The notes below the pieces were generated by a model. That model searched no databases. It was given only the letters and a program-made list of their open reading frames with translations, and had not been told where the DNA came from. Made by a program: the position numbers and the translations under genes. Positions 1 to 64,000 of a stretch of 64,000 bases of DNA are shown here, piece after piece. This DNA comes from Sinorhizobium terangae. GTDB lineage: Bacteria; Pseudomonadota; Alphaproteobacteria; Rhizobiales; Rhizobiaceae. How positions within the stretch are numbered: position 1 is the first letter of the stretch; each line of letters starts with the position of its first letter. The DNA lies in contig NZ_WITC01000127.1 in assembly GCF_009601505.1 (NCBI RefSeq), forward strand, positions 1 through 64,000, read 5' to 3'.

Positions 1-130
1 GGACTAAGCCGCTCGCGCGGCAATGGCGCTTGTGGCTGGCGGTGCGTTTCCTGATCGACGTCGGTTCTTTGTGTCTCGGGTTCCTGGCCTGACGATTGAG
101 ACTTCTCAATCTGATGGACAGGAGGGTCCG

Positions 131-1018
131 ATGACAGAGGAGAAGACCACCGCGCTGCGTGAGCGGATGATCGAGGACATGCGCATCCGCGGGATGGGCG
201 ACAAGGCGCAGCAAGGCCACATCCGGGCGATCAAGGATTTCGCGGCCTTTCTGGGGCGCTCACCCGACACGGCGACGCCGGAGGAGTTGCGGGCCTACCA
301 GCTACACATGACCAATGCCGGGGTGACGCCCTCGACATTCAATGTCCGGATCATCGCGCTCAGGTTCTTTTTCGGGATCACCTGCGGGCGCGAGGAGATG
401 AAGCGGTACATGCAGTTCCAACGCAAACCGCAGAAGCTGCCGGTCGTCTTGAGCGTCGAGGAGGTCGCCGACCTGCTGGCCGCGGCTCCCGGGCCCGGGC
501 TGAAGTATCGGGCGGCGCTCAGCATCAGCTATGGCGCCGGGCTGCGGGCGTCGGAGGTGTGCCACCTCAAGGTCACTGACATCGACAGCGAGCGCATGCT
601 GATCCACGTCGAAGAAGGCAAGGGCGGCAAGGATCGCAAGGCCATGCTATCGCCGGGCTTGCTGGATCTGCTGCGCGATTACTGGCGGGAGGCGCGTCCG
701 CGGGGATGGTTGTTTCCCGGCAAGCCGAAGATCAATCCGATCTCGCCGCGCCAGCTCAACCGGGCCTTCACCGCGGCCAAGCACATGGCGGGCATCGCCA
801 AGCCCGCAACGCTGCATACCCTGCGCCACAGCTTCGCCACGCATCTGCTGGAGGCGAACACCGACGTGCGGGTGATCCAGGTTCTGCTCGGCCATGCCAA
901 GCTGAGCAGCACCGCCCGCTACACCCACGTCGCCACCAAGTTGATCCGCGACACCATCAGCCCGTTCGAGCGCCTGAAGCAGTTGGAGGATCTCACCCTG
1001 AGGCGTCGGCTGGAATGA
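131..1018 (+). CDS. Tyrosine-type site-specific recombinase (IS91-associated)
   Basis: The 295-residue protein has a SAM-like N-terminal core-binding domain (about residues 10-95) and a C-terminal catalytic domain. The catalytic set is visible: Arg139 in GLRASE, Lys near GKGGKDR, HTLRHS at 229-234, His255 in LLGHA and Tyr264 in ARYTH. The ATG at 131 follows a GGAGG-like ribosome site; a longer frame reaches position 23 but its extra N-terminus does not fit the family. The gene ends just before the transposase and is probably co-transcribed with it. Such recombinases travel with IS91 elements; their exact role there is not settled. The reading frame is intact. Confidence 0.88.
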   Translation: MTEEKTTALRERMIEDMRIRGMGDKAQQGHIRAIKDFAAFLGRSPDTATPEELRAYQLHMTNAGVTPSTFNVRIIALRFFFGITCGREEMKRYMQFQRKPQKLPVVLSVEEVADLLAAAPGPGLKYRAALSISYGAGLRASEVCHLKVTDIDSERMLIHVEEGKGGKDRKAMLSPGLLDLLRDYWREARPRGWLFPGKPKINPISPRQLNRAFTAAKHMAGIAKPATLHTLRHSFATHLLEANTDVRVIQVLLGHAKLSSTARYTHVATKLIRDTISPFERLKQLEDLTLRRRLE

Positions 1019-1031
1019 AGCGCGCGCCGGG

Positions 1032-2218
1032 GTGCCCCGGCAAAAGCTGGAGATCGCTGACATCTTCCGAGCCTATGGGCCTGCGTGGCGGCGAGCCAAT
1101 GCCGGGCATGTCAGCCTGACCCAGCTCAAGGTCATGGCGGCGATCGAAGCCTGCCGAACCGAGGCGCTCGGCGGGCATGTGGCGGCTTGCACCAAGTGCG
1201 GGCATAACCACATCGCCTATAATTCCTGCAAGAACCGGCACTGTCCGAAGTGCCAGGGCCCCGCGGCGCGCGACTGGATGGCCGCCCGCGCCGAAGACCT
1301 GCTGTCGGTCGAGTATTTCCACGTGGTCTTCACCCTGCCGGCCGAGATCGCGCAGATCGCTTACTGGAACAAGAAAGCTGTCTACGACCTGCTGTTTCGG
1401 GTATCGGCCGAGACGCTGAGCACTATCGCCGCCGATCCCCGGCAGCTTGGCGCGCACATCGGCATGACCAGCGTGCTACACACCTGGGGATCGGCGCTGA
1501 TCCATCACCCGCATGTGCACATCATCGTGCCCGGCGGCGGGCTGTCGCCGGATGGCACGCGGTGGATCTCATGCCGCCCCGGGTTCTTCCTGCCGGTGCG
1601 GGTTCTGTCGCGACTGTTCCGGCGGTTGTTTATCGCAGGGCTGCGGGCACTGCATTGCGCCGGCGATCTGAGGTTCTACGCTGATCTGACAGCTCTCGCA
1701 GAGGCTGACGCGTTCGCCGCCTGGCTGTGCGCAAATCAGAATGGGTCGTCTATGCCAAGCCGCCGTTCGGCGGTCCCGAAGCGGTGCTCGCCTATCTCAG
1801 CCGCTATACCCACCGGGTGGCGATCTCCAACAGCCGTCTGATCAGCGCCGATGCCGAGACCGTCACCTTCCGCTGGAAGGACTACCGGATCAAGACCGGC
1901 GACCGTCAGAAGGTGATGCGGCTGGCCACCGACGAGTTCATCCGCCGCTTCCTGCTCCATGTGCTGCCCGACGGTTTCCACCGCATCCGCCATTACGGCC
2001 TGCTCGCCAGTGCGGGCCGCAAGACCAAGGTCGCAAAGATCCGCGCTCTGCTCGGAGCGGAAACGGCCAAACACAATGATCCGCCAAGCGCTGAGACGAT
2101 CCCGCTCACTCTGAGACAGCCATGCCCCGAGTGCGGTGGCCCGATGCGCATCATCGAGATCTTCCGACGCGGTCAGAAACCCAGAGCCCGGGCGCCACCG
2201 AGAAAGCAGGCCGCATGA
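1032..2218 (+). pseudogene. IS91-family HUH transposase, frameshifted
   Basis: The first frame (GTG at 1032 to 1841) carries the N-terminal zinc ribbon (CTKCGH, then HCPKC) and the HUH motif HHPHVH near residue 160. The second frame (about 1727-2218) carries the catalytic tyrosine region YLSRYTHRVAISN and a C-terminal CPEC zinc pair. Both halves belong to one transposase of about 395 residues. The join lies near 1725-1735, where the bases expected to encode a PLRKSEW-like stretch are partly missing, so a small deletion shifted the frame. Programmed frameshifting is not known in this family, so I call it inactivated; a sequencing error is the alternative. Confidence 0.85.
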
Positions 2219-2913
2219 CAAGGTGCCCGTCACATTGGCCAAAGCCGACCCGAAAACACTCTGCATTCCGGGATCGGATCGCTTTGCGCCCAATAACACT
2301 GAGCATCGCAAAAGCGTCGAAATCGGCACCAACGAGACCGCCAGATCTGCTTCCGATCATCGCCTCCCACACCCTCGGGTCGGCGCCTTTGCGTCTGTCG
2401 GCAGCGCCGAAGTCCACAACAGACGCCCGCGGCCCCGCGCTTTCCCCATAGGTCCCACCCAGCCTCCGCGGCTTCCTCCTTCCAAGGTTTGTCAACGCGG
2501 GCCGCCCAACGCCAGCGGCAAACGTCGCGCTGCGGCCCGCATCGAAAAACCTTCAGGCAAGGTGCCGTTCGGCTCGTCTGCCAGAACGAACACGTTGCGC
2601 CGTGAGCAGACGTTCCCGGCGCCGCCTGAAACCGGACCTTCACTGCTACCGCCCGAATCGACCTTTCGGTGCATCCTATTGATGAAGTCCGACCGTACGC
2701 CTTGATCCACCGGTGGCCGCGTCCCATGCCAGAACGTCACCTTGGACCAGCCGCGTCCTCCATAGACGCGCGACCATCGGACTCACAGATGGTCATTTCA
2801 GCCAGCCGACGAACGACGCAGGCCGTGCGGTCCTCTTTGCTCGGGTCGTGCGGCCTAAGGACTTCTGGAGTATGCTGAAGAACCTTGCACTCCGAGTAGA
2901 CGGAGGAGGAGCC
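2219..2913. other. Intergenic tail of the IS91 element
   Basis: No convincing gene. Overlapping open frames on both strands have no recognisable domain and look like GC-rich shadows. The stretch probably contains the downstream non-coding end (terminus) of the IS91 element followed by the upstream region of the cyclase gene. Confidence 0.5.
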
Positions 2914-5900
2914 ATGGACGTCGGTGCCTGGCTGCGCGATCAAGGGCTGGGACAGTACGAAGAAACGTTCCGCCAAAACGACATCGATCCTGAAGTCCTA
3001 GGAGATCTTACGGCCGAGGACCTGATTGGGCTTGGCGTCGCTTCAGTCGGGCACCGTCGTAAACTGCTTGCTGCCATCGCCGCACTGCGAGAGGTCGCTC
3101 AACAACCGAGCGGCTCAGCCGGGGTTGGCGGAACACCTGTAACCCTACCGGAGCCGGAGCGCCGCCAGCTCACCGTGATGTTCGTCGACCTTGTCGACTC
3201 GACCAGGCTTTCCTCACGACTCGATCCAGAAGAAATGAGCGAACTGCTGCGGGCCTATCAGGGTGCGGTGGCGAGTGCTATAGCGCGCTTCGAGGGCCAC
3301 GTTGCCAAGTACATGGGCGATGGCGTGCTCGCTTACTTTGGCTACCCGCGTGCTCACGAGGATGAGGCCGAACGAGCGGTGCGAGCGGGGCTTGCCGCCA
3401 TTGACGCAGTGGGAAACCTGCAACCACCGCATGGGGAGACACTGCAAGCCCGCGTCGGCATCGCGACCGGCTTGGTGGTTGTCGGCGAACTGATTGGCGA
3501 AGGTGCAGCGCGTGAGGAGACGGTAATCGGCGAGACGCCCAATTTAGCGGCACGACTGCAAAGTGTCGCCGAGCCGGGAACGGTGGTGGTGTCATCCACC
3601 ACCCGGCAGCTGATCGGCGGCCTGTTCGATCTCGCCGAGCTCGGCTCCCAACCAATGAAGGGCTTTCCTGCGTCCGTACCCGCTTGGCGCGTGCTCGGTG
3701 AAAGCTCTGCGGAAAGCCGTTTCGAAGCCCTGCACGGGGCGAGCTTGACTCCGCTCGTCGGTCGCGAGCACGAGATAGGACTCCTGCTTAAGCGCTGGGA
3801 AGCGGTCAAAGAAAGCGAAGGCCGTGTGGTGTTGCTAGCGGGCGAGCCCGGCATCGGCAAGTCGCGCCTTGTTCGTGCCCTGCGTCGGCGTCTCGAAGGC
3901 GAGCCCCATACGACTGTAAGTCACTACTGCTCGCCCTATCATCAGACCAGTCCGCTTCATCCGGTTATCCGCCTTCTGGAGCGGGCAGCTGGCTTCGCCG
4001 CGGAGGATCCCCCCGCAGTGAAACTGAGCAAGCTCGAAGCGCTGCTCACGCAATCGACCGAAGACGTCGCCGAAGCGGCCCCGTTGCTCGCGGCGTTGCT
4101 GTCTGTTCCAGCGGACGATCGCTATCTGCCGTTGGAGTTGAGCCCGCACCGGCAGAAGAAGCGGACGCTGGAGGTACTCGTTGATCAGCTCATCGGGCTC
4201 GCGGCGCGTCGGCCCGTCCTGGCAGTATATGAGGACGTGCATTGGGCAGATCCAACCTCGCTGGAGCTATTAGATCTCGTTGTTGATCGCGTGCAGGACT
4301 CGCCCGTGCTGGTGCTCATCACATTCCGCTCCGAGTTTCTCCCACTGTGGATGCACTATCCGCACGTTACGGCATTGACGCTTAGTCGTTTGAGCCGTCG
4401 GCAAGGCGCAGATATGGTCGAGAGCCTGACCGGCGGCAGGTCTCTGCCTGACGAAGTGCTCAACCAGATCGTCGGACAGACAGACGGCGTGCCGCTCTTC
4501 GTCGAGGAGCTCACGCGCGCGATACTGGAGACCAACTTGCTTAAAGACGAGGGCGATCACTACGCTCTCGCGAGTCCCGTGTCGGCGATCGCAATTCCAG
4601 CTACGCTTCAGGAATCGTTATTGGCTCGGCTCGACCGACTTGCGCCCGCCAGGGAGTTAGCGCAGGTGGCGGCCGCAATCGGTCGAGAATTCTCGCATGA
4701 GCTGCTCGTGACCGCCGCGCCGTTGCAGACGAGCGAGGTAGAGGAAGCACTGGACGACCTCATTGCTTCAGGATTGGTGTTCCGCCACGGGACTTCGCCG
4801 CAGGTGACCTACAGCTTCAAGCACGCACTCGTACGCGACGCTGCCTACGCGACCCTTGTGCGCACGAAACGACAACGGTTGCACGCGGCGATAGCCACAG
4901 CAATCGAGCAACGTTTCCCCGAAACTGTCCAGACGCAGCCCGAGCTTCTGGCCCAGCACTATGCGGAGGCCGGGCGGCTGGAACCTGCAGTCAATTACTG
5001 GCTCAGGGCCGGGCAAGCAGAGATTGCGCGCTCCGCAACCACCGAAGCGATTACACATCTGACAAGAGGGCTGGAACTGCTTGAAGGACTGCCTGATGAT
5101 GCCGCGCGATGGCGGCAGGAACTCGAACTACAAGTCGCTCTCAGCGTCGCCCTGATGACAGCCAAGGGTTGGGCAGCGCCAGAGGTCGGCCGGGCCAACG
5201 CGCGAGCACGCGAATTATGCGAGCGGATCGGGGATAAAGGCAGGCTCTTCCCTGTCCTCTACGGGGAGTGGGTCTTCCACGTCGTGCGCGCCGAGCTGGA
5301 GGCGGGAAGGAAGGCGGGAGAGGAACTGCTCAAGCGCGCGCAGGAAGAACGGGAGGCGTCCGGGGAGACTGTCGGTAACCGCATCGCCGGAACCGATGCC
5401 TTCCTTCGCGGCGAGATTGCGACTGCCCGTAAATATCTGGAACGGTCGCTCGCCCTTTATGACCCGCAGCAACACCGCTCTCTTGCGTACCTGTTCGCCC
5501 AGGATCCTCGGGTGGCGGGACTATCGGTCCTCTCCTGGACCCTCTTCGCTCTCGGTTATCCCGAGCAGGCTGAGGCCAGGAGCAACGAGGCATTGGCGGA
5601 CGCAAGGGAACTTTCCCACCGCAACACCCTCGGTTACGCCCTGCTTTACGGCTGCATCCTGTCACAGCTTCGCGGCGACTGGCGAGAAGCGCGAGATCGG
5701 GCGGATTCACTGATCACGCTCGCAAGAGCGCAGGGCTCTCCGCACTTCCTGGGTGCAGGCACGATCGTTCGAGGCTGGACGCTAGCAGAGACGGGTGAAT
5801 TGCCGGCGGCCATCACCCAGGTTCGAGAGGGCTTGGCGTCGTGGCAGATGACTAGAGCGAGATTCCTGGTTCCATTCTTTTTGAGCTTGCTCGCGCGCGT

Positions 5901-6297
5901 CGAGACCCATGCCGGGGGAGCACAGCGGGCCTTGGATTTGCTGACCGACGCGCTGGATCGAGCGCGCGAAACGGGCGAGCGGTGGTTCGAGGCGGAATTG
6001 CATCGGCTGACGGGCGAGCTGATGCTTAAGCTGCCCGCGTTTGATCGTGCCGAGGCGGAAGCACGACTCCGGCACGCGGTCGAGATAGCGCGAGGGCAAA
6101 ACGCTGACTTATGGGAGTTGCGCGCGGCGACAAGCCTAGGCCGACTATGGGTCGTGCAGAAGCGGTTTGGCGACGCTCATCACCTGCTTGCGCCACTCTA
6201 CGGCAAGTTTACCGAGGGATTCGCGACATTGGATCTGCAATCGGCCCAACGGGTGCTTCGTGAGACAGCCGGCTTCCATGGCAAGTTATCCGACTAG
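2914..6297 (+). CDS. SAM domain, class III adenylate cyclase, AAA-type ATPase and TPR regulator
   Basis: The 1127-residue protein starts at the ATG at 2914, directly after GGAGGAGGA; the open frame extends further upstream without similarity. Residues 1-60 form a sterile alpha motif (DVGAWLRDQGLGQYEETF). Residues about 83-265 form a class III cyclase domain with both metal aspartates (FVDLVDS, D92; GDGVL, D136) and the Asn/Arg pair in NLAARL. An ATPase domain follows with Walker A GEPGIGKS at 310-317 and Walker B around 435-446 (VYEDVHWAD). The C-terminal half is helical TPR-like repeat. The architecture resembles MalT/STAND-type signalling ATPases coupled to cyclic nucleotide synthesis, which occur in several copies in rhizobia. 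The catalytic residues look intact; the input signal is unknown. Confidence 0.9.
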   Translation: MDVGAWLRDQGLGQYEETFRQNDIDPEVLGDLTAEDLIGLGVASVGHRRKLLAAIAALREVAQQPSGSAGVGGTPVTLPEPERRQLTVMFVDLVDSTRLSSRLDPEEMSELLRAYQGAVASAIARFEGHVAKYMGDGVLAYFGYPRAHEDEAERAVRAGLAAIDAVGNLQPPHGETLQARVGIATGLVVVGELIGEGAAREETVIGETPNLAARLQSVAEPGTVVVSSTTRQLIGGLFDLAELGSQPMKGFPASVPAWRVLGESSAESRFEALHGASLTPLVGREHEIGLLLKRWEAVKESEGRVVLLAGEPGIGKSRLVRALRRRLEGEPHTTVSHYCSPYHQTSPLHPVIRLLERAAGFAAEDPPAVKLSKLEALLTQSTEDVAEAAPLLAALLSVPADDRYLPLELSPHRQKKRTLEVLVDQLIGLAARRPVLAVYEDVHWADPTSLELLDLVVDRVQDSPVLVLITFRSEFLPLWMHYPHVTALTLSRLSRRQGADMVESLTGGRSLPDEVLNQIVGQTDGVPLFVEELTRAILETNLLKDEGDHYALASPVSAIAIPATLQESLLARLDRLAPARELAQVAAAIGREFSHELLVTAAPLQTSEVEEALDDLIASGLVFRHGTSPQVTYSFKHALVRDAAYATLVRTKRQRLHAAIATAIEQRFPETVQTQPELLAQHYAEAGRLEPAVNYWLRAGQAEIARSATTEAITHLTRGLELLEGLPDDAARWRQELELQVALSVALMTAKGWAAPEVGRANARARELCERIGDKGRLFPVLYGEWVFHVVRAELEAGRKAGEELLKRAQEEREASGETVGNRIAGTDAFLRGEIATARKYLERSLALYDPQQHRSLAYLFAQDPRVAGLSVLSWTLFALGYPEQAEARSNEALADARELSHRNTLGYALLYGCILSQLRGDWREARDRADSLITLARAQGSPHFLGAGTIVRGWTLAETGELPAAITQVREGLASWQMTRARFLVPFFLSLLARVETHAGGAQRALDLLTDALDRARETGERWFEAELHRLTGELMLKLPAFDRAEAEARLRHAVEIARGQNADLWELRAATSLGRLWVVQKRFGDAHHLLAPLYGKFTEGFATLDLQSAQRVLRETAGFHGKLSD

Positions 6298-6615
6298 TCA
6301 GCCGTTGCAATGTTCCGCCCTAGGCTGCGCTGACAGCACGTGGGACGGCAAGGATGTGGTGTGATCGAGCGTTACCACTGCAGTAGACGTTCGCTTTCCG
6401 GCAACGAATTAGAGCTCCTGAATATCCGATCCGGAGTCAAGACTGGTGGTTCTGCTCACTGAGGGAATCATCGTTTAGGGTCGAGAATTCGCGTTCCTCA
6501 GAGGTCGCAGCCTTTCACGGCTCCACTGATCTGTTTTCCGGACCAATCGAAGCGAAGCGCAATTCGGTGGTGCGAGCATCTGCCTCACGCTCTCACAAAA
6601 CGATAAGCGTTGTGC
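6298..6615. other. Intergenic region between cyclase and truncated regulator
   Basis: Nothing recognisable. It might once have encoded the missing C-terminal part of the minus-strand regulator at 6616-7257, but I see no conserved peptide of that family in any frame. Confidence 0.4.
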
Positions 6616-7257
6616 TTACGCTCCGCGTATCCGAGACCCGGATAGCTCCAGTTCCGACAGGTCGATCGAGAGGACCTCGCCTTCGCCCGCGACTCTCGAG
6701 ACCACCGCTCTGGCGACGGTGGACTTCGCCATTCCTCCGGGGCCCGCGACGGTCACCAGGCGTCCCTTGCCGAGCTGGTCGGTGATTGTCGCGAGAGAGT
6801 AGTCGCGTCCGAAGATTTGGGATTCCGGACGCTCGCGCTGAAGCTTGTGAGGCGGTAGGGAAGAAGCGGCCCTTGGACCGTGGTGCTCCACCGGGGCGAT
6901 GAAGGTGTACCCGCGGCCGGGTATGTTTGCGATGAAGCGCGGCTCGCGTTGCGTGTCCCCTAATGCTTTCCTTAGCGCGGAGACGTGCACGCGGAGATTG
7001 GCCTCATCCACAAAAGTGTCGGGCCAGACTTGCCTCACAATCTCCGCGTTGGTCTTCAACTCGCCGGGATGGGAGATAAGAAACAGGAGGATATCCAGGG
7101 CGCGGCTTCCCGGCGGAACCACGCGCCCGTTCCGCGACAGGCAGCGCCTGACGGGCACTACCGAGAACGGCCCGAAATGGAATGCCTCTTCCACGTTAGC
7201 GTCCCCCTGCGAGAGCGTGCAGGTTGAGCCTAACGCGCCGGGGATGTCAAATTGCAA
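6616..7257 (-). pseudogene. Truncated winged-helix/ATPase transcriptional regulator
   Basis: The 213-residue product begins with an OmpR-type winged-helix DNA-binding domain (about residues 28-122, ending RFIANIPGRGYTFIAPV). After a linker comes the start of a STAND-type ATPase with a Walker A-like AGPGGMAKST at about 170, then the frame stops about 35 residues later. Full-length relatives with this architecture continue for several hundred residues with the ATPase and helical repeats. The usual GIGKT sequence is GMAKS here. I read this as a 5' remnant of a larger gene; a shortened functional DNA-binding protein is possible. It converges with the cyclase gene upstream. Confidence 0.65.
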
Positions 7258-7524
7258 AGGCTCTTGGGGCTTGGCGGCTTCCGCCTTTGTGATCGGATCG
7301 ACGATGCCGCCACATAGTCTTGAGCGTGGGCTTCCCCGATTCGGATACCTGAAGGCGCGCGATAATGAGGAGGTACGCTCGCTTTAACAAACAACGGAGC
7401 GGCTGCAATGGCGCGCAATCCGGGCAATCACCACGACTGCCTCCGATGACCGATGCGGTCGAGACGCGCCCTTTGTGCCGATACCGGCAAGGTGCGGAAG
7501 TGGGTCCAATATCGGCCGCATGCG

Positions 7525-9117
7525 CTACGGCCCGATCTGGATCTCTCCCTCGATCCGGGTGATCTCAAAGTCGCTGATCAGTATATCGAGCCTGATTTTC
7601 CAAAGGCCGGGGAGGGGCAGCAGGAGGTCGGACGTGCGCCAGGTTCCGTCCGTCGCCTTGCTCGCCTTGCGTTTGATCTCGGCGACACCGGCGGACGGGT
7701 TGGAGAAGACGAAAGTGACTTCCTTCGGGTCCAGCGCGGAGAAATCGCCGGCCATGACGAGGGCGGAGGCTTCGACCGGTCCCGGTCTTCCGGGTGTGAT
7801 CGTTATTTCCGCCATCGCCTTCTCACCGTGAATGTGGACCGAGGCGGGCTCCGCTGCGACCGACACCAGCGCGCGCGGTGGCGGCGTGAAACGCCAGGAA
7901 GCCGCCACGCCGAAAATCATCAGCACCACAAGCGCCTCCGCTGCGATCGAGCGTACGAGATACCGTGTGGCGCCTTGATCGCCGGCTTCCACGCGGCCGG
8001 TCAGCACCCATCGATTGATTGCCGCCAGAGCAAAAAGAATGAGGAGGAGAGCGAGCTTGACCAGGAATACATTGCCATAGGCCGTGTCGAGAAGGGCCGA
8101 CGGCTGGCCCACCTGCACGACCAGGAGCACGATGCCCGCCGCCACGAGAAGGGCGATGGAGAAGGGAATGAAAACGGAGAAGCGATGCAGGGCCTTGAGG
8201 GCATGCGCACGGCCGGTCTGGAACAGCCTTGCGATAGGCACCAGGGCACCGACCCAGAGCGTGATCGCGATCGCATGCAGGAAGACGCTCGGGCGCATCA
8301 GCCATTGCGGTTCGGCGGCGCTGGCATGGCCGCTGAGGGAGAGGGCAGCCGAACCCGTCAACAGCGCCAGGAGCGAGGTCCAGCGCGCGACCTGCCGCCG
8401 GCGCGAGAGCAGCGCGACGCCTGCAAGGGCGAGCGCGGCGATCATCACGACAACAGTCCTGCCGAAGCTTGTTCCGAGTCCGGTCGACCAAACCGATGGT
8501 TCGGCCAGCGCGGAAAGCGGCATGCCGAGCGCATCCAGCCCCTGAAGCCCGGCGGATAAACCTGTCCCTCCCAGCCCGATGCCAAGCATGGCCGTTATGA
8601 AGCGCAGCCCGGCTCGCGCGCCTTGCAGCAACCAGCTCAAGGCGAAGACGCCGCCGATGCCGAAGAACAGACCCGCATAGAGCGCCACCCGGCCCAGCCA
8701 AAGTGCGGCGCGCACCGGCCAGTCGATCACTTCGCCGGCGTAAGTGGACCTGCTTGGCGACCTTATCGAAAAGACGATCGAGCCGCCGACCGGATGCCCG
8801 TCTTCGGAGACGACGCGCCAAGACAAAACGTGCGTGCCTGCGGAGAGGTCAGGCGGTACCTCGATTTCCACCGTGCGGTCCCGGAGGGTAAACCGCTCGA
8901 GTGCGACTGCGGAGCCATCCGGCTTGACCAGTTTCAATGCCAGAGGCGACACCGGCTCGCTGAACGACAGCGCAAGCCTTGCGGGCGCAGCCGGAACGAC
9001 TGCGCCATCCCGCGGCTCGGTCGCTGTCAACGACGCATGGGCGAGCGCCGCCGTCGCCAGAAACAGCCAGGCGAGAACAGCGATCGTTGCCCGGCCAAGA
9101 CCGGGCGGGAATTTCAT
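7525..9117 (-). CDS. CopC-CopD fusion copper-handling membrane protein
   Basis: A signal peptide is followed by a periplasmic CopC domain beginning at the processed-type N-terminus HASLTATEPRDGAVV; the internal histidine of SEDGHPVGGSIVFSI is also present. These are typical copper ligands. The rest is a CopD domain with about eight transmembrane helices and a short C-terminal extracytoplasmic domain. The N-terminal residues MKFPPGLGR at 9117 give the best signal peptide; a GTG at 9135 is the alternative. It is the last gene of a minus-strand set with the YcnI-like and DUF2946 genes, an arrangement also seen in Bacillus ycnKJI-like copper loci. The inferred role is periplasmic copper binding and import or homeostasis. 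Confidence 0.85.
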   Translation of the reverse strand: MKFPPGLGRATIAVLAWLFLATAALAHASLTATEPRDGAVVPAAPARLALSFSEPVSPLALKLVKPDGSAVALERFTLRDRTVEIEVPPDLSAGTHVLSWRVVSEDGHPVGGSIVFSIRSPSRSTYAGEVIDWPVRAALWLGRVALYAGLFFGIGGVFALSWLLQGARAGLRFITAMLGIGLGGTGLSAGLQGLDALGMPLSALAEPSVWSTGLGTSFGRTVVVMIAALALAGVALLSRRRQVARWTSLLALLTGSAALSLSGHASAAEPQWLMRPSVFLHAIAITLWVGALVPIARLFQTGRAHALKALHRFSVFIPFSIALLVAAGIVLLVVQVGQPSALLDTAYGNVFLVKLALLLILFALAAINRWVLTGRVEAGDQGATRYLVRSIAAEALVVLMIFGVAASWRFTPPPRALVSVAAEPASVHIHGEKAMAEITITPGRPGPVEASALVMAGDFSALDPKEVTFVFSNPSAGVAEIKRKASKATDGTWRTSDLLLPLPGLWKIRLDILISDFEITRIEGEIQIGP

Positions 9118-9200
9118 GGCCGCGAGCGTGTACACCGGGTAACCCAGACGTCGAAGGAGCCGGCGCCGAAGCGCCAGCTTATTGGCTCAATATTCAGCGC

Positions 9201-9731
9201 TCAATGTCCAGAGACTTTTTCGAGCAGTTTCAGGCCCGGCGCCGGCAATTCGAGGTCGTCGGACGACTGGCCGGCAGCCGGAATCTCGATCCAGCGCTCG
9301 GCGAGGCCGCCGGCGCACTCCTGCACGACCGGGAAATACAGCGTCTCGCCGGCCTTGAGGTCGGGCGTCAGGAAGACGCGCAGCGCGAATTCGTCGTACT
9401 CGTCGTCGGCGAGGCTTCCGCCGCTCCAGATCAACTCCTTCACGCCTTCGCTGGTCGGCGTGCCGTAGTAGTCATAGGACTTCGCGTAAGTGCCCTTGAC
9501 CTTCTCGATGGTCCAGCCGGCCTTCGGCTGCGGCTTGACCGCAATGACGCCTTCGGGGATCTGCACCCGGACGGTCGTCGTCGGCTTGCCCTCGCAGCCG
9601 TGCGGCACCTGCAGGATCGCCTTGTAGGTCGAGCCGACGGGCGCCTCCTTGACCTGCAGGCTGACATGCGCCAGCGCGGCGCCGGTTCCAAGCGCCAGAA
9701 TGGCTGCGGTCGCAATGAACGTCTTCAACAT
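9201..9731 (-). CDS. YcnI-family (DUF1775) copper-binding protein
   Basis: The 176-residue exported protein has a signal peptide ending at ALAHVSLQ, so the mature protein starts with a histidine, which in YcnI relatives is part of the copper site. A conserved Trp (AGWTIEKVKG) lies in the DUF1775 beta-sandwich. The ATG at 9731 is chosen because it opens the signal peptide; upstream in-frame residues look non-coding. The C-terminus lacks a membrane anchor, unlike Bacillus YcnI. It lies 83 bases upstream of the CopC-CopD gene on the same strand and probably passes copper to it (inference from gene order). Confidence 0.85.
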   Translation of the reverse strand: MLKTFIATAAILALGTGAALAHVSLQVKEAPVGSTYKAILQVPHGCEGKPTTTVRVQIPEGVIAVKPQPKAGWTIEKVKGTYAKSYDYYGTPTSEGVKELIWSGGSLADDEYDEFALRVFLTPDLKAGETLYFPVVQECAGGLAERWIEIPAAGQSSDDLELPAPGLKLLEKVSGH

Positions 9732-9908
9732 ATTTCGTCTCCATGTCGCCGGCGGTTCGGCCCGGCGGTGATCAAAATGGCACGAGGGCCTGACAGAATG
9801 CCGGGTGTCTTCCGCCTGCGAATGCCAGGCGCGGTTTCTCGGCTTCATATTGGATTGGATGCGCTGGCGCGACTAAACGTTCGCGAAATCAGCGTGGCGT
9901 AGATATTT

Positions 9909-10292
9909 TCACGCCTTGCGCGGAGGCGCCCTTGGGCTTCCTTGAAACTCTTTCAGCCATTGGCGAAGTTCGGGACCATCCCTTGCTACAGGGAGATTGA
10001 CGGGCGGCGCAGACGGCGCATCGAGAACGTAGAGCTGTCTCCCCGGGATCGCAGGATGCGCGAACATCCCGCAAGCGAGCGTGCAACAGTCCGGCTTTTT
10101 CGAGTGATCGGTCGATGGCGCCGGGTCATGCGTCCCGTGGTTCGCATCTGAAATGCAGAGCGGGTTTCCGAACGTATCCAGCCCGAGCGGCTTGGTGCCG
10201 GCCGCAAGCCCGCTTGCAGCCTGCAGAACGAGCATGCATGCGGCGACAAGCGCCACCCAAATGCTCTTTCTACTACGCAGGTGCTTCAGCAT
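9909..10292 (-). CDS. DUF2946-family exported protein
   Basis: The 127-residue protein has an N-terminal signal peptide or anchor (about residues 10-31), then a His/Cys-rich segment with HGTHDP and CCTLACGMF, followed by a proline-rich C-terminus. This Cys/His pattern is typical of DUF2946 proteins, which are regularly found beside copper genes. It is the first gene of the minus-strand copper set; 177 bases separate it from the YcnI-like gene. Metal binding is likely from the ligands, but the function of the family is not established. Confidence 0.75.
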   Translation of the reverse strand: MLKHLRSRKSIWVALVAACMLVLQAASGLAAGTKPLGLDTFGNPLCISDANHGTHDPAPSTDHSKKPDCCTLACGMFAHPAIPGRQLYVLDAPSAPPVNLPVARDGPELRQWLKEFQGSPRAPPRKA

Positions 10293-10476
10293 GATTGCTC
10301 CGATCGATCACCCATCTATCAGCGGAGACTCCATTTGAATATGCTCTCGGTCAAAGAAGTTCGAGGGAAATGCCTGCCCGGGAGGAGAAATCGCTGGAGA
10401 TCCGCAGCATAAGTCCCTTGGCTGATCTCGAAGAGGCACATGCGCTTATCGATGCCATGAGCCAATGGCGCATCGA

Positions 10477-11934
10477 TCAAAGGGTATTCTTGTAGATCCG
10501 ACCGTCCTTCATGATGACCTTCAGATTGTTTCGGTCGGCGATCAGTGAGATGTCGGCCAGCGGGTCGCCACCGACCAGCAGCAGATCGGCGAGCGCGTCC
10601 GCTTCGATGACGCCGAGCTTGCCGGTATAGGGGCTCCGCGGCCCCGAGAGGGCAAGCAGTTCCGCATTGTCCGCAGTCGCCATCTTGAGTACTTCAGCCG
10701 GCGCATGCCACCGGATGAGCTTGGCGAGCTGCGCTCCCTGGCGGGCCGCGATCCTTTCCGAAAATAACGTGTCGGTGCCGAAAGCCGTCTTGACCCCGTG
10801 CTTCTTCGCAAGCTCGAAAGCTGTGTCCGTGCCGCTGATGACCTGCATCTGGGAAAAGCGTTGCGGCGACCCCTCCGGAAATGGTGCCGCGTCCTCGTCA
10901 TCCAGAAACGGCTGAAGGCTCCACCAGATGCTCTTCTCCGCCATCAGCCTGGCGGAGTCCTCGTCGGCAAGATGCCCGTGCTCGATGCATTTGACACCCG
11001 CCGCGATCGCCAGGCGGATGGCTTTTGGCGTGTAGGCGTGCACCGTCACGTACGTGTTCCACCCCGCCGCCGCCTCGACCGCGGCGCGGAGCTCTGCTTC
11101 GGTATATTGCGTGGAGTCGAGCGGATCATGGTCGGAGGTGACGCCGCCGCCCGCCATCACCTTTATTTGGCTCGCACCCTGGAAAAGTTGCTCGCGCGTT
11201 CGCCGCAGCACCTCGTCGACCCCATCGGCGATGGCAGCCGCGCCGCTGCGCTCGGAAAAATGCAGCCGGTCGCCATCTTCGCGGGGCAGATCGTGAACGG
11301 TGCGAAAGTCTCCGTGGCCGGACGTTTGCGAGATCATCGCACCGGCCGGCCAGATGCGGGGACCGACGATCGCGCCATCGTCGATCGCCCGCTTCAGCGC
11401 GAACACGGGCCCACCGACATCCCGTGCGGTGGTGAAGCCCTGCATCAGGAAGTCGCCGGCAGCGCGCGCGGAGCGCAACGCCAGATAACTGGGATCGGCG
11501 GTCAGCGCCACCGCCAGGGGAATCGTCGAGAAGGCGAGATGCGTGTGGGCGTCGATCAGCCCCGGCATCAACACGCCGCCGGCGCCGTCTATCGTCAGCG
11601 CTTCCGCGGGCGCGCCGCCATCCTCCACCGATTTGATCCTGTTGCCTTCGACGAGCACCTTTACACCCTCGCGAAGGGTCGGGGAGGTACCATCGAAGAG
11701 GCGGATGTTGGTGAAGAGGATCGGTCGAGCCGGCGCAGGGGGAGGCGACTGCAACTGCGCCGACGCGGTTGTTCCCAGGCCGACACCGGTCACCATTGCT
11801 GCCACTCCGGTCATGAAAGTGCGCCGGGAAAAGCCAAGCTTGACGCGCTCGGCAATGTATCGGATTTCGGGCCTGTGGCAGAGGCATCCAATGTGGTCGG
11901 GTGGAGCCGTCGTTGCCGCCGAGCAGTCGAACAT
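10477..11934 (-). CDS. Tat-exported metal-dependent amidohydrolase
   Basis: The 485-residue protein has a twin-arginine signal (FSRRTFMTG) about 35 residues from the start and a hydrophobic stretch ending near GTTASAQ. The amidohydrolase-superfamily metal site is visible: DAHTHLAF, the lysine in IKVMAGGG (the carboxylated Lys position), the histidines in HAYTP and IEHGH, and the aspartate in FGTDTL. It resembles imidazolonepropionase/prolidase-like hydrolases acting on peptide or amide substrates. The ATG at 11934 follows GAGGGGGG at good spacing, which supports the long N-terminus. The substrate is unknown. It stands alone on its strand. Confidence 0.85.
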   Translation of the reverse strand: MFDCSAATTAPPDHIGCLCHRPEIRYIAERVKLGFSRRTFMTGVAAMVTGVGLGTTASAQLQSPPPAPARPILFTNIRLFDGTSPTLREGVKVLVEGNRIKSVEDGGAPAEALTIDGAGGVLMPGLIDAHTHLAFSTIPLAVALTADPSYLALRSARAAGDFLMQGFTTARDVGGPVFALKRAIDDGAIVGPRIWPAGAMISQTSGHGDFRTVHDLPREDGDRLHFSERSGAAAIADGVDEVLRRTREQLFQGASQIKVMAGGGVTSDHDPLDSTQYTEAELRAAVEAAAGWNTYVTVHAYTPKAIRLAIAAGVKCIEHGHLADEDSARLMAEKSIWWSLQPFLDDEDAAPFPEGSPQRFSQMQVISGTDTAFELAKKHGVKTAFGTDTLFSERIAARQGAQLAKLIRWHAPAEVLKMATADNAELLALSGPRSPYTGKLGVIEADALADLLLVGGDPLADISLIADRNNLKVIMKDGRIYKNTL

Positions 11935-12056
11935 GACATTCCCCCCTCGCGATGATTACCAAACGAAGATCGGACGGCATGCGACGCCCGTAGTTACGCC
12001 GCCGCCAAGCTTCACTCACCTGCCGGAACATTGCCCAGACTGCCGGCTGGCAGCCT

Positions 12057-12148
12057 AATCCTCAAATCGGATCCGATCTAAAAACATGTAGTCATTCAAA
12101 GTGCTACGGCGACCTTTGCGCGCCTGAAAAGACGCGCGGCGCCGTAGG
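12057..12148. repeat. RIME-like palindromic element (degenerate)
   Basis: It matches other copies in this window: an AAATCGG...CGATCT palindrome, the linker ATTCAAAGTGCTAC, then the arm pair GCGCCTGAAAAGACGCGC within outer arms CTACGGCG/CGCCGTAG. It ends one base before the stop codon of the small membrane gene at 12150 and could act as its transcription terminator. Confidence 0.75.
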
Positions 12149-12149
12149 T

Positions 12150-12347
12150 CTATTTGTGTTGATTGCGACCGAGGACCTTGCCCATCAGCAGCATGATGCC
12201 TATCGCGATGAAAACGACGCCCGCGGCCATGTATCCTGCCGCCCCATAGCGGTAGCCTGACGCAGCCAGCAGGAAACCGATCACGACAAAGATCAATCCG
12301 CCGACCTTGCCGATCAACAGGCTGGACTTCTCATCCTCCAAGGCCAT
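12150..12347 (-). CDS. Small two-helix membrane protein
   Basis: The 65-residue protein starts MALEDEKSS and has two hydrophobic segments (IGKVGGLIFVVIGFLLAA and YMAAGVVFIAIGIMLLMG) separated by a short turn, then a basic tail. The ATG at 12347 follows a GGGGAT-like ribosome site; the upstream in-frame extension is Arg-rich and looks non-coding. No named family is recognised. It is near but not clearly in an operon with the LysR gene on the same strand. Confidence 0.65.
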   Translation of the reverse strand: MALEDEKSSLLIGKVGGLIFVVIGFLLAASGYRYGAAGYMAAGVVFIAIGIMLLMGKVLGRNQHK

Positions 12348-12499
12348 GATGACATCCCCGTCGCGTGGAGCCGGCATGAATATACAACGTCTGCGCGCTC
12401 CGGTCGAGCAAAAGCGGACACGCATACCTTGTGCCGGCGACCTCTCGGTCCGGCCGGCGCTCGCGCCCGCGACAGCACGATTGCATCCTTTCGGGCGCC

Positions 12500-13426
12500 T
12501 CAGGCCAACACGGCCACGCCCTTGTCGGTCTCGCCGGTTCCGGCGGCGGACCATCGCTCCGCTGCAAGCTCAATGAACGCCTTGACCAGCGGCGAAAGGT
12601 GCCGGCTGCTCGGGTACAGGACATAGAGGCCACCGGCCGGCGTCGTGTAATCGTGAAGAACGCGACGCAACCGCCCGTCGTTGATAAGCCCCTCGGCCAT
12701 CCTTTGGGGCACCTGGGCGATGCCGTAGCCGGCGATCGCGGCGGCAACGACCGCCTGCATTTCATTGGCGGCGAAGCGTCCTGCCACGGTGACCGCTTCC
12801 TGGCCGTGCGGCCCGTCCAGCATCCAGTGCGCGCTGGCAGCGGAGGGGCCTGCGATGACGCACTCGTGGCGGGTGAGGTCCGCCGGTCCGTCGGGAACCC
12901 CTGAGTGCGCGACATAGTCCGGGCTGGCGCACAGGAGCCTGTGCGTGGATCCCAGCTTGCGGGCGATCAGGGTAGAGTCTGCAAGGATGCCGGTGCGGAA
13001 AGCGAGATCGATTCCGTTTTCGACCAGGTTGAGACTTTCGTCGGTCAGGCGCAGTTCGACCTTGGTTTTCGGATACATTGCAAGAAAGTCGACCACTGCG
13101 CGGGTAAGGAAATGGCCGCCGAAGCCGACAGGAGCGGAAATGCGAATTGTGCCTGACGGCTCCGCCCTCGCTTCCGCGAGGCGTAGATTCGCTTCCTCGA
13201 TCGTCCTGAGCGCCTGGCTGCTCTGCTCATAATAGAGACGCCCGGCGTCGGTCATGTTGAGGCTGCGCGTCGTACGCTGGAGCAAGCGGACACCGACCTC
13301 ACGCTCGAGCGCGGCAATGCGGCGGCTGACGGTCGTCTTGGGCATGCGGAGCTGGCGTGCCGCAGCGGTAAAACTGCCGGCTTCGACGACGCGAGCGAAC
13401 ACCACGATATCGTTGAGATCGAGCAT
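12500..13426 (-). CDS. LysR-family transcriptional regulator
   Basis: The 308-residue protein has a typical N-terminal helix-turn-helix (AARQLRMPKTTVSRRIAALE) and a LysR substrate-binding domain of usual length. The ATG at 13426 follows AGGA and gives the canonical MLDLNDIVVFARVVEAGSF opening; a TTG 30 bases upstream is less likely. It is divergent from the NmrA-like gene at 13526, with 99 bases between, so it very likely controls that gene and itself. The inducer is unknown. Confidence 0.9.
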   Translation of the reverse strand: MLDLNDIVVFARVVEAGSFTAAARQLRMPKTTVSRRIAALEREVGVRLLQRTTRSLNMTDAGRLYYEQSSQALRTIEEANLRLAEARAEPSGTIRISAPVGFGGHFLTRAVVDFLAMYPKTKVELRLTDESLNLVENGIDLAFRTGILADSTLIARKLGSTHRLLCASPDYVAHSGVPDGPADLTRHECVIAGPSAASAHWMLDGPHGQEAVTVAGRFAANEMQAVVAAAIAGYGIAQVPQRMAEGLINDGRLRRVLHDYTTPAGGLYVLYPSSRHLSPLVKAFIELAAERWSAAGTGETDKGVAVLA

Positions 13427-13525
13427 TGTATCCTGCTGTGGGACAAAGTTTTCCAATTATAGGCCATTATGGACCAATGCGGCAGGCCCTAGCTTTGCTC
13501 TTATTGAAAACAAAGGAGCGGACAC

Positions 13526-14413
13526 ATGACCACCAAGCGAAACGTTCTCGTCACCGGCGCCACCGGCCAGCAGGGAGGCGCCGTCGCGCATGCACTGCTC
13601 ACCAGAGGACACCGCGTCAAGGCGTTGACCCGCAAGCCGGACAGCGATGCCGCGCGGCAACTGGCGTCGGCGGGTGCGGATGTCGTGGCCGGCGATCTCG
13701 GTGACGCGGCCTCCATTCAAAAGGCCGCAAGCCACGTCGACGCCATGTACCTGATGGGCAACAGCTATGAGGCGGGCACGGAGGACGAGACCCGCCAGGG
13801 GATCATTGCCGCCGATGCGGCGAAGGCCGCCGGCGTCGGGCACCTGATCTATTCTTCCGTGGCCGATGCCGACAAGAAGACGGGCATTCCCCACTTCGAA
13901 AGCAAGTATCTCGTCGAGAAGCATGTCGCCGGGCTCGGCATCCCTTACACGATCAGCGCGCCGGTCGCCTTCATGGAGAATATCGTCGCTCCGTGGTCGA
14001 TCGATGCACTGCGCCAGGGCACCTACGCCTTCGCAATGCCCGCCCGTCGCTTCCTGCAGCTTGTGGCCCTTGCGGATATCGGCGCCTTCGTTGCCGCCCT
14101 TGTCGAGCGGCGCGAGCATGTGTTCGGCACGCGCTTTGATGTTGCCGGGGACGAACTGTCCGGCGAGGAACAGGCGAAAATCCTCTCGCAAGCGATTGGT
14201 CGCACCATCAACTACCAAGAAATCCCGATCGATGTGGCTCGCCAGCAAAACGAGGATGCGGCGCGTATGTTCGAATGGTTCGACCGCGTCGGCTACGACG
14301 CCGATGTCGCGGCATTGCGCCGGGAGTTTCCGGAGGTTCACTGGCACAGCTTTGCCGACTGGGCGCGCGCGTTCGATTGGAGCGCTCTTGAGCGGACCTC
14401 CGCTGCCAGCTGA
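13526..14413 (+). CDS. NmrA-family NAD(P)-binding oxidoreductase or redox sensor
   Basis: The 295-residue protein has an N-terminal Rossmann dinucleotide site VTGATGQQGG and the NmrA/atypical short-chain dehydrogenase pattern (YSSVADAD, FESKYLVEKHV). The classic Tyr-x3-Lys dehydrogenase pair is not obvious. Members include quinone oxidoreductases (QOR2-like) and NADP sensors. The ATG at 13526 follows AAGGAG. It is divergent from the LysR gene and probably under its control. Confidence 0.85.
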   Translation: MTTKRNVLVTGATGQQGGAVAHALLTRGHRVKALTRKPDSDAARQLASAGADVVAGDLGDAASIQKAASHVDAMYLMGNSYEAGTEDETRQGIIAADAAKAAGVGHLIYSSVADADKKTGIPHFESKYLVEKHVAGLGIPYTISAPVAFMENIVAPWSIDALRQGTYAFAMPARRFLQLVALADIGAFVAALVERREHVFGTRFDVAGDELSGEEQAKILSQAIGRTINYQEIPIDVARQQNEDAARMFEWFDRVGYDADVAALRREFPEVHWHSFADWARAFDWSALERTSAAS

Positions 14414-14639
14414 GTTCCCTTGCGGTGATCGTCATTCCCGTGCTTGTGACAGGCGAGGGCGATCGAACGTGAAGGTCCTCCGCGCCGCGGCCGCGGCGCT
14501 ACTGGACACCTTTTGACAGGCATAGGAGTAGCTATAGCCCAGGCGGTTGGGATCTCCCGGGCGCGTCGAAGAATGCCTCCGCAAGGCGTGGCTAATTTTC
14601 GCTACTTTGAGATGCGGTGCTCCGGTGGCAAACTCAAAT

Positions 14640-14735
14640 CAGACGGGAAATTTTCCTCCCGCATTTCGCCCACGCCTGGCCCCTCCCAATGGGCGAAAGA
14701 CCTCGGAGCCCCGGGTTCCCCTACCGGGGCTTTTT
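14640..14735 (+). ncRNA. Candidate small RNA with anti-Shine-Dalgarno loops
   Basis: Downstream of the NmrA-like gene lie three stem-loops in series. The first is a weak 5-bp stem CGGGA/TCCCG at 14644-14661 whose 3' side contains CCTCCC. The second is a 9-bp stem TTTCGCCCA/TGGGCGAAA at 14664-14698 with a 17-base loop containing CCCCTCCC. The third is a strong terminator at 14707-14735. Alphaproteobacterial small RNAs of the alpha-r14/cuckoo type present CCUCCUCCC-like loops and end this way, so a trans-acting RNA is plausible. The 5' end is not defined and I found no good promoter. An alternative is a structured 3' UTR of the NmrA-like gene. Confidence 0.4.
14707..14735 (+). terminator. Rho-independent terminator
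   Basis: A perfect 8-bp stem AGCCCCGG/CCGGGGCT with a 9-base loop is followed by a T tract. It faces the + strand and would end either a 3' extension of the NmrA-like transcript or the candidate small RNA. Confidence 0.75.
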
Positions 14736-14856
14736 CTTGGTACCTTCGAAAAAACTCCAAGGACTACTGCGCCCGTCCGCCCTCTCAACAGTTCGCCCGG
14801 TCTCGACACGAGAACCAAAATCGTCTCGGCTGCCCGGTCTCCGATTGGACCGCAGC

Positions 14857-15861
14857 TCAGCCCCGGCGCAGGACCCAGCGGAGCGCGGCGGCGATCGATA
14901 GGCCGAGGAGCGGCCAGACGGCCCAGAAAGTTCCGTCGAAGGTGAGGAGGTTGACGGCGATGACGATGAGGGCGGCGAGAGCAAGCAGGCCGAAGACGCG
15001 GTCGATATCCGTTCTCCGGCGCAGCCAGAGCAGGGCGTAGACGATCGCAAAGCCGAGCAACGGCCAGACGGCCCAGAGCACGCCGTCCCAGGTGAGGAGG
15101 TTTATCGCGACGACCGCGGCGGCGAGAATGGCGAAGACCGCGAACTTGCGGGCGCGGGGCGCTGCGGGAGAGGTCTCGGAAGGCGCTTGCGGCCGGGCGG
15201 CTCCGGCACCGGATCGTCGGCCCCAGGTGCCGGCGGGTGCCGCTGGTCCCGAGCCTTGAGACGCTGTGCTTGTCCCGGTGGGCGCCCGTGACCGTGCTGC
15301 GTCGGAAGTGGGTTGCCCGTCCCGTCCACCATCCTCCCGGTTGCCGATCCTGACCGCGTAGCTCGCGACGCCGCCCTCGATGTTCTTCACCTCGAGCTGG
15401 CCGAGGAAGTCGAAGCTGACAGCGACCTTGTTGCGCACCTGGTCGTAGACGGTGTTGGAGATGACGATGCCGCCGGCGGATGCCGTGGCCTGCAGGCGGG
15501 CGGCGATATTGACGCCGTCGCCGTAGAGGTCGTCGCCCTCGGCGATCACGTCGCCGAGATTGATGCCGATGCGAAAGCGCATCTGCGTCTCGCTCGGCCG
15601 ATCGGCGTTAAGACCGGCGAGCTCGTTCTGCACATCGACCGCGGCGCGCACCGCCTCGACCACGCTCGGGAATTCGGCGATTAGCCCGTCGCCCCAGGTG
15701 TTGACGACCCGGCCGCCATGCACCTCGATCAGCCGCGCCATGGCATCGCGGTAGCGCTTCAGGGTCGCGAGCGTGCCTTCCTCGTCCGCCCCCATCAGGC
15801 GCGAATAATCCTGGACGTCGGCCGAGAAGATCGTCGTCAGCTTGCGGCGGGTTTCGGACAT
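14857..15861 (-). CDS. Class III adenylate/guanylate cyclase with C-terminal membrane module
   Basis: The 334-residue protein starts MSETRRKLTTIFSADVQDYS. The cyclase domain (residues 1-170) has the first metal Asp in FSADVQDYS, the second in TWGDGLIAEF, and the Asn/Arg pair in GDGVNIAARL. A low-complexity Ala/Pro/Thr linker (about 175-240) leads to two near-identical hairpins of two helices each, both with INLLTWDG/VNLLTFDG followed by xFWAVWPLLG-like sequence. The ATG at 15861 has better spacing from AAGGA than that at 15867. The product is a membrane-tethered cyclase, probably making cAMP; the membrane part may sense or oligomerise (inference). Confidence 0.85.
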   Translation of the reverse strand: MSETRRKLTTIFSADVQDYSRLMGADEEGTLATLKRYRDAMARLIEVHGGRVVNTWGDGLIAEFPSVVEAVRAAVDVQNELAGLNADRPSETQMRFRIGINLGDVIAEGDDLYGDGVNIAARLQATASAGGIVISNTVYDQVRNKVAVSFDFLGQLEVKNIEGGVASYAVRIGNREDGGRDGQPTSDAARSRAPTGTSTASQGSGPAAPAGTWGRRSGAGAARPQAPSETSPAAPRARKFAVFAILAAAVVAINLLTWDGVLWAVWPLLGFAIVYALLWLRRRTDIDRVFGLLALAALIVIAVNLLTFDGTFWAVWPLLGLSIAAALRWVLRRG

Positions 15862-16002
15862 GTCCATTCGTCCTTGCTTCGGGTCCGTCTACAGCGTCGA
15901 CCGATCGCCTCTGATCGGGAAAGCTGCCCGGCGGAGCTCACGTCTGTTTAGAGCGTGATCCGATCAGCTTGCAATGGCGAAATCGGGGACGCGAGTGTCG
16001 AT

Positions 16003-16034
16003 ACTCCCCTCTGCCCGGCCGGGCAGAGGGGAGT
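16003..16034. repeat. Perfect 32-bp palindrome
   Basis: The two 16-base halves (ACTCCCCTCTGCCCGG and its complement) are exactly complementary with no loop. It lies in the 312-base gap between the divergent cyclase and L,D-transpeptidase genes. CCCCTCTGCCC-type palindromes recur in Rhizobiales intergenic regions, so a REP-like element is the likely identity. The rest of this gap shows no gene. Confidence 0.85.
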
Positions 16035-16173
16035 GCAGCCGGGACGGTGAGGAGCTGCTACGACGCGCGAACTCCCGGCGGCCGAGTATGCGGTAGGGCC
16101 GCCCGACGTTCCCGCTTCCAGGACTGCAACCATCTGGCGGAACAAGTTCGGCCGCTGCGGATTTGTGGTCTTC

Positions 16174-17157
16174 ATGAAGAACATAGCTTTTCTAGCAGCA
16201 TCGCTGACATTGGGCCTCTGCGGCTCCGTCGATGCCGGGGAGCTTAAGCCGGAAGCCATCAACAAGGCTGCGCTCGCCTCGATCCCGCCCGAACGACCGT
16301 CCAAGGCCTCGCCGCGACCGGATCCGGCCATCGTCCATCTCCAGGTTCTTTTGGACCGCGCGGGTTCGTCTCCCGGAGTGATCGACGGCTACTATGGCGA
16401 GAATGTCACTAAGGCGATCGCCGGGTTCGAAGCCATGCAACGCCTTCCCGTGGATGGAAAGCCGGACCCCGAAGTTATTGGCCGGCTTCCCGACGAAAAG
16501 CCGGTCATCGAGCCCTACGTCGTTACCAAGGAGGATGCCGAGGAACTCGTCGAGCGCATTCCCGCAGACTACGCCAAGCAGGCCGAGATGAAGCACCTCG
16601 GATATACGAGCGTGGCGGAGAGGCTGTCGGAGCGATTCCACATGGACATCGACCTCTTGAAGGCGCTCAATCCGGGCTCGGCGTTCGCCGTCGGGGACAG
16701 GGTGTCGGTTGCAATGCCCGGCGCCTCGAAGTCGGGCAAGGGCAAGGTCAAGCGGATCGAGGCGCGCAGGCGAGCGGGCCAGGTCGCGGCGTTCGCGGAC
16801 GACGGCTCGCTGATTGCCGCCTATCCTGCCACGATCGGCAGCGAAGAGACACCTTCGCCTTCCGGAACGCACAAGGTGAAAGGGGTCGCTCGACAGCCCG
16901 TCTACGTCTACAACCCGAAAATCAACTTCAAGCAGGGCGATAACACCAAGCGCCTGACACTGCCCGGCGGTCCCAACGGCCCGGTGGGCAGCGTCTGGAT
17001 CGATCTGACCAAGCCAACCTATGGGATTCACGGCACGCCGGAACCCTCGCTCGTCGACAAGGTGGGCTCACACGGATGCGTGCGGCTGGCAAACTGGGAC
17101 GCCGAGGAACTGGCGGGGATGGTCAAGCCGGGGGTCGTCGTCGAGTTCACGGACTGA
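16174..17157 (+). CDS. L,D-transpeptidase with peptidoglycan-binding domain
   Basis: The 327-residue exported protein has a signal peptide (cleavage near SVDAGEL), a peptidoglycan-binding domain (about residues 50-115, with GVIDGYYGENVTKAI), a LysM-like segment, and a C-terminal YkuD catalytic domain. The motif HG...SHGCVRL is present with catalytic Cys302. It would form 3-3 cross-links or attach proteins to murein in the periplasm. The ATG at 16174 opens the signal peptide; a GTG nine bases upstream is the alternative. Confidence 0.9.
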   Translation: MKNIAFLAASLTLGLCGSVDAGELKPEAINKAALASIPPERPSKASPRPDPAIVHLQVLLDRAGSSPGVIDGYYGENVTKAIAGFEAMQRLPVDGKPDPEVIGRLPDEKPVIEPYVVTKEDAEELVERIPADYAKQAEMKHLGYTSVAERLSERFHMDIDLLKALNPGSAFAVGDRVSVAMPGASKSGKGKVKRIEARRRAGQVAAFADDGSLIAAYPATIGSEETPSPSGTHKVKGVARQPVYVYNPKINFKQGDNTKRLTLPGGPNGPVGSVWIDLTKPTYGIHGTPEPSLVDKVGSHGCVRLANWDAEELAGMVKPGVVVEFTD

Positions 17158-17229
17158 CGGCACGGCAAGGGGCCTCCTGCCCGCTTGATGACAAGGCTTC
17201 GCGTTCTCCTGAAAAGCGAGTTCACAGCG

Positions 17230-17336
17230 CTACAGCGCCGCGCGTCTTTTTAGACGCGCAAAGGGCGCTGTAGCACTTTGAATTGCTGCATGTTCTTGTC
17301 CTTTAATCGGTTACGATCAAAGGCGACATGCAGTAG
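17230..17336 (+). repeat. RIME-like palindromic element, full copy
   Basis: A first palindrome has outer arms CTACAGCGCC/GGGCGCTGTAG and an inner stem GCGCGTCT/AGACGCGC. After the linker CACTTTGAATTG comes a second palindrome with CTGCATG/CATGCAG outer arms and CCTTTAATCG/CGATCAAAGG inside. This is the standard unit for all copies in the window. It separates the convergent transpeptidase and oxidoreductase genes. Confidence 0.85.
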
Positions 17337-17405
17337 GGCGTCGTGGCTGGAGCGTGATGTCGCCTGCACCGAGGCTCCGACCAAATGGACGCGAACCCGC
17401 TCCGC

Positions 17406-18512
17406 TTATTTCTGTCGAGGTTGCGAAAGCTCTCCTCCGGCCGAAGCCAGCTTTCCCGACCGCTTGGCCGCGACCGCTTCGACCAATGTCCGGGCGGCGT
17501 TGCGGACCTCTTCCTGCACAGCCTCGTCGGCATCGAGCTCCTCGTGGCTCGATGCGTAGGGTTTCCAGTAGCCGATGTAGCGATCCAGTTCCGCCAAAGG
17601 GCCGGCCGGTTCGAGGTGCATGTAGCAAAGCCAATCCGACAGGCTGCGCCGAACGTTCTCGACACCCTCCACGTCGCCATGCACGATTACGGAAAAAAGT
17701 CGCCCGGCCAGATGTCGAGGATAGTTCCAGCCTTCGAGCTCGATCGCCTTGGCGAGCTTCGCATCCTTGCCCTTCGTCAGGGTCGGATCGGGGTTGCCGC
17801 CGTCGGCGCAAACCAACCGGTCCATCATCAGTTTTACCGGCGAGGAGACGTGATACCAGTTCACCGGCGTCACGATCAGGATGCCGTGTGCCTCGACCCA
17901 CATCGGATAGATCTCGTTCATCCAGTCGTCGACCTGCCCGAGCGAATAGTTCGGATAGCAGGAGCACGGCCAGTGACAGAGCGCGGGAGAAGTGGAGAAG
18001 CATGCCTTGCAGGGGTGGATCGTTCGTCCGTATTCCGAAGCGAGACGATGCAACTCCAGCACGGTCGTCTTCACCCCAGCCGCCTGGTCCATCGTCTCCT
18101 GCGCGATCTTCATCAGTCGGTAGGATTTCGACATTTCGCCGGGACAGGTGTGTTCGCTACGGGACGACCCGGAAATCAACAGGATGCGCGCCGGACCATC
18201 GGCGTCCATATAACGCTCTTGCGCGGCATGAACCGCATCGCGCGCCGCAAGCCAATCCACGGACAGCTCGTATTCCGCATCGCTGAACGCAGCACCAGCC
18301 TTGCGGGTGCGCGGCGATTTTCGCTGATGCTCATAGGCGTCCCATGCCGCCGAAGCGATCTTGTCCAGTTCGGATCGAAGGCTATCGAATGCCGGATCCT
18401 GAAACCGGCTGAGGAAGCGGCGGCGAAATTCGGTCTCCGCGAGTCTCGGACTTGGAGTTCCCTTGCGCGGCTCGATGGCTGCCGGCGACGGCTTTGTGGG
18501 GTTTTTGGACAT
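17406..18512 (-). CDS. Flavodoxin-fold NAD(P)H-dependent oxidoreductase
   Basis: The 368-residue protein has an N-terminal helical extension of about 105 residues, then a flavodoxin-like domain beginning ILLISGSSRSEHTCPGEM (phosphate-binding loop for FMN) and an unusual Cys-rich loop (HPCKACFSTSPALCHWPC). PVNWYHVSSPVKLMMDRL matches the flavin-contact region of NAD(P)H-dependent FMN reductases. The ATG at 18512 gives MSKNPTKPSP; the frame extends upstream but without coding character. The substrate is unknown. The four cysteines could form a metal site or disulfides (inference). Confidence 0.75.
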   Translation of the reverse strand: MSKNPTKPSPAAIEPRKGTPSPRLAETEFRRRFLSRFQDPAFDSLRSELDKIASAAWDAYEHQRKSPRTRKAGAAFSDAEYELSVDWLAARDAVHAAQERYMDADGPARILLISGSSRSEHTCPGEMSKSYRLMKIAQETMDQAAGVKTTVLELHRLASEYGRTIHPCKACFSTSPALCHWPCSCYPNYSLGQVDDWMNEIYPMWVEAHGILIVTPVNWYHVSSPVKLMMDRLVCADGGNPDPTLTKGKDAKLAKAIELEGWNYPRHLAGRLFSVIVHGDVEGVENVRRSLSDWLCYMHLEPAGPLAELDRYIGYWKPYASSHEELDADEAVQEEVRNAARTLVEAVAAKRSGKLASAGGELSQPRQK

Positions 18513-18773
18513 CGCACACCTGCGTCGTTGGAAGACTTGTGAGCTGTAATCGAGCACTATGCCGATTGTTCCAACCGCCCACTTCGGGCGCTGTCTGTGA
18601 GAGCGATGATCGGCGGGGTACCCAAGGGGCGTCATGCTGATGTGGGCGAGTTGGGCCGCTTCGAGACGTTCTCGCCGTCTGATGCTAGAGTGTCGCCTTG
18701 ACCGGAGGGCGTCCATTTCTGGCTCTATATCTAAGCGCGAGGCGTCGAAATCAGCACAGACGAGGTCAGGGCT

Positions 18774-18989
18774 ATGCACCAGTTCACAGTCACCGTCACA
18801 GAAAAGTTCGAGGCAGACACGGCCGAGGAGGCCGCCTTGCTCATGTATCAACAGCTGACCAAAGAGCCGGCGCCGCTCAATTATTCGGTCACGGATGAGA
18901 CAAGGATCACCACCAGTCTGACGCTGGAGCGGGAAAAGGCGGACGAGTTCGCCAGCGTCGATCACACCGCAGATCCCGGCAATTGGTAG
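18774..18989 (+). CDS. Small conserved-looking protein of unknown function
   Basis: The 71-residue acidic protein (MHQFTVTVTEKFEADTAEEA) looks like a compact alpha/beta fold with beta strands at both ends. The ATG follows GGTCAGG. It has no signal peptide or membrane helix. Codon use is like the neighbouring genes, and it lies divergent from the flavodoxin-fold gene. No family is recognised. Confidence 0.55.
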   Translation: MHQFTVTVTEKFEADTAEEAALLMYQQLTKEPAPLNYSVTDETRITTSLTLEREKADEFASVDHTADPGNW

Positions 18990-19717
18990 CGCCTGGCCGA
19001 AGCGCTGAAACCTCGCCATTCACGACGCGGGCGCGCCGTGGCTGGCAGCTGTGAGGAGCACAGGAATGAGGGAGTTCTGGGCTACAGCAGAGCAAAAATC
19101 TGCCGGTAAATGTAACGTAACCTGTTGCTGGTGCTGCGCGGCCGACTAGCGCGCGTCATTTCCTGCCGCCACAGAACGAGAATGTACGCGGTGATAATTT
19201 CCCGGACGCAGGGCTAACGACAAGCGGAAAGCACTTCGATATAGATTGTCTGACCTTCAAATGGCTGAAATGCGAGACGGCTTAATATACTTCTTTCGGG
19301 TTACAGTACTACTCAGAAATATTCGTTTCCTGAACTATGGAATATGGTAAGAGGTAGAAGGGGATAGGGGATTCTACTGCAGTAGCTGATGCTCGGCGTG
19401 AGCGCGGCTCGGGGGAATCAAAATAAGTTTTCAAGATGTTTGCCGGGCCAGCCATTTGAGAAGCGCTGGTCGGGGAGGGCGAGGCGTATGAGTAGTTTTC
19501 GCCCGATGAGGGGCTCCGGCTTCAGCGAGGGGAAACCGGCCGACATCGGCCGGTTTCCCACCCTCTTCGAGAACGCGATTTCGTCGCGACGAATTTCCCA
19601 AATCTTAAAGAACGCGGGGCGCTCAAGGGGATGGGAAAGGTAACTGAATTTTTTCAACGCATTCAAACAGGTTGCATCGATCGATGCACCAGCAACGGGG
19701 GTTAGGGGGCAAGTAGA
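18990..19717. other. Long AT-richer intergenic region upstream of surface protein
   Basis: About 730 bases without a convincing gene. The part 19150-19400 is clearly more AT-rich than the surroundings and probably holds the promoter and leader of the gene at 19718. I see no complete known operator. A frame at 19389-19643 has no similarity and poor start context. Confidence 0.5.
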
Positions 19718-20914
19718 ATGAGTTTCTTCACGACAAGCTTCATGACGGACGGGTCGTATGACTCCAGTCTCAGCCAGTCCGCGCAGGGGCAGCTCTCGTC
19801 GAGCTACACCGACGCGCTCACGGAAGCGCTGCAAGATGTAACCGTCGCCGACTACATCGGCTTCCTGGCCAATCAGGGCGGCCTTTCGGTTGATGACGCG
19901 CTTGCCGTAAAGGCTGCGGTCATCGCCGGGGATTTCACGCTTTCGGACCTTTTCGCAGCCGCCCAGAGCAAGCTCGGCCCTGTCGACGGCGCCAGCATCA
20001 CGGATCCGGCACCGACGATGCTGGTCAACGGCGTTGAGATCGACCTGACCGCGATCCTCACCGGTATCGACACCGAAACCTGGTCGACGGTGCAGGCGAG
20101 CGGCAAGAAGCTCGACACGATCTATCATACCCGGGAGTTCTACACGGATACGCAGGAGCCGGCCGACTACGATGCCGGCTGGTCCAGCGACAACCAGCCT
20201 CCGAGTGCCGAACCGATCCTGAAGGAACTGACCGAAGACGTTGCTGCGTCTCCGATCGACCTCCTTGCAACCGCTTCCGATCCGGATGGCGATACGCTTT
20301 CCGTCGTCGCCGGCAGCCTGAGTTTTTCGGTTGACGGCGATGCGGGGTCCACGACACCTCCCGCCTACATCACTGTCGTCGACAACATCGTAACGGTCGA
20401 TACGTCGCACCCGGATCTCCAGCCCGGAGGGGCAATCGATCTGAAGCTCGGCGAGACGCTCACGGTGGTCGTCAATTACACCATCGAGGATGGCCAGGGC
20501 GGCACGACCACCAATGCATTGACCATCGAAATAGCCGGTTCTGCGGACATCTACACCGGTACCGAGTCCTTCACCTTCCAGAAAATCGGCGGCGATATCA
20601 CCGAACGGTCGTTTTCGGGCTCTTTCACGGTGGATGTGGACGGTTTCGATGGCATCGTCACCGTGAGCGGGGATGCCGATCTGAACAGCGTAAGAGAGAG
20701 CCTCGGGGGCACGGTCGACAGTGGCTCGTTCAGCATTGTCGGCACCGAGTCGAACAGCAGCACAACAGAAACGCTGAACCCGTATTCCAAGACGGTGGTC
20801 CTCAGCGACGCCGATTTCACCGACGGAACGATCGCGTTCAATGGTACGTTCAGCCAGCAGGTCGCGAACGGCTCCACTGTCGCCGTCCAGCTCGAATATA
20901 ACTACTGGGCCTGA
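19718..20914 (+). CDS. Large cadherin/Ig-like repeat surface or secreted protein
   Basis: The 398-residue, very acidic protein has no cleavable signal peptide. Residues about 160-275 form a cadherin-like/VCBS-type domain (EDVAASPIDLLATASDPDGDTLSV...EDGQGGTTTNALTIEI). The N-terminal 150 residues and the C-terminal beta-rich domain are unassigned. Such domains occur in adhesins and proteins exported by type I secretion, but no RTX GGxGxD repeats or transporter genes are nearby. The ATG at 19718 follows GGGGGC. Adhesion or matrix function is inference. Confidence 0.7.
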   Translation: MSFFTTSFMTDGSYDSSLSQSAQGQLSSSYTDALTEALQDVTVADYIGFLANQGGLSVDDALAVKAAVIAGDFTLSDLFAAAQSKLGPVDGASITDPAPTMLVNGVEIDLTAILTGIDTETWSTVQASGKKLDTIYHTREFYTDTQEPADYDAGWSSDNQPPSAEPILKELTEDVAASPIDLLATASDPDGDTLSVVAGSLSFSVDGDAGSTTPPAYITVVDNIVTVDTSHPDLQPGGAIDLKLGETLTVVVNYTIEDGQGGTTTNALTIEIAGSADIYTGTESFTFQKIGGDITERSFSGSFTVDVDGFDGIVTVSGDADLNSVRESLGGTVDSGSFSIVGTESNSSTTETLNPYSKTVVLSDADFTDGTIAFNGTFSQQVANGSTVAVQLEYNYWA

Positions 20915-20933
20915 AGCCCGGCAACTGCAAACC

Positions 20934-20962
20934 ACATGGCCCGGCAACCGACCGGGCCATGT
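20934..20962 (+). terminator. Strong hairpin after surface-protein gene
   Basis: A perfect 11-bp stem ACATGGCCCGG/CCGGGCCATGT with a 7-base loop lies 19 bases after the stop codon. There is no clear T tract, so termination is probable rather than certain. Confidence 0.6.
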
Positions 20963-21029
20963 GTCATCTGCTGCGGGTGAAACTTGGCGCAGTGGGGCGG
21001 CATGGTTCAGCGTTCCGCCGCCGACGTCG

Positions 21030-21062
21030 TCCGTCATCCTCGAGGGTCAAGCCCGAGGATGG
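21030..21062. repeat. REP-like hairpin (CATCCTCG family)
   Basis: CATCCTCG and CGAGGATG arms flank GTCAAGCC. The same sequence family forms the 30-bp inverted repeat at 60814-60922. Confidence 0.65.
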
Positions 21063-21133
21063 GTATGGGAGTGACGGTGAGTCCGGCGTTGGCGCAAAGC
21101 CAGGGTGCGTCGGCGCCGTGCATGTCTCACCTT

Positions 21134-22099
21134 TCAGTCTCCATAGTGATGGGTGTACTCGCCTGCTTCAAAATCCGCGAACCGCAGGGGCCAGCGCTTT
21201 CCGGGCCAGACATAATCCACCCGGCCGTCCTCGGGCCGGTAGACGGCGGTGTAGAGGGTCGGGAAGCGCGGGTTTCGCGCATGGACCGGCGGCTGTAGGA
21301 AGCGGTCGGTCAGGCCTTCGAGCGACATCGAAGGTTCGTCCAGCGCCTGCAGGAGCGCGCGCTGCCGCGCCAGCGAATTTGGCGGGGCCCGTTCGGAGCG
21401 CTGATGGTTGGCGCATGCCTTGAGGCGGGTGATGACCGGCCGCTGGCCGGGGCCGAGGAAGAGGGTCGCGTATGTGCCCGATCGATCGAGCAGTGTCACG
21501 TTCTGCGCAAGCGCCACCGGGATACGGCAAAGAGTCTCTACGGCCTCACTGACGCGACGGCAGGTTTCGAGCACGTAGCGGACCATGAGAATGATCGAAA
21601 AGCCGCGGCCCTGGAGGCGGCCGCCACCAAGCGTTACGCTCGCGACCAGCCCTTCCTCGTTCATTCCGTCGACGCAGCCTCCCCAGGGGCGCTGCGCCTT
21701 CGCGATCACCTTGAGACCCGACCACGCGGTGAGCTCGAAGCGATCCGAAACGATATCGGGCGGATAGTCGAAGTTGCGGATGAGCGCCGGGCCTTCTTTT
21801 CCGAGCCAGACCGCCTGGCTGCAGCCGTAGCCTTCCGGCGCGGGGCGATAGTGGCTGAGCATCCGGTGCGCGAGCTCGTCGTCGCCAACGAGAGCGCAGA
21901 CATGCTCGTAGTGCGGGAGGAGCTCGGGCATGTGCTGCGCAAGCGCTGCGCGACATTCGCTGACAGTAGGCGCGGCGGGGCGTGACGTGACGGCCCGGCC
22001 GAAATACCAGCTCTCCACACCGGCCCGACCGGCTGTGAAGCGGGAAAGCCAGTCTTTCCCGGGCCGATCCTCCCGCGCTGATACGAAGGTCTTCTCCAT
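21134..22099 (-). CDS. C45-family Ntn hydrolase (acyl-CoA:6-APA acyltransferase-like)
   Basis: The 321-residue protein carries YGCSQAVWL followed by ALIRNFDYPPD, the typical nucleophile-Cys and NxDY region of C45/linear-amide hydrolases. The Cys becomes the N-terminal nucleophile after self-cleavage in this family. An Asn and an Asp downstream (GCVDGMNEEGLVASV) fit as well. It would hydrolyse or transfer an acyl group from an amide; the substrate is unknown. It lies 81 bases after the DUF6428 gene on the same strand and may share its promoter. Confidence 0.8.
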   Translation of the reverse strand: MEKTFVSAREDRPGKDWLSRFTAGRAGVESWYFGRAVTSRPAAPTVSECRAALAQHMPELLPHYEHVCALVGDDELAHRMLSHYRPAPEGYGCSQAVWLGKEGPALIRNFDYPPDIVSDRFELTAWSGLKVIAKAQRPWGGCVDGMNEEGLVASVTLGGGRLQGRGFSIILMVRYVLETCRRVSEAVETLCRIPVALAQNVTLLDRSGTYATLFLGPGQRPVITRLKACANHQRSERAPPNSLARQRALLQALDEPSMSLEGLTDRFLQPPVHARNPRFPTLYTAVYRPEDGRVDYVWPGKRWPLRFADFEAGEYTHHYGD

Positions 22100-22180
22100 G
22101 GCGGAGTATAGGGAGGGAATTCCGCGGATGCAACGTGGACGTGGAGGCGCGGTTGCCGCGCCACCCCTCAGCCTCGGCCG

Positions 22181-22705
22181 CTATGCGCAACACCTCGACG
22201 TGTTCGAGGGGCCGCAGCAGCTCGATTGTGAGGCTGTGGCCTGCTCGGCGAGCCATCGGTCGCGAGGTTTGCAGCTCGCGGGTCGGGGCGAAAGGCGAAC
22301 CAAAAGGGCTTCGTCCCGCTCGACGGGCTCGTCGGCGCAGTAAAGCTGCATCGGCCTCACGCCATCACTGACCTCGAACGTCAATTTGGCCGATCCGTCG
22401 AGGGCGACGTGTTCGGAGACTTTCCTGATGATGGCCGAGAACTTCCCGGCTGGCATGTGCGTGCGTTCGCCGCCGTCGACGTCCCATAACTGGACGAAGA
22501 TTTCCGTCCATGCCTCGGGGTTCGCGCCGCAATCGAGGGCGGAGAACTGGCCAGCCTTCACTTCCGTGACGTGGTATCCGGGGCGGACGATCTTTCCGTC
22601 ATATTCGAAGACGAGCGGCTTGGCCGCAGTTTCCTTCAGCCGCTCGAGCAGCGATCCGAGTGTGATGTCGCTTTGCGCATGCTGGCTATTGTCGATCAGT
22701 GTCAT
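22181..22705 (-). CDS. DUF6428-family protein
   Basis: The 174-residue protein has the family pattern: TEVKAGQFSALDCGANPEAWTE, a VQLWDVDGGE segment and PAGKFSAIIRKV. The C-terminus is Cys-rich (CCGPSNTSRCCA), which suggests metal(loid) binding. The ATG at 22705 gives MTLIDNSQHA. It is divergent from an ArsR gene and shares its operator region, an association known for this family. The biochemical role is not known. Confidence 0.7.
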   Translation of the reverse strand: MTLIDNSQHAQSDITLGSLLERLKETAAKPLVFEYDGKIVRPGYHVTEVKAGQFSALDCGANPEAWTEIFVQLWDVDGGERTHMPAGKFSAIIRKVSEHVALDGSAKLTFEVSDGVRPMQLYCADEPVERDEALLVRLSPRPASCKPRDRWLAEQATASQSSCCGPSNTSRCCA

Positions 22706-22720
22706 TTCGGTTATTCCTCG

Positions 22721-22746
22721 TTTCAATAGTTTTAGGATTCTTGAAA
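22721..22746. promoter_or_regulatory. ArsR-type operator in the divergent intergenic region
   Basis: TTTCAA at 22721-22726 and TTGAAA at 22741-22746 form an inverted repeat spaced 14 bases, next to the ATG of arsR at 22748 and 16 bases from the start of the DUF6428 gene. The position fits repression of both directions by the ArsR protein. Confidence 0.55.
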
Positions 22747-22747
22747 T

Positions 22748-23116
22748 ATGGAAGAACGTCAAGCCCTGATGTCATTCGCGGCACTGTCTCAGGAGACCCG
22801 GTTGGGGATCGTCAGGACACTCGTGGTGGCGGGTCCAGGCGGCATGGCCGCCGGCGCGATCGCGGAGACGATGGGCGTCTCGCCGTCGAACGTCTCCTTC
22901 CACCTGAAGGAGCTGGAGCGGGCCGGACTGATTGCCCAGAGGCGCGAATCCCGCTCGATCGTCTACAGCGCCAGCTACGACGCGCTTGCCGAACTGCTGA
23001 AGTTCCTGATGGAGGATTGCTGCGTCGGGCACCCCAGCGTGCGTGCGCCATTGACCGGCGCCGACGATGGTTGCTGCGCGGTGTCTTCCGCGTCGGCCGA
23101 AGGCGAGAATGTCTGA
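22748..23116 (+). CDS. arsR: ArsR-family metal(loid)-responsive repressor
   Basis: The 122-residue protein has a winged helix (AIAETMGVSPSNVSFHLKELERAGL) and candidate ligand cysteines: FLMEDCCVGH and DDGCC near the C-terminus, similar to arsenic sensors whose site lies in the C-terminal half. The ATG sits directly next to the operator, with only a weak AGGA eleven bases upstream. It overlaps the next gene by eight bases (ATGTCTGA), so the two are translated together. Arsenite or antimonite sensing is inferred from the cysteines and the second arsenic operon 14 kb away. Confidence 0.8.
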   Translation: MEERQALMSFAALSQETRLGIVRTLVVAGPGGMAAGAIAETMGVSPSNVSFHLKELERAGLIAQRRESRSIVYSASYDALAELLKFLMEDCCVGHPSVRAPLTGADDGCCAVSSASAEGENV

Positions 23117-24302
23117 CATGAAGCCCGGCATCCCCGCGGCCATCGTCGCCGCGCTCGGCCTCACGCAGATCATCGGCTACGGCACGCTCTATTACAGCTT
23201 CAGCATCCTGGCGCCGGGGATGGCACGCGACCTCGGCCTGAGCGTCGAGCAGGTGTTCGGCATCTTTTCCGCCTCGCTGTTTGCGGGCGGGCTTTCGGCT
23301 CCATTCGTCGGGGGATTGATGGATCGGTTGGGCGCGGCGATGATCATGACCATTGGCTCGGCCGTCTCGGCGCTCGCCCTCCTGCTGTGCGCCTGGTCCC
23401 CCTCGATAGCGGTGTTTGCACTCTCCATCGTCCTCCTGGAAGTTGCATCCGGCATGGTGCAATACCAGGCGGCTTTCGCCGCGCTCGTCGAAAGCCGCCC
23501 AATGGCGGCGTCACGCAGTATCACCTATCTCACATCGATCGGGGGCTTCGCCTCGACAATCTTCTGGCCGATCTCCGCGAGCCTTCACGAGCATTTCTCC
23601 TGGCGGGAAATCTACATCGCCTACGCGGTGTTGAATCTGATCGTCTGCCTTCCGCTTCATCATTGGATCATGCGGAGCAGGAGGTCCGAAGCGGCCAAAT
23701 TCACCGGCAAGGACGGCCACGCGGTTGTCGGTGCGCTTCCGGTCGAGGTCAGGCGGCGCGGCATGCTCCTTGTGTCACTGGCTTTTGCCCTGCAGGGGTT
23801 CACGCTTTCGGCGATGCTGACCCACATGGTTCCGATGCTGGGAGCGATCGGTTTCGGGACGGCAGCGGTCGTGATCGGCTCGCTGTTCGGGCCCTCGCAG
23901 GTCCTGAGCAGGCTGATCAACATGGCATTCGGCAAAAACCTGGCGCCGCCTGTACTCGCGACGCTGTCCGCCGCGCTCATCGTTGCCGGCGTTCTTATCC
24001 TCGGCCTGTCCGGAACCTGGCTGCCCGGGGCGGTGGCTTTCGCGATCTTCCTTGGCCTTGGGTCCGGTATCAACAGCGTAGCGCAGGGCTCCCTGCCACT
24101 CTGCTACGGAGCGATAACGGACCGCATGGCCGCCGCACGGCTGGCTGCGGGCGCAATGGCACCGTTCGTTTTCTCCGTGTTGATGGAGCGTTTCGGAAGC
24201 GACGTCGCCTTGATGGCCAACGCCTGCCTTGGTGCAGTCGGCATGGCCGCCTTCGTCGCGGTGGCGTCGTCCGCCAAGCGCACGGCCACCGCAACGTCGT
24301 GA
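23109..24302 (+). CDS. MFS transporter, probable arsenical efflux (ArsK-like)
   Basis: The 397-residue protein has about 12 hydrophobic segments, beginning at GIPAAIVAALGLTQIIGYGTLYYSF, and the MFS loop motif GGLMDRLGAA between helices 2 and 3. The ATG at 23109 overlaps the arsR stop; a GTG upstream would overlap more and is unlikely. Co-translation with an ArsR repressor and proximity of DUF6428 fit the ArsK-type efflux pumps described in Rhizobiaceae. The specific substrate (arsenite, antimonite or organoarsenical) cannot be read from the sequence. Confidence 0.75.
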   Translation: MSDMKPGIPAAIVAALGLTQIIGYGTLYYSFSILAPGMARDLGLSVEQVFGIFSASLFAGGLSAPFVGGLMDRLGAAMIMTIGSAVSALALLLCAWSPSIAVFALSIVLLEVASGMVQYQAAFAALVESRPMAASRSITYLTSIGGFASTIFWPISASLHEHFSWREIYIAYAVLNLIVCLPLHHWIMRSRRSEAAKFTGKDGHAVVGALPVEVRRRGMLLVSLAFALQGFTLSAMLTHMVPMLGAIGFGTAAVVIGSLFGPSQVLSRLINMAFGKNLAPPVLATLSAALIVAGVLILGLSGTWLPGAVAFAIFLGLGSGINSVAQGSLPLCYGAITDRMAAARLAAGAMAPFVFSVLMERFGSDVALMANACLGAVGMAAFVAVASSAKRTATATS

Positions 24303-24325
24303 AGCTCGATCGAGCTCAGAGCGGA

Positions 24326-24430
24326 CTACAGCGCCGCGCGTCTTATCAGACGCGCAAAGGTCGCTGTAGCACTTTGAATTGCTGATGTTTTTGTCCTTAA
24401 ATCGGCTAGGATTTAAGGAGACATGCAGTA
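24326..24430 (+). repeat. RIME-like palindromic element, full copy
   Basis: Same two-palindrome structure as at 17230, with GCGCGTCT/AGACGCGC and CCTTAAATCG/GATTTAAGG stems. It lies between the convergent MFS and kinase-like genes and could serve as a bidirectional terminator. Confidence 0.85.
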
Positions 24431-24448
24431 AGCTTTCCAAGTTGAGCC

Positions 24449-24991
24449 TCAAACCTCGGCTCTCTGGATCCACTCTGCAATTTTTGCCGCCGCATCTGAC
24501 GGGGTCAAACGCGTCACATCGAGCTTTAGCAAGTTCGTCTCATCTATACCTGCGAGGATTTTGCCCTGTATGTGGTTTCTCCTCGCCATTTCAGCATCGC
24601 GCGGTTTCCGCATCGCGGCCCGCGCGCCTGCCTCGATACGGCGAATGTTCTCTTCAAGATCGCAGTGCAGATGCACGACGAAGAACGGTGCCCGCTCGCG
24701 GCCAAGGCGCACAATCCGCTGCCACTCTGCGTCGCCCCAATCGCTGCTTCCGGCAAGAACCGTCGTTAGTACGACGGGGATTTCGGCCGGAAGTTTCAGA
24801 ATCAGGTTATGCGCGACCGCTTCGATCTTTTCGACGGTTTCGATGAAATCCGGCGATTTGAATTCCGTCAGCGCGAAAGCGACATTGTAAACACTATGGA
24901 TGTCCAGCAGCCGGCCCGAGATCTTTGATATGAGTTCCTGACCGATCGTCAGCTTCCCCACGCCAGGGTAGCCGTTCAAGACAATGATCAT
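24449..24991 (-). CDS. Small P-loop kinase-like protein
   Basis: The 180-residue protein starts MIIVLNGYPGVGKLTIGQEL, an N-terminal Walker A (GYPGVGKLT). It also has a lid-like Arg-rich stretch (EENIRRIEAGARAAMRKPRD). This resembles shikimate/adenylate-kinase-like or AAA_33 zeta-toxin-type kinases. The ATG at 24991 follows AAGAGGAG. It stands alone; no toxin or antitoxin partner is visible. The substrate is unknown. Confidence 0.75.
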   Translation of the reverse strand: MIIVLNGYPGVGKLTIGQELISKISGRLLDIHSVYNVAFALTEFKSPDFIETVEKIEAVAHNLILKLPAEIPVVLTTVLAGSSDWGDAEWQRIVRLGRERAPFFVVHLHCDLEENIRRIEAGARAAMRKPRDAEMARRNHIQGKILAGIDETNLLKLDVTRLTPSDAAAKIAEWIQRAEV

Positions 24992-25404
24992 GGCTGCTCC
25001 TCTTAATGAAGTTGCATGAATACAAAGCTTGGTTGTATAGCGTTGATCTACCACGCCGTGTTTGCCTTGACGACTGCCTGGTCCAAGCGGCCACTCGGCG
25101 ACACCGTCGGGCAATCGGACCGTGCCGTCATGGCTGGCGATCGAAACGATCCGAGACGATATCGGGCGGGGGTAGGGGATTGGACTTCAGATTTTTTTGA
25201 ACCTGCTCGATCAGCAAAAGCAGGGCAATGGTAATCATCGCCGCTCCGGAAACTGGCACACTATGCGGGCGACCATCGGGCGGGTCCGCAAGACGATCTT
25301 GGAACCGACGCCGACCAGCAGACCAGAGCACAGTTGATCATGTGCAAAATCCCCATGGCGACGATCTGGGTGGATGCGGCGCAGTAGCGAGCGCGCGCTG
25401 CCGC
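24992..25404. other. Intergenic region
   Basis: About 410 bases with no supported gene. A 23-base stretch at 25147-25169 differs at one base from part of the C45 hydrolase gene (21741-21763), which suggests a short ectopic copy. Other peptides in this gap resemble nothing I know. Confidence 0.4.
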
Positions 25405-26025
25405 TCAATACCCAACCGAGAGATACTTCGATGCGAAGAGTTCCGCGAGCTCCTGCCGGCAGTCGACCAACGGTCGTACCTCTTGGCTGGCTTTTGCAAT
25501 CGCCATGGCACCGGAGTAGGTGGCGATCACCAGTGTCGCCAGGCTGCGAGGATCTATGCCGGTAACCCGTTTTGACTCGACATCCTCCTGAAACTTTGCC
25601 GACAGCGCCTCCTGCCAGCCGGCGAAAACACCGCTCAGCGCCTCGCGCATCTCTTCATCGTGCGGGGAAATCTCCATCGCCATATTATTGAGGGGGCAGC
25701 CGGAAACCGAGCCCTTTAGCGTCAGTTCGCCGATGATGTTTTCGAAGATGAGATCGATGGCCGCTGGCGCGTCCGCACAGGTTTGAAGCGGCTCGATCCA
25801 TGTCTGCCGGACGGCTTCGGCCACCCGATCGCGGATAACTGCCAATCCGAGTTCGCGCTTTGCCGGAAAATGATGCGCCATGGCCCCACCAGATACTGAA
25901 GCCTTTTCCCGCAGTTCCAGCATGCCCGTAGCGAGGTAGCCCTGAGCAACGAAGGCATCATAGGCCGCGTCGACAATCCTGCGACGCACCGCGCGGGGGT
26001 CATTGGTTCTCTTGTTTCCTGCCAT
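25405..26025 (-). CDS. TetR-family transcriptional repressor
   Basis: The 206-residue protein has an N-terminal TetR helix-turn-helix (LELREKASVSGGAMAHHFPAK) and a variable helical ligand domain with GCPLNNMAMEI, typical of the TetR_C subgroup that includes YxaF/LmrA-like regulators. The start MAGNKRT at 26025 is preferred over an upstream ATG five codons earlier. It is divergent from the NIPSNAP gene, with a long inverted repeat between them. Confidence 0.88.
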   Translation of the reverse strand: MAGNKRTNDPRAVRRRIVDAAYDAFVAQGYLATGMLELREKASVSGGAMAHHFPAKRELGLAVIRDRVAEAVRQTWIEPLQTCADAPAAIDLIFENIIGELTLKGSVSGCPLNNMAMEISPHDEEMREALSGVFAGWQEALSAKFQEDVESKRVTGIDPRSLATLVIATYSGAMAIAKASQEVRPLVDCRQELAELFASKYLSVGY

Positions 26026-26063
26026 GGTAGCCACTTGCAAACTCCATCAAGAGTAGCAGGTTG

Positions 26064-26117
26064 ACAAAACAGGTCAATCGTCCTCTTATTGAGACAGGAC
26101 AATCGACCTGTTTTTGT
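26064..26117. promoter_or_regulatory. Probable TetR operator
   Basis: ACAAAACAGGTC at 26064 and GACCTGTTTTTGT at 26105 are inverted; the complementarity continues inward (AATCGTCC versus GGACAATC), giving arms of about 18 bases with two mismatches, spaced by about 16 bases. It sits 39 bases upstream of the TetR start and just ahead of the NIPSNAP ATG at 26127, so binding would block both genes. Confidence 0.75.
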
Positions 26118-26126
26118 GGGGCTACC

Positions 26127-26849
26127 ATGCATACCGTCTTCGAACTCCGCCGCTACCGACTCCGTCCAGGCGGGAGGGAAGCCTTGATCGGGCTGTTTGA
26201 CAACGAATTTATCGAACCGCAGGAAGCGCTCGGCATGCGCGTCGAAGGCGAGTTCCGCGATCTTGACGATCCGGATGCCTTCGTGTGGGTTCGCTCTTTC
26301 GCAGACATGGAGGCCCGAACGGAGGCGCTCAAATCCTTTTATTCGAGCGCGATCTGGAAGAAACATGGGCCGGCTGCCAACGAGACGATGCTCAACTCAG
26401 ATAACGTGTTGCTGCTAAAGCCTGTTGGCGGCGTGATGCCGTTCTCCCACAACCGGGCGAGAAAAGAGGAGGTGGAGCAGCAAGAAGCTGAAGGCCTCGT
26501 CATCGCGACTATCTGCTCTCTGGCCCCCGGAACGGAGGACGAATTCGCCGCGCTCTTCATCCAGGAGGCGCTTCCGGTTTTGCAGGATGCCGGCGCTCGC
26601 GTTGATGCTGTTCTTGTCACTGAGCGGAGCACGAATGGCTTTCCGCGACTCCCCGTCCGCGAGGGCGAGACGGTGCTTGTTTGGTTCGAATGCCATAAGG
26701 ACGAGGCTGGCCTGGCCCGCTACCGAGAGCGCTTAGGACAGAACGCCAAATGGACGGAAGAGGTCTATCCACGAATGGACGGCCAGTGTTGGCGAAGGAT
26801 CGAGGTGGCACGCTTGACGCCGACGCCGCGATCACTTTGCACTTGGTAG
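26127..26849 (+). CDS. NIPSNAP-family protein
   Basis: The 240-residue protein starts MHTVFELRRYRLRPGGREAL, the standard opening of a NIPSNAP ferredoxin-like domain; a second, weaker domain of the same type follows (about residues 125-235). WVRSFADMEAR and FYSSAIWKKH fit the family. The ATG at 26127 follows GGGG, downstream of the TetR operator. Small-molecule binding or degradation roles are suggested for the family, but the function is not known. Confidence 0.8.
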   Translation: MHTVFELRRYRLRPGGREALIGLFDNEFIEPQEALGMRVEGEFRDLDDPDAFVWVRSFADMEARTEALKSFYSSAIWKKHGPAANETMLNSDNVLLLKPVGGVMPFSHNRARKEEVEQQEAEGLVIATICSLAPGTEDEFAALFIQEALPVLQDAGARVDAVLVTERSTNGFPRLPVREGETVLVWFECHKDEAGLARYRERLGQNAKWTEEVYPRMDGQCWRRIEVARLTPTPRSLCTW

Positions 26850-27036
26850 ATTGGCGCAGTGCTGCTGCTGCCGCGTCCGCAGTAACGAAATCGGGAACGC
26901 CTGCGGTCTTGCCACGGCTTTAATTTTTGCTTTAAAAACAAGCGCCTCCGGGACCAGCCGATCCGAGGGCAGGGCGACCATCATCATTTTCAGATGGCCG
27001 GGTTTCGTCGCAACATGCAGAGCAGCGGACGGACGG

Positions 27037-27942
27037 ATGGCGAAAGACTATGCACCTCGCCTGGGCAAGTTCACAGGCCTGGAGCAGCCGGCAACCTTGA
27101 CGTTCGGGACCTTTCAGGCGCCGGAATTTTCCGCCGCGCGGCTGATTGGAGAATTTGCCGAAGGAGGGACGCCGGTAAGGCTCGAAACCAGCGATGCCTA
27201 CCTCGTGTGCACCGAACGAAATCAATTGCCGTCCTGGCACTATTGGATCGATGGGCGACCCGCTCAGATGTCTGCCCGTGTGACTGGGCAATCCCTTTTG
27301 CGCGATCTCAACCAGGAGCACTCTTCGCTGGCGTTTGGATGTACCGACTGTCTTTCCTTCTACATTTCCCGGCACGCGCTGCAAAAATTTCAGGAGGAGC
27401 ACGGGCTCAGGCCGACCGGCGAGCTCAGGACCGCCGGGGGCACCGCCCTCGACGATACGGTCGTCCACAGCCTCGGCGAGTGCCTGTTGCCGGTATTCAA
27501 GGAGCCCGCGGCGGCCAGCCGAGTGTTTATCGACCACATCGGCATGGCGTTGATGTCACATCTGTCATTGAGCTATGGCGTGCACGACGGGCAGGGACGG
27601 CTGCCTCGAGGAGGTCTCGCGCCCTGGCAGGAGCGCCGTGCCAAGGACTTGCTGATGGCGAACGTGAGCGGCAGCATCAGCCTTGAGGAACTGGCGAAAG
27701 GATGCGGACTTTCCAGGAGCCATTTCGCGCGTGCTTTCAAGGTGACGACGGGATCAACGCCGCTTCAGTGGCTCGCGCAACAGCGCATCGCGCTCGCTCA
27801 AGGGCATCTTCGATATTCGTCCTTGTCCCTCCATGACATCGCCGAGCAATGCGGGTTCTCCGACCAGGGCCATTTCAGCCGCGTCTTTTCGCAGCATGTC
27901 GGAGAGACGCCGGGTCGCTGGCGACGCTCGGTGTTGAAATGA
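27037..27942 (+). CDS. AraC-family transcriptional regulator
   Basis: The 301-residue protein has a variable N-terminal domain and a C-terminal double helix-turn-helix (ISLEELAKGCGLSRSHFARA and SLHDIAEQCGFSDQGHFSRV), ending PGRWRRS. The ATG at 27037 gives MAKDYAPRL; the longer open frame upstream lacks family similarity. It probably regulated the alcohol dehydrogenase whose remnant follows immediately, an arrangement common in rhizobia. Confidence 0.85.
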   Translation: MAKDYAPRLGKFTGLEQPATLTFGTFQAPEFSAARLIGEFAEGGTPVRLETSDAYLVCTERNQLPSWHYWIDGRPAQMSARVTGQSLLRDLNQEHSSLAFGCTDCLSFYISRHALQKFQEEHGLRPTGELRTAGGTALDDTVVHSLGECLLPVFKEPAAASRVFIDHIGMALMSHLSLSYGVHDGQGRLPRGGLAPWQERRAKDLLMANVSGSISLEELAKGCGLSRSHFARAFKVTTGSTPLQWLAQQRIALAQGHLRYSSLSLHDIAEQCGFSDQGHFSRVFSQHVGETPGRWRRSVLK

Positions 27943-27963
27943 TCCAGGGCCCTTCAGGATCAA

Positions 27964-28299
27964 ATGGAAGCAGTTCTGTTGTGGCCAGCAAAGGCCATCG
28001 TCGCTACCATCGGCAATGCGGAAGCGGTATCGTCACTGATGGCGGGACTTGCGCCGTGCGGCAGGCTGGTGCTGCTTGATGCGGACAAGGACCCGTTGCC
28101 TGTGTCGGCCGGTCATCTCGTCGTGGCCGAGCGCAGCGTACTCGGATCGATCACCGGCACGCCTTGCGAGAACGAGAGGGCCCTCGACTTCAGTGTCCTG
28201 ACCGGCGGGCGCACCCAATCGAGACGATGCCGCTCAAGAAGCCAGCCCTGCCAGAAGATGAAGTCCGGTGACGCCAGGTTCCGGAAGTCATGTCTATGA
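27964..28299 (+). pseudogene. Remnant of zinc-type alcohol dehydrogenase (C-terminal part)
   Basis: The peptide IVATIGNAEAVSSLMAGLAP, then GRLVLLDADKDPLPVSAGHL and ERSVLGSITGTPCENERALDFSVLTG, is the cofactor-domain end of NAD(P)-dependent medium-chain alcohol dehydrogenases. The N-terminal catalytic half is absent. After about 28205 the match continues in other frames (IETMPLKK; then QKMKSGDARFR), so the end is frameshifted too. It directly follows the AraC gene. Confidence 0.8.
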
Positions 28300-28311
28300 A
28301 GGAGATCAGTC

Positions 28312-28992
28312 ATGCGCATAAACGACGACCTGTCGAAACCAGTCATCGTCCATGGCGCGAAGCTGGACTGGGTGCCAAGTCCCGCGGCCGGTGTGGACCG
28401 GCGCATGCTCTTCCGCGTCGGCGGCGAGGTCGCCCGCGCCACCTCGATCGTGCGCTATGCTCAAGGCAGCGCTTTCCCTCGCCACATACACAGCGGCGGC
28501 GAAGAGATCCTCGTGCTGGAAGGAGTCTTCCAGGATGAGCATGGCGACTACCCGGCGGGCTGCTACTTCCGCAATCCGCCCGGCACCTCGCATATCCCCG
28601 CCGCGAAGGAAGGCTGCACCATCTTCGTGCGGCTCTGGCAGTACCGTGACGGGGATCATACCCAGATCGTTCGCCAGCCCGGCGAGGGCCAACATACAAC
28701 GCCCCGCCCGGGCGCCAGCGCCGCGACCATCCTGTTCGATGATAGCCGGGAGGAAGTCCGGCTCGAAGACTGGCGGGCCGACGAAACCGTCACGGTCGCA
28801 AACACGCGCGGGTTGGAGTTCCTCGTCCTCTCGGGCAGGCTGACCATCGGTGGCGAAACACTGAAGCCACAGAGTTGGGGCCGTTTGCCGGCCGGCGCCG
28901 ACCTGACGGCGACCATCGGCCCGGAAGGCGCACGGATCTGGCTGAAGGACGCGCCTCTGATGCACCCGGATGTGCTCCAGATGCCAGAATAG
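28312..28992 (+). CDS. ChrR-like cupin protein
   Basis: The 226-residue protein contains two cupin halves. The first has the metal-ligand pattern HIHSGGEEILVLEG with YFRNPPGTSHIP, as in the cupin domain of anti-sigma factor ChrR. The N-terminal zinc-binding anti-sigma domain of ChrR is missing, so this is a stand-alone cupin. The ATG follows AAGGAG. No sigma factor gene is adjacent. Possible roles are a metal-dependent dioxygenase or a sensor. Confidence 0.75.
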   Translation: MRINDDLSKPVIVHGAKLDWVPSPAAGVDRRMLFRVGGEVARATSIVRYAQGSAFPRHIHSGGEEILVLEGVFQDEHGDYPAGCYFRNPPGTSHIPAAKEGCTIFVRLWQYRDGDHTQIVRQPGEGQHTTPRPGASAATILFDDSREEVRLEDWRADETVTVANTRGLEFLVLSGRLTIGGETLKPQSWGRLPAGADLTATIGPEGARIWLKDAPLMHPDVLQMPE

Positions 28993-29006
28993 TCCTCGCC
29001 CGCAGA

Positions 29007-29056
29007 CACTTAAGTGAGAGCTTGACTTTTTGCCAGGCGCACCGTTACTTAAGTGT
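29007..29056 (+). promoter_or_regulatory. Promoter and paired ACTTAAGT operator of the ArsR-SRPBCC-GST operon
   Basis: CACTTAAGTG at 29007-29016 and ACTTAAGT at 29047-29054 are palindromes 40 bases apart. Between them lies a -35-like TTGACT (29022-29027) and, 17 bases on, TTACTT (29045-29050), which overlaps the second palindrome. The ATG at 29057 would then be at or next to the transcription start. Confidence 0.6.
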
Positions 29057-29431
29057 ATGGTTGAACGTTCTGAGCAACTCGACAGGGCCTTTCACGCGCT
29101 CGCAGATGCGACGCGCCGGGGGATTCTCGATCGCCTCTCACGGGGGCCGGCCTCGGTGAGCGAGTTGGCCAAGCCTTACAACACCTCGCTTGCCGCGATC
29201 CATCAGCACGTCCAGGTGCTCGAGGCGAGCGGGCTCGTGGTGACGGAAAAGCGCGGTCGCACGCGCGAATGCCGGATCTCCAGCGAGGCGGTCCGGCGTG
29301 TCGAAAGCTGGTTGAACGAGCGCCGCCAGGTCTGGGAGAGCCGGTTCGATCGGCTCGGCGAACTCATCGAAAGCAGTGAATTCAAGGGTGAAGCCGGACC
29401 TTCGGATCCGGCGGCGGGAGGAGACCATTGA
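29057..29431 (+). CDS. ArsR-family repressor (SRPBCC-associated)
   Basis: The 124-residue protein has the winged-helix pattern ADATRRGILDRLSRGPASVS with LAAIHQHVQVLEASGLV and no metal-ligand cysteines. This subgroup is usually coupled to an AHSA1/SRPBCC gene, as here, where the next ATG overlaps the stop by one base. The ATG at 29057 has no ribosome site upstream, which with the promoter position suggests leaderless translation. It likely represses its own operon through the ACTTAAGT sites. Confidence 0.85.
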   Translation: MVERSEQLDRAFHALADATRRGILDRLSRGPASVSELAKPYNTSLAAIHQHVQVLEASGLVVTEKRGRTRECRISSEAVRRVESWLNERRQVWESRFDRLGELIESSEFKGEAGPSDPAAGGDH

Positions 29432-29910
29432 TGACGGAAGTGCCTTTCTTTCACGGTACGTTCACACTGAAACGCGTGTGGGCGGCCCCGCCCAGCCGGG
29501 TATTCGGCGCATGGTCCGATCCGCACCTCAAGGCACAGTGGTTCACCGGCCCGGCGGAACGTTGGACATTGCTGCGCCGGTCGATGGATTTTCGCGTGGG
29601 CGGGCTGGAGGTACTCGAAGGCCGCTTCAACGAAAGCGGCCTGGTAACGCGTTTCGAGGCCCGCTTCCATGTGATCGAGCCCGCCCGGCGCCTCGTCTAT
29701 GCCTATGACCTGCATCACTCCGGACGCTTCCATTCCGTCACCTTGTCGAGTCTGGAACTCGAAGCGCAAGGGGAGGGAACCCGCGTCTCCTACACCGAGC
29801 AGATCGTGTTTCTGGACGGCAAGGACGGCACTGCCGATCGATGCCACGGGACCGGAATCCAGTTCGACATGATCGAAACCACCCTTCAACTAGGCGGAGA
29901 CGCGCAATGA
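29431..29910 (+). CDS. SRPBCC (AHSA1/START-like) domain protein
   Basis: The 159-residue protein has the family opening RVWAAPPSRVFGAWSDPHLKAQWF and closing helix around FDMIETTLQLGG. The fold binds hydrophobic ligands. It is the middle gene of a three-gene operon, with the start overlapping the upstream stop (TGATG) and ATGA overlap to the GST gene. The ligand is unknown; the context suggests detoxification. Confidence 0.85.
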   Translation: MTEVPFFHGTFTLKRVWAAPPSRVFGAWSDPHLKAQWFTGPAERWTLLRRSMDFRVGGLEVLEGRFNESGLVTRFEARFHVIEPARRLVYAYDLHHSGRFHSVTLSSLELEAQGEGTRVSYTEQIVFLDGKDGTADRCHGTGIQFDMIETTLQLGGDAQ

Positions 29911-30566
29911 CGATTGCACTTTACGGGCACCCGTTTGCCTCGTTCGTATGGAAACCGCTGATCGCGCTCTACGAGCGGAACGTGACTTTCGAATTCCGGA
30001 TGGTCGATCCCGCCAATCCGGAGAATCAGGCGCGGATGGGCGAACTCTCGCCGACGGGACAATTTCCCGCGTTGGTCGATAGGGACAGGGAAGTCACGCA
30101 AAGCAACGCGGTGATCGAATATCTCGACCTGTTCCATGGAAGTGGGACGCCGATGGTGCCGGAGGATCCGCGCGAAGCGCTCGAGGCGCGCATGATGACG
30201 GACGTGTTCGACGACTATATCCATGCGCCGATGCAGCGGATTGTCGGAAATGCCCTGCGCAGCGAAGGTGAGCGCGACCCGCGCGGCGTAATCGACGCGC
30301 GTGCCCTGCTCGACCGGTGCTACGCCTGGCTGGAGCCACGCCTGCAAGCGAAGGAATGGGCCGCTTGCGGTCGGTTCACGATTGCCGATTGTGCCGCCGC
30401 ACCGGCGCTTTTCTATGCCGACTGGGTTCATCCGATTCCCGAACACCATGCAGCGCTCGCCGCCTACAGGGCACGGCTTCTCGCCCGCCCCTCGGTGGCA
30501 CGGGTCGTCGACGAGGCACGCCCTTATCGGAGCTTTTTTCCGTTGGGAGCACCCGATCGAGATTAG
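29907..30566 (+). CDS. Glutathione S-transferase family protein
   Basis: The 219-residue protein has a thioredoxin-like N-terminal domain (MTIALYGHPFASFVWKPLIA; the cis-Pro in GQFPALVDRD, then the glutathione-contact residues QSNAVIEYLD) and an all-helical C-terminal domain with the conserved FTIADCAAAPALFYADW capping segment. Length and domain order are normal. It overlaps the SRPBCC gene by four bases. Confidence 0.88.
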   Translation: MTIALYGHPFASFVWKPLIALYERNVTFEFRMVDPANPENQARMGELSPTGQFPALVDRDREVTQSNAVIEYLDLFHGSGTPMVPEDPREALEARMMTDVFDDYIHAPMQRIVGNALRSEGERDPRGVIDARALLDRCYAWLEPRLQAKEWAACGRFTIADCAAAPALFYADWVHPIPEHHAALAAYRARLLARPSVARVVDEARPYRSFFPLGAPDRD

Positions 30567-30819
30567 TTCTCGCAAGGCCCGCCGCAAGCGCGTCGGCAGG
30601 AATGCCTGGAGGCAAGTGACCATGGTAGAATATAATAGGTTACTCGCTGTTTTAGGCCGTGTGGACGAATGTTGATCCGGCATAGGGCTGCGAAACAACG
30701 ACGGCGTTGCCTCGGACTGTCCATCAAGCTTTGCCATAGGGCGAGGTATCACCGGAATGCCGCCGTCGAGCAACGAGGAGCCCTGTCCCGGGTGGTTGCC
30801 ATATCGGGGTGAAGAACCC

Positions 30820-31899
30820 ATGGAACGACGCGACAAGGAACAGGAGAACCTTTCTCGGCTTGAACGGGCCGCGCAACAGACTGCTGATCCACAGACCATG
30901 CAGCAGAAGGCGAACAAGCCCGAGGAAAAATCTCGCTTCAGCTTTCGTAAGGCAGACGTCTGGTGGATGGTTGGCTTCGCTGCCGCCGCCTTGCTGCTTT
31001 TTGGCATCCAGGTGCTGCTCAGTTGGCGCATAGAATGGCTTGACGCACCTTTGCAGGTGCGCGTGCGGAACTACGTCAGGGGCGCCCTTGTCATTTTCGT
31101 TTTGCTGACCGTGGCGAACGTTATCGAGGTCTTTCTGATAGGCCGAATTCCCAATCGTGTTTCGCGTTTCAACCTGAAACGTATTTTTCGATTGGTCGTC
31201 GTCATCGCCATCGTCTTCGTGGCCATTTCAGTTTTATTTGTGAACTGGTACGGGGCGGTGGTTTCGCTCGGCCTGATTTCATTGATTCTCGGCTTTGCGC
31301 TGCAAATGCCGATCGCCAGCTTCATCGCGTGGATTTATATTCTGGCCAGGGCGCCTTATCGCGTTGGTGACCGCATTCGCATCGGCGATGCCCATGGCGA
31401 TGTCGTTGATGTCAGCTATCTCGACACGACGTTATGGGAATTCGGCGGCGAATATCTTTGGACCGACCATCCGAGTGGACGCATCATCAAGTTTCCGAAC
31501 TCCACCGTGTTTGACACGCCGGTCTTCAACTACTCCTGGCCGCTGTTTCCCTATGTCTGGAACGAAATCAAGTTCCAGCTCGCCTATGAAAGCGATTTGG
31601 AATTCGTGGCGCTAGTCATGAGAGAGGTAGTGGAAGAGCAGATCGGGGATATCATGAGCCAGAAGGTGAAGGTCTATAAGCACATGCTATCGAAAACGCC
31701 GGTGGACGAACTCGAAGTGAGGGAGCATCCCGTGGTTCATTTTCGCGTCAGTGAAAACACCTGGCTCGAGGCCATCGTGCGTTACCTCGTGCCGCCGAAG
31801 GAAGCGGGGCGTACCAAAACACGCTTGATCAAGGAAATGTTGGCGCGAATGAATGCAAAGCCTGATCGCGTGCTATTTCCGAAGAGCAATTTGAGGTGA
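30820..31899 (+). CDS. Small-conductance mechanosensitive channel (MscS family)
   Basis: The 359-residue protein has a charged cytoplasmic N-terminus, four hydrophobic segments, then the MscS pore and beta domain (GLISLILGFALQMPIASFIAW and YRVGDRIRIGDAHGDVVDVS). The pore helix is less Gly/Ala-rich than E. coli MscS. The ATG at 30820 follows GGTGAAG. It would release solutes on osmotic downshock. It has no obvious operon partner except perhaps the small membrane protein downstream. Confidence 0.85.
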   Translation: MERRDKEQENLSRLERAAQQTADPQTMQQKANKPEEKSRFSFRKADVWWMVGFAAAALLLFGIQVLLSWRIEWLDAPLQVRVRNYVRGALVIFVLLTVANVIEVFLIGRIPNRVSRFNLKRIFRLVVVIAIVFVAISVLFVNWYGAVVSLGLISLILGFALQMPIASFIAWIYILARAPYRVGDRIRIGDAHGDVVDVSYLDTTLWEFGGEYLWTDHPSGRIIKFPNSTVFDTPVFNYSWPLFPYVWNEIKFQLAYESDLEFVALVMREVVEEQIGDIMSQKVKVYKHMLSKTPVDELEVREHPVVHFRVSENTWLEAIVRYLVPPKEAGRTKTRLIKEMLARMNAKPDRVLFPKSNLR

Positions 31900-32034
31900 A
31901 CTTCCCGACGCCGGCGAACGGCTTGGAAGCGACAGCACTTTCGTCCAAAGCGGCCACACACCGCCACGACGCCATTGACCGTATGGTATCCTGAGCGTCG
32001 TGGTGTTCTGCGACAACAGGGAGGAGGTGGAACG

Positions 32035-32271
32035 GTGTTTTCATACGCTGCTCGCCTTGTAGCAATCGTGGCGCTTGTGGCCGGGCTCTGGCAGATCGTG
32101 CTCGGGCTGGTCATATCGACAGGTTATCTGGATCCGGATCTCGTGTCGCGGTTCACGACGGTTTCATCGTTGGGCGAAGCGATCGATGAAGGGCTGTACT
32201 GGATCATGTTCGCTGTCGCGCTCGGAACGCTCGCGGAGATAGGATTGGCTGTTCGCAAGCGGCGCGAATGA
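32035..32271 (+). CDS. Small two-helix membrane protein
   Basis: The 78-residue protein starts at a GTG (VFSYAARLVAIVALV) eight bases after GGGAGGAGG; the frame extends upstream but this site decides the start. Two hydrophobic helices flank a short loop (TGYLDPDLVSRFTTV), and the tail is basic. No family is recognised. It lies downstream of the MscS gene on the same strand. Confidence 0.6.
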   Translation: MFSYAARLVAIVALVAGLWQIVLGLVISTGYLDPDLVSRFTTVSSLGEAIDEGLYWIMFAVALGTLAEIGLAVRKRRE

Positions 32272-32295
32272 ATGCCGGCGCACGTAGTATCTGTT

Positions 32296-32388
32296 TCCTT
32301 GAATCGCAGCGGATTTACGGACAGACACCCAGTAATTCAAAGTGCTGCAGCGTCCTTTGCGCGTCTCATACGACACGCGGCGCTGTGG
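32296..32388 (-). repeat. RIME-like palindromic element (degenerate, reverse orientation)
   Basis: GAATCG...GGATTTA remnants of the second palindrome, the linker AATTCAAAGTGCTGCAG and GCGCGTCTCATACGACACGC of the first are recognisable. It lies just after the small membrane gene. Confidence 0.7.
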
Positions 32389-32525
32389 TTGCGAGCGCCG
32401 TGCTCAGGCTTGCGGGGGTCGAGTCCACAAGCAACTGGAAGAACATGCCAGCCGCGTCTCGGGGGTTGGTGGCGGCAAACCAATGAGGCTCGGTCATCAC
32501 GACGACGCGTCCCTTCGCGTCGCGC

Positions 32526-32777
32526 TCATCCTGCTTCGGACTCGTAAATCGCGCATGCCGCCCCGGTTTTCGAACAGAAAGCGATTTCGAATACACCGGA
32601 CGGTTTGCCGTCCGGCACGTCATAGATTTGCAGCACGTAACCCTTGAAGCTTCGACGGTCGCCGCGCTGATCGAGTTCACGCAGGATCGATGGGCTGAGC
32701 TTGTCCCGGTCGACCGGTAACGGTGGCGTCCAGAAAGGACCCAATGCCGCATCTTCGAGCTTCGCGCAGACGCGCAT
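32526..32777 (-). CDS. Small protein of unknown function
   Basis: The 83-residue product (MRVCAKLEDAALGPFWTPPL) has an AGGAG ribosome site before the ATG and a mixed beta-type sequence (SFKGYVLQIYDVPDGKPSGVFEIAF). Two Cys residues sit near the C-terminus. It has no signal peptide. Support is the start context and codon use; no family is recognised. Confidence 0.5.
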   Translation of the reverse strand: MRVCAKLEDAALGPFWTPPLPVDRDKLSPSILRELDQRGDRRSFKGYVLQIYDVPDGKPSGVFEIAFCSKTGAACAIYESEAG

Positions 32778-33162
32778 CTCTCTCGCTCCTGTGGGGTAGA
32801 GGGCGCTCTTTTAGGGTGGACGCAGCGAAAGTACCAATTTCAGGCCGGTTGTGACAAGCGCTGCAGCTTTTCGATGGTTTGCTGGGCGCCTGATAGGACG
32901 CACGGCGCTGTTGCCTAAGAAAGAGGAGGTCCCAGAGCGGTTTAGAAGGGACAATCGCGGTAGGCTCTGGGACCACTTTTCGCGCCAACTGCGGTGTCGG
33001 GGACTATTGGTATCGTTGGCGCTCTATCGTCACAATATGTTTCAGACGGAGGGCTCGCAACCGTCCTAGGACCTTTGGCTTTGCCGCTCGGACTTAAGTC
33101 CTGCGGCTGGAACAGTTCTCTCGTTACGCTCGTTGACCTTTCATCCAACAGAGGAGGTAACA
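32778..33162. other. Intergenic region with long hairpin
   Basis: No gene. GGTCCCAGAGC at 32928-32938 is exactly complementary to 32964-32974 (11-bp stem, 25-base loop). A fragment of a RIME first palindrome (about 32885-32912) lies just before it. The remainder holds the promoter of the DUF1236 gene. Confidence 0.5.
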
Positions 33163-33570
33163 ATGAGAAAACTTATACTCATCGCTGCGGCAGCTGCCCT
33201 CCTGGGTGGCCCCGCGATCGCTCAGAATAGCAACAATGGCAACCGCGGCACCGCTGCAGGTATCGCCGGCGGTGCGGCGACGGGCGCCATTATCGGTGGC
33301 CCGGTCGGTGCTGGCGTTGGCGCCGTTGTCGGAGGCGCACTTGGCGGCGCTCTGGCACCGCCGCCGCCAAGAGTGATTACCCAGGTCCAACAGATGCCCG
33401 CACCGCCATCGGTCGTCATTCGCAAACGGATCGCCGTTGGCCAGCCTCTTCCCGAGACGGTCGCGCTGACTCCTATTCCGGACGCTCCGGAATACTCGGT
33501 GGCCGTGGTCAACGACCAGCGGGTGATCGTCGAACCGAGGTCGCGTACCGTGGTCCAGATCGTCAGATGA
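33163..33570 (+). CDS. DUF1236 protein with glycine zipper
   Basis: The 135-residue exported protein has a signal peptide (MRKLILIAAAAALLGGPAIA), a Gly/Ala-rich zipper (about residues 28-65, with GGAATGAIIGGPVGAGVGAV) and a C-terminal DUF1236 domain ending VVVNDQ-like NDQRVIVEPRSRTVVQIV. The ATG follows GAGGAGG. It is an abundant type of small envelope protein in rhizobia; function unknown. Confidence 0.8.
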   Translation: MRKLILIAAAAALLGGPAIAQNSNNGNRGTAAGIAGGAATGAIIGGPVGAGVGAVVGGALGGALAPPPPRVITQVQQMPAPPSVVIRKRIAVGQPLPETVALTPIPDAPEYSVAVVNDQRVIVEPRSRTVVQIVR

Positions 33571-33579
33571 CGGCCTGAC

Positions 33580-33650
33580 CTACAGCGTCCCGCCTCTTGC
33601 CAGATGCGCGAAGGACGCTGTGGTACTTTGAGTTACTGCCTATGCAGTAG
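33580..33650 (+). repeat. RIME-like element, second palindrome collapsed
   Basis: The first palindrome (CTACAGCGTCC/GGACGCTGTGG) is present. The second is reduced to CTGCCTATGCAG, so its inner stem has been deleted. Confidence 0.7.
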
Positions 33651-33660
33651 CCATCCGTTT

Positions 33661-34104
33661 TCATGAACATACCGAAAGTTGTGGCGCGATCATCGGGCAA
33701 CATCTTTCACCAACAGGAGCCCGCCGCCCTCCCGGCGGGTTCTCCCCACAAGTTCATGCAAAAATCGAATATGGGACCTTTGTCCCTTGTCCTGCTGGAC
33801 CAAAGTCCATGGATCGCGGGGCGAAAGAGGACGATACTTCCGCTCTTTGGGAGGGTGCCGGCGGCATGCACCGACACAAACCTATAGTGATTTCAGTATT
33901 GATTTAGAGCGGGGGCCTTCGGCAAGGAAAGCGTAGGGCCCCGCTTGTGGGCGCGCGGCGGGCCCTCAATAGGGCCGTCGGTTTGAAAGGTGCGCCGCTT
34001 CTCCTTGGTAGCTTTTCTCGTTCGTCCCAATGAACAGCGCGACGTTTCTCGCGACTTGTGCGACAATGAGCGATGAGATGTCCCTGATCCCGTGGTGAGG
34101 TCAG
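33661..34104. other. Hairpin-rich intergenic region
   Basis: No supported gene. There is a 7-bp stem CCCGCCG/CGGCGGG at 33720-33739, a nested set of repeats at about 33773-33812 (GGACCTTTG with CAAAGTCC, and TTGTCC with GGACCAA), and an almost perfect 10-bp stem at 33908-33945 (AGCGGGGGCC/GGGCCCCGCT). A structured transcript or attenuator is possible; nothing proves it. Confidence 0.4.
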
Positions 34105-34329
34105 ATGTACGTCAATCGACGCCTGGATGCAGCGGAAAGGCGCATCGCCGAGGGCGCCCGTCATGTGCTGATCCAGCGGGAAATCATTGTCAAATTAAAG
34201 CATCTTGGCAGCGACACCAGCATCGCTCGCCAGCTGCTGTTCACGTTTGAAATGAACTTGGCTTTCTACATCGTCGAGCGCGACCGACTCATCAGGGAAA
34301 TGAAGGCGCTCGCGGGAAAAACACCGTAG
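34105..34329 (+). CDS. Small helical protein of unknown function
   Basis: The 74-residue protein is almost entirely helical and charged (MYVNRRLDAAERRIAEGARH, then ARQLLFTFEMNLAFYIVERD). The ATG follows GGTGAGG. The ARQLLFTFE segment resembles small rhizobial proteins of unknown function that I have seen annotated as hypothetical. It has no membrane segment. Confidence 0.65.
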   Translation: MYVNRRLDAAERRIAEGARHVLIQREIIVKLKHLGSDTSIARQLLFTFEMNLAFYIVERDRLIREMKALAGKTP

Positions 34330-34368
34330 ACCTTTGGCGCATCGGTCATTCAGAGCATGGGGCGGGCG

Positions 34369-34474
34369 CTACTGCATTTTTCCTTAAATCGTAGCCGATT
34401 TAAGAAAAAAGCATGCAGCAATTCAAGGTGCTGCAGCGTCCTTTGCGCGTCTGATAAGACGCGCGGCGCTGTAG
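34369..34474 (-). repeat. RIME-like palindromic element, full copy
   Basis: Reverse orientation: CTACTGCAT...CCTTAAATCG/CGATTTAAG...ATGCAG, linker AATTCAAGGTGCTGCAG, then GCGCGTCT/AAGACGCGC and GCGCTGTAG. Confidence 0.85.
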
Positions 34475-34522
34475 TCGATCCTGCATTGGGACGGGGTCGG
34501 GTAAAGGCGATCTCCCCGCCCG

Positions 34523-34741
34523 TCACTGAGTTCCTGACAGACGCTGCCGCAGGAAAGGCACGGTAAGCATTTTCAAGAGCGCCGGATCGCGAATGCCGAG
34601 GTGATAATTGAAGATCAGGCGCGTGAGTGTACCCTCTGCCACGGTGCTGGCGCGGAGCATCTGATGATCCTCGAGCAACTCCTCGAACACTGCGCTGAGC
34701 ATGTCGACATCGGGAAGGGGAATGTGCGGTCTGATCGGCAT
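34523..34741 (-). CDS. Small protein of unknown function
   Basis: The 72-residue product (MPIRPHIPLPDVDMLSAVFE) is predicted helical with an acidic first half and a basic C-terminus. Codon use is coding-like. No family is recognised. It converges with the small helical-protein gene at 34105 across the RIME copy. Confidence 0.55.
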   Translation of the reverse strand: MPIRPHIPLPDVDMLSAVFEELLEDHQMLRASTVAEGTLTRLIFNYHLGIRDPALLKMLTVPFLRQRLSGTQ

Positions 34742-35218
34742 AGCTCATCTTCCTCCGTTGGCACGACAGCGCTATGACGCTAGCAGGGCGCTGAATATTC
34801 CCGCAGATGGCCAGATGATGCGTTCTGGTGCGAGGCGCTGGCTATTAAATATATTAATCAGGGCGTCAGTACGCGCCGTTCTGCCCGTCGGATGCGCTAA
34901 AGCGGAATGAGGAGAAGTGTGCACGGTGTTCGCCCCCGTTACACTCTACCTCATTACGATCGACCACGTTCATGATTTTTGGGTCGATTCAACCTAAAAT
35001 TATCGTGATCGCCTGCCTTAAATCGATTCCGGAGTGAAGAATCGCGCTCTCGTCGACCGGCGGCCCGTTGCGGTTGCAATTCCGCGTCATCGGAATGACG
35101 ACACACTTGTTACTCGCACTCCTCGAGATCCCGGGTCAGACTGAACCTACGAACAACAACGGGCGAGGAGCCGCCGTGACGCGCGGCGCATCGCTCCGGA
35201 TCAGGAGGTTCAGAAACA
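34742..35218. other. Intergenic region upstream of DUF899 gene
   Basis: About 480 bases, AT-richer near 34840-35030, with no supported gene. It presumably holds the promoters of the divergent genes at 34741 and 35219. No known operator is visible. Confidence 0.5.
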
Positions 35219-36010
35219 ATGATTACGCCAGCCGAGAATACACGCAAAGCCGGAAACCCTGCCATGCGCACCCCGCCGGTCGTGTCGCCCGGGGCGTGGG
35301 AGGCGGCCCGGCAGAAGCTGTTGGTCAAGGAGAAAGCTCAGACCCGCGCCCGTGACGCGCTCGCCGCCGAACGCCGGCGAATGCCGTGGATGGCCGTCAC
35401 GAAAGACTATGCGTTCGAGGGGCCTGACGGCAAGGTCAGTCTCGCTGACCTCTTCGACGGCCGGCACCAGCTGATCGTTTACCGCGCCTTCTACGAGCCG
35501 GGCGTGTTCGGCTGGCCCGAGCACGCCTGCCGCGGCTGCTCCATGGTGGCCGACCAGGTGGCTCATCTCGCGCACCTCAATGCCCGCGACACGACGCTCG
35601 TCTTCGTTTCGCGCGCACCGCAGGAGGAGATCAAGCGGCTGAAGGCGCGAATGGGCTGGGACATGCCGTGGTTCACCATCACCGACAGCTTCGACGCCGA
35701 TTTCGGCGTGGACGAGTGGCACGGCACCAACGTGTTCTACCGCGACGGGGACCGCATCTTCCGCACCTATTTCATCAACAATCGCGGCGACGAGCAGATG
35801 GGGGGAACCTGGAACTACCTCGACATCACGCCGCTCGGACGGCAGGAGGTCTGGGAGGACTCGCCTGAGGGCTACCCCCAGACCCCGACCTACAAGTGGT
35901 GGAACTGGCACGACAGCTACATCGCGGATGCCGCGCCCGACAAGAAATGGGTCGAGGTGTCGGACGCCGGCGAGGCGGCGATGCGGAAGCATGACACGGA
36001 CAAGAGGTGA
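35219..36010 (+). CDS. DUF899 thioredoxin-fold protein
   Basis: The 263-residue protein matches DUF899: VVSPGAWEAARQKLLVKEKA, a conserved HACRGCSM motif after YEPGVFGWPE, and a C-terminal WWNWHDSY. The family has a thioredoxin-like fold with a CxxC-like pair here (CRGC). The ATG at 35219 follows AGGAGG. It is convergent with the arsH end of the arsenic operon. A redox or detoxification role is plausible but unproven. Confidence 0.85.
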   Translation: MITPAENTRKAGNPAMRTPPVVSPGAWEAARQKLLVKEKAQTRARDALAAERRRMPWMAVTKDYAFEGPDGKVSLADLFDGRHQLIVYRAFYEPGVFGWPEHACRGCSMVADQVAHLAHLNARDTTLVFVSRAPQEEIKRLKARMGWDMPWFTITDSFDADFGVDEWHGTNVFYRDGDRIFRTYFINNRGDEQMGGTWNYLDITPLGRQEVWEDSPEGYPQTPTYKWWNWHDSYIADAAPDKKWVEVSDAGEAAMRKHDTDKR

Positions 36011-36084
36011 GCGGGTAGCGACGACGGCTGGTCGGGTGAGGCGACCAGCCGCCTACGGCAGCTGCGACCCCATGAGGATCGCCG

Positions 36085-36810
36085 TCAGATGGACTTGAGC
36101 GAGACGCGCTTTTCCAACTTGGCGGCATCTTCCTTGCGTTCGCTGTAGCGGTCGACAAGATAGTCGGAGGCATCGCGGGTCAGCAGCGTGAACTTGACCA
36201 ACTCCTCGCAGACGTCAACGACGCGGTCGTAGTGGGACGACGGCTTCATGCGTCCGTCTGAGTCGAACTCCTCGTACGCCTTGGCGACGGACGACTGGTT
36301 CGGAATCGTGATCATCCGCATCCAGCGGCCGAGCAGGCGAAGCGTGTTGACGGCGTTGAACGACTGCGAGCCGCCAGACACCTGCATAACGGCGAGGGTC
36401 TTGCCTTGGGTCGGCCGTATCGAGCCGATCGAAAGCGGTATCCAGTCGATCTGCGCCTTCATGATTCCGGTGATCGCCCCGTGGCGTTCCGGGCTCACCC
36501 AGACCTGGCCCTCCGACCATTCGGACAGGTCGCGCAGTTCCTGGACCTTCGGATGGCTGGCGGGCGCGTCGTCCGGAAGCGGCAGGCCGGAAGGGTCGAA
36601 GAAGCGCACTTCGGCTCCGAAATGCTCCAGCAACCGTCCGGCCTCCTGGGCAAGGAGCCGCGAATAGGACACCTGACGAAGCGATCCATAGAGGATCAGG
36701 ATGCGCGGCGGATGGGTCGAGAATGGCGGCCGGAGCGCGTCGACGTCCGGCTTGAGGAGATGGCGCAGATCGGCGGCAGGAAGATCAGACAATGCGGCGG
36801 CCTTCTTCAT
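36085..36810 (-). CDS. arsH: ArsH NADPH-dependent FMN reductase / organoarsenical oxidase
   Basis: The 241-residue protein has the flavodoxin-like FMN site [20 protein letters not shown] and the ArsH-specific [19 protein letters not shown] and [18 protein letters not shown]. ArsH oxidises trivalent organoarsenicals and reduces flavins or chromate. It is the last gene of the minus-strand operon; its ATG at 36810 lies inside the end of arsC (26-base overlap), which supports co-translation. The length is normal for rhizobial ArsH. Confidence 0.93.
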
Positions 36811-37216
36811 CAAGAACCTTCTCTCCATCTTCCTTGACGAACGGTCCCTTGAACGCCTCGGCGGGCAGGATGTCGAGAACGGCCTCGGACGGCCGTGCCA
36901 GCCGGGTGCCCATCGGAGTGACGACGAAGGGGCGGTTGATGAGGATCGGATGCTCCAGCATTGCCGACAGGAGCTGCTCATCGGAGAGTGCCGGATCGTC
37001 CAGACCGAGCTCCGCATAGGGCGTTCCCTTCTCCCGGATGGCCTCACGGACGGAGAAGCCGGCGTCGCGGATCATCTTCGCGAGTTCCTCGCGGGTCGGC
37101 GGCGTTTTCAAGTAGTCGATGACCTTTGGCTCGATGCCGGCGTGGCGGATCAGGGCCAGTGTGTTACGCGAAGTCCCGCATGCGGGGTTGTGATAAATGG
37201 TGACGTCCATGGTCAT
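36785..37216 (-). CDS. arsC: Arsenate reductase, glutaredoxin-dependent type
   Basis: The 143-residue protein has the active-site loop [13 protein letters not shown] with Cys13 and the family segment [21 protein letters not shown], containing arsenate-contacting Arg residues. It reduces arsenate to arsenite with glutathione and glutaredoxin. The ATG at 37216 overlaps the aqpS stop by four bases. It acts with AqpS, through which the arsenite leaves the cell. Confidence 0.95.
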
Positions 37217-37911
37217 TCGGCTTCCTTGACGGTTATGGGAGACACTGCCGTGTTTCGTTCGGCGAACATCCATCCGACGACGGCTGTGGCGACGAGTGCG
37301 CCGACGACTTCGGCGACTATGAAGCCCGGCACGTCCGTTGGGCGGATGCCCGAAAATGTGTTCGAGAATGCGCGGGCGACGGCGACGGCGGGGTTCGCGA
37401 ACGAGGTCGACGCCGTGAACCAGTAGGCCGCCGTGATATAGAGGCCGACCAGCCACGGAATGGCGTCGGCGCGGAAGCGCAGGCCCGCGAGGATCGTGAG
37501 GACGAGTCCGAAGGTGGCAACCGCCTCGGCGATCCACTGGCCTGTTCCCGTGCGGACCGTTTCCGACACCTGGAACAGGGGAAGGTCGAACATGGCATGG
37601 GCGATCAACGTGCCGGCGATGCCGCCCACGGCCTGGGCGAGGATGTAGAGCACGGCCGCCGTCGCCTCGATCTCGCGCCTTGCCGCAAACACCATCGTCA
37701 CGGCCGGATTGAAGTGCGCGCCGGAGATGGGGCCGAGAATGCTGATGAGGACGACGAGGATCGCGCCCGTCGGCATCGTGTTGCCGAGCAGCGAGACCGC
37801 CACGTCGTCGGAGAGACGGTCGGCCATGATCCCGGAGCCGACGACGGTCGCGACAAGAATTGCGGTGCCAAGGGCTTCCGCGGCAAGGCGGCGTTTGAGA
37901 TCGAATGCCAT
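37213..37911 (-). CDS. aqpS: Aquaglyceroporin AqpS, arsenite channel
   Basis: The 232-residue protein has six helices and two re-entrant loops with the motifs HFNPAVT and FANPAVAVAR (NPA boxes). Sinorhizobium AqpS replaces an arsenite pump: arsenite made inside flows out down its gradient. Here it sits between the two arsenate reductase genes, four bases after the low-molecular-weight type and overlapping arsC. The start at 37911 is close to the upstream stop. Confidence 0.92.
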   Translation of the reverse strand: MAFDLKRRLAAEALGTAILVATVVGSGIMADRLSDDVAVSLLGNTMPTGAILVVLISILGPISGAHFNPAVTMVFAARREIEATAAVLYILAQAVGGIAGTLIAHAMFDLPLFQVSETVRTGTGQWIAEAVATFGLVLTILAGLRFRADAIPWLVGLYITAAYWFTASTSFANPAVAVARAFSNTFSGIRPTDVPGFIVAEVVGALVATAVVGWMFAERNTAVSPITVKEAE

Positions 37912-37914
37912 GCT

Positions 37915-38424
37915 TCAGCCAGCCTTCGGAATATCGCGACCGATCTCGTCCAGCCTTCTTTGCAGGGCGAGCTTGTCGAGGCTCGTCATCGGCAGGCTGA
38001 CAAAGATCGAGATGCGGTTGTTCAGCATCCGGTAGGTCTCGGCGAAGGAAAAGTGCCGCTCGGTCTCGCTGCCCTCGGCCGCGGCCGGATCAGGCACGCC
38101 CCAGTGCGCGGTCATCGGCTGACCGGGCCAGACCGGACAGGCCTCGGCGGCGGCCCTGTCGCAAACGGTGAACACGAAATCCAGTTGCGGCGCACCGGGA
38201 ACGGCAAACTCATCCCAGGCCTTCGATCGGGCAAAGGATGTGTCGTAGTTCAGTCCCTTGAGGAGCTGCATGGCAAACGGATGCACCTCGCCCTTCGGAT
38301 GCGACCCCGCCGAGTAAGCCTTGAACCTGCCCATGCCGAGCCTGTTCAGAATGGCTTCGGCGATGATGGAGCGGGCCGAGTTGCCCGTGCACAGAAAGAG
38401 GACGTTGTAGACCCTATCGCTCAT
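37915..38424 (-). CDS. Arsenate reductase, low-molecular-weight phosphatase type
   Basis: The 169-residue protein begins with the phosphate-binding loop FLCTGNSARSIIAEA (Cys12, Arg18), and has FVFTVCDRAAAEACPVWPG with further redox cysteines, then HWGVPDPA containing the general-acid Asp. This is the thioredoxin-coupled ArsC lineage, unrelated to the glutaredoxin type encoded two genes downstream. It follows arsR by 19 bases. A protein tyrosine phosphatase role is less likely in this operon. Confidence 0.88.
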   Translation of the reverse strand: MSDRVYNVLFLCTGNSARSIIAEAILNRLGMGRFKAYSAGSHPKGEVHPFAMQLLKGLNYDTSFARSKAWDEFAVPGAPQLDFVFTVCDRAAAEACPVWPGQPMTAHWGVPDPAAAEGSETERHFSFAETYRMLNNRISIFVSLPMTSLDKLALQRRLDEIGRDIPKAG

Positions 38425-38443
38425 GTCATTCTCCCAACTTGTC

Positions 38444-38803
38444 TCATCGTGTTTGCGCCTCCTCCTTGGGAGTGCAGCATGGGGTCAGATCGGTAATCAA
38501 CGGCGCGCAGAGATTGGCGTTGCCGCCGCAGCAATCCTGCAGGAGGTAGAGCATCACGGACCGGAACCGATCGAGATCGACGCGGTAGATGATCGAGCGG
38601 CTTTGCCGCTCACCGCGAACCAACCCCGCCTGCGAAAGCGTCGCGAGATGCGCCGACATGGTGTTTTGCGGCACGTCGGCCAGTCTGGCCAGCTCACCCG
38701 CCGGCACCCCTTCGGGTTCGCGTTCGACCAGCAGGCGAAACGTCCTCAGGCGCGTCGGCTGCGCAAGGGCGGCTAGGGCAGTGATCGCTTGGTTTTCATC
38801 CAT
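38444..38803 (-). CDS. arsR: ArsR arsenic-responsive repressor
   Basis: The 119-residue protein has a winged helix (LADVPQNTMSAHLATLSQAG) and cysteines at the C-terminal side (LLQDCCGGNANLC and TPCC), the probable arsenite site, rather than the CVC of E. coli ArsR. It is the first gene of the operon. Its ATG at 38803 lies inside the operator and has no ribosome site, so translation may be leaderless. Confidence 0.88.
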   Translation of the reverse strand: MDENQAITALAALAQPTRLRTFRLLVEREPEGVPAGELARLADVPQNTMSAHLATLSQAGLVRGERQSRSIIYRVDLDRFRSVMLYLLQDCCGGNANLCAPLITDLTPCCTPKEEAQTR

Positions 38804-38837
38804 ATATCCAGAATAATGGATGCATATGGCAAGTCAA
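38801..38837 (-). promoter_or_regulatory. Promoter and ArsR operator of the arsenic operon
   Basis: On the minus strand a TTGACT (38837-38832) is followed after 16 bases by TATTCT (38815-38810), with six bases to the ATG at 38803. The overlapping inverted repeat CATATGCATCCA...TGGATATATG (38829-38801) covers the -10 region. This fits ArsR repression and transcription starting at the start codon. Confidence 0.7.
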
Positions 38838-38874
38838 TGACGCTGCCACCCTTAAACTAAAGTGAGGTCCGCGT

Positions 38875-40071
38875 TCAGCATTCCTCGGGCGGCTTGAGGT
38901 GCCGGAATTGCAGCAGCAACAGGAGGTCGTAGGTGATCTTCAGTCCGGCGCAGATGAGGAGCGGCGAGGCGCGATAGGACGCAGCAAAGAGAGCGCCCGC
39001 AAGCGCTGGGCTGGCGGCTGCGGCAAGACTGCGCGGCACCGAGGTGAAGCTTGCGGCAGCAGCGCGTTCCGCCTCTGTTACGACTGCCATCACATAGGAC
39101 GAGCGTGTCGGCACGTCCATCTGCGACAGTGCCGCTCGGATGAGCAGCAGGACAAGCACCAATGGGAGGCTCGGCGCGAATGCCGCAAGCGCCAGGGCGA
39201 TGCTGGAGGGAATGTGCGTAAACACCATGGTGTTGATGAGCCCGACCCGCTTCGATAACCACGCGGCGACGGGAAACGAGAACGCCGACAGCACGCCCGT
39301 CCAGAAGAAAAACACACCGGCTTCAAAGAGCGAGAGGTTGAACCGCTCGAACAGCCAGAGGGCGAGCAGCGACTGGACCACGAATCCGCCGGCGAATGCA
39401 TCGAGGCTGAACAGGGCTGCAAGCTTCAGGACGATGGCACGCGAGGGGCCGAGTGCCGTGGTTTTGTCGGATTCGCGGCTCGCGGGGCGAGACGGTATCC
39501 GTGCATAAAGAAGGCCGCCAAGGATGCCCACGACCGCGTAGAGAACGAACATCAGCTTGATGGCTGCCAGATGCCCCAGCGCCAGGCGCGTCATCAGGTC
39601 GGGCAGTGCCGCGGCGAGTGCGCCGACTGCGCTTGCGAGCGCGCCGACGAGGCTGTAGCGAGCGAACATCCTCGTGCGCTCGACACTCGCTACTTCGCGG
39701 GTGAGCACCGCATGCTCCAGCGGCACGAAGACGCTCACACTGCCGGCGGAGGGATTGATCGTGCCGGCAAATGCGACCACGAGCAGCAGCGCATAATCGT
39801 TGATCATGGACATGGCCACACCGCTGGCGACCATCAGGCTGGCGGCTGCCAAAAGCAGACCGCGCAGATCATGGCGGGCGCCGAGAAACCCGATGGCGAT
39901 CGTCAGGAGGGCAGAGCCAAAGAGCGATGCTGTCGCGATGACGCCGACTTGCAGCGACGAAAAGCCGAGGGCGAGCAGGTAGACTGGCAACAGGATGGCG
40001 ACGAAACCGTCGCCAAAGTCGCGCAGAGCCCGCGCTGCGAAAAGATATGTGGCCGGATGAATGCCTTGCAC
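38875..40071 (-). CDS. MFS transporter of the chromate operon
   Basis: The 398-residue protein has about 12 hydrophobic segments. The loop-2 motif is GFLGARHDLRG, and a charged loop (SRPASRESDKTT) lies mid-protein. It starts 15 bases after the chrA stop on the same strand and ends 71 bases before arsR, so it is most likely the third gene of a chrB-chrA-MFS unit. The substrate is unknown; metal or sulfate-linked export is inference. Confidence 0.8.
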   Translation of the reverse strand: MQGIHPATYLFAARALRDFGDGFVAILLPVYLLALGFSSLQVGVIATASLFGSALLTIAIGFLGARHDLRGLLLAAASLMVASGVAMSMINDYALLLVVAFAGTINPSAGSVSVFVPLEHAVLTREVASVERTRMFARYSLVGALASAVGALAAALPDLMTRLALGHLAAIKLMFVLYAVVGILGGLLYARIPSRPASRESDKTTALGPSRAIVLKLAALFSLDAFAGGFVVQSLLALWLFERFNLSLFEAGVFFFWTGVLSAFSFPVAAWLSKRVGLINTMVFTHIPSSIALALAAFAPSLPLVLVLLLIRAALSQMDVPTRSSYVMAVVTEAERAAAASFTSVPRSLAAAASPALAGALFAASYRASPLLICAGLKITYDLLLLLQFRHLKPPEEC

Positions 40072-40086
40072 CGGAGTAGCTCCGCT

Positions 40087-41499
40087 CTAAACCCACCCCA
40101 TCAGCAATCCACAGAAGAGGCCGGTGAGGGAAGAGCCGGCCAAGACCGTCAGCATGCCTATGTTGAAGCGGAACACTGCGACCATCGCCGCGAGCGTCAG
40201 GATCAGCGATGCCACGTTGACGGAACTCAGGACCGGAACGTCGATCGTCATGCCGAGCCAATGCGCTTCATAGAGTTCGCGAAACAGCACGTGCAAGGCG
40301 AACCAGACCGCCAGGTTGAGGATGACGCCGACGACCGCGGCCGTGATCGCGGCCAGTGCGGCCGACAGAGCCTTGTTGCTGCGCATCGTCTCCATGAAGG
40401 GTGCGCCAAGGAAAATCCAGAGAAAGCAGGGCACGAAGGTCACCCAGGTCGTCAGCAGTCCACCCAACGTGCCGGCAAGCAAAGGATTGAGGGAACCCGG
40501 CTCCCGGTAAGCGCCCATGAACCCAACGAACTGCGTCACCATGATCAGCGGGCCGGGCGTTGTCTCCGCCATGCCGAGACCGTCAAGCATCTCGCCGGGC
40601 TTCAGCCAATGATAGTGCTCGACCGCCTGCTGGGCGACGTAGGAGAGAACGGCGTAGGCGCCGCCGAAGGTGACCATGGCCATCTTGGAAAAGAAGATCG
40701 AGATGTCCGTGAAGACGTTGCCCTGTCCCAGAAATACCAACAGGGCGAAAACGGGCCCGCCCCAGAGCAGCAGTCCGACCGCGGCGACCTTGAGCGGCCA
40801 GCTCATCGGTGGGCGGGCGTGGGGCGGAATCTCTTCGCCAAGTGCGCTGTCGACGTCGGCGACCTGTCTGCCGCCGACCTTGCCGTGGCCATTGCTCGCA
40901 AGAAACGCCGCCCAGCCGGCCCGGCCGCCAAAATAGCCGATGACGCCCGCGGCCAGCACGACCATGGGGAAGGGGGCACGGAACAGGAAAAGCGCGATGA
41001 ATGCCCCGGCGGCGAGCGCCAGCATGACGTTGTTCTTGAGCGCCCGCCGGCCGATGCGAATGACCGCCTCGAGCACGATTGCCAGAACCGCGGCCTTCAA
41101 TCCGAAGAACAGCGCCTGGACGGCTCCGACATTTCCGAAGATGGCGTAGATCCAGCTTAACGCCATGATGGCGACGGCGCCGGGAAGCACGAAAAGGGTC
41201 CCGGCGACCAGCCCGCCCTTGGTCTTGTGCAGGAGCCAGCCGATATAGATCGCAAGCTGCTGCGCCTCCGGCCCCGGCAGCAGCGTGCAGTAATTGAGCG
41301 CGTGCAGGAACCGCGTTTCGCCGATCCAGCACTTCTCCTCGACGATGATGCGATGCATTATCGCAATCTGCCCGGCGGGGCCGCCGAAGCTCAAGGCAGC
41401 CACGCGCGCCCAGACGCGGAGCGCCTCGGAGAAGGAAATACCGTGGCTCAACTGGTGCTCAGATGCGGGGCTGGTGTTTCGCAGAATCCCGGTCAACAT
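40087..41499 (-). CDS. chrA: Chromate transporter ChrA
   Basis: The 470-residue protein is a two-domain long-chain CHR transporter. Each half has a variant of the motif FGGPAGQIA (first half) and FGGAYAVLSYV with TPGPLI (second half). It exports chromate, driven by the proton gradient. The ATG at 41499 overlaps the chrB stop (TGATG). The length is within or slightly above the usual 400-450. Confidence 0.92.
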   Translation of the reverse strand: MLTGILRNTSPASEHQLSHGISFSEALRVWARVAALSFGGPAGQIAIMHRIIVEEKCWIGETRFLHALNYCTLLPGPEAQQLAIYIGWLLHKTKGGLVAGTLFVLPGAVAIMALSWIYAIFGNVGAVQALFFGLKAAVLAIVLEAVIRIGRRALKNNVMLALAAGAFIALFLFRAPFPMVVLAAGVIGYFGGRAGWAAFLASNGHGKVGGRQVADVDSALGEEIPPHARPPMSWPLKVAAVGLLLWGGPVFALLVFLGQGNVFTDISIFFSKMAMVTFGGAYAVLSYVAQQAVEHYHWLKPGEMLDGLGMAETTPGPLIMVTQFVGFMGAYREPGSLNPLLAGTLGGLLTTWVTFVPCFLWIFLGAPFMETMRSNKALSAALAAITAAVVGVILNLAVWFALHVLFRELYEAHWLGMTIDVPVLSSVNVASLILTLAAMVAVFRFNIGMLTVLAGSSLTGLFCGLLMGWV

Positions 41500-42314
41500 C
41501 ACGCTCCCTTTTTCGGCCAGTTGTGCGTTTCGTCGGTGGCGTCGCGGCACCAGCGGTAAAACGCGTCGTAAAGAAGCAGGCCTGCCTCAAGTTGTTCATT
41601 GTCGTCCGCGTACATACGCGACAGGCCGAGCGATGCGGCAAGAAGGCCGGGAGCTTGCGGTGAGAGGTCCAGGCGCGCCGTGTCGGCGCCGCGCACAATC
41701 GTTGCAAGGTGGAGCAGGGGATCCGTCGCAAGCCCGAACTCCTCAACCATCACATCGAACGTACAGAGTTCGCCGCGATGGCTCAAGCGGATCGGGGCGT
41801 CGATGTCGAACGGCGTCGCCTGGAAGCGATCCGCGACCGCCTCGACTTCCGATGGGGCAACGAACAGGAACACCGCGTTGGGATCGATGAAGCGTCGGAT
41901 GAGCCAAGGGCAGGCAATCCGGTCGATCTTCGGCCGCGATCGTGTCACCCAGACGGTGCGCCCCTGTTCATCGCGCTTGGGCAAGACGGAGGCGGGAACC
42001 GCCGGGTATCCGGACCCGGCCCAGGCTTCGAAGCCGCCCTCGAGCACATCGGCTTTAATGCCGGCGTGGCGGAGCCAGGCGGCAATGCCGTGACTGAGCT
42101 TCTTGCCGCGATGGCAGATGACAATCACCGACTGACCGTAGAGGTCATCGATCCAGAGCTGCAATTCGCGGTAATCGCGCCGGACCGAGCCGGGGACCAG
42201 CCGCGGATCGGCTGCGAAATCCTCGTCGGTGCGCACATCGATAAGAGCCGGGCATTTCGGGGTGCCGATAAGGCGGGCAAGCTTTTCGGATGAAATTTCG
42301 AGAAGTGACGGCAT
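41499..42314 (-). CDS. chrB: ChrB-type regulator with N-terminal rhodanese domain
   Basis: The 271-residue protein has an N-terminal rhodanese domain (about residues 12-110) with the active-site loop VICHRGKKLSHG (Cys nucleophile present), and a C-terminal ChrB/chromate-resistance domain (VTRSRPKIDRIACPWLIRRF, then the MVEEFGL region). Classic ChrB regulators have a different N-terminal part; the rhodanese-ChrB form is a known variant. It precedes chrA and overlaps it, as expected for a chromate sensor. The ATG follows CGGAGGA. Confidence 0.85.
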   Translation of the reverse strand: MPSLLEISSEKLARLIGTPKCPALIDVRTDEDFAADPRLVPGSVRRDYRELQLWIDDLYGQSVIVICHRGKKLSHGIAAWLRHAGIKADVLEGGFEAWAGSGYPAVPASVLPKRDEQGRTVWVTRSRPKIDRIACPWLIRRFIDPNAVFLFVAPSEVEAVADRFQATPFDIDAPIRLSHRGELCTFDVMVEEFGLATDPLLHLATIVRGADTARLDLSPQAPGLLAASLGLSRMYADDNEQLEAGLLLYDAFYRWCRDATDETHNWPKKGA

Positions 42315-42451
42315 GGCGCGTCCTCCGTCTAGCGGTTGATCGGACGCGATGCTTCGGCTGTCGCCTCGTGGGGTGATCGCAACCCCATGCGGGGTGTTTT
42401 CCGCTCTTCAGCCGGCGCTGTCAAGCAAGATAGCCGCAAAGCATCCCGCGA

Positions 42452-43024
42452 TCAGAGCGCGTCGCGCTCGGTGCGCAGGTTGGAGACGACGCGCCGATTC
42501 TGAACCTGGCAGGAGCGGTCCGTGCAGTCACGAACCTCGCGGTCGTTGCCGTAACCCTTGGCCCACAGGCGGTTGGCATCTACGCCCTTCGAGACGAGAT
42601 AGGCCATCACCGCGTCGGCGCGTTTCTGCGACAGCGTTTCCATGTTTGACGCGGACCCGGAATCGTCGGCAAATCCCTGCAGCTTGACCAGCCAACGCGG
42701 GTTGCTGTTGAGCCAGATGGCTTGCTTGTCCAACGTCGCCATGGCGACGGAATCGAGCGCGGACGAGTCCTTCGTGAAGTAGGTCCGCCGGCCGACATTC
42801 AGGATGAAGTCCTCTTCGCTGCCGGCCACGACATTTTCGAAACCGGGCGCCGGATCGTTGGTCTGTCCGGTGATCGGCGCCGCGGTCGGCTCTTCCAACG
42901 CGGCGATTTCAGTGGTGGTGTTGCAGGCGGCGAGCGTCAGAAGCATGGCCGCGGCGGCGAGCAGCCTCGTGCATCCGGTCAAAGCAGACATCAGCGTGAT
43001 ATTCCTCATTCGACCGGGCCTCAT
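42452..43024 (-). CDS. OmpA-family lipoprotein
   Basis: The 190-residue protein has a lipoprotein signal ending LTLAAC and a C-terminal OmpA-like peptidoglycan-binding domain (KLQGFADDSGSASNMETLSQ, then the RADAVMAYLVSKGV repeat). It is Pal-like but without tol genes nearby. The ATG at 43024 overlaps the upstream L,D-transpeptidase stop by four bases; one at 43009 (MRNITLMSAL) would also fit. It links outer membrane and murein, together with its neighbour (inference). Confidence 0.85.
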   Translation of the reverse strand: MRPGRMRNITLMSALTGCTRLLAAAAMLLTLAACNTTTEIAALEEPTAAPITGQTNDPAPGFENVVAGSEEDFILNVGRRTYFTKDSSALDSVAMATLDKQAIWLNSNPRWLVKLQGFADDSGSASNMETLSQKRADAVMAYLVSKGVDANRLWAKGYGNDREVRDCTDRSCQVQNRRVVSNLRTERDAL

Positions 43025-43695
43025 TCGACCGCAGTTGCCTGGCTGACCTCAGCGGCACTTTCGGCCTGGTCGGCAATGTGCGGCAGCACTTGCACCGCGG
43101 TGCCGATGGGGCAGCGCTGATAAAGATCGATTGCATCTTCGTTGAACATGCGGATGCAACCGCTGGAGGCATCCCTGCCGATGCTGCCCGGCTCCAGCGT
43201 CCCATGCAAGCGATAGCCGGTATCTACACCATCGCGAAGCAGGTACATGGCGCGCGGGCCAAGCGGATTCTTCGGCGAGCCTCCCTCGACCGATTCAGGC
43301 AGTTCGGGGTGGCGCTCACGCATCTCTGGCGGCGGCGTCCAGCGTGGCCAGAGCGACTTCCGATCGATCGTGGCGCGGCCATACCATTTGAAGCCCTCGC
43401 GGCCGACACCGACGCCGTAGCGGATGGCGGTCTTGTTCTCCATGATCAGGTAGAGAAAATGGTGCCTGGTATCGACAACGACTGTGCCGATCGGCTCACT
43501 GCTGAAATATTTGACAACCTGGCGGCGCCACTTCTTGTCGATCTTGGCAAAGTTGGTGCTTCGGTACGTCACACCATTGTCGACGGCGGTGCCGGAAAAA
43601 TAGGAAGACGCCGCTGCGAGTGTGGGTTTCTGGATCGTTACGGTCCCAAGTGACGCCAACCCACCAAGCACAATATCCCTGCGCGTCCACTCCAT
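43021..43695 (-). CDS. Tat-exported L,D-transpeptidase
   Basis: The 224-residue protein begins MEWTRRDIVLGGLASLG, a twin-arginine signal, and carries a YkuD domain with HGTLEPGSIG and the catalytic DASSGCIRMFNEDAI. The usual His before Gly-Cys is Ser here (SSGC), as in many alphaproteobacterial ErfK-type enzymes. The ATG at 43695 follows GAGGGGGAT. It overlaps the OmpA lipoprotein gene, so the two envelope functions are coupled. Confidence 0.88.
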   Translation of the reverse strand: MEWTRRDIVLGGLASLGTVTIQKPTLAAASSYFSGTAVDNGVTYRSTNFAKIDKKWRRQVVKYFSSEPIGTVVVDTRHHFLYLIMENKTAIRYGVGVGREGFKWYGRATIDRKSLWPRWTPPPEMRERHPELPESVEGGSPKNPLGPRAMYLLRDGVDTGYRLHGTLEPGSIGRDASSGCIRMFNEDAIDLYQRCPIGTAVQVLPHIADQAESAAEVSQATAVE

Positions 43696-43809
43696 CGGCC
43701 ATATCCCCCTCAAAAGCCAAGCAGCGAAGTGGCAGTAAATCAGATTTTTCATTTGCCACAACATAAAATTGCGGGGCTTTGGGGGGGTAAGCGAGGCGAA
43801 CGAATGATG

Positions 43810-44049
43810 TCAGCGCAGCTTCTTGATTTTGGCCTCCTCGACAGCGGCAATGAAGGATGCGCGGGCCTGCTCCCACGGATAGATGCCGAACATTGCATCG
43901 GTGCACTGATTGAGCGCGGTCAGGTAAGCGGCTCCCTGTTCGATGGTCCAATGCTCATTGAGCAGGCGAACCGCATGAGCTGGCGTCCAGACGATCTCGA
44001 CTCGCTCGCCCAATTGGACGATGACGGCTTCTCCCCAGTTTTCGTTCAT
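43810..44049 (-). CDS. DUF982 protein
   Basis: The 79-residue protein has the family pattern VWTPAHAVRLLNEHWTIEQG, then AMFGIYPWEQARASFIAAVE. DUF982 genes are numerous in Sinorhizobium and their function is unknown. The ATG follows TTGAGGC. Confidence 0.88.
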   Translation of the reverse strand: MNENWGEAVIVQLGERVEIVWTPAHAVRLLNEHWTIEQGAAYLTALNQCTDAMFGIYPWEQARASFIAAVEEAKIKKLR

Positions 44050-44594
44050 TGCCTCAACTCTGCGGTCAATGCGGGCCTAACCGTACACGCAGGCAATGGT
44101 TCCTGCGAACCGGAGTGTCCTGACGATAAAGTCACTAGCGCAGCCTCCTACTCGAAGGCAGGCGCAACCGTAGCCTTCGCAACTGTGGCCGCGGTCCAGA
44201 GCACGCCAGCCCAGCCGGCAGAAGGCGGAGCAGCGAGGCCCCAATCCAGAAGGCGAGCATCGTCGCGCTCACCTTCCGAAAGTTACTCGGCAGTCGGAGG
44301 GAGGGTCTCGGAGGACTCGCCCGCATGCGAGCCGAAGGGGGCCCGCTCTGGGAAAAAGCCAGGAAATTGACAGCGGTACGGTGGGTTTTCCTTTATTATG
44401 ACAATAACAATTGTGATACTTTGATGACAGGCAGCCGGCGCATGCGTTTGGGGGGCTGCCGCGGAGAATGTCCTGCTCCGAAGGGGGGAAGATCATTTGG
44501 GCTGATGCTGGCTCGGCAGATTTGCCGATAGGGAGGCTTGTCTCGTCAGCGATTACCATCGAAGCGTTAGAGGGGGCGGAAAGGGAGACCTGAC
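44050..44594. other. Intergenic region upstream of the DUF5132 gene
   Basis: About 545 bases, locally AT-rich at 44385-44430, with no supported gene in either direction. It contains the promoter of the gene at 44595. No clear FixK/FNR box or metal-regulator operator was seen. Confidence 0.5.
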
Positions 44595-44873
44595 ATGGCT
44601 TTACTCGAAGACGCATTGAAAGGTAACGTCCTCACCAGCGTTGCCGTCGGCGTTGGCGCACTGATGCTCGCGCCGATCGTTGTTCCCATAGCAAGACCGA
44701 TGATCAAGGCCGTCATCAAGGCCGGCCTGGTTGCCTATGATCAGGGCCGGATTGCTGCGGCTGAACTCGGCGAAGGCTACGAAGATCTCGTGGCTGAAGC
44801 GCGTGCCGAAATGGGGAGTCCCAACGGTGGGACGGAGCCCGCTAAACGTCCGGCGGCGAAATCAACATCGTAA
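44595..44873 (+). CDS. DUF5132 small membrane-associated protein
   Basis: The 92-residue protein begins MALLEDALKGNVLTSVAVGV and has one hydrophobic segment (VGVGALMLAPIVVPIARPMI) followed by an amphipathic helix and a polar tail, the DUF5132 pattern. The ATG follows AGGGAG. Relatives are often found near P-type ATPases and HMA-like-domain proteins, as here, where such genes follow at 45037, 48499 and 50862. Function unknown; membrane assembly is inference. Confidence 0.7.
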   Translation: MALLEDALKGNVLTSVAVGVGALMLAPIVVPIARPMIKAVIKAGLVAYDQGRIAAAELGEGYEDLVAEARAEMGSPNGGTEPAKRPAAKSTS

Positions 44874-44921
44874 CGGCGAAAAGCAGAGACAGACACGTAA
44901 TCACCACATCGCCGGCAGCCT

Positions 44922-45010
44922 GCCGCATGTTTCTTGAATCGTAGCCGGTTCACCGACATGCAGCAATTCAACTTGCTACAGCGCCCATCCGATAAGACGC
45001 GCGGTGCTAG
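44922..45010 (-). repeat. RIME-like palindromic element (degenerate, reverse orientation)
   Basis: GCATGTTTCTTGAATCG...CGACATGCAG, linker AATTCAACTTGCTACAG and GATAAGACGCGCGGTGCTAG are present. It lies directly upstream of the P-type ATPase gene and may supply part of its leader. Confidence 0.75.
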
Positions 45011-45036
45011 AGAAGCTGCCGGCGAGGGACGGTCGT

Positions 45037-48000
45037 ATGCCCCAAATGGCAACAGGTGGGCCACGCAGGCGCGAAAGGCCCGGGTCGAGCAGCGGCGGCG
45101 CACACGGTCGCCAAGGCGACCTTCAGGATCAGCCGCAAGGTGTGGCCGTTGCCGATGCCGTTGCGCCAACGCCTGTCTCCATCCGGCTGGTGCACGCCGC
45201 GGCACCCGGGAGAGCGCGTCTTCATATCGATGCGCTCGTGGAAAGCAACCAGGTTCAGAGATTTCTCGAGCGTACTCTCCCTGCGATTGGCGGCGTTTCC
45301 GGTGCCGCGGCGAGTCCGCTCACCGGCAATCTGCTCGTTCATTACGATCCAGCCACGCCACTCGAGGCGATCATCGGGCGGATCATCGAGCTCCTGCAAA
45401 GCGGCATCGGGCCGTCCGACGACGATTCCCGTGACAAAAAGGGCTGGCACCATCTGGACACGGAAGCGGTAGCGACCGACCTAGCGACGTCCCGCACACG
45501 TGGATTATCCGAAGACGAGGCGCGGGAGCGCCTGGTGGCTGCGGGAAGCAACGCTCTACCAGCGCTTCCAACGCGCTCCAACCTCGGCATCTTTCTCGCC
45601 CAGTTCGATAGCGTACCCGTCGCGCTGCTGGCCGGTGCGGCGGTCGTCTCCCTCGTCACCGGAGCCTTGCTCGAGGTCGGGGCGATTTTGGCGGTGATGG
45701 GGGTGAACGCCGCCATTGGCTACAGGACCGAGACCGGAACCGAGCGGATCATCCAGAGCCTGAACCTGCCGGCGCCGCAGGCCGCGAGAGTAATTCGCGA
45801 TGGCGATCCGCACGAGGTGGCGGCGGAGACGCTTGTCCCGGGCGATGTTCTGATGCTGGAGCGCGGCATGGTGGTGCCGGCCGACGCGCGCCTGTCCGCC
45901 GTGCGCGGACTGACCGTCAGCGAGGCGGGATTGACCGGCGAGAGCATGCCGGTCCGCAAATCCGATGCGCCCGTAGCCGTGACGCTTCCGCTCGCGGAGC
46001 GGACCAGTATGGTCTACCGCGGCACGGTGGTGACGGGCGGGAGCGGCACAGCCATTGTTGTGGCGACGGGCGCGCGGACCGAGATCGGAAGAGTTCAACA
46101 GCTCGTCGGCGCAACCTTGGCGCCGCAAACACCCATGCAGCGGCAAATGGGCGAACTGGGGCGACAACTCGGATGGCTGACGCTCTATGCGGGCGGACTC
46201 ATTGTCGGCATCGGCTGGTTGCGCGGGATCGCGCTCTACCAAGCCGCCCGATCGGCCTTGTCCCTTGTCGTGGCCGCGGTTCCAGAGGGTCTGCCCGTGC
46301 TCGCTGTTACGACACTCGCGCTCGGTGTCGAGGACCTGCGACGACGCAATATTCTCGTGCGCCGGCTCGAAGCTGTGGAGCCGATGGCAGCCGTGCAGGT
46401 CGCCTGCTTCGACAAGACCGGCACCCTGACCTTCGGCCGCATGTCCGTGGAAGTCGCCGTCTGCGGAGACCAGATTTACCAGGCTGGAGAGGGCAGTCGG
46501 CTCGACGGCCATGATGATGCCGTGGCGCACCCAAACGGAAACGACTGCTTGAGAAGGCTGCTCACGATCGGCTGTCTCTGCAGCGAGGCGGAGGTCGAGG
46601 CAGACGAAGGCGACAGTATCCTCAACGGTTCGGCTACCGAGAAGGCGCTCGTCCAGGCAGCGATCGACAGTGAAATTGACGTTGCCGCATTGCGTCGAGG
46701 GTTCCCGAAGGTGTCTCTGCAGCAACGCACCGAAACCTACCGTTTTATGGCGAGCGCGCATGCCAACAACGGTCGCCTGCTTCTCGCCGTGAAAGGAAGC
46801 CCTCTCGAAGTTCTCGATCGCTGCCGGTGGGAGGGACTGGCCGGCGGTGGGCGCAGGCCTCTGACGCCGGAGCGCCGCGACCGGATCGAGGGAATCAACG
46901 CCGAACTGGCGGATCGCGCGCTGCGGGTTCTCGGTTTTGCCTATCGCGATGTTGGCGACGAAACGCAAGACGAACCGGCGGTTGCGGAACTGACATGGGT
47001 TGGCCTCGCCGGCCTGGCCGATCCCGTCCGCCCGGGTTTGAAATCGCTGATGGCGGAGCTTCATCGGGCCGGACTCCAGACGATCATTCTGACCGGCGAT
47101 CAGCGGGCGACGGCCCGAGCCGTCGCCCATAAGGTCGGCCTGAACGGGACGGGAGACATTGACATTGTCGACGCCGTCGACGTTGACCGCATGACGGAGG
47201 CCGAATTGGCGGTTGCGGCGCGCCGGGCGCAGGCCTTCTCGCGCGTCGGCCCCGCACAGAAGCTCAAGATCATTCGTGCCCTGCAGCAATCGGGAGCCAC
47301 GGTGGCGATGATCGGCGACGGTATCAACGACAGTCCGGCGCTGCGCGCAGCCGATGTCGGTATCGCTTTGGGTCGGGACCCGTACGCAGCGGCACGCGAG
47401 ACGGCGGACGTCTATCTCGCCACGGATGATCTGGGCGGCCTCATTCCGGCAATCGAGAGAGGCCGCACCACCTTCACGAATATCCGCAAGGCGATACACT
47501 ATCTCTTCAGCACGAATTTCAGCGAGGTCCTCGTCATGCTGTGTGGCATGGCCGTGGGCCTTGGCGAGGTCCTCTCGCCGATGCAACTCCTGTGGATCAA
47601 TCTCATCTCCGACGTGCTGCCGGGACTCGGTCTCGCGATGGAGCCGCCGGAAGCCGCCGGCATGCAGGACGGGCCCATGGTCGCGGACAAAGCCCTGCCT
47701 GGAGTCCAGAATCTCGCCTCGCTCACCAGCGAGGCGGCGCTGCTCGGCTCAGGCGCCATGGCGGCAGGCCTCTACGGCGCGATGCGCTATGGGACTGCTT
47801 CGCCGATCGTGCGGACCATGACCTTCGGCGCTCTGGTGACGGCCCAACTGCTCCATGCGATCACCTGCCGCTCGTCCACGCGTAGTGTTTTCGATCGCGG
47901 ATCCAGCCCCGCCAACCCGGCACTCACGGGCATTCTGGCCGGTTCGGTGGCGGCGCAGTCGGCTGCCTTGTTCGTGCCCGGCATCCGCAGACTGCTCGGC

Positions 48001-48225
48001 CTCGCACCGCTCGGCATCCTTGATGCAGGCATCATGCTCGCCGGCGGAACGCTTCCGTTTGCAATCGCCGAGGTGCGCAAGTCGGCTCTCAGCGCCAGCA
48101 CGAGCCATGCGAGCGCGCCGCTCACCTTCACGCGAGCGCCAATGGCGCCTGCCAATGAGTCCCGCCCCAGGCTGTTGGAGGCGCCGGCCAACGTGTCATG
48201 GCTACGTCCGCATGGTGCGAAGTAA
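45037..48225 (+). CDS. P2-like P-type cation ATPase with N-terminal GRxR (HMA-like) module
   Basis: The 1062-residue protein has residues 46-115 as a degenerate heavy-metal-associated fold (VSIRLVHAAAPGRARLHI) lacking CxxC. Next come an N-terminal cation-ATPase domain, TGES at 300-303, PEGLP at 416-420 in the ion-binding helix, the phosphorylation site DKTGTLT with Asp459, and GDGIND at 760-765. The C-terminus has four to six helices with LLWINLISDVLPGLGLAMEPPE. PEGLP and the C-terminus are P2-type (Ca/Mg/Mn-like), whereas an HMA fold is normally P1B-type, so this is a hybrid layout. The ATG at 45037 is chosen because a GTG further upstream lies in the RIME copy. The transported ion is unknown. 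Confidence 0.85.
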   Translation: MPQMATGGPRRRERPGSSSGGAHGRQGDLQDQPQGVAVADAVAPTPVSIRLVHAAAPGRARLHIDALVESNQVQRFLERTLPAIGGVSGAAASPLTGNLLVHYDPATPLEAIIGRIIELLQSGIGPSDDDSRDKKGWHHLDTEAVATDLATSRTRGLSEDEARERLVAAGSNALPALPTRSNLGIFLAQFDSVPVALLAGAAVVSLVTGALLEVGAILAVMGVNAAIGYRTETGTERIIQSLNLPAPQAARVIRDGDPHEVAAETLVPGDVLMLERGMVVPADARLSAVRGLTVSEAGLTGESMPVRKSDAPVAVTLPLAERTSMVYRGTVVTGGSGTAIVVATGARTEIGRVQQLVGATLAPQTPMQRQMGELGRQLGWLTLYAGGLIVGIGWLRGIALYQAARSALSLVVAAVPEGLPVLAVTTLALGVEDLRRRNILVRRLEAVEPMAAVQVACFDKTGTLTFGRMSVEVAVCGDQIYQAGEGSRLDGHDDAVAHPNGNDCLRRLLTIGCLCSEAEVEADEGDSILNGSATEKALVQAAIDSEIDVAALRRGFPKVSLQQRTETYRFMASAHANNGRLLLAVKGSPLEVLDRCRWEGLAGGGRRPLTPERRDRIEGINAELADRALRVLGFAYRDVGDETQDEPAVAELTWVGLAGLADPVRPGLKSLMAELHRAGLQTIILTGDQRATARAVAHKVGLNGTGDIDIVDAVDVDRMTEAELAVAARRAQAFSRVGPAQKLKIIRALQQSGATVAMIGDGINDSPALRAADVGIALGRDPYAAARETADVYLATDDLGGLIPAIERGRTTFTNIRKAIHYLFSTNFSEVLVMLCGMAVGLGEVLSPMQLLWINLISDVLPGLGLAMEPPEAAGMQDGPMVADKALPGVQNLASLTSEAALLGSGAMAAGLYGAMRYGTASPIVRTMTFGALVTAQLLHAITCRSSTRSVFDRGSSPANPALTGILAGSVAAQSAALFVPGIRRLLGLAPLGILDAGIMLAGGTLPFAIAEVRKSALSASTSHASAPLTFTRAPMAPANESRPRLLEAPANVSWLRPHGAK

Positions 48226-48235
48226 CCAGACGCCA

Positions 48236-48318
48236 CATCACATGACAGCAGCTCAATTGGTTTGGGGATGCTTTTCGCCCTCTTTCCTGTGACGAGAACA
48301 CGAATGAGGGCAGGGGGT
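48236..48318. repeat. Degenerate MITE-like sequence
   Basis: CAGCAGCTCAATTGGT, then TTTTCGCC and GAGGGCAGGGGG match, in order, the reverse complement of the 111-bp element at 49138-49248. It is diverged and its ends are not clear. Confidence 0.5.
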
Positions 48319-48335
48319 TGCGGCACCGCGACCGG

Positions 48336-48436
48336 CTACTGCATGATCCTTAAATCGGAATCGATTTAAGGATCATGCAGCCATTCAAATTGTTACAGCG
48401 ACCTTAGCGCGTCCGATTGGACGCGCGGCCCTGTAG
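48336..48436 (-). repeat. RIME-like palindromic element, full copy
   Basis: CTACTGCATGATCC/GGATCATGCAG and CCTTAAATCG/CGATTTAAGG stems, linker CATTCAAATTGTTACAG and GCGCGTCC/GGACGCGC. It separates the convergent ATPase and HMA-like genes. Confidence 0.88.
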
Positions 48437-48498
48437 GCGCGCGGCATTTTCGCGGGTTCCCTTCAAGACGGCGTTATTGATGGGGTGGATCGAAACAA

Positions 48499-49020
48499 CT
48501 ACGCCGCGGCGGGAAGGCGTTGCTCCGCAATTTCCAGGCCGGCCGGTGCGACAGGCGTGGCTGCGGGGCCCGCGAGCCAGAGCGCAGAGCGGGTTGCTGC
48601 CTTGACACCCAGTTCGACCATCAGACCTCCCGGCTGGCGCGAGATCAACGCCAGCGCGACCTTTACGATCAGCGCGCCGAGATCCATTTCGCCCCCTGAC
48701 AGCGTGCGAATGTGTGCATCGATCCGCGCGACAGGCGGCAGCGTCTGGCGCTCGCAGACGGGTTCAGGTCGGGCATTTGCGAGATCGAGCCCGTGGTTCA
48801 GGGCGGTCACGTCACACGGTTCGTTATGCTCGATCAGAACCGTTGCGGTGAGTGGGTTGACCTGGACGGCGAGAACGCCTTCGCAGGCTAGGAGATTTGC
48901 CCGAAGTTCGTTGAAGTACGCTGCGTGATGTCGTCGTGCCGGGATCCTGATGCGCACTCGCCCCCGTGCGCGATGGATGATCTGGGCATAATTTCTGCTC
49001 GGCATTGCTCGTCTGCTCAT
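48499..49020 (-). CDS. HMA-like-domain protein with GRxR motif
   Basis: The protein (173 residues from the ATG at 49020, MSRRAMPSRNYA) has an HMA-like module (IIHRARGRVRIRIPARRHHA, then VQVNPLTATVLIEHNE), a Pro-rich linker and one hydrophobic segment (LGALIVKVALALISRQPGG) near the C-terminus. The position of the metal-binding CxxC is occupied by RGRVR. Alternative starts reach 49083. It is a single-domain companion of the P-type ATPase N-terminus and converges with that gene. The function is unknown; adaptor or assembly roles are inference. Confidence 0.7.
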   Translation of the reverse strand: MSRRAMPSRNYAQIIHRARGRVRIRIPARRHHAAYFNELRANLLACEGVLAVQVNPLTATVLIEHNEPCDVTALNHGLDLANARPEPVCERQTLPPVARIDAHIRTLSGGEMDLGALIVKVALALISRQPGGLMVELGVKAATRSALWLAGPAATPVAPAGLEIAEQRLPAAA

Positions 49021-49110
49021 CGTGTTCCGGAATTTCCAGCCCCACATGGGGTCCGCGTTGCGGTCCATATAGGCCGCGAGCATGACAGTATGACTACAGT
49101 CGGAATGGCC

Positions 49111-49300
49111 TTTAGCGCCGCGCGTTCAATCGGATGCCACAGTACACGACAGCAGCCAGCTTCTGCCTCGTTGGTTGGGTACGGCAATGCATCTCCTCCT
49201 GCCCTCGTTCCAGGCGAAATACCAATTGAGCTGCCGTCGCGTATTGTGATCGGACGCGCAAAGGTTGCTGTCGCATCCGATTTGAGCAGCCATGCAGTAG
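49111..49300 (+). repeat. RIME-like element interrupted by an insertion
   Basis: AGCGCCGCGCGTTCAATCGG at 49114-49133 is the left half of a RIME first palindrome. The right half GATCGGACGCGCAAAGGTTGC resumes at 49248, with CATGCAGTAG at the end (49291-49300). The insertion at 49138-49248 sits in the loop. The second palindrome is strongly degenerate. Confidence 0.65.
49138..49248. mobile_element. 111-bp MITE-like insertion
   Basis: The ends CACAGTACACGACAGCAGC and the complement of the other end, CACAATACGCGACGGCAGC, agree at 16 of 19 positions; all differences are transitions. The flanks are ATCGGATGC and ATCGGACGC, a 9-bp near-perfect target duplication inside a RIME loop. There is no coding capacity. 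A related, degraded copy is at about 48236-48318. Confidence 0.6.
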
Positions 49301-49322
49301 CCGCTCCGCACGAAGAATGCGG

Positions 49323-50621
49323 CTACCCGATCAATTGAGAGGTGAGAAAGATAAGGCTGCCGGCGAGGGCGCCGACGATGGTGCCGTTCATGCGGATGTA
49401 CTGGAGATCGCTGCCGACGACGAGTTCCAGGCGCTCCACGAGCGTCGGACTGTCCCAGCTTCTGACGACTTCCGTCACAAACTTGCCGATCTCGTGACGC
49501 CAGGAGACCAGATATACGGCGAGTTCCTCCAGAAACGCGTCCATATGTTTCAGCATGGCCTGGTCGGTCGCAAGCGTCTTGCCGATGAGCATGCAGATCT
49601 TCTCAACGGCCGCGCGTGCTTTCGAGGTTGGCTGCGACAGGTCTTCGAGCATCACTCGCGAGGTCTCTTGCCAAACGGCGGCGACCCAGGCCTGAACATC
49701 CGGATGCTCGAGGATACGATTTTTGGACGCGTTGATCTGCTTGCGCTGCTCCGGGGAATTGATGAGCTCATTGATCAGATGGGCGAGCGCCTCGCGAAAC
49801 TTAAATCGCACCTCGCTCTCCGGCTCCCTGAGGTCGTTGAGGAGATCGGCACAGCCGGTGATGATCGCGTCGGCAATTTTCCGGTTTATGGTCTTCGGGA
49901 TCCACCAGCGACTGCGTTGCTGAACCAGAAGGTAGATCTGGTCGCGGTTGTCTTCGAGCCACTGGGCGGCGACGCCCAGGACGCGTTCGAACAGGACATC
50001 CGCTTCGCCGCTTGCGGTAACCATGTGAATCACGCGGCCCATGACGGGCGCGATATCTGTTTGCCGGAGCTGCCTGCCGAGCGTGCGCCGGACGAACTCG
50101 CGCAGGTCGTGACTATCAAGAGAGCGAACGAGGTAGGGCATCGCTGCGACGACGGCGTTTGCGATGACCGGTGCAGTCTCCGGGGTCGACAGCCATCTCG
50201 CAAAACGCTGCGCCGCGTTGGCGCTCTTGAGCTTGCGCAGCAACACTTCCTGGGTCAGGAAGTGACGTTCAATGAAACGGCCAAGGGTCTGCCCGATGCG
50301 CTCCTTGCTGTTCGGGATAATGGCCGTGTGCGGAATGGGAATGCCCAACGGGTGCCGAAAAAGCGCCGTCACCGCGAACCAATCGGCAAGCCCGCCGACA
50401 ATTCCCGCCTCGGCCGTGGCGCGAAGCAGCCTTGTGGCGAAGCCGGGGTCGGCAACGAAATGTGTTCCGACAAAGACGGCGCCCATGGTGACAAGAAGCG
50501 ATGTCGCCAGGGTGCGATTGCGCTTGAGGCGCCGCCGCAGGAAATCTTCGGAACGAGGCGGCGGTAGGGTGCCTGAAGCCGGGGTTGGGGTATCAAGTGA
50601 TCGAATGCGATCCGGTGCCAT
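49323..50621 (-). CDS. DUF445 membrane protein
   Basis: The 432-residue protein has an N-terminal helix (TLATSLLVTMGAVFVGTHF), the diagnostic AEAGIVGGLADWFAVTALFRHPLGIPIPHTAIIP, a long helical, partly coiled-coil middle, and a C-terminal hydrophobic helix (GTIVGALAGSLIFLTSQ). This is the DUF445/YjiN type. The ATG follows AGAGAGG. It lies between two GRxR-module genes on the strand of the first and is probably part of the same neighbourhood function; the family function is unknown. Confidence 0.88.
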   Translation of the reverse strand: MAPDRIRSLDTPTPASGTLPPPRSEDFLRRRLKRNRTLATSLLVTMGAVFVGTHFVADPGFATRLLRATAEAGIVGGLADWFAVTALFRHPLGIPIPHTAIIPNSKERIGQTLGRFIERHFLTQEVLLRKLKSANAAQRFARWLSTPETAPVIANAVVAAMPYLVRSLDSHDLREFVRRTLGRQLRQTDIAPVMGRVIHMVTASGEADVLFERVLGVAAQWLEDNRDQIYLLVQQRSRWWIPKTINRKIADAIITGCADLLNDLREPESEVRFKFREALAHLINELINSPEQRKQINASKNRILEHPDVQAWVAAVWQETSRVMLEDLSQPTSKARAAVEKICMLIGKTLATDQAMLKHMDAFLEELAVYLVSWRHEIGKFVTEVVRSWDSPTLVERLELVVGSDLQYIRMNGTIVGALAGSLIFLTSQLIG

Positions 50622-50660
50622 GGCATAACCTCTCTGATCGACGCGCTGCCGGGGCTCAGC

Positions 50661-50704
50661 CTACAGCGACCTTTGCACGTCCGATTGGACGAGCGGCGCC
50701 GTAG
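50661..50704. repeat. RIME-like element, first palindrome only
   Basis: CTACAGCGACC...GGCGCCGTAG outer arms with a CACGTCC/GGACGAG inner stem, 40 bases upstream of the DUF445 gene. Confidence 0.7.
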
Positions 50705-50861
50705 AAAACTTTTCAACACCCGACAACCACAGAATCAACAAGCATGGCAACAGCTGCTATAATGTTCGTTCGGGCGTGGATCGCTGCCCGTGGTCAGGCG
50801 TGGGTGTCTAACGATACCCTGATACATCCGTGTTGGTCACCCTTTGGGGGAGATGGACGAC

Positions 50862-51440
50862 ATGCTGCCGATCGCCTTCCTTGAACATGAGTCACCCGGG
50901 CGCGTGCGCCTGAAAGTTCCTTCCAAGCGTGGCGATGCATCATTCTTCCAGGGCGTCGCGCGGGATCTCGCCGACAACGGCGTTATCGCCGAGCTGAAGA
51001 CGAACCATCAGACAGGTAGTATCACCATATGGCACTCGAGTGATATCGACGCGCTCCGCGACGACGCCGCGGCCCGCCGTATCTTCGAGCTTCGTGCCGA
51101 GCGACCCGGCACACTCAGCAACCGCGCCGTCGTGCGCGCGCTGAAACCCGTGGGTCACACCGGTCTTCTCAAGGCGGCTGGCGCGGGGCTTCTCGGGTTC
51201 GGTCTTTTGCAGGTCTTGCGAAGGCGAACATTGGGCCCTGCAAGCGAATTCTTCTGGCATTCTTACGCAGCGCACCGCCTCCTGGGGAGCCCTATGTTGT
51301 CCTCGGCTCTGGGAGGGATCGGCCTTCTGCAGCTCATGCGGGGGCGCGTGCTCGGATCGGCTTCGGGATTGTTGTTCTATGCCGTGGTGGTTCACTCCCT
51401 AGTCCATGCCGTCGAGAAAGAGCGCGAGCGCGCCGAGTGA
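50862..51440 (+). CDS. GRxR-module membrane protein with internal repeat
   Basis: The 192-residue protein begins MLPIAFLEHESPGRVRLKVP, the third copy in this region of the HMA-like GRxR module, with the strand pattern ending TGSITIWHSSD. After a linker come two hydrophobic repeats, LGFGLLQVLRRRTLGPAS and LGGIGLLQLMRGRVLGSAS, then a last helix (GLLFYAVVVHSLVHAV). The ATG at 50862 is chosen because GGGGGAG lies nine bases upstream; an ATG nine bases earlier is too close. It probably belongs to the same system as the ATPase and the gene at 48499. Confidence 0.7.
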   Translation: MLPIAFLEHESPGRVRLKVPSKRGDASFFQGVARDLADNGVIAELKTNHQTGSITIWHSSDIDALRDDAAARRIFELRAERPGTLSNRAVVRALKPVGHTGLLKAAGAGLLGFGLLQVLRRRTLGPASEFFWHSYAAHRLLGSPMLSSALGGIGLLQLMRGRVLGSASGLLFYAVVVHSLVHAVEKERERAE

Positions 51441-52018
51441 CAGACTCGGCCCAACGTCGGCTACCTGCGTCTTTTCAGCCGCACAAAGTCGCTGTAGCAC
51501 TTTGAATTGCTACGGCGCTTTCATGAGCCTCTGACAGGCGTCACCTGTTCTTCCATCACCCGTTTCTCGCCATGCTTTCGTGGAGGCGAGATCTGAGAAA
51601 GGCTGAGGCAGGTAACGGAGGTTTGTCGAGACCGCTGGCCAAATAGGACCAGCTTACAGTCCTTCCACATTTCAGTTAGGGGCTGGCAGATTCTAAGACC
51701 CTTGCGTCCGTCTTATAAGACTAAAGTCCGTGGCGCGGAGCAGCCGGCTCCCGTAAACTCCTATTATAGTAAATAGGATGACCTCTGTTGTCGGTCTGTG
51801 CCAAAGGCATGGGCCGTTTTTTTCTGCATCCAGTAGAAAAAACTACAATACCCAAAAAAGCATCCAGAATGCCCTTGCCATGTAAAGAATGTAGCCTCGA
51901 ACGATTGTCCGCGTACGAGGCTAATAACTTACGCCACCCTTACTAGACCGTTGGATATATTTACAAATCTTGGTGGGAATGTGAAGTTTCGGCTGCAACT
52001 CACTCAGGATGCCAGGCG
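51441..52018. other. AT-rich intergenic region with RIME fragment
   Basis: At 51461-51517 a degenerate RIME piece (GCGTCTTTTCAGCCGCACAAAG, then CTGTAGCACTTTGAATTGC) is visible in two parts. The segment 51700-52010 is much more AT-rich than the window average and likely contains the promoter of the acyltransferase gene. No gene is supported. Confidence 0.5.
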
Positions 52019-53134
52019 TTGGTCGACCTGATCACAAAACCCAGTGATTCCGCGGTTGAACTGCATGCTACGCTCTTGACGAGTGGCCATCTCGTCTACA
52101 TCCACTATTTTCGTGCAGTGGCAATTCTTCAGATTCTCGTTCTGCATGCATGTCGTGTCTTCATGCTGCGGGGCTTTGACGAGCAAGTTCCTCCGTCGAA
52201 TCGCTTCTTAATCGTGAACGACATTCTGTTTCATGACACGACGATGTATTTGGCGATAATATCCGGAATAATTTATTCAACGCGTCTTTCAAAGAGACCC
52301 ACCTTTCTGTTTTACAAGCAGCGATTCCTAAGAGTCGTCGTGCCATATATCGTGATGTCTATGCTGTTCTCGACGCTACTATTCTTCAGATGGAACGGCG
52401 TTGAGGGCATCCACGATTTAATCGCGCTCACAAAGTTTCTTTCCTACAACGTTCTTTGGGGCGAAGCTCAAAACACCTATTGGTATATCCCGGTGGTTGT
52501 ACTGCTCTACGCGCTCAGTCCGATCCTTCATCGGCTGCTTACCACTGCCGCGAGATACCCGATGCTAATTGCGGCCGTTACCTTGCCGCTCTTTTTCTCT
52601 CGGACAGGAACCGACGTCACGATCGCCACGTGCATCTTCTTCACCGGCACCTACGTCATCGGCCTGTACATGGGTGAGGACGTGGAGGGACGTTTGGGCG
52701 CGATCGCCCGATATCTGCCGCTGCTCGGCGTTGTTGCGGCTATCACGACGGCTTTACTCTGGTTCCTATACACTCATGGCATAGACAAATGGGGGCCGAC
52801 ATCGCTGCGGGAGAGCGTACATTTTGTCCAAAAGCTCGCTCTTGGCGCTCTCATCCTGATCTGGCTTTGGCGACGGTGCAAGGACCTTCCCCTGGTGGTT
52901 GCACGCACTTTGGATCTGGTCGCATTGAGTGCTTTCGGACTTTATCTGCTGCACGGCTTCGTTTTTCGCATCTGTCTTCGGATCGCGTCCGCTGTTGTTG
53001 CATCACCGGATTCGACCTGGAACTTGATCGGCGGAGGAGCCATCATCTTCTGTCTCGGATTGCTCAGCTGCCTAGTGATCATCTTCCTGTTGCGCGTACT
53101 GCTCGGCAAGCATTCACGCTTGTTGGTTGGCTGA
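52019..53134 (+). CDS. Acyltransferase family 3 membrane protein
   Basis: The 371-residue protein has about ten hydrophobic helices and the family opening VYIHYFRAVAILQILVLHACR with a conserved His, and later TYWYIPVVVLLYALSPIL. Such proteins transfer acyl groups to exported sugars (for example OafA or NodX types). The start is a TTG at 52019, about 25 residues ahead of helix 1; no ATG fits before residue 48. Its lower GC content and the AT-rich upstream stretch suggest acquisition by transfer. Confidence 0.75.
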   Translation: MVDLITKPSDSAVELHATLLTSGHLVYIHYFRAVAILQILVLHACRVFMLRGFDEQVPPSNRFLIVNDILFHDTTMYLAIISGIIYSTRLSKRPTFLFYKQRFLRVVVPYIVMSMLFSTLLFFRWNGVEGIHDLIALTKFLSYNVLWGEAQNTYWYIPVVVLLYALSPILHRLLTTAARYPMLIAAVTLPLFFSRTGTDVTIATCIFFTGTYVIGLYMGEDVEGRLGAIARYLPLLGVVAAITTALLWFLYTHGIDKWGPTSLRESVHFVQKLALGALILIWLWRRCKDLPLVVARTLDLVALSAFGLYLLHGFVFRICLRIASAVVASPDSTWNLIGGGAIIFCLGLLSCLVIIFLLRVLLGKHSRLLVG

Positions 53135-53153
53135 AGCGTACCGATCGCAAACG

Positions 53154-53259
53154 CTGCATGATTTATCCTTAAATCGGAATCGATTTAAGGATAAATCATG
53201 CAGCAAATCAAAGTGCTACAGCGGCCTTGGCGCGTCCGATTGGACGCGCGGGCACTGTA
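53154..53259 (-). repeat. RIME-like palindromic element, full copy
   Basis: CTGCATGATTTATCC/GGATAAATCATGCAG with a perfect CTTAAATCGGAATCGATTTAAG core, then linker AAATCAAAGTGCTACAG and GCGCGTCC/GGACGCGC. Its second palindrome is among the best preserved in the window. Confidence 0.88.
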
Positions 53260-53368
53260 AAGCGCGTCGCGTTCATCGGACGCATGCGACACGCTTTAGG
53301 TCACTGCTTTTATGCGTGTCGCTCAAAACCGCTGCGCACTTTTGGGCGACATGTATTAGCCCAAAACA

Positions 53369-53525
53369 TGGGAGGACAGGTGCAGGCCCGCCGCCCTTCA
53401 ACCTCTTGTTCGCCTCGCTCGGCGCCGGTACCGCAGCGACTCTCAAGATGTACGTCGCGGAGAAGGGCTGGCAGCTCGCGTCTCTTGATGTGGAGCGTCC
53501 GCATTGTAGAGGGGAATGCCATTGA
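53369..53525 (+). pseudogene. OsmC-family remnant
   Basis: The peptide PFNLLFASLGAGTAATLKMY followed by VAEKGWQLASLDV matches the conserved helix and strand of OsmC-type peroxidases (usually GACTA with the catalytic Cys, here GAGTA, so the Cys is lost). Both ends of the gene are missing. It lies just upstream of the LysR pseudogene. Confidence 0.7.
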
Positions 53526-53627
53526 TGGTCCGCACCTCGAGGGTGGTGTCACCTGGCATGAATAATGCGGCCGCGCAAGCAGGCCGCGGGGCTTCCCATC
53601 GAAGTTATTGTTCGATACGGTAGAACG

Positions 53628-54613
53628 ATGCGATGGCGTTTCGACGATATCCTGGCGTTTGTTCGCGTGATGGAGGCTGGCAGCATCACGGCCGCCGCCG
53701 AGCGCATGAATCTATCTAAGTCTGTCGTCAGCAAGCGTATCAGTGATCTGGAGCACGCTTTGGGCGTCGAGCTTTTTCGGCGGTCGACCCGTCAGGTTCG
53801 ACCGACAGAAAATGGCGAGGCTTTCCACGAGCGCATTGTCCCGCTGCTGCACGAGATCAATGAAACAGCAGAAAGCCTGTCAGCAAAAGGGCAGAGGCCC
53901 CTGCAAGGGCAGCTCCGCATCACGGCACCAATGTCGTTTGGTATCATGTATCTCGGTCCGTTGATTGCAGAATTTGCGCGGCGCCATTCTGAATTGGAGA
54001 TGGCCATCGATTATGAGGATCGTCTCGTTGACCTCGTTCACGGCGGTTACGATCTTGGCATCCGCATAGGGCATCTGAAAGATTCTCGCCTGAAGGCGCG
54101 CAAGCTTTGCGAATGTACGCGGCTCGTCTGCTGTAGTCCGAGCTATGCAAAGGCACACGGGCTTCCAAAGAGTGTCGCCGAACTCACCGAGCACACCTGC
54201 ATCGATTACGCCTACGTTCACGCCAATCGCATCTGGGATTTCGAAAGCGAAAGGGCCGGTGGGAAGCCCGTATCGGTCACCATGCGTAGTCGAATCGTCA
54301 CGAACAATGGCGAAGCAATGAGAGATATGGCGGTGCGGGGGTGGGGATCGTATCAATGCCGATGTTCCTCGTAGCCAAGGAGCTGCGCGAAGGAACGCTT
54401 ATCCCGGCGCTGCCCCCTGGCACCGTGCAACCCCCTTATACGATAGCCGCGATCTATCCGCCAACACATCACGTATCTACAAAGATCCGGATGTTTATCG
54501 ACTACCTTGTGAAATTCTTCACCCCGCCGCTTCCTTGGGAGGGGCTGATGGAAGTTGCTGAGCAGTCGCCATTGCTGGCTTCGCGAGTGTCGGCAGACGA
54601 CGACGCCATCTAG
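53628..54613 (+). pseudogene. LysR-family regulator, frameshifted
   Basis: The first frame starts at ATG 53628 (MRWRFDDILAFVRVMEAGSI) and has an intact helix-turn-helix (AERMNLSKSVVSKRISDLE) and most of the ligand domain. Around 54336-54345, in a GGGGGTGGGG tract, the frame shifts, and the family sequence continues as GIVSMPMFLVAKELREGTLI to 54613. One base deleted in the G run explains it. The protein would otherwise be about 328 residues. It may be a real mutation or a sequencing error in the homopolymer. Confidence 0.8.
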
Positions 54614-54913
54614 AACGGTTGCCGTATCGCGTCTGGCTATACCCTTGGCTTGTACTGCGGGAAGGCGCTACCTTACGATGCGCTGCACGCCGGCAGCCCC
54701 TTTAAGGCTTCCGACATCACCGACAGCTACCCGACGCTTGCTGTGATAGCGTCGCTGGGGGCCCGATTGTTTCGATCTGCCCTGACACAGGGTTCTGTAA
54801 GCGCTAGTCTTAGTCTAGCAAAGCGGTTTCAACTCGCGTTAATTTAGCTCGCGCCCCTTCAGTTCTAGAAACACACCAAGGCGCCACCACAGCCCAAGAG
54901 GAAGGATTACTCC
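54614..54913. other. Intergenic region
   Basis: Exactly 300 bases. A short open stretch (54650-54847) reads YCGKALPYDALHAGSPFKAS, which may be a decayed gene fragment, but I do not recognise it. The promoter of the isochorismatase-like gene is expected at the end. Confidence 0.4.
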
Positions 54914-55594
54914 ATGACCGCACCCGCTAATTTCAATGGGGCTCGTCCGGTGATCGACCCCAAGGACGCCGCGATGCTGTTGATCGATCATCAAAGTGGT
55001 CTCTTCCAAACCGTGGCCGATATGCCGATGCCGGTATTGCGTAATCACGCTATCGCGCTCGCCAAAATGGCCACGCTCTGCAAGATACCGGTAATTACAA
55101 CAGCGTCTGTTCCGCAGGGACCCAATGGCCCCCTGATTCCCGAGATTCATGAGGCCGCACCGCACGCTCAATATGTCGCGCGCACGGGTCAGATCAACGC
55201 CTGGGACAACCCAGATTTCGTTGAGGCTGTGCGAAAGACTGGAAAGAAGACGCTGATCGTCGCAGGCACGGTCACGAGCGTATGCATGGCGTTCCCCGCA
55301 ATCAGTGCCGTTCAGGAGGGCTATAAAGTATTCGCGGTTGTCGACGCCTCTGGCACCTACTCCAAGATGGCGCAGGAGATCAGGCTGGCTCGCATCGTGC
55401 AGGCTGGTGTCGTCCCGACAGACACCGCCGCTGTCGCGTCTGAGCTGCAGAGCACTTGGCACCGCGACGATGCCCAGCAGTGGGCCGAGCTGTACACCCT
55501 GATCTTCCCGCCCTACAAGCTGCTGATCGAAAGCTATGCAAAGGCGCAAGAAGTCATACAGAAGAACGAGCAGCTCGACTCCAGTCGCGCATAG
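54914..55594 (+). CDS. Isochorismatase-like cysteine hydrolase
   Basis: The 226-residue protein has the family signature: catalytic Asp in [13 protein letters not shown], and the Cys in [19 protein letters not shown] followed by [10 protein letters not shown]. It resembles YcaC-type hydrolases. The ATG follows AGGAAGGA. It has no operon partner; the nearby broken LysR may once have controlled it. The substrate is unknown. Confidence 0.88.
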
Positions 55595-55829
55595 GCACTC
55601 TCCAACCTCAATCGGAGAGCTGACAGCACTATCAAGGCGACGAATGATGCGAGGCCGCCGTGATCAACGATCTTCCGGCAGGACCAAAACATCGATTTGA
55701 ATTGCGAAGTGAGAAGGACGTGACCGTTGATCTACGCGATCTAAGGTGGGCACTGGTCACGTCCCAACACCGCAGCCTGAGGCCTTCTGCGGCTTTCGGT
55801 AACAGGGTCACTCTCTTTGCCAGCGACGA

Positions 55830-57039
55830 TCATGTCACCTTCGCAGTAAACGGCATGAATTTCTCCGACAGCTCTGGCAAAACCACTTTGTCTCTCTCAG
55901 CCAACACAACGTGAAGATCGAGACCAGGCCGTGCCAGATTATGCGCGTAATTCTCCAAGTTGAGCGGACTCCATGCCTTTCGGAGATCGGTGAGCTCAAT
56001 TACGGGCTCAAGGCTGTCACGTATCGATCGGGTCGCGCGCCCCCCGTCCAAACCATGTCTGCGAGACTACCCGCCGTCAAAAATAATGAGGCCTTCGATA
56101 CACCCGGATCATGCGCAGCGATCAATCCCGCAACCCATGAGCCAAGGCTCATGCCGAGAACCGAGACCTCTCGATAGTCTTCGCTCTTCAGCCAGCGGAT
56201 GAGCTTTCGCCCGTCCCATACGGCCTGCCTTACAGATTGGATCGTTCGGCCGAGATTCGAACTAAGCATATAATCGGCGTACAGCGAGCCGGGACGGCTG
56301 CGCTCGAAGTGATAAGGCATAGCAATCTCGACAACCGTGATCCCACGCTGCGAGAAAACTTGGCAATCTGACGATTTCGGGCGCTGGCATTCCAGTGATG
56401 AAAAATCACCAATGCCTGATCGAGCGAGCCGCTCTCGGTGATTTTTGCCCAAACGACGTTGTTCTCTTCGACGTCAGTAGAAATGCCCGATGGAAATCTG
56501 AGCCACCCATCGTCCCTTTCAAAGCCCTGAGTGCTCCCGCTCGGCTCATCGTAAAAGCTTGAATCAGACAGGGCCTGGTCCGCAAGGACACAAAACTCGT
56601 CGATGGTTTCTATCCTCTTCTCGCCCGGAATGGCCCTGCCGGCGTCGAGAATGAAATCCGTTACTTTCTTCGCTTCCTCACCGCGCCGCGCCCGCCGCTC
56701 GTCCCAACGATCAAGCCAATTATGATACACCTGGTTGCTTCCTAACTCGCTTGCTCGCCATCGCCCAAACTCTGGATCAAAGAGACCGTACGTCGCGAGC
56801 AGCACTCCAACGCCGACGAGGATCGAAAAGCCCTCAAAGGCATCGATCAACAAGTAGCTGGCAAAGAGCAACCCTACGACTGCAGACATCCTCCGTAGAG
56901 GCACGCGAAACCGCTTTCCGACACCCAAGCGGATGGAACCGTACAGAAAAACGATACAGGTCGAAATGGCGACTAGGAGGCTGCTGTAATGCGTTGGCAT
57001 CCTATAGCTAAAAGCTATTGCCGCCGTCGTGGCGCTCAT
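55830..57039 (-). pseudogene. Broken alpha/beta hydrolase with N-terminal membrane helices
   Basis: Three minus-strand frames join into one protein. The first (57039 to about 56380) has two to three N-terminal hydrophobic segments and ends at VIFHHWNASARN. The second (about 56400-56050) has GITVVEIAMPYHFERS and the nucleophile elbow VLGMSLGSWVAGL. The third (about 56050-55830) continues PVIELTDLRKAW and LDLHVVLAERDKVVLP. At least two frameshifts therefore interrupt it, near 56390 and 56050. The intact gene would be an alpha/beta hydrolase of about 400 residues or more. Confidence 0.75.
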
Positions 57040-57103
57040 ACATGGTCGAAGACATATCGTGGGCTATCCAGGTCACGATATCAGATCCTTATGAGTCTAT
57101 GCC

Positions 57104-58252
57104 CTAGTTCGAAAGCAGCGCTTCGATCAGGGCATAGGTTGCCCGAACTCGCGCTTCATTGGGATAGTTCCTGTTCGCGAGGACGACGATACCGAGGTTC
57201 TCGCGCGGAAGCAGCACGACATAGCCGCCGAAGCCGTTCGTCGATCCCGTCTTGTTGATGATGACATCCTTCTGCGGGGCAAGCGCCGGCTTGATCCTTT
57301 CTGCCTTCTGCGGATGAAGGATGAAATCATAGCCGTTACCCGCCACCATCGTCTCGAGATCGACGGGCCAGGGGTACTGCTCCCAGATCATGTCCTGCGT
57401 GAATTTGGCGGTTCTGAACTGGCCTTCCCGAGTGCGCTCAACAGCCGCTTTCAACTCCGGGGAAACGGTCGCGTTTCCGAGTTCCACATCCAGGAGCTTC
57501 AGCATGTCGCGCGCGCTCGATTTGATGCCGTAGGCTTCCGCGTCGAGGACGCCCGGGGTGACGCGGATCGGCTTGTCGGTCTTGCGCTCGTAGCCGAAGG
57601 CGTAGTTGTCCATCGCCTTGGCGGGCACGTCGATAAAGGTGTTCTCAAGACCGAATGCGGGGATCAGCACCGTCTCGACCGCCTGCGTATAGTCCATTTC
57701 CATCGCGCTTGCGGCGATGTGGCCAAGAAGGCCGATGCTGATATTGGAATAGCTGCGCGTTCCAGGCTGTGGCGGCTGCCAGTCCTGGAGCCAATTCACG
57801 AGCTCTTTCGTGTCCGCGATGTCATCGGGAACCTGCAGCGGCAGCCCGCCGGAATGATGGGTCGCGAGATCCATGAGTATCATGTCGTTGCCGATCGAGC
57901 AGGCGTCGGCGCACAGATGGCGGGAAACCTTGTCATCCAGGGATAGCTGGCCGCGCTGTTCGGCGAGCGCCGCCAGCGTCACGTTGAAGACCTTGCTGAT
58001 CGATCCCAGCTCGAAAAGCGTGTCGGGGTTTACCGGACGGTTGTCGGCACTTGATGCGAGGCCCGTCGCATAGAAGCCATGCTCGCCGTTCTTGGTCATG
58101 CCCACGACGAGCCCGGGAATCTTGTATTCCTCGATGACGCCCGCAAAGGCGGCGCTCGCTTTCGACTGGAAGGCGTCTTCGTTTGCCGCAGCGGGCGAGA
58201 AGGGGAGCGTTGAGACGATCAGGCTGAAAGCTGCCAGTTTTAGGCTTGTCAT
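57104..58252 (-). CDS. ampC: Class C beta-lactamase (AmpC type)
   Basis: The 382-residue protein has a signal peptide (cleavage after SPAAA), and the active-site motifs of serine beta-lactamase class C: SISK with Ser84 and Lys87, YSN at 168-170 and KTG at 334-336. The length is right for AmpC. The ATG at 58252 follows AAAGGTC. No ampR is adjacent, so inducibility by the usual divergent regulator is not expected. Reading frame intact. A related esterase or peptidase function is less likely because all three motifs match. Confidence 0.9.
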   Translation of the reverse strand: MTSLKLAAFSLIVSTLPFSPAAANEDAFQSKASAAFAGVIEEYKIPGLVVGMTKNGEHGFYATGLASSADNRPVNPDTLFELGSISKVFNVTLAALAEQRGQLSLDDKVSRHLCADACSIGNDMILMDLATHHSGGLPLQVPDDIADTKELVNWLQDWQPPQPGTRSYSNISIGLLGHIAASAMEMDYTQAVETVLIPAFGLENTFIDVPAKAMDNYAFGYERKTDKPIRVTPGVLDAEAYGIKSSARDMLKLLDVELGNATVSPELKAAVERTREGQFRTAKFTQDMIWEQYPWPVDLETMVAGNGYDFILHPQKAERIKPALAPQKDVIINKTGSTNGFGGYVVLLPRENLGIVVLANRNYPNEARVRATYALIEALLSN

Positions 58253-58560
58253 TTGTGACCTTTCTGTCGGCGACGAATCGGGTGGTGGATATCTCAACCT
58301 CTGCTAGAGGGCAAAGTCATGACAGAAATGTCGAAGTGTCTGGCAAATTGTGGACGCGCGGAGGTTGACGGTGGAGATCGGCATGGGCGCCGGAAGCGGA
58401 CGCTGGGCACCGGGCGGGATTCCAGTCGCGCCGGCGATCGGAAACATCGTATAGTAGGCATCCGCATCGGCCACTGGTCGGGTCCGTGGTCGCCGCATCC
58501 GGATTCTGACAACGCTGTTGTTTTCGCCGGCGCTGTCAGACATCGCGTCCTTGAAAAGAC

Positions 58561-58662
58561 GCAATTCCCGGACGGAAAACCGTTACACCCTTTTCCGGGA
58601 ATTGCTCCTCTAGACTGCGCAATTCCAGATGGAAAACCGCTATACACTATTCCTGGAATTGC
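58561..58662. repeat. Two hairpin repeats with conserved GGAAAACCG core
   Basis: Unit one (58561-58605) has GCAATTCCCGG/CCGGGAATTGC arms, unit two (58619-58662) GCAATTCCAG/CTGGAATTGC. Both enclose a GGAAAACCG...TACAC core ending TTTTCC or TATTCC. They lie in the 428-base gap before the GreA-like gene; the rest of this gap (58253-58560) shows no gene. Confidence 0.75.
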
Positions 58663-58680
58663 TTTAAACGGAGTTCGATC

Positions 58681-59166
58681 GTGAGCGTTGCCTTCGTCAA
58701 GGAAGAAAGTGCCGAAACGGCTGCGGAAACCCTGCTGCCCGACCGTGCGATTTCACCCCATCCGAACCTGGTCACGGAAGCGGGATTGAAGGCGCTCGAA
58801 ATGCAGCTCCGGCAGGCGCGCGAAGCCTATGATGCGACGAACGCGATCGAAGACGTGAACGAACGGCGGCGGCAGGCGGCAAACCCGTTGCGCGATCTGC
58901 GCTACTTTGCGGAACGCGTTCGCTCGGCCCAGCTTGTGCCCGACCCGACATCAAACGACACCGTTGCCTTCGGCAGCACGGTCACCTTCAGCCGTGACGA
59001 CGGGCGTGTGCAGACCTATCGGATCGTGGGAGAGGACGAAGCCGATCCTAAGGCGGGATCGATTTCCTATGTCTCGCCGGTCGCAAGGATTCTCATGGGC
59101 AAAGCCGTCGGCGATGTCGTCGGCGTCGGCGATCAAGAGCTCGAGATCATCGCAATCTCTGCATGA
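58681..59166 (+). CDS. GreA/GreB-like transcription elongation factor
   Basis: The 161-residue protein has a short N-terminal coiled coil (about residues 35-75, LKALEMQLRQAREAYDATNA) and a C-terminal Gre domain (FGSTVTFSRDDGRVQTYRIVGEDEAD, then SYVSPVARILMGKAVGD). It would bind the secondary channel of RNA polymerase. The acidic tip residues are in the DATNAIEDVNE segment. It starts at a GTG 58681, after CGGAG. It is additional to the housekeeping greA, expected elsewhere. Confidence 0.88.
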   Translation: MSVAFVKEESAETAAETLLPDRAISPHPNLVTEAGLKALEMQLRQAREAYDATNAIEDVNERRRQAANPLRDLRYFAERVRSAQLVPDPTSNDTVAFGSTVTFSRDDGRVQTYRIVGEDEADPKAGSISYVSPVARILMGKAVGDVVGVGDQELEIIAISA

Positions 59167-59205
59167 GGCGAAGGAACGGCCCCGGAAGAGAGGCTTAAAC
59201 GGCAT

Positions 59206-59664
59206 TTATACCGGTTCGCCCGCCATCGCCGCGCGGCCGGTGATCTCCTCGATGTCTATGCAATAGAAAACATGCGGGGAGGCGTCTGCGATCGGCTGCG
59301 GGCCGGGCTTCAGGCCGCCCGGCTCCCACCAGTTGACGTGCTTTTCGAGGAGCGACCAGGCATGCAGGCGCTCATGGCGCCATTGATCGGTATCCGGCAG
59401 TTCCAGGTAGCGGCCTGAGAGGACGACGCTCTTCCACTGGTTGTGGCTCACAAGCTCGTCGACCTCGACGCAAACGCAAGGATTGTCGCGCATCCACTCG
59501 ATCTTCTGTCCGAGCATCGAGAAGCCGTAGAGGCATCGGCTGGCGAGCGCATAGTGGATCGGAACGATATAGGGCCTGCCCTCCCGGCAGCAGGCGAGCC
59601 GGCCGAGGCGGCCCGAGGCGACGAGCGCGATACATTCCTGCTCGGTCATTTCCCTGACGAACAT
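59206..59664 (-). CDS. Pyridoxamine 5'-phosphate oxidase-like FMN-binding protein
   Basis: The 152-residue protein has the split-barrel pattern: ECIALVASGRLGRLACCREG, PYIVPIHYAL, VCVEVDELVSHNQWKSVVLSGRY. The ATG at 59664 follows AAGGAGGGG, and the upstream in-frame residues are Arg-rich and non-coding. Such proteins bind FMN or haem and act as flavin reductases or nitroreductase-like enzymes. It converges with the GreA-like gene. Confidence 0.85.
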   Translation of the reverse strand: MFVREMTEQECIALVASGRLGRLACCREGRPYIVPIHYALASRCLYGFSMLGQKIEWMRDNPCVCVEVDELVSHNQWKSVVLSGRYLELPDTDQWRHERLHAWSLLEKHVNWWEPGGLKPGPQPIADASPHVFYCIDIEEITGRAAMAGEPV

Positions 59665-59680
59665 GACACCCCTCCTTAAC

Positions 59681-59780
59681 GGCAGCGCCGCGCGTCTTGT
59701 CGGACGCGCAGGGGATGCTGCAGCACTTCGCGTTGCATGTCTTATCCTCAAATCGGCTGCGACTTAAGGAAACATACAGT
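59681..59780 (+). repeat. RIME-like palindromic element (diverged)
   Basis: CAGCGCCGCGCGTCTTGTCGG, linker GCACTTCGCGTTGCATG and TCCTCAAATCGG...GACTTAAGGA are recognisable. It is close to the start of the PPOX-like gene. Confidence 0.75.
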
Positions 59781-59938
59781 TGGTTTCGGATCGCGCACTC
59801 TTCCCGGAGCGCTCTCTATACCATCCATGAAAGAAGCTTTTAGTCGCTCGCCGGGGCGCGCACCTTGATGCCGATCAAGGAGACGCAGCGAAGGCGAAAG
59901 TGCGGGGCAGGGCCTCGCTGGCCCTATTCTTATGCCGG

Positions 59939-60271
59939 CTACCGTTCAGCCGGGCTTGCTGGCGCGGCCGAGCGGCCCGATACGAGCGTCAAGCGAGGGG
60001 AGGCGGGCTTTGTCGCTTGAGGGGGCGCGATGCCGGCGGGCTTCGGCGCGTTCCCCGTCGCATCACCCAACGTTGGCACAACATGCAGGGCTTCGACAGT
60101 CCCATAGGCGGGCTCCCGTTCGAGCGCGGTAGCGATCTTCTTCAGCATTTCCCTCACACGAAAGGCATGCCGGGCGGCGGCCTCGGCTTCGGTCGCATAA
60201 TAGGCGGCGCTCATCGCCTCGATCAGGTTCAAGGCGGCGAGATTGACGACGGCGTAGGTTTCGGCGCGCAT
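59939..60271 (-). CDS. Small protein of unknown function, regulatory island
   Basis: The 110-residue protein (MRAETYAVVNLAALNLIEAM) has a helical first half and a Pro/Ala-rich tail. The ATG at 60271 follows AGGTGG, and the previous gene stops ten bases upstream, so the two form an operon. No domain is recognised; similar small genes occur beside S24 repressors in rhizobia. Confidence 0.6.
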   Translation of the reverse strand: MRAETYAVVNLAALNLIEAMSAAYYATEAEAAARHAFRVREMLKKIATALEREPAYGTVEALHVVPTLGDATGNAPKPAGIAPPQATKPASPRLTLVSGRSAAPASPAER

Positions 60272-60280
60272 CATGACCAC

Positions 60281-60595
60281 CTAAAACTGCTGGCGATGAT
60301 TGTGGGTGCCGACCTGGCGCTGGTCGCGGCCGGTGCCACCTACGGTAAATTCGCGCTCGTGGTTGAGCGCGAAGAAGGCGTCGTCAGTGAGCTCGGAGGC
60401 GGGCAGGGCCTCGCGCTGGAACACATTGCCATCGGCGCCGAGATGCCAGGCAAGCGAGGCGAGGCTGGAATAAACACTCGCCAGAAAGGTCTTCAGCGCC
60501 TGCTGGTTCTCGGCATCGCTCGATCGGCGAAGATCGGCGGCAAAGAGTTCGTCGATGTGGCCGTGCAGGCCGGATTTTATCATGAGGATGGACAT
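60281..60595 (-). CDS. Small protein of unknown function, first gene of the operon
   Basis: The 104-residue protein (MSILMIKSGLHGHIDELFAA) is alpha-helical and acidic in the middle. It directly precedes the gene at 59939-60271, and its upstream region carries operator-like TGTTG/CAACA repeats (60654-60706). It is therefore a likely target of the repressor encoded at 60953. No family is recognised. Confidence 0.6.
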   Translation of the reverse strand: MSILMIKSGLHGHIDELFAADLRRSSDAENQQALKTFLASVYSSLASLAWHLGADGNVFQREALPASELTDDAFFALNHEREFTVGGTGRDQRQVGTHNHRQQF

Positions 60596-60653
60596 GCCGG
60601 CGCGCTCTCCCGGTCACCGATGGGTCTGGCTGCCGCATCGGTCGTGTTGTTTG

Positions 60654-60706
60654 TGTTGACCGCAACATCGCGTGCGACTTTGTCTATGTCAACACGGATC
60701 GTGTTG
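60654..60706. promoter_or_regulatory. Operator-like repeats upstream of the small operon
   Basis: TGTTGACCGCAACA (60654-60667) and CAACACGGATCGTGTTG (60690-60706) are inverted repeats built from TGTTG and CAACA half-sites. Further TGTTG copies occur at about 60645 and 60713. The same half-sites occur in the upstream region of the S24 repressor gene. Confidence 0.6.
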
Positions 60707-60813
60707 TTTTGGTGTTGTCGACATGGAATTTTGTTCGATGGGGAATCAAGAGCGGCGCGGGGCGCATCCACGCAGCTCAACTGACTTGATGGGGGCAACG
60801 GGCATTCCCCGTT

Positions 60814-60922
60814 CCGTCATCCTCGGGCTTGACCCGAAGATCCAGAACCGAGTCACCGCTTATGTTCAGGGCGCCATCTGCTGTCCGTGTTCGGATCCTC
60901 TGGTCAAGCCCGAGGATGACGG
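60814..60922. repeat. Long inverted repeat (REP-like, 30-bp arms)
   Basis: The left arm (60814-60843, starting CCGTCATCCTCGGGCTTGAC) and the right arm (60893-60922) are complementary at 28 of 30 positions, with 49 bases between. The element occupies most of the gap between the small operon and the repressor stop. A shorter relative is at 21030-21062. Confidence 0.85.
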
Positions 60923-60952
60923 CCGGTAGGGTGAGGCGCCGCCACCCGCGCC

Positions 60953-61636
60953 TCACGCGTTCCCGGCGAGTGCGATGTAGTGGACCGAGTGGACGGTGTT
61001 GGCGTCGAAGCGGAGTTCCTTTGGCGGGTTGAACTGCTCGAGCACCAATTCGGCGGTGTTGTGGCGGACGAACTTCTTGACGTAGGCGAGCAGCGCGCCA
61101 TTTTCTTCGAGCCGGATCTGGGCGATCACGTAGTCGCCGCGCCTCACCGGACGTTTGGGGTCGACAAAGCAGACCTCACCGTCCTCATAGCGCGGATACA
61201 TGGAATCGCCGGAAACCGAGACTGCATAAGCGCCGGAAATGTCCGAGAGGATCGGCGGCGCCATGACTTCGTACAACACATTGCCATTCATTAGGAATTC
61301 ACCATCCACTCCGCCGACGGCTTGGCCGAAGACCGGGATCTTTTTGCCCTGGCCCACGATCGGGGTGACACTCGTGCCGTTCGGCTTGTAGACGCCCACT
61401 GGCTCCACGGGCGCAGCACTGTTGCCGGTCCGGCGGTCGCCCTCCAGCAGCCAGTACGGATCGACATTGAAACGGCGGCCGTAGATCTTGGCTTCGGCGA
61501 GTTCGAAGTCGTTCTGACCGTTTTCGTGGGCGCGATAGGTCGAGGCGATGACGCCAAGCGCGTTCGCGGCATCGGAGGCAAACCGATAGCCGGCCTTCCG
61601 GCGCGCCTCGCGCAATCTTTCAGCTTTGTCGCTCAT
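60953..61636 (-). CDS. S24-family CI/LexA-like repressor
   Basis: The 227-residue protein has an N-terminal helix-turn-helix (RLREARRKAGYRFASDAANA) and a C-terminal S24 peptidase-like domain with VSGDSMYPRYEDGEVCFVD (nucleophile Ser) and the Lys in LAYVKKFV. The layout is that of self-cleaving phage repressors that respond to RecA. The ATG at 61636 gives MSDKAERL; ATGs at 61648 and 61690 are alternatives. Operator-like repeats lie on both sides of the gene, which suggests self-control and control of the downstream small operon. Confidence 0.88.
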   Translation of the reverse strand: MSDKAERLREARRKAGYRFASDAANALGVIASTYRAHENGQNDFELAEAKIYGRRFNVDPYWLLEGDRRTGNSAAPVEPVGVYKPNGTSVTPIVGQGKKIPVFGQAVGGVDGEFLMNGNVLYEVMAPPILSDISGAYAVSVSGDSMYPRYEDGEVCFVDPKRPVRRGDYVIAQIRLEENGALLAYVKKFVRHNTAELVLEQFNPPKELRFDANTVHSVHYIALAGNA

Positions 61637-61639
61637 GGC

Positions 61640-61714
61640 TCGGAACATGTTTCTTGCTCGTGGTTCGGAACATATCGACATGAATAACACAAATCATGTT
61701 GACATGACAACATG
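61640..61714. promoter_or_regulatory. Promoter/operator region of the S24 repressor gene
   Basis: CATGTTGACATGACAACATG (61695-61714) is a palindrome with one mismatched pair, containing TGTTG and CAACA. Nearby GGAACATGTTTC (61642-61653) and other ACATG units add further half-sites close to the repressor start codon. The arrangement fits autoregulation. Confidence 0.6.
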
Positions 61715-61967
61715 AACAATGTCATTCATGCCGACATGGAAACGCGAACAACGGAGGATGGTGATGAAGAGGCGGCAGCGTAAGATTTTACCGACCTTCG
61801 TCCGGTGCGCGCCTTTCAAGCCTTCGGCGGTGCCCTAGATCAGTCTTGTGGAGCATCTACTGCGATGCGCGAAGGGGGACCGAGCGGCGTCGGCAGAAGG
61901 GCGCCACGCACGATCTTCCCCGGCTTTGAGGTGTGGAAAAGCCCGCGCCCCGTGGTTCTTGGGAGTG

Positions 61968-62070
61968 TGGGGTGCAGACGGAAACCGCTTCGCACTTTTC
62001 CTGCACTCCTGAGGTTTCTTGGGGGGGCGGGCTGCAGACGGAAAACCGCTTCGCACTTTTCCTGCACCCC
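61968..62070. repeat. Two hairpin repeats with conserved GACGGAAAACCGCTTC core
   Basis: Arms here are GGTGCAG/CTGCACTCC and GGGCTGCAG/CTGCACCCC, different from those at 58561-58662, but the core GACGGAAA(A)CCGCTTCGCAC...TTTTCC is the same. They lie in the long gap between the repressor and the DnaA-like gene (61637-62420), which has no supported gene. Confidence 0.75.
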
Positions 62071-62107
62071 GCAGAACTGATCGCCGCTCTCCTCCCCGGC
62101 GGTCAGC

Positions 62108-62214
62108 GCGAAGCCCTGCCGGCTGGATCTCAACCGACAGGGCTTCGCACCCGAACCAGACGTCGCCGACCGCGGCCGAGGGAGTTCCCGCCGGCTGGCT
62201 CCGTGCGGGAATTC
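62108..62214. other. Two stable hairpins upstream of the DnaA-like gene
   Basis: GCGAAGCCCTGCCGG (62108-62122) pairs with CCGACAGGGCTTCGC (62134-62148) at 14 of 15 positions. A second stem, GAGTTCCCGC with GCGGGAATTC (about 62184-62214), pairs at 9 of 10. They could be terminators, attenuators or REP-like elements; there is no T tract. Confidence 0.55.
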
Positions 62215-62420
62215 GAGAACATCGATGGATGGCGGATCGCGGCGCCGGTCTCGACAAAAATGATGGCGAAGACGGTGCAGGTGGCTGTGTCCGTCGACCG
62301 CTTCGTGCAGTTACCATGTCGGTTGAGAAAAACTTAGCCGGCAAATGAATTGAGCCATTGTTGGGCTCGCAGAACAAGGGCCGGCAAAGAGCGCGCCGGC
62401 AGGGGAAACAGCAGAGAGGA

Positions 62421-62936
62421 ATGACGAACCCTTCGGAAGAAACACAGTCGCAACTGGCACGGCTCAGCAAGCACTACGGCGCCGTGCGCGAACGGCTGGT
62501 CCGGCCGACAAACGCGGTCGTTTCGGCGGCCGCGGCGGCGGAGCTCGAAAGGCGGGTCCAAGCGCTTGCGAGCGACAACGCGGCGAAGGCGCGGCGGATC
62601 GCGGCGCTCGAGACGGAGCTTGCCGATGCCGGGGCGCGGCTGATCGCCCAGGCGCAGGTGCTGCTTGGACAGCGGGCGGGCGAGGAGGCCGAGGACGGCG
62701 ACCGGCCGCCGGTCGAGGAGATCGTTGCGGCGGTGCTCGAACGGTTCCCGGGGGTCAGCTGGGAGGACATCATCAGCGTGCGGCGCGAGCGCCGGCTGGT
62801 CGAGCCCCGGCACGCCTGCATGCGCGCCGTCTACGACGCCCGCAAGGACCTCTCGCTACCGCTGATCGGCCGCATCTTCCGCCGCAACCATGTGACCGTA
62901 CTCGGCGTCGTCCAACGGCGATCCGCGGAGGCCTGA
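62421..62936 (+). CDS. DnaA domain IV-like DNA-binding protein
   Basis: The 171-residue protein has an N-terminal coiled coil (about residues 35-90, ELERRVQALASDNAAKARRI) and a C-terminal domain like DnaA domain IV (VSWEDIISVRRERRLVEPRH, then LPLIGRIFRRNHVTVLGVV; RRNHVTVL matches the DnaA-box-contact signature RDHTTVL). There is no ATPase domain. The ATG at 62421 gives MTNPSEETQ. It may bind DnaA-box-like DNA or compete with DnaA (inference). It lies in the phage-like regulatory island. Confidence 0.75.
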   Translation: MTNPSEETQSQLARLSKHYGAVRERLVRPTNAVVSAAAAAELERRVQALASDNAAKARRIAALETELADAGARLIAQAQVLLGQRAGEEAEDGDRPPVEEIVAAVLERFPGVSWEDIISVRRERRLVEPRHACMRAVYDARKDLSLPLIGRIFRRNHVTVLGVVQRRSAEA

Positions 62937-63079
62937 GCCGGTCGTGGCTTGGCGATCGGCGTAAGCGTTTCAAGGAGTTGCGCTTGATTTCAGAGAAATC
63001 GATTCACGTGCTCCGCGCCCGACTGGGACGAGACGGACGGACATTTTCCTCACCGTGCTCTCCTATCGCGCGGCGAGGA

Positions 63080-63170
63080 ACGGATGCCGGGAACCACTTT
63101 TCCTACCCCGCTTCTTGTTGACGCGGGCTAGACGCAAAACCGCTTCACACTTTTCCTACCCCGCTTTTGA
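63080..63170. repeat. Hairpin repeat with GACGGAAAACCG-type core (two units, one decayed)
   Basis: Unit at 63123-63164 has GCGGGCTAG and CTACCCCGC arms around ACGCAAAACCGCTTCACAC. A decayed unit (about 63080-63112) lies before it. They are close to the start of the gene at 63184. Confidence 0.65.
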
Positions 63171-63183
63171 AAGGACCCCGAAA

Positions 63184-63804
63184 ATGACGAGCAAAGCCCA
63201 CAAACTGCGTGCAAAGCGCAAGGCCCAGCTTGGACGCCCGCGCAAGGTCAATGCCGCGCGCTTTGCCTGCGGCAAGATCCGGCCGGAATGGTCAAGACAG
63301 GAGAGCGAAAAGGAGATGATCGCGGTGGCACTGGCGGCGCGCAAGCGCATGCACGGGCTGGACACAACGAGCGCCTTTGCCGGCTACACGCTCGGCCGCC
63401 TGTTCCTGGACGGGCGAATCACCGCCGAGCAGCGCGAGGCGGGCGATGACTATGCCGTGGCGATGGCGCGCTATTATCATCGGAACGGCATTGCCTACCC
63501 GAGCGTGCGGGCCCAGGCGCTCGATCGCGTCGCGGGACACCCGGGCGAGACGACCGAGGAGCGCGCGCGGATCGCGCTGAAGGCCGCCGATCGGATGATG
63601 CGGCTCGACAGCGTGCTTTCCGGATGCGCGGAAGGACGGCAGGTGAAAACCACTGTCTTCAACGTCTGCGTCATGGACTATGAGGGCCTGCGGCTGATGC
63701 CGGAGCCGCAACTCGCATGGTTGAAACGCGGCCTCAACGCGCTGCTCTTCGACAAGGGCTTGCGTGAATATGGAGAGGGCGGTGCTCTGTTTGAGCAATT
63801 ATAG
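63184..63804 (+). CDS. Protein of unknown function
   Basis: The 206-residue protein begins MTSKAHKLRAKRKAQLGRPR, a basic tail that may bind DNA or RNA. The middle is helical with a Tyr/Met-rich stretch (DDYAVAMARYYHRNGIAYPS). The ATG follows AAAGGA at eight bases. I do not recognise the family; similar proteins are found with phage-like regulatory genes in rhizobia, which fits its neighbours. Confidence 0.65.
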   Translation: MTSKAHKLRAKRKAQLGRPRKVNAARFACGKIRPEWSRQESEKEMIAVALAARKRMHGLDTTSAFAGYTLGRLFLDGRITAEQREAGDDYAVAMARYYHRNGIAYPSVRAQALDRVAGHPGETTEERARIALKAADRMMRLDSVLSGCAEGRQVKTTVFNVCVMDYEGLRLMPEPQLAWLKRGLNALLFDKGLREYGEGGALFEQL

Positions 63805-63854
63805 GAATATTTTCCTTGACACTGGCAGTTTCCAGTGTCTGGAGCAGCCTCCTG

Positions 63855-63953
63855 CCACAGCGCCGCGCGTCTAACCGGACGTGCAAAGGTCGCTGTAGCG
63901 CTTTGAATTGCTGCATGATTTAAATCGATTCCGATTTAAGGAATCATGCAGCA
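63855..63953 (+). repeat. RIME-like palindromic element, full copy
   Basis: CACAGCGCCGCGCGTCTAACCGG with CGCTGTAG, linker CGCTTTGAATTG, then CTGCATGATT/AATCATGCAG enclosing AAATCGATTCCGATTT. It follows the gene at 63184 and is the last element in the window. Confidence 0.88.
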
Positions 63954-64000
63954 ATGACGACATCCCACAGCCTCACGGCGCTGTTGGCGGGGGCGTGATG

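Follow-up and report, generated by a model that had tools for sequence, protein, structure and literature searches.

P-type ATPases have mostly been studied as single proteins, and the locus described here raises the question of what a calcium-type pump does in the company of small proteins whose modified module it shares. Sequence comparisons lead us to propose, with about as much belief as doubt, that the locus encodes a P2-type Ca2+- or Mn2+-type pump held in a multi-protein assembly of the membrane, with HMA_2 modules for docking and DUF5132 as the scaffold. The locus lies in a 64,000-nucleotide stretch of Sinorhizobium terangae DNA (the window), in which the five ORFs between 44595 and 51440 were found where the initial annotation had placed them:

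44386..44430, + strand: conserved block 5' of the DUF5132 gene, kept in four version A loci
44595..44873, + strand: DUF5132 protein of 92 aa, with a predicted TM helix (residues 12-30) and a conserved Ala/Glu-rich stretch (33-73)
45004..48225, + strand: P2-type ATPase of 1073 aa counted from GTG 45004, with HMA_2 at residues 63-132, PEGLP, DKTGT and Cation_ATPase_C
45184..45399, + strand: HMA_2 module within the ATPase, signature GRAR (Pfam and alignment)
48499..49083, - strand: small HMA_2 protein a of 194 aa, signature GRVR (Pfam and model)
49323..50621, - strand: DUF445 protein of 432 aa, with hydrophobic segments near either end (38-56 and 413-431)
50844..51440, + strand: small HMA_2-type protein b of 198 aa counted from TTG (model and alignment)

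The starts first given for the ATPase and protein b (45037 and 50862) are ATGs internal to these ORFs, and the orthologous ORFs begin there. Since M12 is invariant across 11 sequences, ATG 45037 is a more likely start of the ATPase than GTG 45004; for protein b, ATG 50862 is more likely than TTG 50844. Gene order is not constant among loci, and genes lie on both strands.

Besides HMA_2, Pfam identified Cation_ATPase_N, E1-E2_ATPase, Cation_ATPase and Cation_ATPase_C domains in the ATPase, which together with PEGLP support the original description of a P2-type enzyme whose N-terminus is HMA-like. PEGLP and the SERCA M5/M6 ligands were present in 30/30 pumps, all of which keep the equivalents of SERCA E309, N768, E771, N796 and D800 and have Ser or Thr at the T799 position. 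The Glu of M8 was not kept, the E908 position being Gln in 30/30, and one ion site of the pump may therefore differ from SERCA. The nearest solved relatives were SPCA1 (389 bits, the best), LMCA1 and SERCA, and the ATPase scored below the curated cut-offs of both TIGR01522 (500.8 bits, cut-off 798.3) and TIGR01116 (419.7 bits, cut-off 703.4). In the gene tree, P1B and P2 rows separated at 100/100 with the window pump on the P2 side, and the window version joined Bradyrhizobium (99/95), away from the version B that other Ensifer carry, indicating transfer or an old duplication.

The modules on the pump and on the two small proteins bear a signature of the H-x3-G-R-x-R type and lack CxxC. HMA_2 (PF19991) matched the ATPase with 31.3 bits and protein a with 30.2 bits, both above the Pfam cut-off of 30. 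Protein b scored 19.7 bits, under this cut-off, and its assignment to the HMA_2 type is backed by a structure model and by the invariance of H, G, R, R and L when 15 small proteins, of types a and b, were aligned. At E<=1, PF19991 matched 27/28 modules and PF00403 (HMA) 13/28 (best 6.9e-5); protein a reached 13.1 bits against PF00403, below its cut-off of 24.8. The initial annotation had GRxR standing in place of CxxC, a view contradicted by the alignment of the profile of 28 modules to CopA. There, GRxR occupies positions 9-12, in the first strand, and position 24 is aligned with what in CopA is the second Cys of CxxC, which puts GRxR about 12 residues upstream of the CxxC-equivalent site. 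The Pfam HMA coordinates of protein a and of an ATPase from another locus (L098) agree with this offset.

The module of protein a was modelled as an HMA-like unit (residues 34-95), with pLDDT 84-94 over residues 31-90 and low values for the remainder. Foldseek E-values were weak, and the top rank for protein a went to an RNA polymerase subunit instead of an HMA domain. A common HMA-like fold is predicted for the three modules, from models in two cases and from the sequence profile in the other, and the shared fold suspected at the outset was not refuted. Hydrophobic C-termini, claimed for both small proteins, were confirmed for protein b, which has one such segment (1.84), but not for protein a, which has no strong segment (best 1.42, 19 residues). 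The module was present in only 15/200 relatives and 11/398 phylum genomes (own genome counted in both), and this rarity indicates that three modules inside 6.8 kb are not due to chance.

Given their kinship to HMA, the modules might instead be metal-binding chaperone or sensor domains, with the small proteins bringing a divalent metal to the ATPase and His or other residues replacing CxxC. Consistent with this, a His stands four residues ahead of the Gly of GRx[RK] in 79/126 modules, and metal-resistance genes lie nearby (chrB by Pfam; ars-like and copper-like ORFs by reading). However, CxxC was found in 0/126 modules, only the two Arg are invariant among 28 modules, Ala takes the place of this His in the module of the window ATPase, and P2 pumps are not known to require a chaperone. 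A chaperone or sensor role is thus unlikely in our view, and docking is the function that we prefer for the modules.

Related loci, collected by HMA_2 search only, comprised P2+HMA_2 (n = 11) and P1B+HMA_2 (n = 13) loci. FezB of ferrosomes is a P1B6-type ATPase, and HN in TM6, the P1B6 mark, was present in 8/13 P1B+HMA_2 ATPases. Because the same HMA_2 module occurs on P1B ATPases and on neighbouring small proteins, the likeness to ferrosome loci is closer than the mere analogy first assumed. The window locus could be a P2 counterpart of the ferrosome, its ATPase filling a compartment that is bounded by lipid and takes its shape from DUF5132 and the small HMA_2 proteins. Two findings favour such a counterpart: a related named locus in Cereibacter azotoformans lies among iron-uptake genes, and the DUF5132 profile resembles small TM proteins encoded in P1B+HMA_2 loci (probability 91.8 by hhalign, against 0.2 and 0.9 in two controls). 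However, the window ATPase is of the P2 type instead of the P1B6 type, across the 100/100 split of the tree, and DUF4405, the FezC type, had no Pfam match in the five window proteins at E<=1. The sequence also carries no sign of a compartment, and a planar membrane platform would account for the same parts, so we consider the ferrosome counterpart improbable. FezC is described as DUF4405-like (PMC11334425) and the membrane protein FezA as needed for ferrosomes in C. difficile (PMC12574912).

The assembly that we favour is supported by the shared fold, the SERCA-like ion site, the solved relatives of the pump and the profile likeness of DUF5132 to small TM proteins, and also by the co-occurrence of its genes. 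DUF5132 and, as a product separate from the pump, a small HMA_2 protein were present in all 11 P2+HMA_2 loci (DUF5132 in L046 by a local HMM, not by Pfam), and DUF445 was present in 9/11; neither DUF5132 nor DUF445 was found in the 13 P1B+HMA_2 loci, two of these lying on contigs 7.4 and 10.4 kb long. When the search was begun from DUF5132, 24/36 named loci had a P2+HMA_2 pump, 22 of these 24 with a separate small HMA_2 protein, while 2/36 had a P1B+HMA_2 pump and 9/36 neither pump nor HMA_2. Among 32 genomes of the genus, HMA_2 was present in 8, each of which also had DUF5132 (Fisher p 9e-7) and DUF445 (Fisher p 6e-4), both values being uncorrected for kinship. This survey agrees with the earlier expectation that the genes co-occur beyond chance and supports a conserved multi-gene unit of five gene types. 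Alternatively, the pump could be an ordinary Ca2+ ATPase whose neighbours are only loosely linked to it, with HMA_2 as a passive N-terminal extension and with DUF445 and DUF5132 carried along independently in a mobile resistance region. This would fit the Bradyrhizobium grouping of the window version and the pump-less DUF445 genes near ars-like or chr-like ORFs in L071, L072 and L073, three genomes of the genus (by reading), but is quite improbable given the 11/11 versus 0/13 distribution of DUF5132, the persistence of the set across alpha-, beta- and gamma-proteobacteria, and the recurrence of DUF445 next to the pump in Henriciella, Microvirga, Bradyrhizobium, Mesorhizobium and L095.

The DUF5132 protein scored 42.9 bits (Pfam cut-off 25); its C-terminal tail is short and polar and has no His/Asp cluster. 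Membership in DUF1490 or DUF6110 was rejected, as neither had a Pfam match among 13 DUF5132 proteins. The DUF445 protein scored 351 bits in Pfam. In one genome (G003), DUF445 lies between remnants of both small HMA_2 genes, indicating that it can be retained without them, and other locus versions have a second AdoMet synthetase gene, mostly replacing DUF445. Several observations count against the assembly: the separate occurrence of its parts (DUF445 in 7/24 genus genomes lacking HMA_2, and the DUF5132 loci without pump and HMA_2 or with a P1B+HMA_2 pump), the M8 Gln, the G003 remnants, the missing DUF1490/DUF6110 matches, the varying gene order on both strands, and the weak Foldseek E-values with the RNA polymerase subunit ranked first for protein a.

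The block at 44386..44430 is a possible control region. An upstream riboswitch (e.g. of the Mn2+ type) was rejected, since Rfam gave no match in window positions 43700-52100 at E<=5 or in seven related loci at gathering scores. The block contains no FixK/FNR-type box, and FixK/FNR control was discarded because the sole window match, at 59865, is outside the locus; among the loci scanned, such a box precedes DUF5132 only in L033 and L039/L112 (one record twice). Consensus sites for promoters (1 seen, 2.0 in shuffles) and terminators (4 seen, 6.3 in shuffles) were likewise dismissed, as was a leader structure, with two-sided changes in 2/30 pairs among four version A sequences being too few. Two contigs (C32 and C33) are identical over 67,800 bases in opposite orientation and were counted as one, not as paralogous genome copies. 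Plasmid carriage was not upheld: protein a matched a single plasmid record, a 1.4-Mb Microvirga replicon that also carries the nearest plasmid-borne pump.

In the proposed assembly, the ATPase would export Ca2+ or Mn2+ from the cytoplasm, or load it into a space enclosed by membrane, and its N-terminal HMA_2 module would dock with the modules of both small proteins, one of which is probably membrane-anchored. DUF5132 would be the scaffold, the part that PacL plays for metal pumps of mycobacteria, with DUF445 as a putative membrane partner. In the open-licence PMC literature searched, we found no experiments on these genes, no publication on DUF5132, no paper joining two or more of DUF5132, HMA2 domain, P-type ATPase and DUF445, and, among the matches listed, none visibly about the bacterial HMA_2 family. 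This little-studied conserved cluster, a calcium-type pump with small proteins bearing the same modified module, suggests a multi-protein pump assembly. It would provide context for two Pfam families of unknown function (DUF5132 and DUF445) and a testable role for the HMA_2 fold, in which the shape of HMA is retained but its CxxC site is not. More speculatively, and with little confidence on our part, CxxC-less HMA_2 modules could be a general docking code by which bacteria combine P-type ATPases of several classes (P1B6 for iron, P2 for Ca2+/Mn2+) and small membrane proteins, to form either platforms of pumps or compartments for storage, the window locus being the founding P2 case and the Ca2+/Mn2+ analogue of the ferrosome.

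Compared with P2A Ca2+/Mn2+ ATPases of the PMR1/SPCA, LMCA1 and SERCA types, the window pump has the same domain order, PEGLP, M5 N-x2-E and M6 N-x3-D, but differs in its N-terminal HMA_2, the Gln for M8 E908, its scores below the TIGR01522 and TIGR01116 cut-offs, and its conserved partner genes. The modules share the predicted fold and the sequence profile of HMA domains (PF00403; CopA, CopZ and MerP), but are without CxxC and carry GRxR in the first strand. With P1B6-type (ferrosome/fez-like) loci, the window locus has in common HMA_2 on the ATPase and adjacent small proteins, and P1B+HMA_2 loci encode a small TM protein resembling DUF5132 at the profile level; in contrast to the P2 pump, P1B pumps of this type have [YF][SA]C in TM4 and HN in TM6 (HN in 8/13 of the P1B+HMA_2 loci) and form a separate branch. 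PacL-type proteins are small one-TM proteins with an Ala/Glu-rich stretch whose genes adjoin that of a P-type ATPase, and PacL organises P-type ATPase clusters; for P1B pumps, platforms built with PacL have been described (PMC9374683, PMC13043812). DUF5132 resembles the partners in the PacL (DUF1490)/CtpC effluxosome and the DUF6110/P1B6 pairs in its single TM helix, Ala/Glu-rich stretch and position beside a P-type ATPase. Unlike those systems, the window locus has no DUF1490/DUF6110 match, no C-terminal His/Asp metal motif and a P2 pump instead of P1B, and it adds HMA_2 partners and DUF445. A conserved P2 pump locus with docking-like modules would carry the platform idea to the calcium-pump class, and the locus is best read as a parallel to the P1B6/ferrosome-type and PacL systems and a member of neither.

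The locus at 44595-51440 is a P2 variant of P-ATPase-plus-small-protein assemblies, and its gene set, on which no published work was found in the literature searched, is real and conserved. ORF reading and Pfam searches gave the following genes:

44595-51440, five-gene locus
(+) DUF5132 protein
(+) P-type ATPase
48499..49083 (-) protein a, small HMA_2 protein
(-) DUF445 protein
50844..51440 (+) protein b, small HMA_2-type protein

Contig C32 of the 7.08-Mb genome includes the window, and the nearest named loci come from Ensifer. Copper-like, arsenic-like and chromate genes were read from the ORFs surrounding the locus, where Pfam matched ChrB_C, OmpA and YkuD. Contigs C32 and C33 of this genome, each of 69,527 bases, have 67,800 bases in common without mismatch, in opposite orientation and at an offset of 1,727, reflecting either an assembly duplicate or a very recent duplication. 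A dispersed repeat of ~105 bases, present in related genomes too, lies in the window near 17230, 24327, 34362, 48330-48441, 53154-53266 and 63854, and its copies at 48346 and 53165 contain a 28-base palindromic core; it looks like a rhizobial intergenic repeat, presumably the one named RIME.

Pfam identified the module common to the ATPase and both small proteins as HMA_2 (PF19991). In an alignment of 28 modules from the window and twelve loci, two Arg columns were invariant, and 27 modules matched HMA_2 and 13 plain HMA (E<=1). Against solved structures, the profile of these modules retrieved HMA domains of copper/zinc ATPases and copper chaperones, the best whole-sequence E-value of 2.3e-10 being the sum of two domains (singly 0.0016 and 0.004); unrelated chains were also among the 40 matches listed, including a designed repeat protein (2.8e-6) and ribosomal eL31 (0.16). 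The ATPase module was assigned by Pfam and profile, and AlphaFold models cover proteins a and b, both with low confidence outside the module region. The model of protein a has strands at 34-39 and 42-46, a helix at 54-65 and strands at 70-76 and 81-86, and that of protein b has strands at 10-17 and 20-24, a helix at 32-43, strands at 48-54 and 59-64, a helix at 68-77 and a strand at 82-84. Foldseek against the PDB returned no E-value <0.001 for either. For protein a, an RNA polymerase II subunit (E 0.0038) was followed by MerP (E 0.012, probability 1.00, TM by target 0.66) and, below it, many more HMA domains; for protein b, an HMA domain ranked first (E 0.030, probability 1.00, TM 0.67), and further HMA domains were interspersed with unrelated chains at lower ranks.

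The initial annotation held that a G-R-x-R signature (GRxR) replaces the CxxC metal site of classic HMA domains, a reading that alignment to CopA did not sustain. Profile position 24 falls on a CopA Cys, which we take to be the second Cys of CxxC, and GRxR occupies positions 9-12, thus lying in the first-strand bulge, ~12 residues upstream of the first-Cys place. CxxC was found in the first 45 residues of none of the 126 distinct modules of the fetched loci (near-copies counted). GRx[RK] occurred in 110 of them, His plus xRx[RK] with Gly substituted in 13 and other forms in 3, a count biased towards the motif because the module HMM was made from 28 such sequences. The hydrophobic C-termini ascribed to both small proteins were found in only one. 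With these two corrections, the initial annotation is partly confirmed.

The best solved relatives of the ATPase were SPCA1 (389 bits), LMCA1 and SERCA. Alignment with SERCA1 paired N768, E771, N796, T799 and D800 with N838, E841, N866, S869 and D870 of the window ATPase, in which E428 is the Glu of PEGLP. These residues, the PEGLP Glu included, were invariant in 30 distinct P2 pumps carrying HMA_2 (S or T at 799), all with Gln at the M8 position, where five plasmid-borne P2 pumps without HMA_2 had Glu (four) or Gln (one). In a midpoint-rooted maximum-likelihood tree built from 50 ATPases, 15 P1B rows separated from 35 P2 rows at 100/100; long branches (L044, L136, L046) and uneven composition in 12 rows drew warnings. 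The 30 P2+HMA_2 rows all fell to one side of a branch whose support was just 41/36; the tree therefore does not establish a single origin for them. The 21 Rhizobiales rows were a supported group (100/100), in which the form of the locus including the window's clustered with Bradyrhizobium (99/95), joined by Microvirga at 85/55, apart from the form in other Ensifer, R. sullae and Mesorhizobium. This separation points to either transfer or an old duplication.

Counting the window's own genome, 15 of 200 relatives had HMA_2, 10 had DUF5132 and 42 had DUF445; among 398 phylum genomes, HMA_2 occurred in 11 and DUF5132 in three. The proposal that the gene types co-occur was borne out: DUF5132 was present in 11/11 P2-pump loci found by the HMA_2 search alone (window, L033-L039, L041, L046, L095) versus 0/13 P1B+HMA_2 loci (L040, L042, L043, L044, L047, L096-L102, L104), by local HMMs derived in part from the very loci counted. 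The former also had a separate small HMA_2 protein (11/11), DUF445 (9/11) and AdoMet synthetase (3/11); the latter had no DUF445 (0/13), with L099 and L104 on short contigs and L047 a weak module match without GRxR. A DUF5132 search of named genomes gave 36 loci, several being the same records as loci from other searches. A P2+HMA_2 pump was present in 24 (L137 truncated), a P1B+HMA_2 pump in two (Oscillatoria), HMA_2 only in one (3.7-kb contig) and neither pump nor HMA_2 in nine (L109, L110, L123, L129, L138, L140-L143); L142 gave no signal even with the local DUF5132 HMM, and the strains of L109, L110 and L123 possess the full locus elsewhere. DUF445 accompanied 16 of these 24 pumps, AdoMet synthetase six and neither two, both on contigs <12 kb. 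Among 32 genomes of the genus, DUF5132 and DUF445 adjoined the pump in 8/8 with HMA_2.

An S-adenosylmethionine synthetase gene adjoins the P2+HMA_2 pump at L041:10294-11460, L046:7330-9129, L095:10520-11707, L128 and L130-L134. These are versions from beta- and gamma-proteobacteria and from some alpha-proteobacteria, and most lack DUF445 (L095 has both). Both synthetases checked have all three Pfam domains, and a further copy lies elsewhere in 3/3 genomes checked (G213, G176, G189). At L065-L067 (near 7300-8040), places fetched for DUF5132 matches on other replicons of the genus, a small membrane protein (MERSLFLARLLGP...) recurs with the pump absent; this is a second DUF5132 context. At L069:5311-7355, where the pump is absent, DUF445 lies between short pieces resembling the two small HMA_2 proteins, arranged as in the window.

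The locus has a common module, a conserved gene set and a SERCA-like ion site. The modules might dock to one another through HMA_2-HMA_2 contacts, with DUF5132 as a putative scaffold, and the pump would carry Ca2+ or Mn2+. DUF445 may have a separate membrane function, since in another genome (G003) it is flanked by remnants of both small HMA_2 genes.

FezB is a P1B6 ATPase. Among the 13 P1B ATPases with HMA_2, eight (L040, L042, L043, L096, L098-L101) have HN in TM6 with [YF][SA]C in TM4, four lack HN in TM6 and L104 ends before TM6; HN in TM6 is given as the P1B6 mark in PMC9374683. A Cereibacter azotoformans pump that shares 56% identity with the L043 pump adjoins an annotated HMA2 protein and is surrounded by TonB receptors, FeoA and FecR. 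The two pump classes may be bridged by two Oscillatoria loci (L135:2214-10810, L139:1950-10810), in which DUF5132, in three copies, stands beside a P1B+HMA_2 ATPase and larger proteins whose matches to the module are strong (93-98 bits). With hhalign, DUF5132 matched the small TM proteins encoded at four P1B+HMA_2 loci at a probability of 91.8 (two controls, 0.2 and 0.9), a resemblance that is a lead given the thin alignments (4 and 13 rows). Like the window locus, P1B6/ferrosome-type loci can carry HMA_2 on the ATPase together with small HMA_2 proteins, as in L096 and L098, compact clusters that also include small TM proteins.
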